Part shown: positions 1 through 41,425 of the stretch, piece by piece
Layout: each line of letters starts with the position of its first letter
How positions within the stretch are numbered: position 1 is the stretch's first letter
Source: a virus
Length of the DNA stretch: 41,425 nt
IMG/VR virus record: IMGVR_UViG_3300046010_006221
Span: 1 to 41,425 of that record
Strand: one strand, 5' to 3'
Made by a program: the position numbers and the translations under genes
Notes under the pieces: generated by a model
What the model was told of the DNA's origin: nothing
What the model saw: the letters and a program-made list of their open reading frames with translations, nothing else
The model's database searches: none

Positions 1-476
1 CTGGGCCATCTACCCCGCCGGCCTCTGGGCCATCGACGTGAGCTACTACCACAAGCTCCCGCCGCTCTCCGACGACAACGCGGCGACGGTGCGGCTCTTC
101 CAAGCCTTCCCGGACGTCTACCTCTCGGCGGCGATGGTGGAGGCGGAGAATTGGCTCAAGGTGAAGGAGCCCGACCGCGGCCCGTGGCGCGGCAAGCTCG
201 ACGCCTACATCACTTCCCTCAACGGCAACAGCCGGCGCAGCGAAGTCTCGGGCGGGACGCTCGTGACGCGCTCGCCTTACAGGTGACGTCATGCCGATCG
301 GCTCACTCAACACTGCGACGCCGGGCTCTGGCGAAGTAGCTGGCACGTCCGGCCCTTCCGAGCTGAAGGGGATCAAGACCGAGATCCGCGCGAGTTTCCC
401 GAACTTCACGGCAGGCAACGACGTCGTTACGAAGACCGCGTCCCAGCTCAACGACGCCCCCCAGAAGGGCGCTTCC
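1..476. repeat. Left copy of imperfect terminal redundancy (476 bp)
   Basis: This segment recurs in direct orientation at 40950-41425. I count ten substitutions and no indels, at left-copy positions 100, 118, 172, 277, 314, 317, 326, 329, 341 and 350. All ten fall in third codon positions of the two genes crossed and change no amino acid. The simplest reading is that the contig wraps around a circular or circularly permuted genome and the two ends come from slightly different strains. It is unlikely to be a physical T7-style terminal repeat, because it lies inside two structural genes. Confidence 0.9.
2..286 (+). CDS. Head-tail connector (SU10 adaptor-like), C-terminal part, start cut by window edge
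   Basis: This is the last 94 residues of the 218-aa connector gene that is complete at 40579-41235; the protein sequences agree exactly over this part. The open frame runs from the window edge to TGA at 284-286. The segment holds the family-like stretch YYHKLPPLSDDN, followed by a helix with LSAAMVEAENWL. The fibre gene begins five bases downstream at 291. See the complete copy for function. Confidence 0.85.
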   Translation, partial: WAIYPAGLWAIDVSYYHKLPPLSDDNAATVRLFQAFPDVYLSAAMVEAENWLKVKEPDRGPWRGKLDAYITSLNGNSRRSEVSGGTLVTRSPYR

Positions 477-1493
477 GAGACGATCACCGGCGCGTGGTCC
501 TTCATTGGGGACCCAACCAAGAACGGCTGGTCGATCGCGAACGTCAACGAGGCGACCTCGATCGCCAACTCAGCCGTCGCAAGCTATGTCTCGACGGTGC
601 TGAGTTCGGCCGTCGCAGTCCCGGGCGTCTGGAACTTCATCAACGGGCTTCAAGCCTCTGGGCTCACCGCCCCCTCGCCTTCCGGCCTCGTGTCGCTCGC
701 CCTCAGTTGCGGCAACGCAAACGCCTTCCTGACAACTACTGCCGGCTCCATTCAGGTCAGCGCGAACGGGGCGTTCGACCTTGTCGATGGCTCGGCGCTC
801 CGCGTCCGAGACGCAACGTCTGCCGACTCCGCATCTTTCAGCCACGACGGCACCAACTTTCTTGGCGCCTTCGTCGGCACGACAAACTGGCTCATCACCG
901 GCATAAGCAATATCCTGCTTGGCAGCGACACCCTCGCCACGCAGGCATACGCAGCCAACTACACCGTCAGCGCACTCAACAGCCCGCAGACCATCCCGGC
1001 TGTCTGGAACTTCTCCGCCGGGCTTCAGTCGGGAGGCGCTTCAGTTGCCACGCAGGCGTGGGCCAACGCCGCGATCGCCGCAGAGCGCTGCTACGGCAAG
1101 TGCGACGTCAACATCTCTGGGGCAGGCACCGGGTCGGTTGTTCTTCTCACTGGAACGGCAAACGCCGTCCCGCTGGAAAATGTCACGCACAACAGCGGCG
1201 CAGGCACGCTGACCGTTGCAGTCGCCGGCGACTACCGTGTCGTCGTATCCGGGTCAAACGCCTTCTCTGGGGCGACGGGGCTCAATGCAAACTTCGGGTT
1301 CATGAAGAACGGCGGCCCCGGGTTCGATACCTCCGTGCAAGTGTCTTCTTCGATCCAGAACTCGATTTCTATCTACGTCGAAAACCTCGTCACGCTCGCT
1401 GCAAACGACACGATCTCCCTCGGGATGAACATTCCGGTCGGAGTGAATGTGAGCGGCTCGCTCCGCCTGACCGTGCAGAGAATCGGCGCGTAA
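291..1493 (+). CDS. Tail fibre / virion protein with C1q-TNF-like C-terminal domain
   Basis: A 400-aa virion protein. The N-terminus (about residues 22-56) has the pattern ELKGIKTEIRASFPN...ASQLND, common at the start of podovirus fibres. Three short repeats follow, GAWSF near 67-71, GVWNF near 111-115 and AVWNF near 236-240, each followed by Gly-rich sequence as in repetitive fibre shafts. From about residue 280 the sequence looks like a C1q/TNF-type jelly roll: GDYRVVVSGS, then FMKNGG, then alternating hydrophobic strands and AANDTISLGM, ending in LTVQRIGA. Such domains often trimerise and bind receptors or decorate capsids. ATG at 291 follows the connector stop by five bases. The stop overlaps the next start (TAATG). 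Virion role is likely; receptor binding is inference. Confidence 0.75.
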   Translation: MPIGSLNTATPGSGEVAGTSGPSELKGIKTEIRASFPNFTAGNDVVTKTASQLNDAPQKGASETITGAWSFIGDPTKNGWSIANVNEATSIANSAVASYVSTVLSSAVAVPGVWNFINGLQASGLTAPSPSGLVSLALSCGNANAFLTTTAGSIQVSANGAFDLVDGSALRVRDATSADSASFSHDGTNFLGAFVGTTNWLITGISNILLGSDTLATQAYAANYTVSALNSPQTIPAVWNFSAGLQSGGASVATQAWANAAIAAERCYGKCDVNISGAGTGSVVLLTGTANAVPLENVTHNSGAGTLTVAVAGDYRVVVSGSNAFSGATGLNANFGFMKNGGPGFDTSVQVSSSIQNSISIYVENLVTLAANDTISLGMNIPVGVNVSGSLRLTVQRIGA

Positions 1494-3157
1494 TGCTCGT
1501 CCGCATCCCAAAGCTCGGCTCCGTAGGCGTCCGCTCGACGGACGACTACCCGCCGTCCGAGCTGCCGCCGAATGCCTTCACGTCGTCTGACAACGTCAGC
1601 TTCAGTGACGGCTGCGCTCGGAAGATGCCGGGATGGCTGCCGGCTATCAGCGGCTTCACGAAAGACCAGCTCTGGATGCAACCGTGGGAGGACGACGACA
1701 CCATCTCGATCGCCTTCGGCGCCGCCGACGAGATCAGCACGACGATCAACGGCGTCAACATCGTCGCGGCGACGATCCTCGATCAAGCGGGCGTGGCATC
1801 GACGGTGAGCGCCAGCACAGGCTGGCAGTCGGACGTCTTTGGCGGGTTCTGCATCATGAACAACCGCGTCGACATCCCGTACTACTCCAGCGCCTTCGCG
1901 ACTCCGACGTGGACGTTCCGCGAGATCCCGGGCTGGGGCGCTGCCACGTCACCGGCTGGTGCCGTGCAGAGCGTCCGCAGCTTCCAGAACCATCTCATCG
2001 CGCTCGGCGTCGTCGACAACCCCTACACGGTCTTCATCTCCGATCAGGGCAGCCCGGAAGCTTTCCCGACGAGCTGGGACTACGCCGACCCCACGAAGCT
2101 CGCTCGGCGATTCCCGCTCCAGTCGAAGGATGGCGCGATCGTCGACGGCGGCATCCTCAACGACCGCTTCATGGTCTACCAGCGCTACGCCTGTGTGGCT
2201 CTGGAGTACGTCGGTGGCGCATTCGTCATGGCGGCCCGTCGCGTGCTGGACGTGGGCCTCATCAACCGCGACGCATGGGTGCAGTTCCAGAACTTCCACT
2301 TTGTCGTCTCTGAGCGCTCGATCAGCATCCACGACGGCTCACAAGGAACGCGGCCGGACGACGACTACGTCGAGAACCGCTTCTTCGGCGAGCTGTCGGA
2401 CCCGGCCGCGGTGTTCGTCACGAAGGACGAAGAGAACCACGAGATCCTCGTCTACTACCCGACCGAAGGCTCGGTCCCGAACCGCATCCTCACCTACAAT
2501 TGGATCGACCGGACGTGGTCATTCGCGACCATCGGCTCCGATGTGCGGCGAATCGTGCAGGGCATCGGCCCCGCTCAGGGTTCGACGTGGGCGCAGCTCG
2601 CCTTCCCATGGGAGTCGATCAACCAGACGTGGGCGCAGCTCGCGCGTACCGATCGAAGCACGAAGCTACTCCAGCTCCGCGATCGCACCGTCGACATCCG
2701 TGGCAGCTCTTTCACGAAGACGCTCAATGAGGAGATTGTCGCCGCTGTCGACTCTCTCGATGACCTCGGCTGGGACGCCTCCGACGATCTACTGTGGGGC
2801 TCTGGAGATTCGGCAGTCGACTACGACGCATGGGTCGAGCGACTGACCATCGACCTCGACGAGCTGACCGGCAACTCCGGCCAGATAAAGTACCTCGACG
2901 CCGTCTACTTCCAAGCGTGCGGCGATGGCTCGATCGACATCCAGTTCGGCATCTCCAACTCGCCGCGCGACCCGCCGCGCTGGGGGAAAGTCAGAACCGT
3001 CGACCTCGGGACAGAGCTGCGCCGCGAGAAGGTCGACGTGCGCCTCACGGGTCGGTACTTCCACTGGCGAGCCGGCAACTGGCGCGGAGAGCCCAAGCCC
3101 GGCGCGTGGAAGATCGCAACCATCGACCTCTCTCTCCAGCAGGAAGGGCTCCGGTGA
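1493..3157 (+). CDS. Tail nozzle / DNA-stabilisation-type virion protein
   Basis: A 554-aa protein. ATG at 1493 overlaps the previous stop, and the coding signal begins here even though the frame stays open far upstream. The N-terminus IPKLGSVGVRSTDDYPPSELP, then NAFTSSDNVSFSDGCARKMPGW, has the layout of podovirus nozzle or packaged-DNA-stabilisation proteins (T7 gp12 and P22 gp10 type), in which an NV-f-dG-arK-pG block opens a beta-rich protein. Many regularly spaced W, Y and G residues suggest repeated beta blades. It follows the connector and fibre genes, the usual place for a tail-tube or nozzle protein. No membrane segment or catalytic motif is visible. Exact family is uncertain. Confidence 0.65.
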   Translation: MLVRIPKLGSVGVRSTDDYPPSELPPNAFTSSDNVSFSDGCARKMPGWLPAISGFTKDQLWMQPWEDDDTISIAFGAADEISTTINGVNIVAATILDQAGVASTVSASTGWQSDVFGGFCIMNNRVDIPYYSSAFATPTWTFREIPGWGAATSPAGAVQSVRSFQNHLIALGVVDNPYTVFISDQGSPEAFPTSWDYADPTKLARRFPLQSKDGAIVDGGILNDRFMVYQRYACVALEYVGGAFVMAARRVLDVGLINRDAWVQFQNFHFVVSERSISIHDGSQGTRPDDDYVENRFFGELSDPAAVFVTKDEENHEILVYYPTEGSVPNRILTYNWIDRTWSFATIGSDVRRIVQGIGPAQGSTWAQLAFPWESINQTWAQLARTDRSTKLLQLRDRTVDIRGSSFTKTLNEEIVAAVDSLDDLGWDASDDLLWGSGDSAVDYDAWVERLTIDLDELTGNSGQIKYLDAVYFQACGDGSIDIQFGISNSPRDPPRWGKVRTVDLGTELRREKVDVRLTGRYFHWRAGNWRGEPKPGAWKIATIDLSLQQEGLR

Positions 3158-3417
3158 TTCGCCCCTACACCCCCGCGCGCGCCTCCCCGGGCGACCTCGA
3201 ATCGCTGCGCCGATTCCTCCAGATGGAACTCGACAAGATCGCCGCGGCGTTCGCGCGCGACATCGAGGCCGCGGGGAACGGGCAGCACGGAACCTCGGGC
3301 GAGGCCGGGCTTCTGCTGTACGTCAACCGCACTGGCAGCGTGAGCCTGTCGCGGGTCAAGATAGGGCCTGTTGACTCCGCGGGCGTCGGGTTCCGCTCAC
3401 TCCGCATCGACAACTGA
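3154..3417 (+). CDS. Small virion-operon protein of unknown function, GTG start
   Basis: An 87-aa protein starting at GTG 3154, which overlaps the nozzle gene stop as GTGA, a typical translational-coupling arrangement used repeatedly in this genome. Residues 10-35 form a charged helix containing LESLRRFLQMELDKIAAAF. The C-terminal half is Gly-rich with short strands (VSLSRVKIGPVDSAG). This may be a small tail or fibre-attachment component, but I do not recognise the family. Spacing to the next start is seven bases, with GAGGG as its ribosome site. Confidence 0.65.
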   Translation: MIRPYTPARASPGDLESLRRFLQMELDKIAAAFARDIEAAGNGQHGTSGEAGLLLYVNRTGSVSLSRVKIGPVDSAGVGFRSLRIDN

Positions 3418-3424
3418 GGGCGCC

Positions 3425-4459
3425 ATGGGACTCTTCGACAACGAAAGCACGACAACGGGAACCCCGTGGGGCCCGCTCCAGCAGCCCACGCTCGGCGGCG
3501 TCAACTACATCCAGAACCTTCTCCAGCAGGGGCCGTGGGGCGGGCCGTACACCGCGCCGATCGACCCGCTCCAGACGCAGGGCATCCAGCAGGGCGCGGC
3601 GGCGGCCGGCGGCGCCGGCGGCATCGCCAACGCCTACCAGCAGCAGGGGCAGGGGCTCCTCCCCGGGATGCAGCAGGGCTTCGGCTACTTCGGCTCCGCG
3701 CTCGCCGGCGGCATGAACCCGTGGGTCACCAACCCGCAGCAGTACCTCGGCATCGCCCAGAACGTCGCGAACAACCCCTACATGGACTCCATGGTCACGT
3801 CGGCGCTGCGTGACCCCTTCCGCCAGCTCACCGAGCAGATGCTCCCCGGCATCCGCTCCGGCGCGAACATGGCGGGGCAGGCTGGCGGCTCACAGGAGGC
3901 CGTCATGAGCGCGATCGCGAACCGCGGCTACGCCGACCGGGCCGCAGATGTCGGCGCGCAGATGCGCGGCGGCGCGTACTCGCAGGGGCTTGGCTTCGCG
4001 AACCAAGCCGCGCAGTCCGATATGGCGCTCCAGCAGGCGGCAGCACAGAACCTCTTCAACATGGGCCAGATGGGCCTCGGCTTCCTCGGGCAGGGCTACG
4101 GCATCGGCCAGCAGGGCGCGCAGGACACGTTCAACTGGGGCACGCAGGGTCAGGGGCTCCAGAACCAGCAGCTTCAGGGTCAGATGGCGCAGTTCATGGC
4201 CCCGTGGGAACTGGCGAAGTCCTACGGCTCCTACATCAACCCGCTCGCCGGCAGCCTCCAGCAGCGCACCAGCTCGCAGGATATGCTCCCGGCCTACCTG
4301 CTTCAGGGGCTCGGGCCGATCCTCTCCGCCGGCGGCGGCGCCGCGGGTCAGTGGCTCTTCGGCACCCCGGGCGTCAACGGTCAGCCCGGCACCCCGGGCA
4401 ACCTCGGGAGGCTCCTCGGCAAGATCCCCGGCCTCGGCGGGATCTTCGGGGACGGTTAA
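3425..4459 (+). CDS. Internal virion / ejection-type protein, Gln- and Gly-rich
   Basis: A 344-aa protein, first in a run of genes resembling podovirus internal or DNA-ejection proteins. It is Gln/Gly/Ala-rich (LLQQGPWGGPY, AYQQQGQGLLPGMQQGF). Residues 120-170 hold YMDSMVTSALRDPFRQLTE and SGANMAGQAGGSQE, and later comes SYGSYINPLAGSLQQRTS, a pattern often seen in virion proteins of marine and soil podoviruses. Composition suggests helices without a stable catalytic core. ATG 3425 is preferred over an upstream in-frame ATG because it follows GAGGG and the previous stop. The stop overlaps the next start (TAATG). Ejection role is inferred from composition and position. Confidence 0.65.
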   Translation: MGLFDNESTTTGTPWGPLQQPTLGGVNYIQNLLQQGPWGGPYTAPIDPLQTQGIQQGAAAAGGAGGIANAYQQQGQGLLPGMQQGFGYFGSALAGGMNPWVTNPQQYLGIAQNVANNPYMDSMVTSALRDPFRQLTEQMLPGIRSGANMAGQAGGSQEAVMSAIANRGYADRAADVGAQMRGGAYSQGLGFANQAAQSDMALQQAAAQNLFNMGQMGLGFLGQGYGIGQQGAQDTFNWGTQGQGLQNQQLQGQMAQFMAPWELAKSYGSYINPLAGSLQQRTSSQDMLPAYLLQGLGPILSAGGGAAGQWLFGTPGVNGQPGTPGNLGRLLGKIPGLGGIFGDG

Positions 4460-6165
4460 TGCGCGGCCTCGCCCCCCTCAGCTCGCCGGCGTGGTATCGG
4501 GGCTTCGACCCGATCGCCGTCCCGTGGGGCGAGGGCGACGACTCCATGGGGCTCGGCCTGCCCGACATCCTGTCCTTCGCCAGACAGCCGCAGAGCCCGC
4601 AGGGGGCAGGACAGGGCCCCGGGAGCGGTCAGGGCACGGGCGGCGGGACTTCGAGCGGCAGCGCCGGCGGTAGCGCGTCCGGCGGCGCCACGTCCGGCTC
4701 ACAGACCGGCGGCGCGTCAGGGCCGCCCACGGGCGGCGGTACGCTCCCGCCAGTCTGGCAGCCCGGCGGCAGCCTGCCGCTCCCGCGCAGCTCGACCGGC
4801 GACATCGACTGGGGGGTCATCGGCGGCGTCCTCGGGTGGCCGGCGGCCGGCGACAGCCCCACCGACCCGACGAGCGACTTCCCCGTCCGCGAGGGCGCCC
4901 CGGCCGCCCCCTACCCGGGGACGCCGGCCGGCACCTTCGGGGTCGAGGGCGACCCGGAGAGCTGGGGCGACGCGGAGTGGCAGGAGTGGCAGCGCCGGCG
5001 CGGCGAGTGGCAGCGCTGGTGGGAGGCGAACCGGGTCGGCGCGGCCGACGGCGGCGGCCTCGGCGGATCGTCTGGCGGCTCGACCGGGTCGGCCGGCGGC
5101 GGCTCTGGTGGCGGCGGCGGAAACGGCCAGCCGACCACTCCGCCCCCGCCCTTGCCGCCGACCGACTGGGGGTTCGGCATCGACATCCCGGACGCGGCCT
5201 TCGATCCCGACGTGGACGCGATCGTGAAGGGCATCGGCGCGCTGCCCGACATCATCGGAGGTTCCACGGGGAACATCCCGCAGTTCATGCCCGGGGAGGT
5301 CGGCGGCGCGCCCGCTGGCGGCTCGGCGGCGGGCAACTTCGGCAACTTCATCGCCCGCCTGAAGGCGATCCCCGACATCCTCGACTTCAAGGAAGACCCT
5401 CGTGGCGCGTTCACCGGCGCCATCACGCTTGCCAACCCGGCGGCCGGGGCGCTGGCCGGGGGCTTCCTCGCGCTCTCCGACTGGGTCAACGCCGGCAACA
5501 GCGGCGCCCGTCAGGACCGCCGCGACGAGCTGAACGAGCGTGGCCGGATGATCGCCGACCCGGTGATGGGCGCCTTCTGGCGCGAGCTGGGGCGCGACCC
5601 GGAATGGGTTCTCAACGCCCGCTCTGGCGTCGGCTCCGAGGACGCGCAGTTCTATGGCGACTGGGCCGGTTGGCTCGGCTCATCCGGCGTCGGCGGCCGG
5701 CCAGACACCCCCTTCCAGAACTTCGGCGGCATGGCGCCGCAGGACGCCTACCGCGCGATCGGGCAGTCGCTCGTGGACTACTACGGCACGCTCTCGCCGG
5801 AGGCGCAGCAGTCGCTTCGCGGGCTCGGCTCTGGCGAGTACGCTCCGCGCGCATTCCTCCAGAACAACTTCGGGTGGGATCCTGAGCAGCCGGCGCCCAA
5901 CCTCGGCGGGTGGGGCGCCAATGCTGGCGACCTCTCTGGGTTGGAATACCTCTTCAACGAGATCAGCCCGCGGATGATGGGCACGCAGAACGCGCTCCTC
6001 ACGCAGCCTGACGAGTGGACCGATTGGCTCGCTGGATTCCAAGGGCTCCGGCCCAACGTCGCGATCCCCCAGCCGACGACGACGCTCGACGCAATCCGCA
6101 ACTGGGAAGCGTGGCGCGCGCAGGCGGAGCAGAACTTCATAAACCTCGGGAACGGGTATCCGTGA
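4459..6165 (+). CDS. Large low-complexity virion-operon protein, putative ejection component
   Basis: A 568-aa protein starting at ATG 4459 (TAATG overlap). Residues about 40-115 and 190-245 are Gly/Ser/Pro-rich low complexity (GSGQGTGGG, SGGSTGSAGGG, TPPPPLPP). Between them lies a charged W-rich stretch with WQEWQRRRGEWQRWW. The C-terminal 300 residues look folded and hold a possible amphipathic or weakly hydrophobic stretch (ITLANPAAGALAGGFLALSDWV, broken here from the longer run). Disordered linkers plus a hydrophobic helix suit an internal or ejection protein, but no family is recognised. It couples directly to the next gene (TGATG). Confidence 0.6.
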   Translation: MRGLAPLSSPAWYRGFDPIAVPWGEGDDSMGLGLPDILSFARQPQSPQGAGQGPGSGQGTGGGTSSGSAGGSASGGATSGSQTGGASGPPTGGGTLPPVWQPGGSLPLPRSSTGDIDWGVIGGVLGWPAAGDSPTDPTSDFPVREGAPAAPYPGTPAGTFGVEGDPESWGDAEWQEWQRRRGEWQRWWEANRVGAADGGGLGGSSGGSTGSAGGGSGGGGGNGQPTTPPPPLPPTDWGFGIDIPDAAFDPDVDAIVKGIGALPDIIGGSTGNIPQFMPGEVGGAPAGGSAAGNFGNFIARLKAIPDILDFKEDPRGAFTGAITLANPAAGALAGGFLALSDWVNAGNSGARQDRRDELNERGRMIADPVMGAFWRELGRDPEWVLNARSGVGSEDAQFYGDWAGWLGSSGVGGRPDTPFQNFGGMAPQDAYRAIGQSLVDYYGTLSPEAQQSLRGLGSGEYAPRAFLQNNFGWDPEQPAPNLGGWGANAGDLSGLEYLFNEISPRMMGTQNALLTQPDEWTDWLAGFQGLRPNVAIPQPTTTLDAIRNWEAWRAQAEQNFINLGNGYP

Positions 6166-7562
6166 TGCCGTACCAGCCAGCCTTCATGCAGGGCCCGCAG
6201 CCGGTCCTCGACTCGCGCACGATGCCGCAGCAGGGTCCGCCGATCCCCGCGGGCGTCCTCGGCTCCCCGCAGCAGGGCCCGCCGATGCCGATGGGGCAGC
6301 CGCAGGGAAGCCCCTTCGGCGGGATGCCGCCGGGCATCGCCGCGGGCCTCGGCATGGGCCCGCCGTCGCCCGTGCGCCCCGCCTTCGATCAGTGGGCGCA
6401 GCGGATGCGCGAGATGACGCCGAACCCGCGCGGGCGCGGCTGGCAGTACGCGCTCGGCTCCGCGCTCCTCCCGGCGCTCGTCGGCAAGCTCGCCGGCGGC
6501 TCCGGTCGCGAGGCGCTGCTGTACGGCGTCGGCTCGGCGGCCTACAACTTCAACAACCAGCTCGAAGACTATCGCGAGATCGAGCGGCGCATCTCCGAAG
6601 CGGAAGCCGGCCTGCCGCAGGCGCAGGCGAGCTATGACCTGTCGATGGCGCAGACGGGCGCCGCGCAGGCGAAGACGCTTCGTGACCTCGGGCTCACCGG
6701 CGCCGACCCGGGCGGCAAGGCGCCGTTCTCTGGCGAACTCCAGAAGGGCCGCAACGGCAATCTCTGGCGCTTCAACACCCGCAACGGCCAGCTCGAAGAC
6801 ACCGGCGTCCAGTTCTACGAAACCCCCACGAAGCCGTCGATGAAGGCCATCGAGACGATCGACCCCGTCACCGGCCGGCCGGCGACGGTCTTCGTGGACG
6901 CGAACAGCTCCGGCGGGCAGACCTTCGTGAAGCCGCCATCGGCGACCGAGATCACGCAGGGCGACAAGGCTGTCGACACGCTGGCGAAGCTCGACGCGCG
7001 CCAGCAGTCCTTCAACAACCAGCTCTCCGGCATCACGGAGATCGTCACTCGCGCAAGCGGCGACGTCGGCGACGTGACGTCCGGCGCGCTGGCGACGCTC
7101 CTCCAGAAGACCGGCATGAACGTGCCCTACGAAGACCTCAAGGGCGACATCGAGACGCTACAGGGCAACCTCGCGTTCCTCGAACTCAACAACATGAGGC
7201 AGAACAGCCCGACGGGCGGCGCGCTCGGCAGCATCACGGAGCGCGAGCTGACGCTCCTCGCCTCGACGGTCGCCTCCCTCAGCCAGCGGCAGAGCCCGGA
7301 GCGCCTGAAGTCCAACCTCCTCAAGGTGCAGAGCCACCTCAACCGGATCGAGGCGCTCATGGCGCAGGACTTCGAGAACCAGCGGCAGCAGCTCGCTGCC
7401 CGGGCCGCGCGCGCGGCGCCCGGCGTTCCCGCGGCACCGCAGGCGGCTCCCGCGCGGCCGAACCCGCAGCCGACGCCGACCGGGGCGCCGACGTGGAACG
7501 TCCTGCCGAACCAGCCGCCGCGGAAGTCGGCGAACGACTACCTCAACGCGGTGGGCCAGTGA
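6165..7562 (+). CDS. Internal virion / ejection-type protein
   Basis: A 465-aa protein. The first 60 residues are Pro/Gln/Gly/Met-rich repeats of QQGPP type. Residues about 75-160 are helical (ALLYGVGSAAYNFNNQLEDY, EIERRISEAEAGLPQAQASY). Residues about 340-400 hold NNMRQNSPTGGALG then SITERELTLLASTVASL, a pattern recurrent in podovirus virion proteins encoded near ejection genes. The last 60 residues are again Pro/Ala-rich. ATG 6165 overlaps the previous stop (TGATG). A role in DNA ejection or internal virion structure is inferred from composition, position and the recurrent motif. Confidence 0.6.
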   Translation: MPYQPAFMQGPQPVLDSRTMPQQGPPIPAGVLGSPQQGPPMPMGQPQGSPFGGMPPGIAAGLGMGPPSPVRPAFDQWAQRMREMTPNPRGRGWQYALGSALLPALVGKLAGGSGREALLYGVGSAAYNFNNQLEDYREIERRISEAEAGLPQAQASYDLSMAQTGAAQAKTLRDLGLTGADPGGKAPFSGELQKGRNGNLWRFNTRNGQLEDTGVQFYETPTKPSMKAIETIDPVTGRPATVFVDANSSGGQTFVKPPSATEITQGDKAVDTLAKLDARQQSFNNQLSGITEIVTRASGDVGDVTSGALATLLQKTGMNVPYEDLKGDIETLQGNLAFLELNNMRQNSPTGGALGSITERELTLLASTVASLSQRQSPERLKSNLLKVQSHLNRIEALMAQDFENQRQQLAARAARAAPGVPAAPQAAPARPNPQPTPTGAPTWNVLPNQPPRKSANDYLNAVGQ

Positions 7563-7951
7563 TGCTCCCGCACTACCGCCACAACGTCGCGCTGTTCTTC
7601 AAGGGCTTCCGCAAGCTCGACGAGATCAAGCTCTTCGAGGGGTGGAACACGCTCTTCTTCGGGCTGCTGTACGCGCTCAACTACGGCACGCACGTCATCC
7701 TCTGGGGTGGCGCTGTCGTCTCGTGGTCGCGCTTCAGCTACGAGAACCGGAAGACCTACAAGATGGCTCGCTGGGTCGACTGGCTCCTCAACGCGGTCGA
7801 CGACGACCACGGCAAGGAGGCTGGGAAGGCGCTGTGGGGTTCCGTTCCAACCCCCTCCGCGGAAGCACGGATCGTGCGGGCCTTCTGGATCGTCCTGACC
7901 GTTGCTATCCTCGCGTGGGCGTACATGAGGTGGTTTCGTGACCAAGGCTGA
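7562..7951 (+). CDS. Small membrane protein in the ejection-gene cluster
   Basis: A 129-aa protein starting at ATG 7562 (TGATG overlap). It has two hydrophobic segments: about residues 30-55 (TLFFGLLYALNYGTHVILW) and about residues 104-124 (IVRAFWIVLTVAILAWAYMR). Between them is a charged cytoplasmic-type loop with WVDWLLNAVDDDHGKEAGK. No signal peptide or lipobox is seen. A membrane protein among internal virion genes could line an ejection channel or assist DNA entry; a holin is less likely because the lysis cassette is 8 kb away. Function is unknown. The next gene starts inside its last 14 bases. Confidence 0.65.
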   Translation: MLPHYRHNVALFFKGFRKLDEIKLFEGWNTLFFGLLYALNYGTHVILWGGAVVSWSRFSYENRKTYKMARWVDWLLNAVDDDHGKEAGKALWGSVPTPSAEARIVRAFWIVLTVAILAWAYMRWFRDQG

Positions 7952-9800
7952 ACGTATTCAGCAGGCGATGCGGGCGGCCAAGGCCGACGGGAACGAGCCG
8001 GCCTACATGGAGCTTCGTCAGATGCTCGCGGACGCCTACCGCGAGGAGAACGTCGGCGCGGCCACGTCAGGCATGGGAACGGGCGAGCGGGTCGCCGCGA
8101 ACCTCGGCGCCGGGATGATGGATCTCGCCATGGGCGCCCGGCAGTCGCTCGGCATGGCCTCCGGCGAGGACGCCCGGCAGAAGGCGCTCATCGACGCCGA
8201 GCTGGCCGAGTCCACGACCGGCGGCTCGGCGCTTCAGGTGGCCGGCAACATCCTCCCCACCCTCGCCCTGCCCTTCGGCGCCGGGATGCGTGGCGCGGCC
8301 CTCGGCGGCGGGCTCGTGGGCGGCCTCATGCCGACCCAGAACGACAACATCGCCGCCGGGAAGCTCCAGAACATCGCCCTCGGCGCGGCCGGTGGCGCGG
8401 CCGGCCAGAAGGTCATGGACGTTGTCGGCCCCCGGCTGGGTTCCGCGCTGGGCTCGACACGGGACTTCTTCGTGAGGCAGGGGCTCTCCACGGAGGGGCT
8501 CCGCCAGCGGCTCGCCGAGCGGATGTTCATGCGCGAGGCCGGCGATCCCGCGGCTGCTGCGGCGTCGGTTCGCTCCGGCCTCTCAGCCGAGATCCCGGGC
8601 GTGATGCCGACGACCGGCCAGCTCCTCCAGAACCGCGCCATGCTCGGCGCAGAGCGCGCCCTCCGCGAGTCGGGCGGCGAGGCCGGCGTGCCGTTCCGGG
8701 CGACGCTCGAAGCGAACAACGCGGCACGGCTCGGCGTCCTCCGGCAGGGGCTCGACGTGGATCCGTCGACGATCCGCGGCCCAGCAAGCAAGCAGTGGGA
8801 TCAGAACTTCGCGAACCTCCGCCTCCAGCCCGGCGGCGCCGACCCGAACGACAAGGTCAAGGCGCTGCTGTCGATGTACCAGAACAAGATGGCCGGCAGC
8901 AGCGACTCCGTGCTGAAGGTCTTCGACAACCTGAAGCGGAAGTGGGCCGAGATCCGCGCCCTCCCGGAGAGCAAGCAGCTCGACGCGATCCACAAGTTCC
9001 GCATGACGAGCATCAACCAAGTCATCAACGAGACGGTTGGCTCCGACCGCAACACGGCCAAGCTCATCGCGCGGTCGCTCATCCCGTTCAAGCAGGCGCT
9101 CGATCGCCGCATCCAGAACCGGCTCGCTTCCGGCGACTGGCGCGGCATGATGCAGTCCTACAGCCGCGATATGACCCGCGCCTCACAGGCGGAGGCGGGC
9201 CGCGGGGTGCTTCGTGACGCCGAGGGCGTGGCGACGCGGATGTCGAGCGGCGACCCTTCGCTTCAGTCGGCGCGCAGCACGATCCGCAACGCCCTGTCGC
9301 CGGACAACGCCGTGAACGACTTCGGGGACGACACCTTCAACGCTGGCGCGCGCGACACGATGGAGTCCGTCCTCTCGTCCCTCGACCGCGAGAAGATGGC
9401 CTACGCCCCGGATGTTGGCCCGATGGGCTCGGCGACCGCCGAAAACCTCGCGGCCATGCAGGCGTTCGGCCGTCCGGCGATGAAGAACGTGACCCTCTCC
9501 GACGCCGCGGCGATCGCGGCCGGCGCCTTCGCGAACCCGCTGGTGGCCGCTGGCGTGGGCTTGCAGCGCATCGCCGCCCACCGGGCGGAGCGCGACATCG
9601 CCCAGCGGCTCATCACGCTTTATCGTGACCCAATCGAGGCACTGCGCGTACTCGATCGGCTCGCCATGCCCGCGCAGAAGAAGCAAGCCGTCGCAGCAGC
9701 TCTTGAGGGGTTGCTGCAAGAAGGTCCGCGGCGGCTGGGTGTCGGCGCTGGAGCCGGAGCAGCAATGGCGATGCCGCCAGCATTACTGAGCGCACAGTAA
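7938..9800 (+). CDS. Large internal virion / ejection-type protein, GTG start
   Basis: A 620-aa protein from GTG 7938, preceded by GAGGTGG and overlapping the previous gene by 14 bases. The N-terminal 50 residues are helical (RIQQAMRAAKADGNEPAYME). Residues about 90-155 are Gly/Ala-rich and hydrophobic (LPTLALPFGAGMRGAALGGG), able to span or insert in a membrane. The rest is long amphipathic helix, including RAMLGAERALRESGG and LDRRIQNRLASGDWRGMMQS. A Gly-zipper-like hydrophobic part followed by helices fits podovirus ejection proteins and lytic-transfer-gene products. I see no transglycosylase or peptidase motif. Role inferred from composition and position. Confidence 0.6.
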   Translation: MTKAERIQQAMRAAKADGNEPAYMELRQMLADAYREENVGAATSGMGTGERVAANLGAGMMDLAMGARQSLGMASGEDARQKALIDAELAESTTGGSALQVAGNILPTLALPFGAGMRGAALGGGLVGGLMPTQNDNIAAGKLQNIALGAAGGAAGQKVMDVVGPRLGSALGSTRDFFVRQGLSTEGLRQRLAERMFMREAGDPAAAAASVRSGLSAEIPGVMPTTGQLLQNRAMLGAERALRESGGEAGVPFRATLEANNAARLGVLRQGLDVDPSTIRGPASKQWDQNFANLRLQPGGADPNDKVKALLSMYQNKMAGSSDSVLKVFDNLKRKWAEIRALPESKQLDAIHKFRMTSINQVINETVGSDRNTAKLIARSLIPFKQALDRRIQNRLASGDWRGMMQSYSRDMTRASQAEAGRGVLRDAEGVATRMSSGDPSLQSARSTIRNALSPDNAVNDFGDDTFNAGARDTMESVLSSLDREKMAYAPDVGPMGSATAENLAAMQAFGRPAMKNVTLSDAAAIAAGAFANPLVAAGVGLQRIAAHRAERDIAQRLITLYRDPIEALRVLDRLAMPAQKKQAVAAALEGLLQEGPRRLGVGAGAGAAMAMPPALLSAQ

Positions 9801-9866
9801 GCAGCATCACGAGGAGAGCCAGCGGGCGGAGTGCGGCAGCAAGCACGATGCTCATGAGGACGCAGT

Positions 9867-12284
9867 ATGGCACGGAAGACAATCACCCAGCTCACCCAGC
9901 TCAGTCGCGCCGGCGCCAACCGGAAGACGGACCTCATCCCCGTTTGGGACGCCGACGCCGCCGTCACCAAATACATGACCCTCGCCGATGCGATCGCCAA
10001 CCTCGGCGTAGTCGACCTCCGCGACTGGGACATCGATTTCACCGGCGCCACGAACGAAGCCGTCGACGTGCAGGCGTGGCAGGATCAAGCCGCTGCCGAC
10101 GGGCGTATCGCAGTCGCTCCCCCGGGCGTCATCGGGCTTGGCGCGAAGGTGACCTTCAAGGCGCCGACCATCGGTGCAGGCGGAGCGTACTACGGGGCTC
10201 AGAACCCGATCCCGGCTTCCGCTGCTGTCCCCTACACGGCCTTCAAGAACACCGCGATCAACGACGGCTCGTGGATGATCGACGTCGCGACCACGGCTGG
10301 ATCGCAGAGCAGCTTCGGCTTCCTGAAGGGTTTCCGCCTTCACGCCGGCGGGCTTGACGTATCTCTCCTGCGCGTACTGAGCCTCGACAGCACGCCGCTT
10401 GGCTTCTCGTGGGAAGAGGCGATGGCCGACGACATCGTCGCCTACGGTGGCCGGGTGAACCTTGAGTTCTTCGGTTACTCGCTCATCCTTCGCCGGCTAT
10501 TCAGCCGCGCGGCAACGATGTCTGCCTGCCGAACCTACCTCGCGAATGCTCTCATCGTCGAGGGCGGATGGTACGGAGCAGCGAACCGAACCGCATGGGA
10601 GTTCGAGCTGTTCACATGGCGGAGCGCGTCCGGGGAAACGATCGGCTCAATCACCTTCGACCATCCTGTTTTCCAGAGCCGCGATGCTGGCGGACTCGGT
10701 AACGGGCTGCGTATCGCGGAGGGTTGCAGAAGCGTCGTCCTGAAGACTTACCATGAGTCGCACAACGGCGACGAATCGGGCGGCGGCATCGCCCTTCAGG
10801 TCGGGATGAACCGCGCGTGGCACGAGAGCGGGACGATCCCTACGGCCGTAAACATCGCGACGACAGACTCGCCGTCGAACGACCCTCGCTACGCTGTCAT
10901 CGGCGTCGACCTCACAGGCATGAAGGGCGGCGTTAATTCCGCTTGGAGCCTTCTCAATTCAAACGAGAGCGATCGCGGGCTGCTTTCTGTTGGAGCGCAG
11001 CCGGGCCCTCGGTATCAGTTCGGCAACGTCCGTGGGATCAAGTGGCACAAGTCGGCGAGCCTCGGCGCGCGCCACGTCGAATACTCGCGCTTCTCTCGCG
11101 ACATCTCTGGCGGCCCAATCAGCAACCAGATGGCGGCCCCCACAGTCACGAACCCACTGACCACCACGACCGCCGGCGTTGCCGGCGGAGTTGCCGTCAT
11201 CCCGGTGGCAAACACCACCATCTTCACGGCGTCTCGTAAGGTCTACGTCACGCTCGTCGCCCTGACTGGGCGCAGCGCAGTCCACGAATCTGACATCGCC
11301 TCGATAAGCCCCGGCGTCTCCATCACCCTCTCGACTCCGATCCCTTCGGACAGGTCCGTCGCGTCTGGAGCTGCGGTAGGCCACAACCTGCTTGACCGCG
11401 AGTACGCTCTTATCTCGACGCTCGACCCGCTGTCGCGCGGCGGAGAGGAGGCTCTCAACCTCATCCCGCCGGGCAATTTCCTCGGATCAGTCACGACCGG
11501 CACGACCGGCGGTAGGCTCCGCGGAGTCGCGGAGGCTTACACAAACTTCGCTGACGGCAGGATGGAGTTCGCGACGGACTACAGTGTCACGCGGATGGGG
11601 CGCCCAACCCTGCGGCTTACCCGCCGCGGAGCCGCCGTTCCGGGCACGCAAGTCTGCCGGCTCTGGGCGTACCCGTGGGGCCACGACGTCTTCGCTCCGC
11701 GCGCGATCGGAGTGCCCGTGGTAGTTGCCGGCTGGATCATGGTCGACGACTCCCCCGGCTTCGCTTCGACGACCTTCACCAGCGGGTCGACTCACGACTC
11801 GCCCTTCGTCGGACTTGCGTACAGCGACGGTGTCACCGAGAACTTCCTTAACAGCAGCTTCTCGTTCACCGGGACCGGCCGTTACTTCGTCCCCTTCCGA
11901 TGGATGCCGTTTCTCTTTGAGTACGTCATCAACGCTCCGACCGTGACGAAGCTCGGTATTAACCTTCTCCCCACGGGCGGCGGCTACTCGTGGTCCGCTG
12001 ACGGCTCCGCGTGGTTCGACTCTCTGGGCATCTTCGTGAACCCGCGCAACTACGACGCTATCCGCGAAGGGCTCTACCAGCACAACCCCGGCGCCGGATG
12101 GTTCGAGAATGGTGCGTTTCGCGCTTCCGCCGCAGCCACTCCTTCGAGCGCGAACACACAGATCGGCAAGGGCGACATCTTCTGGAACACTGACCCCGCA
12201 GCCGGCGGAGCCGCCGGCTGGATTGGCGTCGCGAACGGCGCGCCGGCGTCGAGCCTGAAGCAGTTCGGAGTGATCGCACTGTGA
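9867..12284 (+). CDS. Tailspike 1, beta-helix type
   Basis: An 805-aa protein. The N-terminal 50 residues (TITQLTQLSRAGANRKTDLI then PVWDADAAVTKYMTLAD) match the short head-binding domain common to phage fibres and tailspikes. Residues about 53-95 resemble the pectate-lyase-superfamily opening: DIDFTGATNEAVDVQAWQDQ, then a PPG turn. The body is rich in N, G, S and aromatic residues in short beta periods, and the C-terminus is a separate beta-rich unit. It should trimerise on the tail and bind, and perhaps cleave, surface polysaccharide. ATG 9867 follows GAGGA; the 66-base gap before it (9801-9866) holds no gene or clear promoter. The stop overlaps the next gene's GTG. Confidence 0.75.
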   Translation: MARKTITQLTQLSRAGANRKTDLIPVWDADAAVTKYMTLADAIANLGVVDLRDWDIDFTGATNEAVDVQAWQDQAAADGRIAVAPPGVIGLGAKVTFKAPTIGAGGAYYGAQNPIPASAAVPYTAFKNTAINDGSWMIDVATTAGSQSSFGFLKGFRLHAGGLDVSLLRVLSLDSTPLGFSWEEAMADDIVAYGGRVNLEFFGYSLILRRLFSRAATMSACRTYLANALIVEGGWYGAANRTAWEFELFTWRSASGETIGSITFDHPVFQSRDAGGLGNGLRIAEGCRSVVLKTYHESHNGDESGGGIALQVGMNRAWHESGTIPTAVNIATTDSPSNDPRYAVIGVDLTGMKGGVNSAWSLLNSNESDRGLLSVGAQPGPRYQFGNVRGIKWHKSASLGARHVEYSRFSRDISGGPISNQMAAPTVTNPLTTTTAGVAGGVAVIPVANTTIFTASRKVYVTLVALTGRSAVHESDIASISPGVSITLSTPIPSDRSVASGAAVGHNLLDREYALISTLDPLSRGGEEALNLIPPGNFLGSVTTGTTGGRLRGVAEAYTNFADGRMEFATDYSVTRMGRPTLRLTRRGAAVPGTQVCRLWAYPWGHDVFAPRAIGVPVVVAGWIMVDDSPGFASTTFTSGSTHDSPFVGLAYSDGVTENFLNSSFSFTGTGRYFVPFRWMPFLFEYVINAPTVTKLGINLLPTGGGYSWSADGSAWFDSLGIFVNPRNYDAIREGLYQHNPGAGWFENGAFRASAAATPSSANTQIGKGDIFWNTDPAAGGAAGWIGVANGAPASSLKQFGVIAL

Positions 12285-13780
12285 CAAACCCAATCCTCGC
12301 ATCCCACCTCAGCAGCCTTGCAGAGGATATTGGAGACGCCGCGCGCGTTGTCGATGTCACGGACAAGGGAGTCACCGGGAACGGATCTACAGATGACGCA
12401 ACCGCGCTCAACGCCGCGCTCACGGCTCTGGAAGCTGCCGGCGGTGGCGTGGCATTCGTCCCCGGCTCCGCTCAGGTGCGCGTTACCAGCAAGATCACTG
12501 TCCCTCCGACCGTGACCCTCAAGATGCACCCGGGGGCCGACATCATCATTGACGCCGACGTGGACGGCATCGAGCTTCGCGGAAACCGGCCGAGCGCTTC
12601 TACCCCGTCATTCGGTGGCGGCTCTCGTCTTGTGGGCGGTCGAGTGATCGTCAACCAAGCGAGCTACAGCAAGTCTGCGATCGTTCTCGACGGAGACAGG
12701 ACGGGCGGAGAGCGCTTCCATCGTCGCGGCAACGCAGGCATGGATCGCGTGATCCTTCAGGCGCGCGCCGGCGCCCCGTTCGGCACTGCCATCAAGCTCA
12801 AGGCGAACGCGACAGGGTCAGTCGCCGCGGCTCTTCAGTGGCTCTCCTTCCTGCGCCTGAACATCATCGGGTGGGAAAACGGCATTCACTTCGATGTGTC
12901 CGAGGCAGACTCCGCCTTCGTCGGGTTCATCAACGGCAACTTCTTCAGCCATATCTTCATGGAGGGCTGTAAGAACTTCCTTCGCTTCACGCTCAACAAG
13001 AGCGGCAGCGGAGTCGCGGATCTTTCGCTCAACGCCTTCGCGTCCATCATCGCTCAAGCGACGACCGTGTCCGAGAAGTTCATTCTCGTCGACGGCAACA
13101 ATACGGACGCCGCCCAGAGAAACCACTTCCTCGGCATGGAGGTATTCGACTGGGATTCCGCGCCTGCCGCTTCCGCAACAGCCGTTGAGCTGGCGAGCGC
13201 GTCCAACTGGCGATTCACGAATGTCGGCGGGCTCGACACATCGCACTTCAGCATGGATGAGTCGCTGGGGAACTTCATCGTCGACGACCAGCTCCGTCTG
13301 CACGGAGGTTCTGAGCTTCCGACTCTGCCGGGCGACTTCGAGAACCAGATGCGCCTGTGGCGGAACACGGCCAACAAGAAGTTCGGGCTCGTGGTGTCCG
13401 ACGGCGCGCGCTGGCTCCCAGTCGTCGGGACGAGCCCGTCTCGCGAAGACTTCACCGTCAACACGACGTTCACGACGGCGATGCTGTGCAGCCGCCAGCT
13501 CTACGGGCAGTCCGCTTCGGCCGCCGACAATCCGACTGTCTTCGACATCGGCACCAACGCAAGCCCGGGGTGCGAAGTCCACATTCAGCGCCGCCACGCG
13601 ACCACTCCGCTCCGTCTGGATGTCGGCGCGCGTGTCATCTACGATAACTTCGCTGGAACCGTAAGCACGTCCGGCCAAGACCTGTCTCTCGACTCGCAGT
13701 TCGCGGAGGTCATCCTCCGTTGCGTCGAGAACAACAACTGGGCTGTCGTCTTCAAGCGCGGCACACTGAGCTACGTTTAA
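12281..13780 (+). CDS. Tailspike 2, pectate-lyase-superfamily beta-helix
   Basis: A 499-aa protein from GTG 12281 (GTGA overlap with tailspike 1). Residues about 24-50 have the pectate-lyase-superfamily opening VTDKGVTGNGSTDDATALNA, and residues about 55-85 hold FVPGSAQVRVTSKITVP followed by LKMHPGADIIID. Right-handed helix rungs continue to about residue 330. The last 100 residues form a distinct beta domain (FDIGTNASPGCEVHIQ, VILRCVENNNWAVVF) like trimerising tailspike tips. It lacks the head-binding N-terminus of tailspike 1, so it may attach to tailspike 1 rather than directly to the tail. Polysaccharide binding or cleavage is inferred from the fold. Confidence 0.75.
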   Translation: MTNPILASHLSSLAEDIGDAARVVDVTDKGVTGNGSTDDATALNAALTALEAAGGGVAFVPGSAQVRVTSKITVPPTVTLKMHPGADIIIDADVDGIELRGNRPSASTPSFGGGSRLVGGRVIVNQASYSKSAIVLDGDRTGGERFHRRGNAGMDRVILQARAGAPFGTAIKLKANATGSVAAALQWLSFLRLNIIGWENGIHFDVSEADSAFVGFINGNFFSHIFMEGCKNFLRFTLNKSGSGVADLSLNAFASIIAQATTVSEKFILVDGNNTDAAQRNHFLGMEVFDWDSAPAASATAVELASASNWRFTNVGGLDTSHFSMDESLGNFIVDDQLRLHGGSELPTLPGDFENQMRLWRNTANKKFGLVVSDGARWLPVVGTSPSREDFTVNTTFTTAMLCSRQLYGQSASAADNPTVFDIGTNASPGCEVHIQRRHATTPLRLDVGARVIYDNFAGTVSTSGQDLSLDSQFAEVILRCVENNNWAVVFKRGTLSYV

Positions 13781-14016
13781 TGGCAACACTCCCTCCCGAC
13801 TCCGGCGTCAACCTGACCACGTCGACGCCGACGACGCCGCAGACGCGCGACGCAGACTTCTACACGCAGACGCCGCGCCGGGCGCGCATCCGATTCTGGC
13901 GGCGCAACGATGGGTCCGATACCGTGTGGGGCAGCGGCACTCCAGCCAACGCCATCACCGACTTCGGCGGAGCCACCGTCACCGACTTCGGTGGCGCAAT
14001 CATCACGGACTTCTGA
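13780..14016 (+). CDS. Small fibre-operon protein with TDFGGA repeats
   Basis: A 78-aa protein from ATG 13780, sharing one base with the tailspike 2 stop (TAATG). The N-terminal half is Thr/Pro-rich (TTSTPTTPQTRDADFYTQTP), then basic. The C-terminus carries three near-repeats of ITDFGGAT/VTDFGGAI/ITDF, a short beta-strand repeat. It lies between tailspike and fibre genes, so it may be an adaptor or tip subunit. Family not recognised. Confidence 0.55.
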   Translation: MATLPPDSGVNLTTSTPTTPQTRDADFYTQTPRRARIRFWRRNDGSDTVWGSGTPANAITDFGGATVTDFGGAIITDF

Positions 14017-14018
14017 CC

Positions 14019-15143
14019 ATGCCACAGATCGACGCTCTTTCCTCCCAAGGGCAGGCCGCAGTCAAGGGTTACGTCGTCGTTAAGTCGACGGTCGCCAGCG
14101 AGCTTCGCAATACGGTGACCCTTGAGAAGACGACGACTGCTGGAGCCGCTTACTCGGGCCTTCAGGACTTCACCATCGACGCTGGCGGCGGCGTTCAGAA
14201 CAGCCGCTACGACCCTGTCATTGCCATCGGCTACAACGTCGACGTGACCTCGGCCGTCAAGAACTCCGGCGACGTGTCGGCGGGCTGGTGGACGGAAGCG
14301 GACTACGACACCGGCACGAAGCGCCTAGTCGAGTTCTACTGCCAGTACCACCCGGCGGTCGGCACTGAATGGACCCGGCCGTTCTTCGCCGCCGTAGACC
14401 GCGCCACCGGCCGGACGACGATCACGACGATCATGGCGCCGTCGGACACGACGCCGATGACGATCCATCGCGACACGGCGAAGCCGGACAACACGAACTG
14501 CTTGGTCGACATCAGCGTCGGCGGCCTCGTGTTCTATCCGCAGGACGGAACCACGCCGGCGCGCGTTGACATCCGCGGGCGCAACAAGGCCGGCACGGGC
14601 GCTCTAGGTGGCGTGCTGAACCTCGGGCACACGGCGGTCGACAACGTGTTTTCTCTGTTCCCCATCGCCACTACGATCGTCGAGGCACAGATGGCGGGCC
14701 AGCGATGGTGGAAGGGGTACATCCTCAACACCGGGTCCAACCGAATCGGCAACCTCAGCCTCGGTCAGGACAACAACTCCGCTCTCCTGTCGGTGTCTCC
14801 GGGCGGCCTTGGGTGGGACAGTATGCCGGTGCTGGAGGTCCGAAAGGGCACCCGCACAGGGTCCTACGCGCTGCGCATCACCGAGGACGGCGGCACGGTC
14901 GAGCGGTTCGTCATCGACACGAACTGGAACGTTGAGATCGGGCAGAAGGCAAACCTCGCCACCAGCGCCACCAACGGGTTCCCATACATCCCCGTCATGA
15001 CGGACCAGCCGTCGGGGACGCCCTCGGCGAAGACTGGCCTTCGCCCGCTGGTGATCGAGGAAGACACGGCCAATGGCCAGTATCGGCTGTGGTCCTACCT
15101 GAACGGTGCGTGGCGTGGCGTCAATCTGGTGACGAGTCCGTGA
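14019..15143 (+). CDS. Putative tail fibre / accessory receptor-binding protein
   Basis: A 374-aa protein from ATG 14019, two bases after the previous stop. It is beta-rich and Gly/Thr-rich throughout, without membrane segments. Segments such as VLNLGHTAVDNVFSLFPIA and GSNRIGNLSLGQDNNSALLS, then LRITEDGGTVERFVIDTNWN, resemble the repeated strands of fibre and host-specificity proteins. The C-terminus (IEEDTANGQYRLWSYLNGAW) resembles caps of phage fibres. Position after two tailspikes supports a third surface-binding component. Coupled to the next gene by TGATG. Confidence 0.6.
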   Translation: MPQIDALSSQGQAAVKGYVVVKSTVASELRNTVTLEKTTTAGAAYSGLQDFTIDAGGGVQNSRYDPVIAIGYNVDVTSAVKNSGDVSAGWWTEADYDTGTKRLVEFYCQYHPAVGTEWTRPFFAAVDRATGRTTITTIMAPSDTTPMTIHRDTAKPDNTNCLVDISVGGLVFYPQDGTTPARVDIRGRNKAGTGALGGVLNLGHTAVDNVFSLFPIATTIVEAQMAGQRWWKGYILNTGSNRIGNLSLGQDNNSALLSVSPGGLGWDSMPVLEVRKGTRTGSYALRITEDGGTVERFVIDTNWNVEIGQKANLATSATNGFPYIPVMTDQPSGTPSAKTGLRPLVIEEDTANGQYRLWSYLNGAWRGVNLVTSP

Positions 15144-15313
15144 TGAGCAATCCAATCAAGCTGGAAGCAGAACAAGTCCTCGCCGAGCAGGTGCGGATTC
15201 TCACCGCGCGCCTCGCAGACGCAGAGCTGCGCGCATCTCAGGCGCAGGCGGCGGCGAACATTCTCGCGGCCAAGCTGTCCGAGCTGACGGAGCCGCCGGC
15301 CGTCGAAGAGTAG
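15143..15313 (+). CDS. 56-aa coiled-coil protein
   Basis: A 56-aa protein from ATG 15143 (TGATG overlap). Almost the whole chain is one amphipathic helix: LEAEQVLAEQVRILTARLAD, then ELRASQAQAAANILAAKL, with an acidic tail. It could be a small trimerising coiled coil for the fibres or a lysis-operon peptide. Family not recognised. Confidence 0.55.
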   Translation: MSNPIKLEAEQVLAEQVRILTARLADAELRASQAQAAANILAAKLSELTEPPAVEE

Positions 15314-15343
15314 GCCCGGCCAGTGGTAGAAAAAGGAACAAGA

Positions 15344-15652
15344 ATGGATCAGCTACAGGAAGAGCTGGTGGCGTGGCTCGCCGCCGGGTTTATGGGGCTC
15401 GTCGGAGTCGGCTCTTCGGTTGTGGCTTGGTTCCTGCGGACCTTCCTGTTCGATCGCGTCAAGAACCTTGAAGACGAGCTGAAGAACGTGAAGGAAGACT
15501 CGACTGCCGCGCTCGCGATCGCCGTAGACGGGCTTCGCATCGAGGTCGCGCACACTGGCGAGAGTCTCCGCAAGGAAATCTCCGCGACGCGACTGGAGAT
15601 CAAGCAAGACGTCGCCATGTACCTTGAGGCACTGAAGAGGCACGCCCAGTGA
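15344..15652 (+). CDS. Membrane-anchored coiled-coil protein, holin-like candidate
   Basis: A 102-aa protein. ATG 15344 is chosen over an in-frame GTG at 15323 because AAAAGGAAC precedes it. Residues about 9-33 form one transmembrane helix (VAWLAAGFMGLVGVGSSVVA), followed by a charged coiled coil (RVKNLEDELKNVKEDS). One membrane helix plus a long cytoplasmic helix is seen in some phage holin-operon proteins. It starts the lysis cassette, and the next gene begins in its stop (GTGA). Holin or holin-regulator role is inference. Confidence 0.6.
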   Translation: MDQLQEELVAWLAAGFMGLVGVGSSVVAWFLRTFLFDRVKNLEDELKNVKEDSTAALAIAVDGLRIEVAHTGESLRKEISATRLEIKQDVAMYLEALKRHAQ

Positions 15653-15924
15653 AGGACAAGCCCAACATCGTCGCGGTCGGCGTCATCGGCGGCGTCGCCA
15701 TCGGTGCGCCAACGGCGCAGATGCTCCTCTGGCTCTACAAGAGCATCCTCGTGCCGGACGGCTGGCCGCCGTTCGACGCTGAGACAGCCACGGCGTTCGG
15801 CAGCCTCGTCACCGCTCTGGTTGCGACGATCGCCCAGTGGCACGACCGCCAGCAGAAGCGCGCCACCGGCTACGTCGTCACGAAGTACGCCGACCAGATG
15901 CCGGGCCGGCCGCCCGATGCATGA
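15649..15924 (+). CDS. Putative holin
   Basis: A 91-aa protein from GTG 15649 (GTGA overlap). Two hydrophobic segments are visible: about residues 8-30 (VAVGVIGGVAIGAPTAQMLL) and about residues 45-63 (ETATAFGSLVTALVATIAQW). They are joined by a short loop and end in a basic tail (HDRQQKRATG). This is the topology of a small two-helix holin, and it sits directly before the spanins and amidase. It would permeabilise the inner membrane so that the amidase reaches the cell wall. Family assignment is by topology and position. Confidence 0.65.
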   Translation: MKDKPNIVAVGVIGGVAIGAPTAQMLLWLYKSILVPDGWPPFDAETATAFGSLVTALVATIAQWHDRQQKRATGYVVTKYADQMPGRPPDA

Positions 15925-16313
15925 TCGACCCTCGTGTCATTGCGATTCTTGTCGCGGCTGTCTTCGCTGCTGGCTCGTGGCTCGGCTTCAGGATGGGAAA
16001 GGCCGATGGCGACCGCGAGGTGCGGCGGATGTACGAAGCCGCCGCGAAGGTAGTCCGCAAGAGGGAGTCCGATGGAGCGACCGAACAAAGCCGCCTTCTG
16101 GAGCGCATCGCTGACCTTGAGCGTCGCCCTGTGCGCCGGGTGTACGCCTGTCCCGATCCAGTGCCCGGAGCCGCCCCCGTATCTGATTCGGCCAGTGGAC
16201 CCGAAGGAGCTGGCGGAACTCGACTCGATCTTACGCCCGCCCTCCTCAACTGCGAGCGGCGACTCCTCCAGCTCGACGCCCTGACGAGGTGGCACGATGC
16301 GGCGCAGGACTGA
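15921..16313 (+). CDS. Rz: Rz-like inner-membrane spanin (i-spanin)
   Basis: A 130-aa protein from ATG 15921, overlapping the holin stop by four bases. An N-terminal membrane anchor (VIAILVAAVFAAGSWLGF, about residues 6-23) is followed by a long charged periplasmic helix (REVRRMYEAAAKVVRKRESD, SRLLERIADLERR). This is the i-spanin plan. A second gene, Rz1, is nested in the +1 frame at 16072-16284, the classic arrangement of lambda-type spanin pairs. Together they would fuse inner and outer membranes at the last step of lysis. Confidence 0.8.
   Translation: MIDPRVIAILVAAVFAAGSWLGFRMGKADGDREVRRMYEAAAKVVRKRESDGATEQSRLLERIADLERRPVRRVYACPDPVPGAAPVSDSASGPEGAGGTRLDLTPALLNCERRLLQLDALTRWHDAAQD
16072..16284 (+). 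CDS. Rz1: Rz1-like outer-membrane lipoprotein spanin, nested in Rz
   Basis: A 70-aa protein wholly inside the Rz gene in the +1 frame. Its signal peptide AAFWSASLTLSVALCAGC ends in a lipobox-like A-G-C, with Cys rather than the usual Leu at -3. The mature part is short and Pro-rich (TPVPIQCPEPPPY), as in Rz1 proteins. It should be lipidated and held in the outer membrane, pairing with Rz across the periplasm. The unusual -3 residue lowers confidence slightly; the nested location strongly supports it. Confidence 0.75.
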   Translation: MERPNKAAFWSASLTLSVALCAGCTPVPIQCPEPPPYLIRPVDPKELAELDSILRPPSSTASGDSSSSTP

Positions 16314-16788
16314 CTACATCGTCGTGCATTGCTCTGCGACCCGCCCGCACCAAGACGTCGGCGCGGCGGAGATCCGGCGCGACCACAAGGCGCTTGGCTG
16401 GACCGACATCGGCTACCACCGGGTCATCCGGCGCGATGGTCGCATCGAGAGCGGGCGGCCCGTGCTGGCGATCGGTTCGCACGCGAAGGGCTTCAACGCG
16501 CGCTCCATCGCCGTCTGCCTCGTCGGCGGGCTCGATATGGGCCTGAAGCCCGCGAACAACTTCACCCCGGCGCAGATGAGGTCGCTCCGTGAGCTGGTGG
16601 CCGCGTGGAAGCGGCAGTGGCCGAACGCCGAGGTGCTGGGGCACCGGGATCTCTTCGGCGACACCAACAAGGACGGCGTCATCGACCGCCGCGACTGGCT
16701 GAAGGAGTGCCCCTGCTTCGACGTCAGGGAGTGGTGGGCTGGTACACCTGAAGGCCGGGGAACGGCTCGAACTCCAGCCGCCCCGTGA
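16297..16788 (+). CDS. N-acetylmuramoyl-L-alanine amidase (T7 lysozyme-like endolysin)
   Basis: A 163-aa endolysin cleaving the bond between muramic acid and L-alanine in peptidoglycan. Visible family features are IVVHCSAT (zinc His 11), DIGYHRVIRRDG with the catalytic-type Tyr 40, LGHRDL (zinc His 116), and KECPC with Lys 136 and Cys 138. A DTNKDGVID loop at 122-130 looks like a calcium-binding DxNxDG insertion. The length matches T7-type amidases. There is no signal peptide, so export needs the holin upstream. ATG 16297 overlaps the end of Rz. Its 3' end overlaps the convergent HNH gene by 65 bases. Confidence 0.92.
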   Translation: MRRRTDYIVVHCSATRPHQDVGAAEIRRDHKALGWTDIGYHRVIRRDGRIESGRPVLAIGSHAKGFNARSIAVCLVGGLDMGLKPANNFTPAQMRSLRELVAAWKRQWPNAEVLGHRDLFGDTNKDGVIDRRDWLKECPCFDVREWWAGTPEGRGTARTPAAP

Positions 16789-17167
16789 GCCCGCCGAGGC
16801 GGCGCTCAAGCAGGGAGGCGTGTTCCTTGCGGTAGTGCGCGGCGATCTCCTTCCTGAGCTTCGCCGTCGTCGGATAGATCGACAGGTGCAGCTTGCGGAC
16901 CCACTCCAGCCGCTCGGCCCCCATGTGCGCGATCGCCCAGTCGCGGAACTCGACCGGGTTCGCGCCGAGGTACTGGTGGCAGGCGTAGCAGTGGGCCACC
17001 GCGTTCATGGGGTGCCATCGTGTCGCCTTGTGGATGCGCCCGAAGATGTGCGAGCAGTGGAGCCCCATCGTCCCGGGCTCGTACTGCTTGCGGCAGCGCT
17101 CGCACGCCCACTCCGCGCGCTCGCGCACGCACTTCGAGAACCAACTGTCAGCCGGGTCGATATTCAC
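16724..17167 (-). CDS. HNH-type zinc endonuclease-like protein, GTG start
   Basis: A 147-aa protein, last gene of the leftward early operon. C22-x2-C25 (WACERC) and C60-x2-C63 (HCYACH) can hold a structural zinc. GLHCSH with His 40, then MNAVAH with Asn 55 and His 59, provides the HNH-like catalytic layout. SHIFGR and TRWHP are typical of a family found in many temperate and lytic phages. It could nick or cut DNA during packaging or recombination; a NinG-like role is an alternative. The start is GTG at 17167. It overlaps the upstream HTH gene by 20 bases and the convergent amidase by 65. Confidence 0.8.
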   Translation of the reverse strand: MNIDPADSWFSKCVRERAEWACERCRKQYEPGTMGLHCSHIFGRIHKATRWHPMNAVAHCYACHQYLGANPVEFRDWAIAHMGAERLEWVRKLHLSIYPTTAKLRKEIAAHYRKEHASLLERRLGGLTGRLEFEPFPGLQVYQPTTP

Positions 17168-17399
17168 GGCGCCTCCGTCGGATGCCCGGGCCGCGGAACT
17201 TCACGGCGTAGTAGATGCAGAACTTGGTGACCCCGTAGCGGGCGGCGATCTGGTTAAAGCTCATGCCCGTCTCGCGAAGGATGGCGATTTCGAGAACTTG
17301 GGCGTCGGTGAGCTTCGCCTTCGGGTTCTTCTCGCCCGCGAGGGCGTCGGAGATGCGCCGCCGGGCGTCTGCCGACTGGGGTGTGCCCCTCACCGGCAT
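17148..17399 (-). CDS. Small helix-turn-helix protein of the NUMOD/homing-associated type
   Basis: An 83-aa protein. The stretch RRRISDALAGEKNPKAKLT, then QVLEIAILRETGMSFNQIAA and RYGVTKFCIYYAV, matches the GEKNPxAKLT-plus-HTH pattern seen beside or inside HNH homing enzymes. ATG 17399 is chosen over GTG 17432 because a GGGGG lies about nine bases upstream. It directly precedes the HNH gene. It may target that nuclease to DNA or regulate the operon. Function inferred. Confidence 0.65.
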   Translation of the reverse strand: MPVRGTPQSADARRRISDALAGEKNPKAKLTDAQVLEIAILRETGMSFNQIAARYGVTKFCIYYAVKFRGPGIRRRRREYRPG

Positions 17400-17995
17400 A
17401 GCGTGATGCCCCCGCCCGGCGCATTGTGCCACCGGACGGCCGGGTCGGGGTTCCCGGTCACCGTCTCCCCGGGGATGGGGCTGCCGCAGTAGGCCCCGGG
17501 CTCCACGGAGCCCAACAGGAAGCCCGCCATGGCCGTCAGGTCGAGGGGGGCGCTACGGGAGGGCTCCGTGTGGACGATCGCTCGGTAGCGGGGCCCTCCG
17601 AGCGTCTGCGGGAGGCTGGCGCCCGCCGGCGTGGAGCCGTGGCACTGGGCGACGTCCTCCGGCAGGGCCCGGCCGGGCTTCCCCCGCTCCCAGAGGTCGA
17701 GGAAGGCCGCCCCGGGGTTCAGGAGCCCGGCGAGCCAGCGCTCCCGGTTGCCGGTGACCGTCCACCGAGCCCCGGTCGCCTTGTCCACTACGCAGACAAG
17801 CTGCCGGGCGCCGTCGGCCGACTCGACGAACCGCCACGAGTCCTCAAGCCCGGCCCACTCCGGCAGGTAGCCCAGCGCCTTCAGGGTCGAGAGGTAGCCG
17901 ACGGCCTGCCAGTAGGGGGCGGGCCCGGACTGGGCCTCACTCGTCGTCGTCGCCAGAATCGCGATCGTCGTCGCGGCGATCTTCCTCGCGCTCAC
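17390..17995 (-). CDS. Exported (periplasmic) early protein of unknown function, GTG start
   Basis: A 201-aa protein from GTG 17995, preceded by a strong GGAGGT. The N-terminus MSARKIAATTIAILATTTSE looks like a signal peptide, with possible cleavage near AQ-SG. The mature chain has four Cys (LVCVVDK, AQCHGS, AYCGSP, TLCR), compatible with two disulfides in the periplasm. It contains GARWTVTGNRERWLAGLLNP. No known family is recognised. An early-expressed exported protein could alter the cell surface, for example in superinfection exclusion. It follows a one-pass membrane protein whose gene it overlaps by 59 bases. Confidence 0.6.
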   Translation of the reverse strand: MSARKIAATTIAILATTTSEAQSGPAPYWQAVGYLSTLKALGYLPEWAGLEDSWRFVESADGARQLVCVVDKATGARWTVTGNRERWLAGLLNPGAAFLDLWERGKPGRALPEDVAQCHGSTPAGASLPQTLGGPRYRAIVHTEPSRSAPLDLTAMAGFLLGSVEPGAYCGSPIPGETVTGNPDPAVRWHNAPGGGITLCR

Positions 17996-18194
17996 GTTGA
18001 CCTCCGAAGTCGAGAGAGGGCCATGGGGCGGGCTGTTCCGCGTAGCTTACCCATGGGCGGCCGTCCGGGTCGACGGTAATCGTGACGTCCGACCGCGGCG
18101 GCGTCTGGGCCTGCGCCTCGCACGAGCGTAAGCCCAGCCACCAGACGCCGACGCAGACGGCCGCCACCAGCAGGGCCGGGTCGGGGCGCTTCAC
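17937..18194 (-). CDS. Small membrane-anchored early protein, GTG start
   Basis: An 85-aa protein from GTG 18194 with GGAGGG just upstream. Residues 6-21 (ALLVAAVCVGVWWLGL) form a transmembrane or signal-anchor segment, followed by SCEAQAQ. The middle (VTITVDPDGRPWVSYAEQPA) is probably periplasmic, and the tail is strongly acidic and Arg-rich (REREEDRRDDDRDSGDDDE). The start overlaps the HTH gene stop (GTGA). Unknown family; possible partner of the exported protein downstream. Confidence 0.55.
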   Translation of the reverse strand: MKRPDPALLVAAVCVGVWWLGLRSCEAQAQTPPRSDVTITVDPDGRPWVSYAEQPAPWPSLDFGGQREREEDRRDDDRDSGDDDE

Positions 18195-18406
18195 AGTCCC
18201 TCCCCCTTGATCCGCCGGGCCAGCAGGACAGCAATCTCCGGGGCCCGGCGGAAGTTGGCCGCGTCCGGGCTCTTCAGCCACGAGCGCAGGGTGTGGATGG
18301 AGACGCCGAGAGCATCGGCGAGCGCCTGCCGGGTCCACCCCAGCTCATGCGCGATGCGCCGGATCTCCGCGTTCGCGGGCGGCGTTCGCGTGCGCTTCTG
18401 CTTCAT
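18191..18406 (-). CDS. Small helix-turn-helix DNA-binding regulator
   Basis: A 71-aa basic protein. Residues about 15-47 hold a compact HTH: RIAHELGWTRQALADALGVS, then IHTLRSWLKSP. The pattern LGWTRQALADALGVSxxTLxxW is the Cro/C1-like or XRE-like recognition unit. ATG 18406 follows AAGGAAG. It is the only obvious transcription regulator in the leftward early operon, so it is the leading candidate to act on the GTACCC-containing early promoters. That target is inference. Confidence 0.75.
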   Translation of the reverse strand: MKQKRTRTPPANAEIRRIAHELGWTRQALADALGVSIHTLRSWLKSPDAANFRRAPEIAVLLARRIKGEGL

Positions 18407-18638
18407 CGAGAACTTCCTTCGCGCGGGACGAGATGCCGAACACCCGGCCCGCGCGCCGAAATGTCCGAAGCTGCTTGCGCGTCGCCACGCCGAGCTTTTC
18501 GATCGGGTCTTCGAGAGGGACGTCTTCGACCCTCACACCAGACTCCGTGATGAGGACGAGGTGCCGGTACTTCCGGCCCTCGCCGCCATCCAGTGCGGAA
18601 ACATACCGCGAGCCGTCATGCCAGCGCACGATGTTCAT
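18345..18638 (-). CDS. Hypothetical early protein
   Basis: A 97-aa protein from ATG 18638, coupled to the upstream gene by ATGA and preceded by GGAGG. The N-terminal half is beta-like (NIVRWHDGSRYVSALDGGEG, YRHLVLITESGVRVEDVPL). The C-terminal half is basic and helical (KLGVATRKQLRTFRRAGRVF). Its last 62 bases overlap the next gene. Family not recognised; nucleic-acid binding is possible from the charge. Confidence 0.55.
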   Translation of the reverse strand: MNIVRWHDGSRYVSALDGGEGRKYRHLVLITESGVRVEDVPLEDPIEKLGVATRKQLRTFRRAGRVFGISSRAKEVLDEAEAHANAARERGDPAHRA

Positions 18639-18877
18639 GCCCGACCCTCCGCCTTGGCGATGGCCTCTTCCGCGACCGCGACCGCGACCGGCGTGCGGCC
18701 GTCCAACGGACGCGGGTAGGCGTGGACGATGTACCGCAGTGCCGCCAGCAGCTCGGGAGCGGCGGCCAGCAGCGGCCCCCACTCGTCGGCTCGCGCCGAG
18801 TCGGTGAAGGTCGCCACCCGGGCACGATCCGGGGCGGGGCCGTTGATCCCGCGGCCGTCATAGCTGAGGGACGCCAT
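18635..18877 (-). CDS. Hypothetical early protein
   Basis: An 80-aa protein. GTG 18880 and ATG 18877 are both in frame after GGAGGTGCT; ATG gives the better ribosome-site spacing, and the upstream stop overlaps it (TGATG). Residues about 34-52 (LLAAAPELLAALRYIVHAYP) resemble the LLxAAPELLEAL block of many short phage proteins. The C-terminus is helical (VAEEAIAKAEGRA). Function unknown. Confidence 0.6.
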   Translation of the reverse strand: MASLSYDGRGINGPAPDRARVATFTDSARADEWGPLLAAAPELLAALRYIVHAYPRPLDGRTPVAVAVAEEAIAKAEGRA

Positions 18878-19164
18878 CACAGCACCTCCGTCCGCACGGT
18901 CGAAACCTCGATGCGCTTCGTGTGCGCGGCGATGAGCTGGTGGCTCGGGCCGAGCTTCTCGGCGACGGCCTTCCAGTCAACGACGACGCGCTCGGAGACT
19001 CGCGCCGAGACGCGCCACGAGTTGCCGTCGAAGACGCCCCAGCCCTGCCCGACGATGCGCTCCTTCAGAGCCTCGCGGCGCTCTTCGAGCCGCTTGATCT
19101 GCCGGACCACCTCGCCGTACTCGTCGACCTCGGCGGCCGACAGCCTCTCCAGAACCTCGCTCAT
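18877..19164 (-). CDS. Coiled-coil early protein, first gene after early leftward promoter
   Basis: A 95-aa protein from ATG 19164, preceded by CACAAGGGAGTGAG. Residues 5-40 are a charged coiled coil (AAEVDEYGEVVRQIKRLEER, EALKERIVGQG). The C-terminal half is mixed (WRVSARVSERVVVDWKAVAE). It is the first gene after the leftward promoter at 19199-19234. Family not recognised. Confidence 0.6.
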   Translation of the reverse strand: MSEVLERLSAAEVDEYGEVVRQIKRLEERREALKERIVGQGWGVFDGNSWRVSARVSERVVVDWKAVAEKLGPSHQLIAAHTKRIEVSTVRTEVL

Positions 19165-19181
19165 GACTCACTCCCTTGTGG

Positions 19182-19196
19182 GCCGCACCGTGCGGC
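19182..19196 (-). promoter_or_regulatory. Leader hairpin at predicted 5' end of leftward early mRNA
   Basis: GCCGCA and TGCGGC form a 6-bp perfect stem around CGG, starting at about +1 of the transcript from the 19199-19234 promoter. The ACAAGGGAG ribosome site follows within ten bases. The same order of elements follows three rightward promoters. Confidence 0.6.
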
Positions 19197-19198
19197 AT

Positions 19199-19234
19199 GG
19201 GAGGGAGTATGGGGCTGGGGGTACAGGGTGTCAA
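19199..19234 (-). promoter_or_regulatory. Early leftward promoter with GTACCC box
   Basis: Reading leftward: TTGACA (19234-19229), a 17-base spacer and CATACT (19211-19206). GTACCC occupies 19224-19219, ten bases from the first T of the -35 box, exactly as in the rightward promoters at 21330 and 22842. It begins immediately after the TAG stop of the annealing-protein gene and a run of nine G (C on the plus strand, 19235-19243). It should drive the leftward operon from 19164 to 16724. Confidence 0.65.
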
Positions 19235-19242
19235 CCCCCCCC

Positions 19243-20103
19243 CTACTCCTCGGTCGGGGGCGGGGCTTCCTCGGGCTGGGGCTGCTGCCGCCGGCGGATG
19301 GCCGCGGCGACGGCGGCGGCCTTGGGGGCCGCCTCTGGGGCGGCCTCGGCCTCGAACCAGTCCGCGGGCGCGCTCATGCCGTCCCGGATGCTCTGGTAGA
19401 TCCGGCGGAGGCGGAGGTACTGGGCCGGAGTCATGGACTCGATGTGGCGCTGGATGAGCGCCGAAATCTGCGAAGCGCCGACGCCGATCTCGGCGAACGC
19501 GGCGACCATCTTCGTGACGATCTCCGGGGTGATCTCCACCTTCGTCTTCACGGTCACCTCGCACTGCGCGACCGCAGCCTCGATGACGTCGCCCGGGATG
19601 ACGGCGAGGATGCACGCGCGCAGGCGGCGGGCGCCTTGGTTCGCCACCATCTCGTAGATGTCGCGAGGATCTTCGAGCCGCTTCGTGCCGCTCTTCGTGT
19701 GGCGGACGTGCGTGACTTGAAACACCTTCGAGCTGCGCGTGTTCGTCTCCAGATCCCACGCATATGCCTCGACGGTCGAGACGCCGCTCCGCTGCTCCAG
19801 CTCGCGCACGCCGAACTGGATGTTGCCCCACTCCTGAGCGACCGCCTCAGCAAGGCGGATGCTCGCGCCGGAGACGTCCTGCCCGCCGCGTGCGTACTGG
19901 TACACCGCGCTCTCAGCGAGCGTCATGCGAGAGCACGCATTGAGGATGCGATCCATCGCGCGGCGCTGGTCACGCGGGTTGCGCCGGGCCATGACCATCG
20001 CGGCCTGCACCTCGGCGATCTCACGTTGCGCCCCCTGTTCGACGAGCGCGTCGCGCTCCGGGGCTGCGGTGAATGGGTTCTCTGCGCGAACGACTTCGTT
20101 CAT
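19243..20103 (-). CDS. Putative single-strand annealing / recombination protein
   Basis: A 286-aa protein from ATG 20103 with GAGGA upstream. It matches a widespread phage family by blocks AEVQAAMVMARRNPRD, VSGASIRLAEAVAQEWGN, AWDLETNTR, RDIYEMVANQGARRLRACIL and IPGDVIEAAVAQCEVTV. The family commonly sits next to an exonuclease, as here (YqaJ gene upstream, seven bases apart), which suggests a RecT/Bet-like annealing role, but I do not see a canonical RecT, Erf or Rad52 signature. The C-terminal 50 residues are an Ala/Pro/Gln-rich tail. Together the pair could act in recombination-dependent replication or repair. Confidence 0.65.
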   Translation of the reverse strand: MNEVVRAENPFTAAPERDALVEQGAQREIAEVQAAMVMARRNPRDQRRAMDRILNACSRMTLAESAVYQYARGGQDVSGASIRLAEAVAQEWGNIQFGVRELEQRSGVSTVEAYAWDLETNTRSSKVFQVTHVRHTKSGTKRLEDPRDIYEMVANQGARRLRACILAVIPGDVIEAAVAQCEVTVKTKVEITPEIVTKMVAAFAEIGVGASQISALIQRHIESMTPAQYLRLRRIYQSIRDGMSAPADWFEAEAAPEAAPKAAAVAAAIRRRQQPQPEEAPPPTEE

Positions 20104-20110
20104 GGTGTCC

Positions 20111-21040
20111 TCACTTCAGCCGCAGGACGCGGCTCTCGCTCTCGATGGCGAAGCGGTTGTAGACGTCGGGGGCCTCGGCCTTCAGGCGCGTCTGGTCGAG
20201 GCGTCGCGCCGTCTGGTTCTTCCACGTCACGAGCGGCTCACCGCCCGGCCCGTAGAGAGTCTCAGCCGGGCCCATGAAGAGGCGGACGTCCTTCTGGAGC
20301 CGCTCCTCAACGCTCTCCCAGTGCTTCACCTGAGCCTTCGCTTCGCGGAGCTGTTCGACGGCAGCCGCGGCGGCGGCGTCGGCGTAAGCGATCGCGCCGG
20401 AGTTCGCCTTGCTGTAGCGCTGGTTCACCTCCGCAAGCGTCACCGGCGGCGGCGGCGCGTTGTCGACGACGTACTGCCAGAACTCCAGCTCACCTTCGGT
20501 CACCGCGGTCAGCAGGTTGTCGTCGGCGGGGACGATGTAGAAGCGGAACTCGACGCCAGCGAACAGGACGGGCACGAGCGCAAGCCGGACGCCGGCGCAC
20601 AACATCTCGTGATGAACCTGCACGAGATAGTCCGTCGGTATGTCGGCGCTGCCGTCCTCGCCCCACTTCGCGTCGGAGCGTGCGGTCTTCGCCTGAACGA
20701 CGGCAAGCTGGCCCTCGAACTCCGTCACGCCGTCGAGGGTTGCCCAGCGCGGCAGAACATCGTCCGCCGTAGTCACGACAAGCTGTCGTGCGATGACCGG
20801 GGCGCCGATGCGCTCCTCGGCAAGCTCCAGCACGAACGACTCGATCGCGTTGCCGAAGCGCATGGGGATGGTGGGCTCGACGCGCACCGCGCCCTTCTTC
20901 TCCTCCCAGAGCTGGAGTCGCGTCTTGAACGCGGAGACGCCGCAGGCCGCCGCCGCGTCGCTGGCGCCGAGCCCGGTATGGCGCAGGACGACGTCGCCCT
21001 TCGGCAGGGCGCGCGCCGCGATGGCGGCCGGCAGCGTCAC
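20111..21040 (-). CDS. YqaJ-like viral recombinase exonuclease, GTG start
   Basis: A 309-aa PD-(D/E)xK nuclease of the YqaJ/lambda exonuclease type. LGASDAAAACGVSAFKTRLQ then LWEEKKG (about 24-50) is the family opening, with Ser 27 and Asp 28. RFGNAIE holds Glu 67, WATLDG holds Asp 103, and VVQAKTA holds Lys 118. The usual Glu two residues before that Lys is replaced by Gln 116, so activity should be confirmed. The C-terminus is a long helix. It would resect double-stranded ends for the adjacent annealing protein. GTG 21040 overlaps the upstream stop (GTGA). Confidence 0.85.
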   Translation of the reverse strand: MTLPAAIAARALPKGDVVLRHTGLGASDAAAACGVSAFKTRLQLWEEKKGAVRVEPTIPMRFGNAIESFVLELAEERIGAPVIARQLVVTTADDVLPRWATLDGVTEFEGQLAVVQAKTARSDAKWGEDGSADIPTDYLVQVHHEMLCAGVRLALVPVLFAGVEFRFYIVPADDNLLTAVTEGELEFWQYVVDNAPPPPVTLAEVNQRYSKANSGAIAYADAAAAAAVEQLREAKAQVKHWESVEERLQKDVRLFMGPAETLYGPGGEPLVTWKNQTARRLDQTRLKAEAPDVYNRFAIESESRVLRLK

Positions 21041-21273
21041 AGCAGCGGCTCCTGCTCGGCCGGCTCGCCGGGGCCGATGTTCTCGATCGGCAGTCCGTGC
21101 TGGATGGCGTACAGAAGGTCGGCCTGCGAGGCCGGGCCCGCCTTGAAGCGGTTGGCAACCACCCGCCCGACGGCTTCCCGCTGGGAGCGGGCCACGACGA
21201 ACCGGGGGGCCTCGTCCGGGCTGTCCACCCGGTAGATCCGGGCGCCCTTCGCAATCACACTCTGGGAGGTCAT
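21037..21273 (-). CDS. Hypothetical early protein, first leftward gene
   Basis: A 78-aa protein. ATG 21273 is preferred to an upstream in-frame start that would run through the divergent promoters. Ribosome site is weak (AGGG, eight bases away, within a GGGTAC). The chain holds KGARIYRVDSPDEAPRFVVA, then SQREAVGRVVANRFKAGPAS, then ADLLYAIQHGLPIENI, a small alpha/beta layout. It couples to the exonuclease by GTGA. Family unknown. Confidence 0.6.
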   Translation of the reverse strand: MTSQSVIAKGARIYRVDSPDEAPRFVVARSQREAVGRVVANRFKAGPASQADLLYAIQHGLPIENIGPGEPAEQEPLL

Positions 21274-21282
21274 TTCAAGTAC

Positions 21283-21310
21283 CCTGTATGGGGGGAGGAC
21301 AGAGTGCCAA
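21283..21310 (-). promoter_or_regulatory. Possible leftward promoter for the recombination genes
   Basis: Reading leftward: TTGGCA (21310-21305), a 16-base spacer and TACAGG (21288-21283). A GTACCC/GGGTAC lies at 21279-21284, overlapping the -10 region. The boxes are weak and the leader would be only a few bases. It is proposed because the 78-aa, exonuclease and annealing genes need a leftward promoter and this is the only candidate in the divergent gap. Confidence 0.35.
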
Positions 21311-21329
21311 AAATAGTTGCCGGGGGGTA

Positions 21330-21357
21330 TTGACACAGCGTACCCAGTAGGTAAGAT
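21330..21357 (+). promoter_or_regulatory. Early rightward promoter 1 with GTACCC box
   Basis: TTGACA at 21330-21335, a 16-base spacer and TAAGAT at 21352-21357. The spacer holds GTACCC at 21340-21345. The first 16 bases (TTGACACAGCGTACCC) are identical to those at 22842-22857. It lies between divergent operons and should drive the DUF932 gene at 21405. Confidence 0.75.
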
Positions 21358-21365
21358 GACCCCAT

Positions 21366-21384
21366 GAGCCGAGCGGTTCGGCTC
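21366..21384 (+). promoter_or_regulatory. Leader hairpin ahead of the DUF932 gene
   Basis: GAGCCGA and TCGGCTC form a 7-bp perfect stem around a five-base loop. It starts 36 bases after the first base of the -35 box, so at or next to the predicted transcript start. CCAAGGGA follows directly as ribosome site for 21405. Confidence 0.6.
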
Positions 21385-21404
21385 CAACCAAGGGAACTAC
21401 GAAA

Positions 21405-22409
21405 ATGGCTCACCAGATCGAAAAGCGGAATGGCAAGTACGAGTTCGCCCACGCCGGCGCCCGCGCGTGGCACGGCCTCGGCCAGCAGATCCTCCCGACC
21501 GACGACCTCGACACGATCGTCGCCAAGGGCGGCCTCAACTGGCGCGCCGAGCGGGCCGCCGTCTCCTACCTCGTCACCGTCGACGGCCGCGAGGAGTCGC
21601 GGAGCTTCGAGAACCGCTCCGTCATCTACCGGAGCGACACGGGCGAGGCCCTGAGCGTGCAGAGTGACAGCCGGTACAACATCCACCAGCCGGCCGACAT
21701 CGCCAACTTCTTCCGCGAGTTCCTCGCGGAGCGGAAGGTGACGATCGACACCATCGGCGCGCTCAAGGGCGGGAAGATCGTCTGGGCCCTCGCCAAGCTC
21801 GGCCCGGAGTTCCAGATCAAGGCCCCGGACGGCTCGAAGGTCTTCCCCTACGTCCGCCTCCAGACGTCCTTCGACGGCTCCCGCGCGACCTCGCTGGCCG
21901 CCACGGTGATCCGGCAGGTTTGCGCCAACACCGAGGCCGCCGTCGAGGCCGACACCCGCAGCCGCCAGCGCCGCGTCTCCCACGTCATCCAGTGGAGCGA
22001 CGACGTCGTCGAGGGGCTGAAGGCGGAGTGGGAGCAGCTCGGCGAGAACCTCGCCGCGACCGAGCTGGTCTGGAGCAAGCTGCACAGCCAGAAGCTCCCG
22101 GACGGCAAGGTCAAGGCGGTCTTCGCCTCGCTCCTCGGCATCAACCTCGCCGAGATCGAGAAGACCTCCGCCAAGCAGCGCGGGCAGCTTGAGGCCCTGC
22201 TGTCGGCCTACAAGTCCGCCCCGGGCGCCGTGCCGGGGACCGCGTTCGGCGCTCTTCAGGCGGTGACCTACTACGCCGACCACCAGAGCATCGTCCGCGA
22301 CACCGCGAAGGACGGCAACGACGGCGCCCGCATCGCCTCCGCCCAGTTCGGCACCGGCGCGCAGCTCAAGCTGGCTGCCCGCGAGCGCCTGCTGGAGCTG
22401 GCGGCCTGA
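21405..22409 (+). CDS. DUF932 / TIGR03299 phage-plasmid-like protein
   Basis: A 334-aa protein. HAGARAWHGLGQQI near the N-terminus, SYLVTVDGREE and IYRSDTGEALSVQSD then YNIHQPADIANFF are hallmarks of the DUF932/TIGR03299 family. Later blocks include GGKIVWALAKLG, TSLAATVIRQVCANTEAAV and ALQAVTYYADHQS. The family is widespread in phages and plasmids and often highly expressed early; its biochemical function is unsettled. Length is normal. ATG 21405 follows AAGGGA by nine bases. It is the first gene after early rightward promoter 1. Confidence 0.85.
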   Translation: MAHQIEKRNGKYEFAHAGARAWHGLGQQILPTDDLDTIVAKGGLNWRAERAAVSYLVTVDGREESRSFENRSVIYRSDTGEALSVQSDSRYNIHQPADIANFFREFLAERKVTIDTIGALKGGKIVWALAKLGPEFQIKAPDGSKVFPYVRLQTSFDGSRATSLAATVIRQVCANTEAAVEADTRSRQRRVSHVIQWSDDVVEGLKAEWEQLGENLAATELVWSKLHSQKLPDGKVKAVFASLLGINLAEIEKTSAKQRGQLEALLSAYKSAPGAVPGTAFGALQAVTYYADHQSIVRDTAKDGNDGARIASAQFGTGAQLKLAARERLLELAA

Positions 22410-22421
22410 CCCACCACAACC

Positions 22422-22449
22422 GCCCCGGGGGACTGACCTCCCCCGGGGC
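22422..22449 (+). other. Strong intergenic stem-loop after the DUF932 gene
   Basis: GCCCCGGGGG at 22422-22431 and CCCCCGGGGC at 22440-22449 pair perfectly over 10 bp around an eight-base loop. No T-run follows; instead TCAAGGGAG, the ribosome site of the next gene, begins at once. It may protect the upstream mRNA 3' end, attenuate transcription or set expression of 22465. Confidence 0.65.
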
Positions 22450-22464
22450 TCAAGGGAGAACGTC

Positions 22465-22845
22465 ATGGGAGAGAGAATCCTGTTCCAAGCCGTCGACGAG
22501 GTGAACGGCCGCGTGGGCCCCGTGGTGTACGCGCACTGGGCGGGCGAGGATGGCGACATCATCGCCGCCGCGGTCCTACGGCGCTGCCGCGGGAAGTTCG
22601 ACCCGGAGGGCGCGACGCCGTGGATCGTCTACGAGGCGATCGCTCGGGAGTTCGAGCCAGCGCCGACGAGGGACGATTACGGGAGCGTCTACTGCTACAG
22701 CGCGAGCGAGGCGCTGACCGCCGACGACACGCACGGCGACGGGGGAATCGTCCTCTTCGTCCTGACCCGGGAGGGGCTGCAAGTCCGCGCCTTCGGGGGC
22801 TACTGGGACGTCGGGGCGGAAAACGCGCTCATTCGGAAGGCTTGA
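22465..22845 (+). CDS. Hypothetical early protein
   Basis: A 126-aa acidic protein from ATG 22465, preceded by CAAGGGAG. Beta-like segments (VGPVVYAHWAGEDGD, GGIVLFVLTREGLQVRAFGG) flank a helix (DIIAAAVLRRCRGKF) and an Asp-rich loop (ALTADDTHGDGG). No catalytic motif is recognised. Its stop codon lies inside the next promoter's -35 box. Confidence 0.6.
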   Translation: MGERILFQAVDEVNGRVGPVVYAHWAGEDGDIIAAAVLRRCRGKFDPEGATPWIVYEAIAREFEPAPTRDDYGSVYCYSASEALTADDTHGDGGIVLFVLTREGLQVRAFGGYWDVGAENALIRKA

Positions 22846-22871
22846 CACAGCGTACCCCGCCGCGCTATGGT
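22842..22871 (+). promoter_or_regulatory. Early rightward promoter 2 with GTACCC box
   Basis: TTGACA at 22842-22847, an 18-base spacer and TATGGT at 22866-22871. GTACCC is at 22852-22857. The first 16 bases equal those of promoter 1. The -35 box overlaps the stop of the preceding gene. Confidence 0.7.
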
Positions 22872-22879
22872 TCGATCCA

Positions 22880-22902
22880 TGGCCGGCGGGTGTCGCCAGC
22901 CA
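22880..22902 (+). promoter_or_regulatory. Leader hairpin ahead of 22919
   Basis: TGGC pairs with GCCA, and GGCG with CGCC, with one C-A mismatch between and a five-base loop. It starts 38 bases after the first base of the -35 box. CACAAGGGAG then leads to ATG 22919. Confidence 0.5.
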
Positions 22903-22918
22903 CACAAGGGAGACTGCC

Positions 22919-23374
22919 ATGAACCACCTGCCCAAGCTGACCTTCATCGCCCTCGGGCCCGAAGTCGAGCCCAGAGTGACGGCCATCGCGCCGCACTCGT
23001 GGGACCACTACCTCGAAGCCACCGCGCTCGGCAACCAGCGCCAGAGCCCGAAGTTCCGCGACCACGTCCTCGCCGAGGTCTTCGGCAAGGGCATCACGAC
23101 GATCATCCCGGCGTGGGTCGACGCGGCCCTGACCGACATCGTCGAGGGCTACGCGGGCCCGCACGCCGACCGCGTCAAGCAGCTCGCCGCCGTCATCCTG
23201 CTGCGCGAGTCCTTCGAGCGCCCCACCACCGAAGCAACGAAGCCGGCTGATAAGCCGCGCGGCGTGACCCGGGGCGGCAAGCGCGTCGCCATCGTTCCTC
23301 CGCCGTCGTCGCCGCCGGGCTCGCTCGGCGCGCTGTTCGACGAAGAGGAAGCCAAGCTCACGGGGGCGGCATAA
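22919..23374 (+). CDS. Hypothetical early protein
   Basis: A 151-aa protein, first after promoter 2, with ACAAGGGAG ribosome site. The N-terminal 100 residues look folded (TAIAPHSWDHYLEATALGNQ, PKFRDHVLAEVFGKGITTII, then ALTDIVEGYAG). The last 50 are basic then Pro/Ser-rich (RGVTRGGKRVAIVPPPSSPP) with an acidic end, likely disordered. No family recognised. Confidence 0.6.
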   Translation: MNHLPKLTFIALGPEVEPRVTAIAPHSWDHYLEATALGNQRQSPKFRDHVLAEVFGKGITTIIPAWVDAALTDIVEGYAGPHADRVKQLAAVILLRESFERPTTEATKPADKPRGVTRGGKRVAIVPPPSSPPGSLGALFDEEEAKLTGAA

Positions 23375-23383
23375 CGCCGCCCC
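23363..23383 (+). other. Stem-loop over the stop codon of 22919-23374
   Basis: GGGGCGGC at 23363-23370 and GCCGCCCC at 23376-23383 form an 8-bp perfect stem; the loop ATAAC carries most of the TAA stop. The ribosome site CAAGGGAG of the next gene follows seven bases later. Same hairpin-then-AAGGGAG order as at 22422-22464. No T-run. Confidence 0.6.
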
Positions 23384-23401
23384 TCACCAAGGGAGAAGAC
23401 C

Positions 23402-23656
23402 ATGACCACCGACAACATCGTCCGCGACGCTCGCGCCTACGTCCGCGCCATCACCGACGACGACCAGAACGAGAGCGACCTCTACCGCGCCGGCCACGAG
23501 AAGTATGGGGCCGTCGTCTGGTACAGCGTCGTCCGCAGCGAGATCGACCTCGCCGCCATCCTCGACATCCTCAAGGACTTCAGCGGCCTTCCAGAGAACG
23601 TCGTCCTCGACGAGCTGCGGCGCACGCTGGCCCGCTTCGTGGAGGATTCCCAGTGA
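23402..23656 (+). CDS. Hypothetical early protein
   Basis: An 84-aa acidic helical protein from ATG 23402 with CCAAGGGAG upstream. It holds VVWYSVVRSEIDLAAILDIL and LPENVVLDELRRTLARFVE. Coupled to the next gene by GTGA. Family unknown. Confidence 0.6.
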   Translation: MTTDNIVRDARAYVRAITDDDQNESDLYRAGHEKYGAVVWYSVVRSEIDLAAILDILKDFSGLPENVVLDELRRTLARFVEDSQ

Positions 23657-23883
23657 AGGGCTTCAGTCCTGCCGAGGCGCCGGAGAAGCTCGTCCTGAGC
23701 TGCGAGGCGACGCACAAGCTCTGGGACTTCTTCGAGCTGAGTGCCGACCAGCGGGCGAGCGTGGCCTTCACGCTCTTCTGCAACATCGCCGTCGACGGTG
23801 ACCGCACCGACGACGAGCTGGCCCAGCAACTCAAGGAAGCTCTTCGTGGAGTTCGCGCGGCGCGCCAGCGGGTGATTCAATGA
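23653..23883 (+). CDS. Hypothetical early protein, GTG start
   Basis: A 76-aa helical protein from GTG 23653 (GTGA overlap). Contains THKLWDFFELSADQRASVAF and TDDELAQQLKEALRGVRAAR. Similar in size and helix content to the previous gene, but without obvious sequence identity. Coupled to the next gene by ATGA. Family unknown. Confidence 0.55.
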   Translation: MKGFSPAEAPEKLVLSCEATHKLWDFFELSADQRASVAFTLFCNIAVDGDRTDDELAQQLKEALRGVRAARQRVIQ

Positions 23884-24116
23884 GCAGCAAGCTGAAGCGC
23901 CGTCGCGAACTCATCGCCATCGCCGAAGGTGAGGGGCTCAAGGTTCTCGACGCGAGCATGACGGGCGGCGGCCACTACTCCTTCACCGTGGAGGTGAACG
24001 GCCGCCGGAGGAAGCTCACCGCCGCGGCGAGCCCGCGCGTTGAGTGGTCATCCACGGTGAAGTTCCGCGGCGACTGTCGCCGCTTCAAGATCGAAGCACA
24101 AGGGGAGAAGGCATGA
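23880..24116 (+). CDS. Small basic protein, HicA/dsRBD-like fold candidate
   Basis: A 78-aa basic protein from ATG 23880 (ATGA overlap). RRRELIAIAEGEGLKVLDAS, then TGGGHYSFTVEVNGRRRKLT, then SPR followed by a dRxF-like end, reproduces the helix-strand-strand-strand pattern with a GGGHY turn and SPR seen in small phage RNA/DNA-binding proteins resembling HicA. No antitoxin partner is adjacent, so a toxin role is not implied. Possibly RNA binding. Confidence 0.6.
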   Translation: MSSKLKRRRELIAIAEGEGLKVLDASMTGGGHYSFTVEVNGRRRKLTAAASPRVEWSSTVKFRGDCRRFKIEAQGEKA

Positions 24117-24340
24117 AGAGGTTCCGCATCGTCATCGAGGTCGAGACTGACTTCGTTCCCGACGGCAAGCACGGCTCGAAGCCGGTAGTGGTGCCGAGGT
24201 ACGTCGTGCAGAGCAGTTGGCTTGGAGTCTTCTGGGACCGTCACCCGGGGACGTCAACGCTCGGCTACAAGACGCGCGAGGACGCCACTGCTGCGATCCA
24301 CATCCTCTCGACTCCGCCAATCTACTTCCGCGAGGGCTGA
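24113..24340 (+). CDS. Hypothetical early protein
   Basis: A 75-aa protein from ATG 24113, which overlaps the previous stop and follows AGGGGAGAAGGC. Beta-rich: FRIVIEVETDFVPD, VPRYVVQSSWLGVFWDRH, then TREDATAAIHILS. The last block (tr-dA--Ai) is common in small phage proteins of unknown role. The initiator gene follows two bases after its stop. Confidence 0.55.
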   Translation: MKRFRIVIEVETDFVPDGKHGSKPVVVPRYVVQSSWLGVFWDRHPGTSTLGYKTREDATAAIHILSTPPIYFREG

Positions 24341-24342
24341 CC

Positions 24343-25128
24343 GTGTACGCCAAGGTGTTCGCCCAAATCTACGATGGCTCGCTCTGCACCAGCGGCCCAT
24401 GGCAGGCCCTCGTGACATTCCAGCAGATGCTCGTCCTCGCTGACCAGAACGGGGTTGTCGATATGACCGCGGCGGCGATCGCCCGGCGCACGACGATCCC
24501 GCTCGACATCATCGAGACGGGCATCGCTGCGCTGCTGAAGCCGGACCCCGAGAGTCGCACGCCGCTGGAGGACGGGCGGAGGATCGTGCAGCTTTCCGAG
24601 GGCCGCTCGTGGGGCTGGCAGATCGTGAACTTCCGCCAGTACCACGCCATCCGCAGTCAGGAGGACCGCCGGGAATACCACCGGGAATACTGGCGTGCGA
24701 AGCGCTCGCCGAATGCCCGGCCTCAAACGCCTCAACAGGCTCAACAGAACTCAAGCGTCTCAACCTATACAGACACAGACACAGACACAGACGTAGACGC
24801 AGAGGTAACTGGAGAGAGGACTGAATCCTCTTCCTCACCCTCAGCGTTGGAGGCCGGTGTTGCGGGCTTCGCCCTGACACCGCCCGAGCCCCCGACGGAC
24901 GCGAAGCGGGAGAGGCGGAAGGCGTTGGGGCACTTCGTGCCGGAGGACTTCGCCGTGCGCGGCTCGGATGCGGACTGGGCACGCGCCGAGTTCCCGGCGG
25001 TGGATCTGTTCACCGAGACGCAGAAGTTCCGCGACCACGAGTTCGACAAGCCCCGGAGCGATTGGCACCGGGCGTGGCGCAACTGGATCCGCAAGGCCGG
25101 CGAGGGGAAGGGGGTGCGCCGTGGCTGA
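24343..25128 (+). CDS. Replication initiator / helicase-loader-type protein, GTG start
   Basis: A 261-aa protein from GTG 24343, preceded by GAGGG. The N-terminal 120 residues hold KVFAQIYDGSL, QMLVLADQNGVVDMTAAAIA, RRTTIPLDIIETGIAALLKP and GWQIVNFRQYHAIR, a winged-helix layout common to phage replication initiators. A Gln/Asp/Thr linker (about 127-155) follows. The C-terminal part (FVPEDFAV, FRDHEFDKPRSDWHRAWRNW) matches the DnaT/helicase-loader-like end of such proteins. With no polymerase or helicase in the genome, this gene should open the origin and recruit host DnaB. Iteron-like repeats lie in its own linker codons, recalling lambda O. Confidence 0.75.
   Translation: MYAKVFAQIYDGSLCTSGPWQALVTFQQMLVLADQNGVVDMTAAAIARRTTIPLDIIETGIAALLKPDPESRTPLEDGRRIVQLSEGRSWGWQIVNFRQYHAIRSQEDRREYHREYWRAKRSPNARPQTPQQAQQNSSVSTYTDTDTDTDVDAEVTGERTESSSSPSALEAGVAGFALTPPEPPTDAKRERRKALGHFVPEDFAVRGSDADWARAEFPAVDLFTETQKFRDHEFDKPRSDWHRAWRNWIRKAGEGKGVRRG
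24722..24791 (+). repeat. Iteron-like tract inside the initiator gene, candidate origin of replication
   Basis: CTCAA occurs five times at 24722, 24731, 24740, 24750 and 24759 (spacing 9, 9, 10, 9). A block of ACAGAC repeats follows, about four units to 24791. By hand count the 120 bases 24721-24840 are about 52% G+C, clearly lower than the surrounding genes. The tract encodes the interdomain linker. Iterons in the linker of the initiator gene is the lambda O arrangement; origin function is inferred. Confidence 0.45.
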
Positions 25129-25729
25129 CCGTTGGACCCCGCCCAAGGCGGACGAACACCTCCGCAAGGCGCCGGTCCCCCATGGGCGCCCGCCGGCCCC
25201 GGCGCCGACTGTCTGGCCGCAGCCGTGCCGGTGGCAGGCCGGGCTCAACCGGCGGCTCTTCGGGATCGTCCTGCGGGCGGCAGCGGCCGGGGTGTTCCTG
25301 ACACGCGAGCAGCTCAACAGCGCGCTTCGTGAGAAGTCCCGGCTGGCCCGGGAGCTGCGGGAGATGTTCGGCGACGGGCGGGCCCCGGAAGCGGCCCTGA
25401 AGGATCTCGACGGCCCCTACGGGGAGGCCCTCTGCCGGGCCGCTGGGATCGCCGTGAAGTTCGCTTCCCGTGGGGGGCCGCTACCCATGCCTACCCCACG
25501 GGGAGATCGTGCAATGGCGGGCCGCTCCGAAGGGCTGGTGGCAAATGACGGACTGGGAACAGGCAGCGAGGGACGCCCGGGAGCTGCGCCGGCAGCAGGT
25601 ACGGGCGGAGATGGCCCGGGAGTCCCCGGGGACGCTGGCGGAGCTGGAGACGATCCGGGCGACCTTCGGTGGGCTGGCCTTGAGGAGCTGGAGCCCGACC
25701 TCGACGTGGCCCGGGGGGACGTGCCGTGA
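25121..25729 (+). CDS. Hypothetical protein after the initiator; 3' half in conflict with another frame
   Basis: An open frame of 202 codons from GTG 25121, overlapping the initiator stop by eight bases. The first 115 residues look genuine (CRWQAGLNRRLFGIVLRAAA, LTREQLNSALREKSRLAREL, YGEALCRAAGIAVKF). From about 25478 the translation becomes Gly-rich and its third-position G/C falls to about 33 of 59 codons (25499-25675), while another frame reads about 91%. It recovers good codon use from about 25679 to its stop. So either the true gene ends near 25470 through a frameshift, or two genes overlap. Function unknown. Confidence 0.5.
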   Translation: MADRWTPPKADEHLRKAPVPHGRPPAPAPTVWPQPCRWQAGLNRRLFGIVLRAAAAGVFLTREQLNSALREKSRLARELREMFGDGRAPEAALKDLDGPYGEALCRAAGIAVKFASRGGPLPMPTPRGDRAMAGRSEGLVANDGLGTGSEGRPGAAPAAGTGGDGPGVPGDAGGAGDDPGDLRWAGLEELEPDLDVARGDVP

Positions 25730-25841
25730 CCCATGGTTCGACGAAGCCCGGGAACGGGAGCGGCGGTACATCGACGCGCACCCCGCCTGCGTGCGGGATG
25801 TGTCGGTTCTGGGTCCGGCGCCCAAGCGTGGGCGGAGGTGA
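25545..25841 (+). CDS. Hypothetical protein overlapping both neighbours
   Basis: A 98-aa frame from ATG 25545, with 41 of its first 45 codons ending in G or C. It starts TDWEQAARDARELRRQQVRA, then LAELETIRATFGG, and ends FDEARERERRYIDAHPA and basic residues. The frame is open and well biased back to GTG 25470, so the true start may be earlier. It overlaps 25121-25729 by 185 bases and 25726-25953 by 116, too much for ordinary gene packing. Sequence errors at two G6 runs nearby (25472-25477, 25713-25718) could explain it. Confidence 0.45.
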   Translation: MTDWEQAARDARELRRQQVRAEMARESPGTLAELETIRATFGGLALRSWSPTSTWPGGTCRDPWFDEARERERRYIDAHPACVRDVSVLGPAPKRGRR

Positions 25842-25953
25842 GTGTCGGCGGCAACCGCCCCGGCCGGCGCCGACGCAACAGGTGGCGCTGTGGCCCCTCA
25901 CGGAGCCGCTCGACTGGTGCGGGAGTTTCGAGTCGAAGGTGAAGGGAGGCTGA
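25726..25953 (+). CDS. Small Cys-rich protein, GTG start
   Basis: A 75-aa frame from GTG 25726, overlapping a stop as GTGA. From residue 23 it reads CGMCRFW, GGGECRRQPP, VALWPLTEPLDWCGSF. The CxxCxxW...GxCRRxPP...WP...DWCGxF pattern is a familiar small phage/bacterial zinc-binding-like protein. The first 22 residues look like a shadow of the overlapping frame, so the real N-terminus may be different or joined to that frame. ATG 25798 is an alternative but loses the first Cys. Confidence 0.6.
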   Translation: MTHGSTKPGNGSGGTSTRTPPACGMCRFWVRRPSVGGGECRRQPPRPAPTQQVALWPLTEPLDWCGSFESKVKGG

Positions 25954-25954
25954 G

Positions 25955-26167
25955 ATGAAGATTTGGCACGCGCACTACTACGACGAGCATGAGGGGAGCT
26001 GCCATGTGTGGGCGGCGAATTGCAAGGACTTGAGGGCAGAGATGGAAGACTTCGAGAAGGCGAACCCCGACGCCGAGCTTCTGACGTGCCGCTGGGAGGA
26101 CTTCCCGACAACCAAGCGCAGCATCGTCCTCTGGCTCAGGGCTCATGCGAATCGGGAGAACGGGTGA
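25955..26167 (+). CDS. Hypothetical protein
   Basis: A 70-aa protein from ATG 25955, preceded by AAGGGAGG. Contains IWHAHYYDEHEGSCHVWAAN, then LRAEMEDFEKANPDAEL and RWEDFPTTKRSIVLWL. Compact alpha/beta layout; no family recognised. Coupled to the next gene by TGATG. Confidence 0.6.
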   Translation: MKIWHAHYYDEHEGSCHVWAANCKDLRAEMEDFEKANPDAELLTCRWEDFPTTKRSIVLWLRAHANRENG

Positions 26168-26385
26168 TGAGCAACCGTTGTGACCAGTGCGGAGCGAAGC
26201 CAGCGTGGCGCCACGAGCGCACCGGCAAGCACCTGTGCGGAGGGCACCGCTGGCGCGCGGACAAGCAGTGGCAGCGCGAACTGGATGCGTGGGGCCGCGA
26301 GTCTCACGAGTTGCCGTCGTGGATGCTGCCAGCGATCTTCGCTTGCGGTATCGTGCTGGTACTCTGTGTGAGGGCAACGCTATGA
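26167..26385 (+). CDS. Zinc-knuckle and single-pass membrane protein
   Basis: A 72-aa protein from ATG 26167 (TGATG). N-terminal CDQCGAKPAWRHERTGKHLC then GGHRW supplies C-x2-C ... C-x2-H, a small zinc knuckle. Residues about 50-68 (LPAIFACGIVLVLCVRA) form a membrane helix near the C-terminus. A soluble Zn head on a tail anchor is unusual for so short a chain. Unknown function. Confidence 0.6.
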   Translation: MSNRCDQCGAKPAWRHERTGKHLCGGHRWRADKQWQRELDAWGRESHELPSWMLPAIFACGIVLVLCVRATL

Positions 26386-26708
26386 CGCTCGACGAGATCG
26401 CCCGGCGGATCGGGATGTTCCCTTCCACCATCACGCCGCTCGATTGGCACGACCCGAAGGGCGAGCGGTGGCATATCCCCGCCGACCAACTCCGCGCCCA
26501 CCTCATCACCGGCGACCGGCCGCTGCGGATTCTGGCGGCGATGGGCACATTCTGCCCCGATGTCGAGCTTTGGCTGCTTGAGCCGGGCGTCTGGCGGATC
26601 AACGTTACGAACGGGCAGAACGGCGGGGCGCGAGAAGGGCAAGGCTACTCGCCTGAAGAAGCCATCCTCGCCGCCGCCGAGGCGCTGCCACCACAGGAGA
26701 CGCCATGA
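26382..26708 (+). CDS. Hypothetical protein, paralogue A of a duplicated pair
   Basis: A 108-aa protein from ATG 26382 (ATGA), with GAGGG upstream. It aligns by eye along its length with the protein at 27054-27389: IARRIGM against LATEIGM; HIPADQLRAHL against HVFDLPGYL; PLRILAAM against MVRILALPM; ELWLLEPGVWRI against DLWEIEPDGARWAV; then EEAILAAAEAL against GEAVRDCAARAL. The pair flanks one coiled-coil gene. Fold alpha/beta; function unknown. Confidence 0.65.
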   Translation: MTLDEIARRIGMFPSTITPLDWHDPKGERWHIPADQLRAHLITGDRPLRILAAMGTFCPDVELWLLEPGVWRINVTNGQNGGAREGQGYSPEEAILAAAEALPPQETP

Positions 26709-27061
26709 CCACGAAAGATCCCGCCGAACGGCTGAAAGTTGCTCGGTACACCGCGTCGCTTTACACGCAGGCGAACAGCGACGTAGACAACGGCCAGTTA
26801 TTTTGGGCGTTGATGACCGCGTTGGACGCTCACGACGCCCTGCGCGCCGAGGTCGAGTCGCTAAAGAAAGAGTTTGACGACTTCCATGCGGGCTATCGCC
26901 AAGCGCGAGACGCAGAGGTGCAGCGGCTGTGCTCAAAGATTGAGCGGCTGCGGGCCGCCCTTGAGGCTTTCGTCAATCTGGAAGCTCACCGCCCGTGGGA
27001 GGTCGAGGGCCAGTTGGTTTGCCTGATGGACAACGCAAGGGAGGCCCTGCGCCGTGAGTGA
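26705..27061 (+). CDS. Coiled-coil early protein
   Basis: A 118-aa protein from ATG 26705, overlapping its neighbour by four bases. The N-terminal 40 residues hold YTASLYTQANSDVDNGQLFW. The middle is a coiled coil (LRAEVESLKKEFDDFHAGYR, VQRLCSKIERLRAALEAF). Lies between two paralogues. Ends eight bases inside the next gene. Family unknown. Confidence 0.6.
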   Translation: MTTKDPAERLKVARYTASLYTQANSDVDNGQLFWALMTALDAHDALRAEVESLKKEFDDFHAGYRQARDAEVQRLCSKIERLRAALEAFVNLEAHRPWEVEGQLVCLMDNAREALRRE

Positions 27062-27389
27062 CCTGACCGCCGACGACTACGCCCGGCTCGCCACCGAGAT
27101 CGGGATGGTGGCGTCCCGCCCAGTTGACGGGGCGTACACCGACCCAACCCAGCCGAAGGGGTGGCACGTTTTCGACCTCCCCGGCTACCTCGCCGAGCCC
27201 GCGCAGATGGTGAGGATTCTGGCGTTGCCGATGCGCGGCGACCTGTGGGAGATCGAGCCCGACGGCGCGAGGTGGGCAGTATCTCGGGTGGCGTGGGACG
27301 ACTACGAGCCGAGCATTACGGACTCCGGCTTCGCCCAGACCATCGGCGAAGCCGTCCGCGACTGCGCGGCGCGGGCGCTGCGGCCGTGA
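27054..27389 (+). CDS. Hypothetical protein, paralogue B of a duplicated pair, GTG start
   Basis: A 111-aa protein from GTG 27054, related to 26382-26708 as described there. Its N-terminus is slightly longer (SDLTADDYARLATEIGMVAS). The last seven codons (RALRP) and stop lie in a 19-bp sequence repeated exactly at the end of the next gene, suggesting cassette insertion at this junction. Function unknown. Confidence 0.65.
   Translation: MSDLTADDYARLATEIGMVASRPVDGAYTDPTQPKGWHVFDLPGYLAEPAQMVRILALPMRGDLWEIEPDGARWAVSRVAWDDYEPSITDSGFAQTIGEAVRDCAARALRP
27371..27389 (+). repeat. 19-bp direct repeat, left copy
   Basis: GCGGGCGCTGCGGCCGTGA at 27371-27389 is identical to 27553-27571. Each copy spans the end of one gene (RALRP plus TGA) and the GTGA start of the next, so the unit between copies is exactly one gene (27386-27571). 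Confidence 0.8.
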
Positions 27390-27571
27390 ACTTGTCAGCA
27401 ATGCTTACACGTTGGCTGCGCCGCTGGCTGCACACCGGCGCTCACTGGCTCGGCCTGAACCACGGGCGGGTCTGGTCGATCACAGACAGCGACGGCAATG
27501 TCTGGATCGGCTTCGAGTGTGGCGGCTGCGGCAGCATCGACGATGTGCATAAGCGGGCGCTGCGGCCGTGA
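27386..27571 (+). CDS. 61-aa cassette gene, GTG start
   Basis: A 61-aa protein from GTG 27386 (GTGA). N-terminal basic/aromatic helix (MLTRWLRRWLHTGAHWLGL), then a small beta unit with GNVWIGFECGGCGS. CxxC may bind metal. It is bracketed by the 19-bp repeat, so it could be a removable single-gene cassette. Unknown family. Confidence 0.55.
   Translation: MNLSAMLTRWLRRWLHTGAHWLGLNHGRVWSITDSDGNVWIGFECGGCGSIDDVHKRALRP
27553..27571 (+). repeat. 19-bp direct repeat, right copy
   Basis: Exact copy of 27371-27389, 182 bases downstream, covering the last codons of the 61-aa gene and the GTG start of the nuclease gene. Confidence 0.8.
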
Positions 27572-28014
27572 GGCCAACCTACGAATCCGCGAAGGACCGC
27601 GAGCGAGAGCGGGTCGCGGCTTCCCTGCTTGAGCAGCAGTGGCGGATCGTCGCGCGCAAGCAAGAAGGCTTCGCGTCGATCGACTACCGGCTGGAACTCC
27701 CCGGGGGTGAAGTGGTCGCCCTCGCCGAGGTGAAATACCGGCCAGTGCCTTATCCGAGCATCTTCCTCTCGCTCAAGAAGGCGCCTGCTATCCGGCAGGC
27801 AGAGCGGAACAACCTCGACGTCTGGTACTGCATCCTCCGCGACGACGGGCTCTTCGCCGCGCGCCTCGACCCGCAGCTCCGCTACCCGCGGCAGATGGGC
27901 GGGCGTCGTGACCGCGGCGACCCCGCGGACATCGAAGAGCTTGCGCTGGTGCCGTGGTCCGACTTCACAGCGGTCACGCTCTTCGAGGCATCACGCAACG
28001 TCCCGCGGCCGTAG
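27568..28014 (+). CDS. PD-(D/E)xK-type nuclease candidate, GTG start
   Basis: A 148-aa protein from GTG 27568 (GTGA). An N-terminal charged helix (SAKDRERERVAASLLEQQW) precedes SIDYRLEL with Asp 39 and VVALAEVKYRP with Glu 54 and Lys 56, a standard D...ExK metal-ion site on a beta hairpin. The length and layout recall VRR-NUC or Holliday-junction-resolvase-like nucleases. It ends the rightward early operon. Roles in recombination, resolution of replication intermediates or host DNA attack are all possible. Confidence 0.7.
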   Translation: MRPTYESAKDRERERVAASLLEQQWRIVARKQEGFASIDYRLELPGGEVVALAEVKYRPVPYPSIFLSLKKAPAIRQAERNNLDVWYCILRDDGLFAARLDPQLRYPRQMGGRRDRGDPADIEELALVPWSDFTAVTLFEASRNVPRP

Positions 28015-28057
28015 CAGCGCGGCACGTCCACACAACAGACAGCCTCGTAAGAGTTGC

Positions 28058-28086
28058 TTGACACGCCACTCCGCGGATAGCATCTC
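28058..28086 (+). promoter_or_regulatory. Rightward promoter 3, weaker, without GTACCC
   Basis: TTGACAC at 28058-28064 is a strong -35 shared with the early promoters, but the spacer lacks GTACCC. The -10 is poor: CATCTC at 28081-28086 with a 17-base spacer, or TAGCAT at 28078 with a short 14-base spacer. The downstream hairpin at the usual distance supports it. It may serve the small-peptide gene and perhaps the terminase region. Confidence 0.45.
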
Positions 28087-28092
28087 TCGCGC

Positions 28093-28113
28093 GCGGCCTC
28101 CGACACGGGCCGC
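28093..28113 (+). promoter_or_regulatory. Leader hairpin ahead of the 21-aa peptide gene
   Basis: GCGGCC at 28093-28098 and GGCCGC at 28108-28113 pair over 6 bp. The hairpin starts 35 bases after the -35 box, as in the other three leaders. GGAAGGA follows as ribosome site for ATG 28130. Confidence 0.5.
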
Positions 28114-28129
28114 AGTGGAAGGAACCGAC

Positions 28130-28195
28130 ATGGCGAAGACCAAGAAGCCCGCCCCGAAGCCGGTGAAGCCGGCCAAGGGCAAGAAGGGCTGCTGA
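28130..28195 (+). CDS. 21-aa Lys/Pro/Ala peptide
   Basis: A 21-residue open frame from ATG 28130 with GGAAGGA upstream. The peptide alternates Lys with Pro and Ala (KKPAPKPVKPAKGKKG) and ends in Cys. It has eight Lys and no acidic residue, like a histone H1 tail. It is the first frame after its own promoter and hairpin, so translation is plausible. DNA or nucleoid binding is only a guess from composition. Confidence 0.5.
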   Translation: MAKTKKPAPKPVKPAKGKKGC

Positions 28196-28347
28196 CGGAA
28201 AAGGGGCGCGTCTGGGGTCGGTTGTGGGTCTTCTTCCCCCAGCGCAACGGAGCCCGCCCCGCCGGAGCTGAGAGCGCGCTTACCCTTGGGCGCACGTTCC
28301 CACTCTCAGCCCCGGCGGGGAGCATCGGCCCCACAAGGGATGCCATC
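28196..28347 (+). other. Non-coding region with 18-bp inverted repeat (28257-28320)
   Basis: CCCCGCCGGAGCTGAGAG at 28257-28274 pairs with CTCTCAGCCCCGGCGGGG at 28303-28320, 17 of 18 positions, around a 28-base loop that holds a further GCGC/GCGC pairing. No T-run follows, so it is not a normal terminator. CCACAAGGGA and GTG 28348 come next, the same hairpin-ribosome-site-start order as the early leaders. Possible structured RNA, leader or packaging element. Confidence 0.55.
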
Positions 28348-28431
28348 GTGAAAAGGGGCGGCTCGTGGGACTGGCATGACCCGCGACCGCCCGCCCCGCG
28401 GTGTGGTGTCCGACCCGCAAAGCTCGCTTGA
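28348..28431 (+). CDS. Possible 27-aa small ORF
   Basis: GTG 28348 lies seven bases after ACAAGGGA, the ribosome-site sequence used by several early genes. The peptide is KRGGSWDWHDPRPPAPRCGV and a short end. The same frame is open upstream to GTG 28222, which would cross the inverted repeat. No homologue recognised; support is only the ribosome site. The rest of 28432-28485 shows no gene. Confidence 0.3.
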   Translation: MKRGGSWDWHDPRPPAPRCGVRPAKLA

Positions 28432-28485
28432 TCCGCGAGTTGTTCGGCCCACGCCTCGGGGAGCTTCCCAGCGAAAGGCGCCACA

Positions 28486-28695
28486 TTGAAAGCCGTCCAC
28501 GCCCGCTACGTCGCTGTCCGCCTCGATGTCCGCGGAGGTGAGACGGTCATCGAGTACCGCGCCCCCTACGAAGCCTTCGCGAAGATCGTCGGGTTCCTCC
28601 ACGGGCAAGACGCCCTCATCGTTCCCGCCAGCGAAGCCCCCATCCCCGAGAACCATCCCTACGGACTGGTGGGCGAAGAGCCCCCAGTGGCATGA
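28486..28695 (+). CDS. Hypothetical protein, TTG start
   Basis: A 69-aa frame. The best start is TTG 28486, with AAAGG upstream. Contains ARYVAVRLDVRGGETVIEYR, then APYEAFAKIVGFLHGQDALI and PENHPYGLVGE. Small alpha/beta protein, not recognised. It lies between two inverted-repeat regions and is separated from the terminase genes by a non-coding structured segment. Confidence 0.55.
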   Translation: MKAVHARYVAVRLDVRGGETVIEYRAPYEAFAKIVGFLHGQDALIVPASEAPIPENHPYGLVGEEPPVA

Positions 28696-28703
28696 TCGAC
28701 ACC

Positions 28704-28829
28704 GCCAGCACCGGCGGGAGATCCGGCGTTCCCACTCTTCCCCCAGAGAACCGGGTTCCTCCGATGTCCTCCCCATCGGGCCCGGGCGCCATCGCGGCCA
28801 CAGCCCCCGCGCTCTCCCCCGGTGCTGGC
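28704..28829 (+). other. Second long inverted repeat, with inner palindromes, upstream of the terminase genes
   Basis: GCCAGCACCGG at 28704-28714 pairs perfectly with CCGGTGCTGGC at 28819-28829, and GGGAG (28716-28720) with CTCCC (28814-28818), with one bulged base. Inside lie GAACCGGGTTC, CCGATG...CATCGG and GCCCGGGC. The gene-free stretch is 28696-28852. Twelve bases CGTTCCCACTCT occur both here (from 28727) and in the first structured region (from 28295). Candidate structured RNA or packaging (pac-like) site. Confidence 0.55.
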
Positions 28830-28852
28830 ACCCTGCGGTAGAGTCCCCGCCC

Positions 28853-29326
28853 ATGGACCGACGCACCGAAGCCCGCATCGCCACCGGCGCCAAGATCAGC
28901 GCCGCGCTACAGGGCAACGCGAACACCTCCCGAGCCCGGGTCGATGCCACGCGCCGGATGGTCGAGCGGTACATCAAGGCCGCGCCGAGATACCTGACGC
29001 GCATCGAAGCCATCGAGAAACGTCTGCTGACCGCGAATCACCTGAGCCCGGAGCAGATCCGCCGGCTGGAGATCGTCGCGAACATAAACCTCAAGAAGCT
29101 CGACAAGATCATCCCCGACATCCGCCAGCTCATCGTGACGGAGAGCGGCGTGCCCACGGTGCGCGAGAAGGAGCAGCTCATCGCCGAGGCGAAGCAGCTC
29201 GGGCTCGACGTGGAGAAGCTCTGGGCCGACTACGGCGTGAGCGAAGGCGAGGTCATCGAAGGTGAGCTGGAAGAAGACAGTGATGCACCGGATTCGCAAG
29301 CTGGCGCAGAAGCCGAAGCTCCGTGA
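28853..29326 (+). CDS. Putative small terminase subunit
   Basis: A 157-aa, largely helical protein from ATG 28853; no strong ribosome site is visible. The N-terminus is basic (RRTEARIATGAKISAALQGN, SRARVDATRRMVERYIKAAP), suited to DNA binding. The centre (LSPEQIRRLEIVANINLKKL, DKIIPDIRQLIV) is a helical assembly-type segment. The C-terminus is acidic. It lies two genes before the large terminase, the usual place for the small subunit, which selects viral DNA. No family signature is certain. Confidence 0.5.
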   Translation: MDRRTEARIATGAKISAALQGNANTSRARVDATRRMVERYIKAAPRYLTRIEAIEKRLLTANHLSPEQIRRLEIVANINLKKLDKIIPDIRQLIVTESGVPTVREKEQLIAEAKQLGLDVEKLWADYGVSEGEVIEGELEEDSDAPDSQAGAEAEAP

Positions 29327-29609
29327 CCCTCGCGTCATCGTCTGCGCGTGCAGCGAGTGCGGGGCCGCGATGCCGCTCACGGAAGTCCTTCGCGCGGCGA
29401 ACCCCTTCGACCTCAACGAGCTGATACAGGGCTGCCCGGCCTGCAAGAGCATCGACTCGATGATCCGCGTGTGCGAGGTCGAGGGCTGCACCTTCGACGC
29501 AACGTGCGGCATCCCGCTCAAGAGCGGACGCTATGTGCAGTGCTGCGGCTCACATTTCACGGCGCTCGAAGAGAACGACCGCGAGGACCGGCGTGAGCCA
29601 GACTGCTGA
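29283..29609 (+). CDS. Cys-rich zinc-binding protein before the terminase
   Basis: A 108-aa protein. Start is ATG 29283 (GTG 29262 is an alternative in the same frame). Cysteines occur as CACSECG, CPACKS, CEVEGC, DATC and YVQCCGSHF, enough for two zinc sites. Between the first pairs is LTEVLRAANPFDLNELIQGC. It overlaps the end of the putative small terminase by 44 bases and the start of the large terminase by 17. It may bind nucleic acid or assist packaging. Family unknown. Confidence 0.6.
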   Translation: MHRIRKLAQKPKLRDPRVIVCACSECGAAMPLTEVLRAANPFDLNELIQGCPACKSIDSMIRVCEVEGCTFDATCGIPLKSGRYVQCCGSHFTALEENDREDRREPDC

Positions 29610-31107
29610 GGCTGCGCTCGAAGCACTCCGCTCCGCAGTCTCCGTGCGGAAGCGGGCGATGCTCTACCGGGAGACGCACGCCCGCGAGTTCGCGCCGCCG
29701 TGGTACGACTGGCAGCTCGACTTCTTCAGCGCCACCCGCAAGCACCGGCAAGTCATGCTCCTCGCGGCGAACCGCGTGGGGAAGACCTTCCCGGGCAGCT
29801 ACGCCTTCGCCATCCACGCCACCGGCCAATACCCCGACTGGTGGGGCGGCTGCGTCATCCACTACCCCGTCACGGCATGGGCTCTTGGCGTCGACGCGAC
29901 CCAGACGCGCGACGTGCTACAGCGCGCCCTCTTGGGCATCGAGGGGCAGGACGGCGTCTGGCGCGGCGGCTGGATTCACCACGAGGAGATCGTCGACATC
30001 GAGCGCGGCAACCTGCCGGGCGCCGTCTCGAAGGTTTACGTCCGCCACAAGTCGGGCGGGATCAGCGTCATCGACTTCAAGGCATACCGTCAGGCCAGCA
30101 CGGGCCAGAAGTCGCTGCCCTTCGCCGGCTCCTCCGTCGACGTGATGCTCGTGGACGAGCAGCCGCCTGACGAGGTGATGGGCCAGCTACGAACCCGCCT
30201 CATGACCGGCAGGAAGCACCGCGGCGGGCTCCTCATGCTGACGCTCACGCCCGAGCTTGGTGAGACGGAGCTGGTAGCTCAGTTCATGGGGTCGCGTGAT
30301 CTCGTGAAGCGCCCGGGCAGGGACAGTCGCAGGCAGCTCTACCTCGTCGGGCCGATCGCGTGGGACCGGGCCGCGCACCTGACGCCAGAGCTGCGCGAGG
30401 AGATGCTCGCCGACTACCCCGAGCATGAGCGTGATATGCGGTCCAAGGGACTGCCCTACTACGGGAGCGGGAAGATTTTCAGCATCGACGAGTCCATGGC
30501 GGTCATCCCGCCCTTCGACATCTCCCAGCGCCCGTGGCTGCGCGTGCTGCGCTCGCTGGACATCGGCATCGACCACCCGACCGCGATGGCGTGGCTCGCC
30601 TTCGACCCGGAGGCGCAGACGTACATCCTCTGCAAGACCTTCAGGCAGGGCGATCGCTCGGCCTCCATCCACGCCTCCACCCTTAACTCGATGTGGCGCA
30701 ACGCCCCGCTCGTGGTCCCGCCCGACATCGACTCCCGTGAGAAGGGCTCAGGCGAGACGGTGAAGAGCCACTACGAGGCCGGAGGCATCACGGCGCCCAT
30801 GGTGACATTCCAGAACCCCGACGGATCGCGCTACGTCGAGCCCGGCCTGTTCGCCATGCAGGAAGCCTTCCGCACCGGCCGGTTCCTCGTGTTCCGGGAC
30901 GAGGCCGCGCACTTCCTCGAAGAGGCCCGCTCCTACCACCGTGACGAGAAAGGCGCTATCGTCAAGAGGCGGGATGATGTAATCGACGCGGTGAGGTACG
31001 GCTTCCAGATGGTCGCCACTCACGGCATCCAAGCCGCGGAGCGCGAGCGCCCGCTGGCCGCTCAGGGCGGCCTCTACCCGCAGATGGGTCTTCGGCGAGT
31101 GAGGTAG
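29593..31107 (+). CDS. terL: Large terminase subunit, packaging ATPase-nuclease
   Basis: A 504-aa protein. GTG 29593 follows GAGGA and is preferred to an upstream frame extension into the previous gene. The ATPase part holds the Walker A-like LLAANRVGKT (Lys 64) and Walker B VDVMLVDEQ (Asp 188, Glu 189). The nuclease part begins near residue 318 with RSLDIGIDHPTAMAWLAFD and ends with RRDDVIDAVRY, supplying the acidic metal site. WYDWQLDFF near the N-terminus is the adenine-binding-type region. The enzyme drives DNA into the prohead through the portal, encoded four bases downstream, and cuts the concatemer. Length is normal. Confidence 0.9.
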   Translation: MSQTAEAALEALRSAVSVRKRAMLYRETHAREFAPPWYDWQLDFFSATRKHRQVMLLAANRVGKTFPGSYAFAIHATGQYPDWWGGCVIHYPVTAWALGVDATQTRDVLQRALLGIEGQDGVWRGGWIHHEEIVDIERGNLPGAVSKVYVRHKSGGISVIDFKAYRQASTGQKSLPFAGSSVDVMLVDEQPPDEVMGQLRTRLMTGRKHRGGLLMLTLTPELGETELVAQFMGSRDLVKRPGRDSRRQLYLVGPIAWDRAAHLTPELREEMLADYPEHERDMRSKGLPYYGSGKIFSIDESMAVIPPFDISQRPWLRVLRSLDIGIDHPTAMAWLAFDPEAQTYILCKTFRQGDRSASIHASTLNSMWRNAPLVVPPDIDSREKGSGETVKSHYEAGGITAPMVTFQNPDGSRYVEPGLFAMQEAFRTGRFLVFRDEAAHFLEEARSYHRDEKGAIVKRRDDVIDAVRYGFQMVATHGIQAAERERPLAAQGGLYPQMGLRRVR

Positions 31108-31111
31108 CGCG

Positions 31112-33238
31112 ATGGCAGCGGTCGAGTCAGAGGTGATGGCGGATCTCGTGGCGGGCGAAGTGGAGACGGCGGAGCCGGAATATCGCTATACCGACGAGGA
31201 GCTGGCGGCCCTCATCGACCAAGAGATCAGCTCGTCAGCGACGGGCGACTCCGACGACCAAGAGGACGACGTCGCGCTCGCGGTCGACTACTACCGCGGC
31301 GTCGAGCCGCAGCCGGCCGGCACCAACACGTCGGACTACGTCTCGATGGAGGTCTTCGAGTCCGTCGAGAGCATGAAGGCGAAGCTCATGAAGACCTTCG
31401 CCGGGTCGCGCGACGTCATCCGCTTCAAGCCGATGAGCGAGCGAGACGTCGAGAACGCCCGCCTCCGCACCAAGTACGTCAAGCGCGCCCTGTTCCACGA
31501 GAACCCCGGCGCCGCGATCCTCCACGACGCCTTCCACGACCTCTGCCTGAAGCGCTTCGCGTGCGTGAAGCGCTACGTCAAGACAGAGCGCATCGTGACG
31601 TGGCGCGACCTCGAAGACATCCCGGAGGAGCAGATCGAGGCCGCGGTCATGATGGGCTCCGTCGAGGACATCGAGCCCATCTCCGAGCGCTGGGAGGACG
31701 TCGAGGTACCGACCCAGTTCGGCCCGGCCGTCATCCGCCAGAAGCTCATCACCGCCCGCGCGAAGACCGTCGAGGAGCGGCAGTACCTCTGCGTTGAGGT
31801 GCTGAAGCCCGAGAACGTCCACGTCTTCGCCGGCGTCGAGGATCTCTCCGACCCCTCGCTCCTCCCCGGCGTCGCCATCTCGTACAGGAAGCGCCGTTAT
31901 GAACTCATCCGGGAGGGCTTCGACCCGGAGATCGTCGCCGAGCTGGAGTCAGCCTCGGGCTCCTCCGTGACCGACGATCGCAAGATCATGAACCGGGACT
32001 CGCGCAGCACGAACGGCTCGACGTTGCGCGGGCTCGATGAGATCGACATCGAAGAGGCGTTCGTCCGCATCGACATGATGACGCCTCGTGACCTCCCCGA
32101 GGCCGATGCCGAGCTGTGGCAGATCATCAAGTCCGGCGGAACGATCCTCCTCAAGCAGCGCGTCGACGAGATCCCGCTGCGCTTCGCCACCGCCTACCGC
32201 ATCGCTCACGAGCCCGTCGGCCTGTCCGTGGCGGACGTGGCGATGGACGTGCAGCGCGCGACCTCGAACGTCACGCGCGGCATCATCGACAACATCCACC
32301 GCGTCAACGCTGGCGTCCGGGCCGCGGACCTCTCGAAGATCCGCAACCCGCGCGACCTCATCGACAACCCGATCGGCGGCATCGTCGACACGTCCGACCC
32401 GCAGGCCGCCTTCGCCGTCGTCCCGCAGCCCGCGCTGTCGGCCGGCACCATGCCGATGATGGAAGTCCTCGCCACGCAGAAGGAGATGCGGACGGGCGAT
32501 ATGCGGATGGGCCGCGGGCTCAACACCGGCGACGTCATCACGCACCAGAACGCGAAGGACATGATCGCGCAGCTCATCGAGGTGGGGAACGCCCGCCCGA
32601 TGATGATGGCGAAGCTCCTCGCCGAGACGTTCATGAGGCCGCTTCTCCTCGACCTCTGGAAGCTCGGCTTCGAGGCAGACGTGCCGCTGAAGCTCGACAT
32701 GGACGGCAACGTCACCGAGGTGCGCCCGTCGCAGCTTGGCGAGGGTGACGAGATGGAGATCGACGACGCGCTCACTCCGGAGTACGGCCAGAAGCGCGCG
32801 CAGAACACCATCATGCTTCACTCGATGGTCATGGCGAACCCGACGCTCGCGCCGCTCTACCAGATGCAAGAGCAGTACGCCGCGATGTCCGAGGTGTTCG
32901 ACCTCCTCGGCCAGCCCAATTGGCTCGCCAACCCCAGCGACCCGAAGGTGCAGCAGCGCCTCCAGCTCGCGCAGCAGGCGGCCCAGCAGGCGGCCCAGCA
33001 GCAGCAGGCGCAGATGGCCCAGCGCATCGGCATCGAGGTGGCGAAGCTCATGGCCGAGGCGCAGGCGAAGCAGGCCGAGCCCAAGCTCAAGAAGGAGGCC
33101 CTTGACCTTCAGGCGTCCACCGCCGCGGCCAAGCAGAACCTCGATGAGCGCAAGTTCCAGCACGAGGCTCAGGTCGACAAGGCCGAGCTTCAGATCGAGC
33201 GCGAGCAGAATCGCGCCGCGTCCATCGGGGACGTGTGA
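31112..33238 (+). CDS. Portal protein
   Basis: A 708-aa protein from ATG 31112 with GAGGT upstream. The N-terminal part (ALAVDYYRGVEPQPAG, SDYVSMEVFESVESMKAKLM, RFKPMSERDVENA) is typical of large podovirus portals. The centre holds helices and strands around PLRFATAYRIAHEPVGLSVA and RGIIDNIHRVNAG, plausible stem and wing. The last 110 residues are Gln/Ala/Lys-rich coiled coil. Position directly after the large terminase and before scaffold and capsid supports it. It forms the dodecameric DNA channel of the head. Stop overlaps the next start. Confidence 0.85.
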   Translation: MAAVESEVMADLVAGEVETAEPEYRYTDEELAALIDQEISSSATGDSDDQEDDVALAVDYYRGVEPQPAGTNTSDYVSMEVFESVESMKAKLMKTFAGSRDVIRFKPMSERDVENARLRTKYVKRALFHENPGAAILHDAFHDLCLKRFACVKRYVKTERIVTWRDLEDIPEEQIEAAVMMGSVEDIEPISERWEDVEVPTQFGPAVIRQKLITARAKTVEERQYLCVEVLKPENVHVFAGVEDLSDPSLLPGVAISYRKRRYELIREGFDPEIVAELESASGSSVTDDRKIMNRDSRSTNGSTLRGLDEIDIEEAFVRIDMMTPRDLPEADAELWQIIKSGGTILLKQRVDEIPLRFATAYRIAHEPVGLSVADVAMDVQRATSNVTRGIIDNIHRVNAGVRAADLSKIRNPRDLIDNPIGGIVDTSDPQAAFAVVPQPALSAGTMPMMEVLATQKEMRTGDMRMGRGLNTGDVITHQNAKDMIAQLIEVGNARPMMMAKLLAETFMRPLLLDLWKLGFEADVPLKLDMDGNVTEVRPSQLGEGDEMEIDDALTPEYGQKRAQNTIMLHSMVMANPTLAPLYQMQEQYAAMSEVFDLLGQPNWLANPSDPKVQQRLQLAQQAAQQAAQQQQAQMAQRIGIEVAKLMAEAQAKQAEPKLKKEALDLQASTAAAKQNLDERKFQHEAQVDKAELQIEREQNRAASIGDV

Positions 33239-36200
33239 TGGCGGCGCGGTTCGTCTCGACGCTGCTGAAGACCATCGAGGCCGCCGGGCCGAAGCAGAAG
33301 TTCGACGGCAAGCAGCTCGCCGCCTACCTGAAGAACAAAGGCGTCAAGCAGCAGGAGATCGAATACTTCGAGCGGCGCATGGGCCAGCCGTTCGCGGAGT
33401 CGACGAACCTCGGCGCGCTCACGACGGACGGCTGGAAGAAGCTCCTCGAACCTCTCCAGCTTCCGATCGAGATCAGCCGCATGGGCGGCCGGTTCAACCC
33501 GGCGCTCATCGACGACGAGCGTGTTGCCTCCAAGCTGGAGGGGATCTCGGCCAACATCGCTGAAGACCTTGCGCGCTACGGCAAGGCAAGCCTCTGGGAC
33601 GGCGGCTGGCTGGTCGGATCGCCGACCGGCGCACTCACCCGGGCGGAAACCTACGGCGAGGCGGCCGATCTCGTCAGGAAGAACTTCGGCGACACCGACG
33701 TCAAGGTCTTCAATCAGTTCTCCGACGGCAGATACGCCGAGGACGCCTACTTGGGGGCGCTGACGGAGAACCCCGAGCAGTACCTCGGCGAAGACATCCG
33801 CGATCGCGCGCGCAGGCTCATCGAGCGCGACGAGCAGACCGCCAAGCGCCAGCAAACCCGCTTCGGCGAATACACGACGGAGCATGGTGACTCAAACTCC
33901 TACGAGGAGATCGTCTTCCGCGCGCCAGAGGCGACGACGCCCGATCGTGAGTGGAAGGGCCATCACCACTTCCCCTCCGCTGGCCCGGGCTACCTCGCGC
34001 ATATGCGGACGAACGAGCGCCCCTTCTCCAACTCGCTCTTCATCGAGGAGATCCAGAGCGACCTCCACCAAGGCCGCAAGGCGGGCGACTATCGGCCTAT
34101 GCCCGGAGTAGAGGACAAGTCGGTCGAGTTCCGCGACCGACTCTCGGCTCTCATGAGGCAGATGCAGGAAGCCAACTCGGCGTACTACAACGCGCGCGGA
34201 GGCAGCGCAGAGGAGGCTGCTGCGCTCGCGAGGCAGCGCGAGCTTTCCGAGCAAGTAGGCGCTCTGGATCGCGAGGCGCGCGACGCAGGCTTTGCCAACT
34301 ACCGCGACAACATGGACGCGCCAGCAGCCGAAACCCCGTGGCGCACCAACTGGATCGAGAAGGCTTTCCAGCAAGCCATCACCGACGCATCCGAGCGCGG
34401 CCTTGGCGCGGTCGAGTGGACGCCGGGCTACGTCCAGTCGATGCGCTGGACGCTGGACAACCAGCAGGGCTACTCGAACATCTACGACAAGGAGATCACG
34501 CAGGCCGCCCGCAAGCTCCAGCGCCAGTACGGCGGCGAGATCACGGAGCCTTCTCGCACGTTCAATGACGTGAACCGCACAGACCTACCGGACGAAAGCG
34601 ACGCTCGGGACGAAGCGCTCCGCGAACTCGCGGACGATGAGCCAAGCGCGGAAGACTTCAGGATCGAGGGTGTCGACGAGAACGGCGAGCCGACGGACGA
34701 CTACGAGTTCGATCAGGACGCCTACGACGAGGCGATGGAGCGCTGGAGCGCACGCGTCGACCAGCGCGAGCGGGAGATCCTCGACGAGATCGAGGAAGCC
34801 AAGTACGTCACCGAGGACGACCGCTGGCGCTTCGAGATCACTCCGGCCCTTGCCGAGCGCGCGAAGCAGGGCTGGCCGACGTGGGCCCTCGCCCCCGGCG
34901 CCATCGGCCTCGGCGCTCTCGCGAGTGACGACGCAGAGGCCGCGTTCTCCACGCGCATCCCGAAGACGATCCCGATGGGCGAGGCGTCCGCGCTCATGGA
35001 TGCCCGTCGTGACGCGGCCAAGGCGCTTCAGGAAGGCGACAGCATCACCGACGTCATCGACCGCACCGGCTGGCAGCCGGATATGCGGATCGGAAGCAGC
35101 GGGCTCGTCCTGCCGCGCGACGCCGTTGAGCAGAAAGTCCGGTCAACGACTCACCTCGACGACGTCATGCCGATGCTTGGCCGCGAGATCCCGTCATGGA
35201 ACGGCACTATCGACTGGAGCAAGCTCGGCGCCCCGCAGCTCTCATCGTTCGACGACGTGGTCGCGATCGGAGCGAACCCCGTCGGGCGCAGCATGGCCGG
35301 TGGCGCCCTGCTTGGGGAGTTCGCCGATCTCCCAGACCTCTTCCGCTTTGACCCCGAATACCGCGCCCTCCCGGTCCTCCCTGACGATCGCGACGGGTTC
35401 ATCGGCTCCGCCGGCTGGCGAACGTTCGACGCAATGGCAGGGAATGTGACCCCCTCGCGCGCGGCGCTCGGCATCGACACGCGCTTCGATCAGAGCCCGC
35501 TCGCGCAGCAGCTCAGTCCAGTGACCGGGCTCTTCAGCCAGCGCAACACGCTACTCAGCCACGAGATCCCGCACGTCGAGCGGGAGGCCAGCATCTCGGC
35601 GTCCGATGACCCGATGCTTCTGTCCGCACGGTTCGGCGAGGAGAACTTCGGCTATTGGAAGATGCCTCACGAGGTCGGCTCGCGGGCCAGCGAGCTGCGC
35701 GGCCGTGATGCGCCGGGCGGCCCGCTGGAGCCGTACATCGACACCATCGAGCGGGTGCGGCAGGCGTACCAGCAGAACGCGATCGTGCCCGGCAACGAGG
35801 CCAGCACCTACAGGCACGCCGGCTACTTCCTGCCGAAGGGCATCACCCGGCGGGCGGGGGCTGGCGCGGGCGTCGCATCACTCCCCCTCTTGAGCGGCGA
35901 GCAGGCCGAGGCCGCCGCCCTGCGCGAGGCTGCCGAGGGCGATGAGGCGGCGACGGCAGAGGCCGCCACAGCCGCGTCTGCCGCTGCGGCCACCCCGTAT
36001 GGCGGCCTGCTGTATTCGTCGCCCTCCGACCTCCTCCAAGGCGCTCGTGCGGCCCTGTCGGGCGTGGCCGGCGCCGCTGTGGGCTTCGTGCCGGACTTCG
36101 TCACCGGGGTCGGCGAGGAGCTGTCCCGGGCCACCCGCGCCCGGGAGCAGATGGACGCCTACCTCGCCGGGACGGCCGACTCCCCTCTGGCCCGGCCTTC

Positions 36201-37368
36201 CGAGATTCCCGAGCTGCCCGTCGTGACCGACGAGGCGATCGAGGCGCTGGGCGTCGACCCGTCGGACCCGAACGCGCTCGTGGGCAGCCTCATCGCCCCG
36301 CTGACGCCGCTCGCCGCCGGCAAGCGCGCAACGTGGGCGGCTCGTGAGGGGCTCGCGATGCTCCGCAACCGCCGGCCGCCGCTGTCGGCGAGCCCGACGG
36401 AGCTGTCCGTGACCTCCGAGTTCGTCCCGGGCAGCGAGACGGGGCATATGCTCGACGCCAAGGGCGAGCCGCTCCTCGCGGCGCCATGGCGCGACCGCTA
36501 CGCCTACTCGCTCACCATGGAGCCGCCTGTCGCGGGGTCGGTCGATCCGATCTATGCGGCGCTCGGCTACGGGCAGATGCCGGCGCTGCGCGGGCTCGGC
36601 AACTACACGGGGCCGTCTGGTAAGCCGGAGCGCAACCCGCTCATCGTGTCGCGCGTCGAGACTCCCGCCGGCCCGCTCACCGAGGAAGTGCGCGAGGACG
36701 CGAACTTCGCCGAGTACCTCCGCGGCGCGCTGACCGCCCAGAACGCTTCGGCCGCGCACAAGATCCTGCCGTCGACGTGGGGTAACGCTGACGCGGTCGC
36801 GGTGCAGACGTCGCTCCCGGGCTATGCTTACCCCGACATGATGGAATCGGCGCGCCTCTCCGCGGATCGCGCCGGCGTGCCGTGGGTCGATCGTGGCGAT
36901 GGCCGCCTGACGCTGGCGCCGGGCTTCGCGGACAAGCCGCTGAAGACCCCGAAGCTGTCGGCCGTGCGCGGCGTCCTCAGCGCCGATGCGTGGCCGCAGA
37001 TCCGCGGCGAAGCGGGCAAGATCGACAGTGTCTACGCTTCGCTCCCGTGGGGTCCAGAAGGCTCAGGGCAAGTGACTCAAGGACTGCTATCGCAAATAGC
37101 AGCGGCCAAAGACCCGTCTCGATTCTGGAAAGCAATCGAAGACCCAGCGGTAGCGGAGCGGGCTGGTCAGCTCGCACAGGGCGACAAGAGGTTCGGGGCA
37201 GCGAGCGGTCGCACGCCTCGGAAGGACATCCAGCGCTTGCGCTGGCTGATAGCGAACGGAGCCCTTCGTCAGTACGTCCAGAAGTTCGGGACGAAGGGCC
37301 TTCCCGCCGGGGCTGGGATTGGCCTCGGCCTTGGGGCTCTTCGCGAAGAAGACGCCGAATCGATTTGA
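33238..37368 (+). CDS. Giant polyvalent-type virion protein with HExxH peptidase-like domain
   Basis: A 1,376-aa protein from ATG 33238 (TGATG). About residues 240-400 hold HHFPSAGPGYLAHMRTNE, LFIEEIQSDLHQGRK (270-282), then WIEKAFQQAITDASERGLGA and VEWTPGYVQ, the module of phage large polyvalent proteins. Residues 775-779 are HEIPH inside LLSHEIPHVERE, an HExxH zinc-peptidase motif; Glu 812 in PHEVGSRASE could be the third ligand, as in polyvalent-associated peptidase domains. Gly/Ala-rich hydrophobic tracts near 540 and 870 may insert in membranes. It sits between portal and scaffold, so it is probably packaged and injected. Peptidase activity and targets are inference. Confidence 0.7.
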   Translation: MAARFVSTLLKTIEAAGPKQKFDGKQLAAYLKNKGVKQQEIEYFERRMGQPFAESTNLGALTTDGWKKLLEPLQLPIEISRMGGRFNPALIDDERVASKLEGISANIAEDLARYGKASLWDGGWLVGSPTGALTRAETYGEAADLVRKNFGDTDVKVFNQFSDGRYAEDAYLGALTENPEQYLGEDIRDRARRLIERDEQTAKRQQTRFGEYTTEHGDSNSYEEIVFRAPEATTPDREWKGHHHFPSAGPGYLAHMRTNERPFSNSLFIEEIQSDLHQGRKAGDYRPMPGVEDKSVEFRDRLSALMRQMQEANSAYYNARGGSAEEAAALARQRELSEQVGALDREARDAGFANYRDNMDAPAAETPWRTNWIEKAFQQAITDASERGLGAVEWTPGYVQSMRWTLDNQQGYSNIYDKEITQAARKLQRQYGGEITEPSRTFNDVNRTDLPDESDARDEALRELADDEPSAEDFRIEGVDENGEPTDDYEFDQDAYDEAMERWSARVDQREREILDEIEEAKYVTEDDRWRFEITPALAERAKQGWPTWALAPGAIGLGALASDDAEAAFSTRIPKTIPMGEASALMDARRDAAKALQEGDSITDVIDRTGWQPDMRIGSSGLVLPRDAVEQKVRSTTHLDDVMPMLGREIPSWNGTIDWSKLGAPQLSSFDDVVAIGANPVGRSMAGGALLGEFADLPDLFRFDPEYRALPVLPDDRDGFIGSAGWRTFDAMAGNVTPSRAALGIDTRFDQSPLAQQLSPVTGLFSQRNTLLSHEIPHVEREASISASDDPMLLSARFGEENFGYWKMPHEVGSRASELRGRDAPGGPLEPYIDTIERVRQAYQQNAIVPGNEASTYRHAGYFLPKGITRRAGAGAGVASLPLLSGEQAEAAALREAAEGDEAATAEAATAASAAAATPYGGLLYSSPSDLLQGARAALSGVAGAAVGFVPDFVTGVGEELSRATRAREQMDAYLAGTADSPLARPSEIPELPVVTDEAIEALGVDPSDPNALVGSLIAPLTPLAAGKRATWAAREGLAMLRNRRPPLSASPTELSVTSEFVPGSETGHMLDAKGEPLLAAPWRDRYAYSLTMEPPVAGSVDPIYAALGYGQMPALRGLGNYTGPSGKPERNPLIVSRVETPAGPLTEEVREDANFAEYLRGALTAQNASAAHKILPSTWGNADAVAVQTSLPGYAYPDMMESARLSADRAGVPWVDRGDGRLTLAPGFADKPLKTPKLSAVRGVLSADAWPQIRGEAGKIDSVYASLPWGPEGSGQVTQGLLSQIAAAKDPSRFWKAIEDPAVAERAGQLAQGDKRFGAASGRTPRKDIQRLRWLIANGALRQYVQKFGTKGLPAGAGIGLGLGALREEDAESI

Positions 37369-37379
37369 CGGAGCGAACC

Positions 37380-37568
37380 ATGGATACAAAGTACCCGAAC
37401 AAGCTGCGCCCGGCAACCGACACCAAGCCGGCCCATGAGAAGCCCGCGATCGCCGCGGACCCCTTCGACATCGAGAAGGCCCGCGAGCGGCGCGACGCGA
37501 CCACCCCGCAGGCTCAGGCCGCGCTCCGCCGGAAGCGCATGGCCGAGCTGGCCGGGGGCAAGCCGTGA
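37380..37568 (+). CDS. Small head-operon protein
   Basis: A 62-aa charged protein from ATG 37380 with GGAG upstream. Lys/Pro/Ala-rich start (TKPAHEKPAIAADPFDIEKA), then basic helix (RERRDATTPQAQAALRRKRM). Probably partly disordered. It lies between the giant protein and the scaffold. Unknown family; coupled to the next gene by GTGA. Confidence 0.55.
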   Translation: MDTKYPNKLRPATDTKPAHEKPAIAADPFDIEKARERRDATTPQAQAALRRKRMAELAGGKP

Positions 37569-37912
37569 GCCTCCTCGACCGCTTCATCCGTCGGCCGATC
37601 CTCGGCACGCCGCCGAAGCAGCCGTACACCGAGGAGCGCCTCGCCGAGCTGCGCGGGCGCGCCGAGCGTGCCGCGGCCCTCCTCCGCAGCGACGCCTTCG
37701 TCGCGGCATATCAGTCATCGCTCGACACCATCATCGACGAGCTGCTGGCCCTCAACGTCACGGACCTCGATGCGCCCGCGAAGGCGCTGGGGCTCGTGGC
37801 GAAGGCGCAGGCGCTCCGCGAGCTGGTGGGCGACATGAACCGCACCGTCAACGAGTGGGAGCTGGAAGATCGGAAACGCCAGCCCACCCGCGTGACACGC
37901 ATCTCCGCTTGA
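37565..37912 (+). CDS. Small helical head-operon protein, GTG start
   Basis: A 115-aa protein from GTG 37565 (GTGA). It is almost all helix (YTEERLAELRGRAERAAALL, SSLDTIIDELLALNV, KALGLVAKAQALRELVGDMN) with a basic end. Such proteins between portal and scaffold are common in SU10/DUF5309-capsid phages and may assist assembly. Family not recognised. Confidence 0.55.
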   Translation: MSLLDRFIRRPILGTPPKQPYTEERLAELRGRAERAAALLRSDAFVAAYQSSLDTIIDELLALNVTDLDAPAKALGLVAKAQALRELVGDMNRTVNEWELEDRKRQPTRVTRISA

Positions 37913-37932
37913 CTCCCACAAGAAGGTAGCTT

Positions 37933-39030
37933 ATGAACGTGACTCAGCAGCCCCCGGGCAATGACCAAGCGCGCAACGCGCAGTCCTCTGGCCCGCAGCA
38001 GCCTCCGCAGTCCCTCGGGCTCTCGGAGGCTGCCCGGCTCCTCGCACAGCGTCGGAGTGCCCTGCGCCAGCAGCCCGCACCAACCGAGCAGCAGGAACCG
38101 CAGCGGCGTGCGCCGGCCGAGGAGTTCGCCGATGAGGCGGGCGACGAGGTCGAAGCGCTGGCAGGCGACGAAGGCGAGGAACTCGAAGGTCAGGAACTCC
38201 AGCCGGACGGCGAGGAGCAGGCCGAGGCCGACGAGGGAATCACCGACGACGCGATCCTCGAACTCGACGGCGAAGAGATCCCGCTGTCGCAGATCAAGGA
38301 GTGGCGCGAAGGCGCCATGCGTCAGGCCGACTACCAGCGGAAAACCCAAGCCCTGTCGCAGCAGATGCAGGGGATCACGGAGCTGGAGTCGAACCTCAAC
38401 AGGTTCGCTCATGCCATCAACCGGGACTTCCAGTCGCGGATCGAGATGGCATCCCGTGCCCTCCGGCCGTTCGCTGAGACGGACTGGGCGAAGCTCGCTC
38501 GTGAGAACCCGGCCGAATACAACGGGCGGAAGGTGCAGTTCGAGCAGGCCAAGGGCCAGCTCGCAGCCATGCAGCAGCAGTGGCAAGCCTTCGCGCAGGA
38601 GTACGACGGGCTCTCGCAGCAGGCGATTCGCATGAAGGCCAAGGCGGCCCTGCCCGAGATCAAGCAGCGGATCAAGGGCTGGAACGACGCGCTCTACACC
38701 GAGCGCATGGCCTTCGTGAAGGACACCTATCGGGCAGACGTCGACACGCTCTCCAAGGTCACGGACCCGTGGTTCTGGGAGTTGGCGAACGACGCCTACC
38801 TGTACCGGAAGGGCAAGCAGCTTCCCGCGCAGTCGAAGACGAAGCGGATTCTGCCCAAGCCCATCCGCGGCGGACAGGCTACTCCGCGCCAGCCGTCACA
38901 GGCGAAGGTGCTGGAGCAGCAGGTCCGGCAGATTGGACCGGGGAGCCGCACCAGCGAGCGTGAGGCACTCGGAGTGAAACTTCTTCAGCAGCGTCGCGCA
39001 GCCGCACAGAAGGCCGCGACGCGGAGGTAA
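37933..39030 (+). CDS. Scaffolding protein
   Basis: A 365-aa protein from ATG 37933 (GAAGGTAG upstream). The first 60 residues are Gln/Pro-rich. Residues about 60-110 are strongly acidic (FADEAGDEVEALAGDEGEEL). Then ILELDGEEIPLSQIKEWREG and DYQRKTQALSQQMQG form the common scaffold block (G-E-I-x-L-x-x-L-K ... DYxRKTQ). The rest is coiled coil (RKVQFEQAKGQLAAMQQQWQ) with a basic C-terminus able to bind the capsid protein. It immediately precedes the major capsid gene by six bases, the canonical order. Confidence 0.8.
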   Translation: MNVTQQPPGNDQARNAQSSGPQQPPQSLGLSEAARLLAQRRSALRQQPAPTEQQEPQRRAPAEEFADEAGDEVEALAGDEGEELEGQELQPDGEEQAEADEGITDDAILELDGEEIPLSQIKEWREGAMRQADYQRKTQALSQQMQGITELESNLNRFAHAINRDFQSRIEMASRALRPFAETDWAKLARENPAEYNGRKVQFEQAKGQLAAMQQQWQAFAQEYDGLSQQAIRMKAKAALPEIKQRIKGWNDALYTERMAFVKDTYRADVDTLSKVTDPWFWELANDAYLYRKGKQLPAQSKTKRILPKPIRGGQATPRQPSQAKVLEQQVRQIGPGSRTSEREALGVKLLQQRRAAAQKAATRR

Positions 39031-39036
39031 GCCAAC

Positions 39037-40170
39037 ATGGCACGCGCAATCATCACCGGCGTCGGCGGTGTACCGCAGTCGTCGGTCGCATCCCGCACGA
39101 ACAACGCCTACAACACCGAGGGCGTCGTCGAGTCCGTCGAGGACATCATCGAACTCATCTCGCCCTATGAGACGCCCTTCTACAGCCAGATCGAGAAGGG
39201 CGACGTCAAGGACCGCCTCCACTACTGGCAGGAAGACGTGCTGGAGCCGGCGGTCCGCAACAACGCGGTAATCGCGGGCTGGGAGCCCGTCACCGCCGCC
39301 TCGTGGAACACGTCGACCCCCGGCATGAAGTCCAACTTCGTGCAGACGTTCCTCAAGACGGCGCGCGTCACCGGCCAGATGCGGGCGGTCGACACCTACG
39401 GTCGCGGCGACGAGCTGGACTACCAGATCATGAAGCGTGGCCGTGAGCTGAAGCGCGACATCGAGTCGTCGCTGCTTGCGGACTCGACCGGCGTGGTCGG
39501 CGGCGGCGGCACCGGCGCGAACGCGGCGTTCCCGCAGGACGTGACGGGCGCCACCGCGGCGACGCTCACCGGCGCATTCCGCCTCATCAACACCGGCAAC
39601 CTGCCGATCGGCGCCACGTCAGCCGCGGGCGCGGGCTCGGTGTTCGCCGGTCAGGCCGGCGGCGATGCGACTGGCGCGCAGCTTTCGGTCACGACCCCGG
39701 GCACGAACCGGCCGTTCACCGAGATCATCCTTCTGGCAGCGCAGAAGGCGGTCTATGACGCCGGCGGCACCCCGACGCAGGCGATCATGAGCGCCTTCCA
39801 CGCGCAGATCATGGCGAACTTCGCCTACATCGACCCGACCACCAGCTCGGGCCTCAATGCAGGCACCCGCGTTCGCCAGATCGCCAGCGACAACGCCATC
39901 ACCAACGTCGTCGATATGTATAAGTCGCCCTACGGGACGATCGCCGTCGTCATCGACCGCTTCGTGCAGGGCAACCTCCCTACCGAGACGAAGGGCTTCG
40001 TGCTGCTGGCCGACCCGGACTTCTGGAAGCTCGGCGTCCTGCGTCCGATGCAGTCGGAGATGCTCGCGAAGACTGGCGACAACGACAAGGCGATGCTCAT
40101 CGCCGACTACACGCTCATCCACAAGAACACGAGCGCGTCTGGCGCGATCCGCGACCTCAACGTAACGTAA
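39037..40170 (+). CDS. Major capsid protein (SU10/DUF5309-like, HK97-fold)
   Basis: A 377-aa protein. NAYNTEGVVESVEDIIELIS then PYETPFYSQIEKGDVKDRLH and YWQEDVLEPA match the N-terminal arm and E-loop start of the SU10/DUF5309 capsid family. KTARVTGQMRAVDTYGRGDE then KRGRELKRDIESSLLAD forms the spine helix. Later ADPDFWKLGVLRPMQSEMLA and IADYTLIHKNTSASG give the A-domain and C-terminal strands. Length is normal. A strong terminator follows 13 bases after its stop, setting high expression apart from the connector genes. Confidence 0.9.
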   Translation: MARAIITGVGGVPQSSVASRTNNAYNTEGVVESVEDIIELISPYETPFYSQIEKGDVKDRLHYWQEDVLEPAVRNNAVIAGWEPVTAASWNTSTPGMKSNFVQTFLKTARVTGQMRAVDTYGRGDELDYQIMKRGRELKRDIESSLLADSTGVVGGGGTGANAAFPQDVTGATAATLTGAFRLINTGNLPIGATSAAGAGSVFAGQAGGDATGAQLSVTTPGTNRPFTEIILLAAQKAVYDAGGTPTQAIMSAFHAQIMANFAYIDPTTSSGLNAGTRVRQIASDNAITNVVDMYKSPYGTIAVVIDRFVQGNLPTETKGFVLLADPDFWKLGVLRPMQSEMLAKTGDNDKAMLIADYTLIHKNTSASGAIRDLNVT

Positions 40171-40182
40171 GCGACACAGGAG

Positions 40183-40210
40183 CCCCCGGGGGAAACCCCG
40201 GGGGTTTTCT
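40183..40210 (+). terminator. Rho-independent terminator after the capsid gene, overlapping the next ribosome site
   Basis: CCCCCGGGG (40183-40191), loop GAAA, CCCCGGGGG (40196-40204), then TTTTCT. The stem is nine perfect G-C pairs. It should end most capsid transcripts. The next gene's ATG is at 40212, so the GGGGG of the stem is its only ribosome-site candidate. Termination and start of 40212 may therefore be linked. Confidence 0.85.
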
Positions 40211-40211
40211 C

Positions 40212-40577
40212 ATGACTGGCTTCAAAGCCATCGTCGACAACGACGGCCCCGGGCGCGTCAAGTTCCAGCTTCAGCACTTCGAGGACGTCGGCCCAGCTCT
40301 TCGTCAGGCCGAGCTTCAGCGCAAGCTGGAAGCGGAGCGTCTCCGCAAGGAAAACGAGGTTCGCCCACAGGCGAAGCTGCCGATCACCGTCGTGATGTCC
40401 ATCAAGCAGCGCTATGGCATCGACGCACTCAAGATCCGCCCGGACCAAGAGAAGCGCTTCTGGCAGATCCTTCAGACCGAATACCCCGCGCTGCTGACGA
40501 CGCAGAAGAAGGTCTACCGCGCGCCCAAGCGCGAGAAGATCCGCTTCGCGCCGGGCACGCTCTCGCTGGCGCCGTGA
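40212..40577 (+). CDS. Hypothetical protein between capsid and connector
   Basis: A 121-aa basic protein from ATG 40212, two bases after the terminator T-run. Contains IVDNDGPGRVKFQLQHFEDV, LRQAELQRKLEAERLRKENE (coiled coil), SIKQRYGIDALKIRPDQEKR and WQILQTEYPALLTTQKKVYR. Position suggests a small head-completion or decoration-linked protein. Family unknown. The connector starts one base after its stop. Confidence 0.6.
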   Translation: MTGFKAIVDNDGPGRVKFQLQHFEDVGPALRQAELQRKLEAERLRKENEVRPQAKLPITVVMSIKQRYGIDALKIRPDQEKRFWQILQTEYPALLTTQKKVYRAPKREKIRFAPGTLSLAP

Positions 40578-40578
40578 G

Positions 40579-41235
40579 ATGCCGGCGAACCTCACCGAAC
40601 TCAAGGCCGACGTCGCGGGCTGGCTGAATCGCGACGACATCGACGACGCGGACCTCGGCAAGTTCGTCCGCCTCGGCGAGCTTCAGCTCGATCTCTTCCT
40701 GCGCTGCCGCTACACCTCGAAGACGACGCGCTTCTTCGTCTCGAACGGCCTCATCACGATCCCCGATGACTACACGGAGCTTCGGATCGTGCAGCCCGTC
40801 GGGACGTGGGACGGCGCCGACGAGGGGACGCTCGTGGCGAGTCCGCAGCCGCCCATGACGCCGGTGTCCTTCCAGTCGCTCGCGGCTTACCAGAGCGGCT
40901 CGTATCCGGGCTACCCCGCCAACTACGCGGAGACGCCGGACGGCGTGAGCTGGGCCATCTACCCCGCCGGCCTCTGGGCCATCGACGTGAGCTACTACCA
41001 CAAGCTCCCGCCGCTCTCCGACGACAACGCGGCGACGGTGCGGCTCTTTCAAGCCTTCCCGGACGTGTACCTCTCGGCGGCGATGGTGGAGGCGGAGAAT
41101 TGGCTCAAGGTGAAGGAGCCTGACCGCGGCCCGTGGCGCGGCAAGCTCGACGCCTACATCACTTCCCTCAACGGCAACAGCCGGCGCAGCGAAGTCTCGG
41201 GCGGGACGCTCGTGACGCGCTCGCCATACAGGTGA
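40579..41235 (+). CDS. Head-tail connector (SU10 adaptor-like), complete copy
   Basis: A 218-aa protein from ATG 40579. NLTELKADVAGWLNRDDIDD, then LGKFVRLGELQLDLFLRCRY is the helical opening of SU10-type adaptors. RFFVSNGLITIPDDYTELRI is the central strand block. YYHKLPPLSDDN, then LFQAFPDVYLSAAMVEAENW gives the C-terminal helices. The pairing with an SU10/DUF5309 capsid supports the call. It would ring the portal and hold the tail nozzle. Its C-terminal 94 codons are repeated at window positions 2-286 by genome wrap-around. Confidence 0.8.
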   Translation: MPANLTELKADVAGWLNRDDIDDADLGKFVRLGELQLDLFLRCRYTSKTTRFFVSNGLITIPDDYTELRIVQPVGTWDGADEGTLVASPQPPMTPVSFQSLAAYQSGSYPGYPANYAETPDGVSWAIYPAGLWAIDVSYYHKLPPLSDDNAATVRLFQAFPDVYLSAAMVEAENWLKVKEPDRGPWRGKLDAYITSLNGNSRRSEVSGGTLVTRSPYR

Positions 41236-41425
41236 CGTCATGCCGATCGGCTCACTCAACACCGCTACGCCGGGGTCCGGCGAAGTAGCGGGCACGTCTG
41301 GCCCTTCCGAGCTGAAGGGGATCAAGACCGAGATCCGCGCGAGTTTCCCGAACTTCACGGCAGGCAACGACGTCGTTACGAAGACCGCGTCCCAGCTCAA
41401 CGACGCCCCCCAGAAGGGCGCTTCC
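40950..41425. repeat. Right copy of imperfect terminal redundancy (476 bp)
   Basis: Direct repeat of 1-476 with the ten third-position differences listed there. The differences cluster at window positions 41049-41299; the outer 99 bases on the left and 126 on the right match perfectly. Unique genome length is therefore 40,949 bp. Confidence 0.9.
41240..41425 (+). CDS. Tail fibre gene, N-terminal part cut by window edge
   Basis: The first 62 codons of the fibre gene complete at 291-1493. The protein is identical over this part despite six base changes. Starts at ATG 41240, five bases after the connector stop, and runs off the window. Confidence 0.85.
   Translation, partial: MPIGSLNTATPGSGEVAGTSGPSELKGIKTEIRASFPNFTAGNDVVTKTASQLNDAPQKGAS

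Follow-up and report, generated by a model that had tools for sequence, protein, structure and literature searches.

The window, meaning the whole 41,425-nt stretch of viral DNA analysed (IMG/VR record IMGVR_UViG_3300046010_006221), includes a DUF932 gene set among smaller genes, and three promoters (A, B and C) are predicted there, each followed by a hairpin (Table 1). The arrangement TTGACAC-N3-GTACCC occurs in exactly three copies, at 19234-19219 (minus strand), 21330-21345 (plus strand) and 22842-22857 (plus strand), and 0 of 100 dinucleotide shuffles contained any copy. Between 16 and 26 kb, A, B and C are the only sigma70-like promoters, where 0.3 would be expected. Every promoter, GTACCC element, hairpin and ribosome site was found where the preliminary description had placed it, including the AAGGGA site and then ATG at all three, and the hairpins, said to begin 36-38 bases past the first T of the -35 box, were measured to begin at 36 (B) and 38 bases (A and C). 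Pairing starts after 8-9 unpaired bases behind the predicted -10, and the hairpins lie at the predicted message start or no more than about three bases from it.

Table 1. Features of the early region of the window. G001 is a close relative.
Feature	Coordinates	Strand	Remarks
71-aa helix-turn-helix protein	18191..18406	-	candidate regulator of the preliminary description; weak HTH_23/HTH_3 matches
95-aa gene behind promoter A	18877..19164	-	
Shine-Dalgarno AAGGGA of gene 18877-19164	19172..19177	-	
5' hairpin A, GCCGCAcggTGCGGC	19182..19196	-	identical in G001
Promoter A (predicted)	19206..19234	-	-35 TTGACA 19234-19229, GTACCC 19224-19219, -10 CATACT 19211-19206
Fourth GTACCC	21279..21284	+	just 5' of divergent recE-side operon start (21273); retained in G001
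Promoter B (predicted)	21330..21357	+	-35 TTGACA 21330-21335, GTACCC 21340-21345, -10 TAAGAT 21352-21357
5' hairpin B, GAGCCGAgcggtTCGGCTC	21366..21384	+	CAGCCGA..TCGGCTG in G001 (compensatory)
Shine-Dalgarno AAGGGA, leader B	21390..21395	+	
DUF932 / TIGR03299 phage/plasmid-like protein, 334 aa, behind promoter B	21405..22409	+	PF06067 1.5e-34; TIGR03299 2.3e-61
Intercistronic hairpin GCCCCGGGGGactgacCTCCCCCGGGGC	22422..22449	+	2 nt 5' of next gene's AAGGGAG; z -2.8; identical in G001
126-aa gene	22465..22845	+	
Promoter C (predicted)	22842..22871	+	-35 TTGACA 22842-22847, GTACCC 22852-22857, -10 TATGGT 22866-22871
5' hairpin C, TGGC-c-GGCGggtgtCGCC-a-GCCA	22880..22902	+	loop ggtgt; G001 differs by one loop base only
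Shine-Dalgarno AAGGGA of gene 22919-23374	22906..22911	+	
151-aa gene behind promoter C	22919..23374	+	
Intercistronic hairpin GGGGGCGGCataacGCCGCCCCT	23362..23384	+	precedes AAGGGAG of gene 23402-23656; z -3.7; G001 identical across 23363-23385

Two extra copies of the hairpin and AAGGGAG unit, missed by the preliminary description, lie between genes (22422-22449 and 23362-23384) with no promoter attached, and hence the hairpin accompanies a gene start and not the GTACCC promoter alone. All three leaders have CCATG at about +1, but the corresponding sequence at B in G001 is CCATC, and a leaderless upstream open reading frame was therefore dropped as a candidate.

The composite element, which the preliminary description had proposed to seek in relatives, is present in G001 (91% nucleotide identity), where the -35, GTACCC and the hairpin recur at all three sites. 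At promoter A of G001 the -35 and GTACCC are the same, CAGACT replaces CATACT as the -10, and the spacer has one extra base. In the stem of hairpin B, a G-C pair is replaced by C-G, and divergence between the window and G001 is 2.5% in the elements as against 7.2% across the region. These two observations argue against hairpins A, B and C being chance products of GC-rich DNA next to promoters that alone are real. Such an origin would fit their folding energies, which are ordinary for DNA this rich in G and C (z = -0.5, -0.9 and +0.4, respectively), and the 4-10% of shuffles per site in which a stem of at least 6 bp arises at the same position, but it is very improbable given also that, in other phages, +1 hairpins precede genes related to that at 22465 and to those behind A and B. 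The significance of these three hairpins thus comes from relatives rather than from folding energy.

As for the single operator suggested earlier for the three promoters, GTACCC is kept at three of three sites in G001 but was not found, among the fetched loci, in other phages that have the promoter-hairpin leader. In the remaining fetched loci it was seen just in those retrieved with that very pattern, and the TTGACAC-N3-GTACCC arrangement was found only in the window phage and G001. Pattern searches found TTGACACNGCGTACCC at 21 places dispersed over viral contigs and TTGACACAGCGTACCC at 18 over genome contigs, matches taken as chance because none except G001 repeats the site in its fetched stretch. 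A palindromic operator spanning the -35 box, suggested by GGGTA-N11-TACCC at B, was also rejected, as by inspection the register differs at A and C. Cluster A (L5) stoperators are likewise asymmetric repeated sites overlapping a TTGACA -35, numbering 20-30 with some inside genes; the window differs in having three TTGACAC-N3-GTACCC sites, all in promoters. A common operator role of GTACCC at A, B and C is plausible from these sequences, and TTGACAC-N3-GTACCC is probably a layer separate from the hairpin, in the form of an asymmetric operator or else of a duplicated promoter, through which early genes here and in the close relative would be co-regulated. The gene of the candidate helix-turn-helix regulator lies downstream on the strand that promoter A serves. 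It had no relative in the other DUF932 loci examined, and a PDB search with its product returned just 21-residue matches to designed repeat proteins; the DUF932 profile had no PDB match.

DUF932 leaders with a hairpin were also found in distantly related phages, where DUF932 protein identity is only ~30-35%; there the stem sequence differs and its position is locked. Among 67 distinct leaders from one DUF932 clade, 64 had a recognisable -10, and the first paired base lies 6-7 nt past it, equivalent to the predicted +1/+2, in 41 of the 64 and 4-9 nt past it in 57; the 8-9 nt offset of the window hairpins is slightly larger than the 6-7 nt of other phages. In DUF932 loci, 37% and 49% of the strong promoters are followed by a hairpin of at least 6 bp at +1; at other offsets the figure is 2-4%, and in the control loci it is 11% (RecT phage loci) and 0/15 (bacterial loci). 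Many neighbouring early genes of DUF932 phages bear the cassette too, and seven phage blocks contained 24 cassettes versus 1-4 when the search window was shifted. Among isolates, phage DSL-LC04 (OR003939) carries the cassette, its DUF932 promoter lying at 16135 on the minus strand. Genes related to others in the window are also involved: the relative of the 95-aa gene in phage locus L146 (34% amino acid identity) stands behind a promoter with a +1 hairpin, as do relatives of the 126-aa gene downstream of DUF932 in loci L155/L307 and L231, whereas the 151-aa gene had a relative in G001 alone. DUF932 genes of bacterial genomes mostly do not have the leader (small sample), which indicates that it is not tied to the DUF932 protein itself.

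When left halves were swapped among 36 non-redundant leaders, the folding energy went from -11.8 to -7.4 kcal/mol, and 0 of 500 swaps were as good. In two sub-clades, 94% and 96% of alignment cells are paired, with changes on both sides at 3 and 4 pairs, respectively, and this covariation signal mostly disappears once the helix is slid. Within the limits of sequence comparison, the compensatory changes and the half-swap control show that pairing is the conserved feature. Aligning 39 leaders on sequence alone yielded no consensus structure, owing to the variation of the stems in length and sequence, and single sub-clade alignments worked. Across the leaders compared, sequence shows the hairpin to be locked to the predicted +1, the stem to be free to change as long as it pairs, and the cassette to recur, within a phage, at several of the early genes around DUF932.

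In most leaders, the hairpin is followed by an A-rich unpaired linker and then the Shine-Dalgarno sequence, and in the window all five hairpins, including the two without a promoter, lie 2-5 nt 5' of AAGGGA. Both features would suit a role in translation in which the hairpin shields the Shine-Dalgarno sequence from RNA lying upstream, or is itself a standby or a repressor site, protection of the 5' end being secondary. However, it is the 5' edge of the hairpin that is locked, at 6-7 nt past the -10, the distance to the ATG varying, in most leaders, between about 19 and 29 nt, and insulation is possible without a hairpin at +1, so this role is unlikely to be the primary one. Like HK022 put sites, the hairpins stand where early transcripts begin, and they might instead act on RNA polymerase, either as put/nut-like elements of antitermination or by causing an early pause. 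Yet the leaders have no stem or loop sequence in common of the kind conserved in HK022 put and lambda nut, none being seen by inspection even among the cassettes of one phage, and the messages appear short, with a separate promoter for each small gene, which makes an action on polymerase quite improbable. The region between the -10 and the Shine-Dalgarno sequence is also the classic position of an operator, and several phages (L157, L257) have palindromic spacers as well. Nevertheless, the palindromes of one phage vary among its promoters, and wobble pairs and changes in loop length are tolerated, so that it is very improbable that a phage repressor uses them as DNA operators at +1.

The T7 gene 10 leader is a single leader behind a T7 RNA polymerase promoter, and the window phage differs in having several promoters in its genome, all of the host type and each followed by a hairpin of its own. 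As in the window, the gene 10 leader provides a phage mRNA with a stem-loop, then an unpaired linker, Shine-Dalgarno sequence and ATG, and its stem-loop placed 5' of a ribosome-binding site increased expression 1.5-3x and raised the mRNA level (PMC6146998). In the E. coli ompA and papA messages, too, 5'-end-dependent decay is slowed by a hairpin located at the 5' terminus or very close to it, but these are single host genes without a repeated promoter cassette (PMC3997798 and references there). The 5' hairpin that stabilises T4 gene 32 mRNA is of the CUUCGG type (PMC8948821), whereas the window hairpins have no fixed loop and are placed relative to the promoter. The SAS/ESAS repeats of cluster K mycobacteriophages, with inverted repeats directly 5' of the Shine-Dalgarno sites of many genes, are conserved in sequence (a 13-bp GGGATAGGAGCCC-type consensus at the ribosome site and 17-bp repeats), and an RNA hairpin is little supported according to the authors (PMC3203893). 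Here, in contrast, pairing and not sequence is kept and promoters are attached; the Shine-Dalgarno sequence is AAGGGA or AGAAAGGATAGA, and stems differ inside one genome.

The leaders share with ompA and T7 gene 10 a hairpin a few nucleotides from the predicted +1 and the retention of structure over sequence. That one design recurs in many distant phages, always with another hairpin, suggests that early messages are probably capped by a decay-protecting fold, and on balance the 5'-terminal stem-loops are likely to shield early phage mRNAs from 5'-end-dependent decay in the manner of T7 gene 10 and ompA. The promoter would be fused to a short leader in which the RNA 5' end folds as a hairpin, followed by the unpaired linker, Shine-Dalgarno sequence and start codon. 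With its 5' end sequestered, the message would lose its pyrophosphate to RppH less readily and would be less accessible to RNase E (or, in Gram-positives, RNase J) entering in a 5'-end-dependent manner. Early mRNAs would then be longer-lived, and the hairpin may also stop upstream RNA from masking the ribosome site. Two of the five window hairpins have no promoter, which counts against this explanation; these could play an equal role on mRNAs cut between genes. In bla mRNA a 5' hairpin stabilised the message and impeded RppH, but T7-transcribed lacZ and rpsO mRNAs were not stabilised by 5' structure (PMC3997798), and protection of this kind is therefore not universal. Of the RNA-stabilising leader at about +1 envisaged in the preliminary description, the conserved RNA structure is borne out by the compensatory change at B, the covariation, the locked position and two further gene families, while stabilisation is inferred from known 5' stem-loops.

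Stem-loops at the 5' end are already known as stabilisers of single messages, and they appear to be in systematic use across a large set of phages, with several promoters per genome and a private hairpin pinned to +1 at each. Since the sequence is free and only the geometry is conserved, sequence-based RNA libraries miss these leaders; Rfam (release 15) gave no match at the gathering score in the window or 20 related loci. A bolder and more tentative view is that this is a widespread uncatalogued phage cassette in which promoter and 5'-terminal hairpin co-evolve as a unit with free stem sequence, a structural 'cap' that might mark early mRNAs as decay-resistant, possibly with faster decay of host mRNA. 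The leaders would provide a natural collection of stabilising leaders and an entry point to the DUF932 early block, and with the cassette it could be tested directly whether early phage expression is limited by 5'-end-dependent decay.

The preliminary description had placed a -35 box, GTACCC, a -10 box, a hairpin, AAGGGA and ATG in that order at three promoters, and this was confirmed in the window sequence. Promoters A, B and C share TTGACAC-N3-GTACCC, a pattern found in none of the window shuffles; no other sigma70-like promoter was found in 16-26 kb. The -10 box and the hairpin are separated by 9, 8 and 8 unpaired bases, respectively. Beyond these three, a strong hairpin stands 2-5 nt 5' of AAGGGAG at genes 22465 and 23402, neither of which has a promoter, and the hairpin with its Shine-Dalgarno (SD) sequence is therefore a property of gene starts in this block.

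Coordinates of features in the window and in other fetched viral loci (L-numbers)
Feature	Source	Position	Strand	Spacer (bases)	Gene or content
Terminal repeats	window	1-476; 40950-41425
HTH gene	window	18191-18406
Promoter A	window	19234-19206	-	17	95-aa protein of no named family
PHROG 3657 protein	window	19243-20103	-
recE-side operon	window	19243-21273	-
recE-like exonuclease	window	20111-21040	-
Promoter B	window	21330-21357	+	16	DUF932/TIGR03299
Promoter C	window	22842-22871	+	18	151-aa protein of no named family
Small early protein	L309	4062-4757	+		Cys- and His-rich
Small early protein	L310	3284-3967	-		Cys- and His-rich
Spacer inverted repeats	L157	3797-4471	+
Spacer inverted repeats	L155	4720	+
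Spacer inverted repeats	L257	2333	+
DUF932 promoter	L146	70 bases before 2501	+		TTGACACGGGTACAACACCCGTGTTATAAT

The window is the entire virus record. Its matches for portal, coat, scaffold and terminase suggest a podovirus with distant kinship to the P22 and LUZ24 kinds. The record ends duplicate one another (99% over the 300 nt compared, with more exact stretches beyond), giving a genome unit of ~40,949 bases, and the genome is probably complete. The region is taken to be 'early' as judged from the surrounding recombination genes. The recE-like exonuclease gene, which lies within an operon whose start carries GTACCC and faces promoter B, adjoins that of a PHROG 3657 protein; relatives of the latter from two Gordonia phages carry the annotation ssDNA-binding protein.

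Hairpins A, B and C have folding energies typical of their composition (z -0.5, -0.9 and +0.4), and a stem of at least 6 bp beginning 5-12 nt past the -10 box arose in 4-10% of shuffles per site. The single-genome case is thus moderate, and the decisive evidence is the comparison with relatives. Contig IMGVR_UViG_3300037311_000013 (G001), ~91% identical to the window, retains each of the five hairpins and each of the three TTGACAC-N3-GTACCC sites. Within the elements, 5 of 200 positions are changed (2.5%), as compared with 7.2% for the region; two of these changes convert one G-C pair of hairpin B to C-G, and the others affect one loop base, one N3 base and one -10 base. A conserved leaderless ORF at B was ruled out, since CCATG at +1 in the window reads CCATC in G001.

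A ten-sequence DUF932 alignment retrieved 80 IMG/VR loci, and 68 non-redundant leaders, window excluded, were compared. A hairpin precedes the start in 62%, versus 20% in shuffles, 38% for other genes of the same loci and 26% for a shifted region; their folding energy lies below that of both the other-gene set (p 0.006) and the shifted control (p 7e-6). In hairpin-bearing leaders, TATAAT-like boxes cluster 5-9 nt 5' of the hairpin (15 cases, peak 6). A second scan, of a DUF932 clade at roughly 70-77% amino acid identity, gave 67 distinct leaders, 64 with a recognisable -10 box; pairing starts 6 or 7 nt past it in 41 and 4-9 nt past it in 57. A distance of 6-7 nt corresponds to +1/+2 of a typical promoter, the predicted start. 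Stems range from ACCGG..CCGGT to ATGACCGGGC..GCCCGGTCAT, and folding was lost when left halves were swapped among leaders (0 of 500 exchanges as good). Two alignable sub-clades have 94% and 96% of cells paired. Changes on both sides of a pair occur at 3 and 4 pairs, respectively, and mostly disappeared once the helix was slid, although the leaders are akin to one another and such counts are of non-independent events. Despite this kinship, the stems differ so strongly that pairing must repeatedly have been kept or regained. The L146 DUF932 promoter has no hairpin at +1, and a palindrome overlaps the promoter itself. In L174, L168 and L170, a hairpin past the -10 box has a T-run behind it (GGGGTCTTTT), just ahead of the SD; this arrangement, ~15-40 nt before DUF932, looks like a terminator or attenuator.

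Relatives of gene 22465 lie 3' of DUF932 in L155/L307 and L231 (34% identity over 120 aa, 7e-18 pairwise), preceded by TATAAT-AGTGACA-CTGGTGGCagccGCCACCGG and TATAAT-AGCGGCA-CTGCTGCGGGggtcCCCGCAGCGG, respectively; no promoter hairpin was evident before the L229 relative. The L146 relative (34%) of the 95-aa gene is preceded by TTGACA..TATAAT-ACAGGTA-CTGGATCagtgagacGATCCGG. Hence, the leader, or its hairpin and SD part, is retained through deep divergence in three gene families while the hairpin sequence changes.

Across all fetched viral loci, 43 of 152 TTGAC/TGGAC promoters have a hairpin of at least 6 bp beginning 4-9 nt past the -10 box, versus 5-10 in same-width control windows. Promoters with a +1 hairpin make up 37% and 49% in the two DUF932 sets, where other offsets give 2-4%. 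The share is 11% among RecT phage loci, 1/14 among arbitrary viral loci and 0/15 among bacterial loci. In seven DUF932 blocks, 24 full cassettes (-10 box, hairpin, SD and start) were counted, versus 1-4 in shifted controls, and isolate DSL-LC04 has two. The hairpin is usually followed by (C/T)AAC(C/T) and an AGAAAG(G/C)-type SD. The small proteins behind cassettes in L309 and L310 belong to one unnamed family; a family-library search with the former gave no match.

Each cassette of one phage has a separate hairpin, and since neither stems nor loops are alike within a single genome, readings of the hairpin as an antitermination element or an operator are disfavoured. What stays constant is how far the first pair lies from the predicted +1. 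A 5'-end hairpin hinders RppH and 5'-end-dependent RNase E (PMC3997798), the T7 gene 10 stem-loop placed ahead of an RBS leads to more mRNA and protein (PMC6146998), and the 5' hairpin of T4 gene 32 stabilises its own message (PMC8948821). Given that distance and these effects, the favoured reading is that the +1 hairpin would protect the mRNA 5' end; SD insulation is a possible second role.

GTACCC, described earlier as possibly one operator joined to an RNA-stabilising leader, marks the three early promoters in the window and G001. A fourth copy, directly upstream of the divergent operon start, is also retained in G001, a pattern that fits an asymmetric operator or a duplicated promoter. The motif was found at no other promoter in the fetched loci, save stretches retrieved by that same pattern. 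In other cassette phages the spacer motifs differ, and some are palindromes (CACGGG..CCCGTG in L157, ACATGGTCC..GGACCATGT in L257); operator and hairpin thus seem to be separate layers. Inverted repeats fill the -35/-10 spacer in L157, L155 and L257 and are likely operators; L157 has three copies of CACGGG-N-CCCGTG, and L257 has ACATGGTCCAGCTGGACCATGT. The three L157 promoters read TTGACACGGG-N-CCCGTG-TATAAT, and a +1 hairpin follows every one of them. The HTH gene is a fair candidate for the GTACCC regulator, nothing more.

The principle of a 5' stem-loop leader is already known. Rfam has no entry for hairpins of free sequence that are fused to promoters and recur at several early genes in each phage, and their systematic use was not found in the open-licence literature searched, though earlier reports elsewhere are possible.
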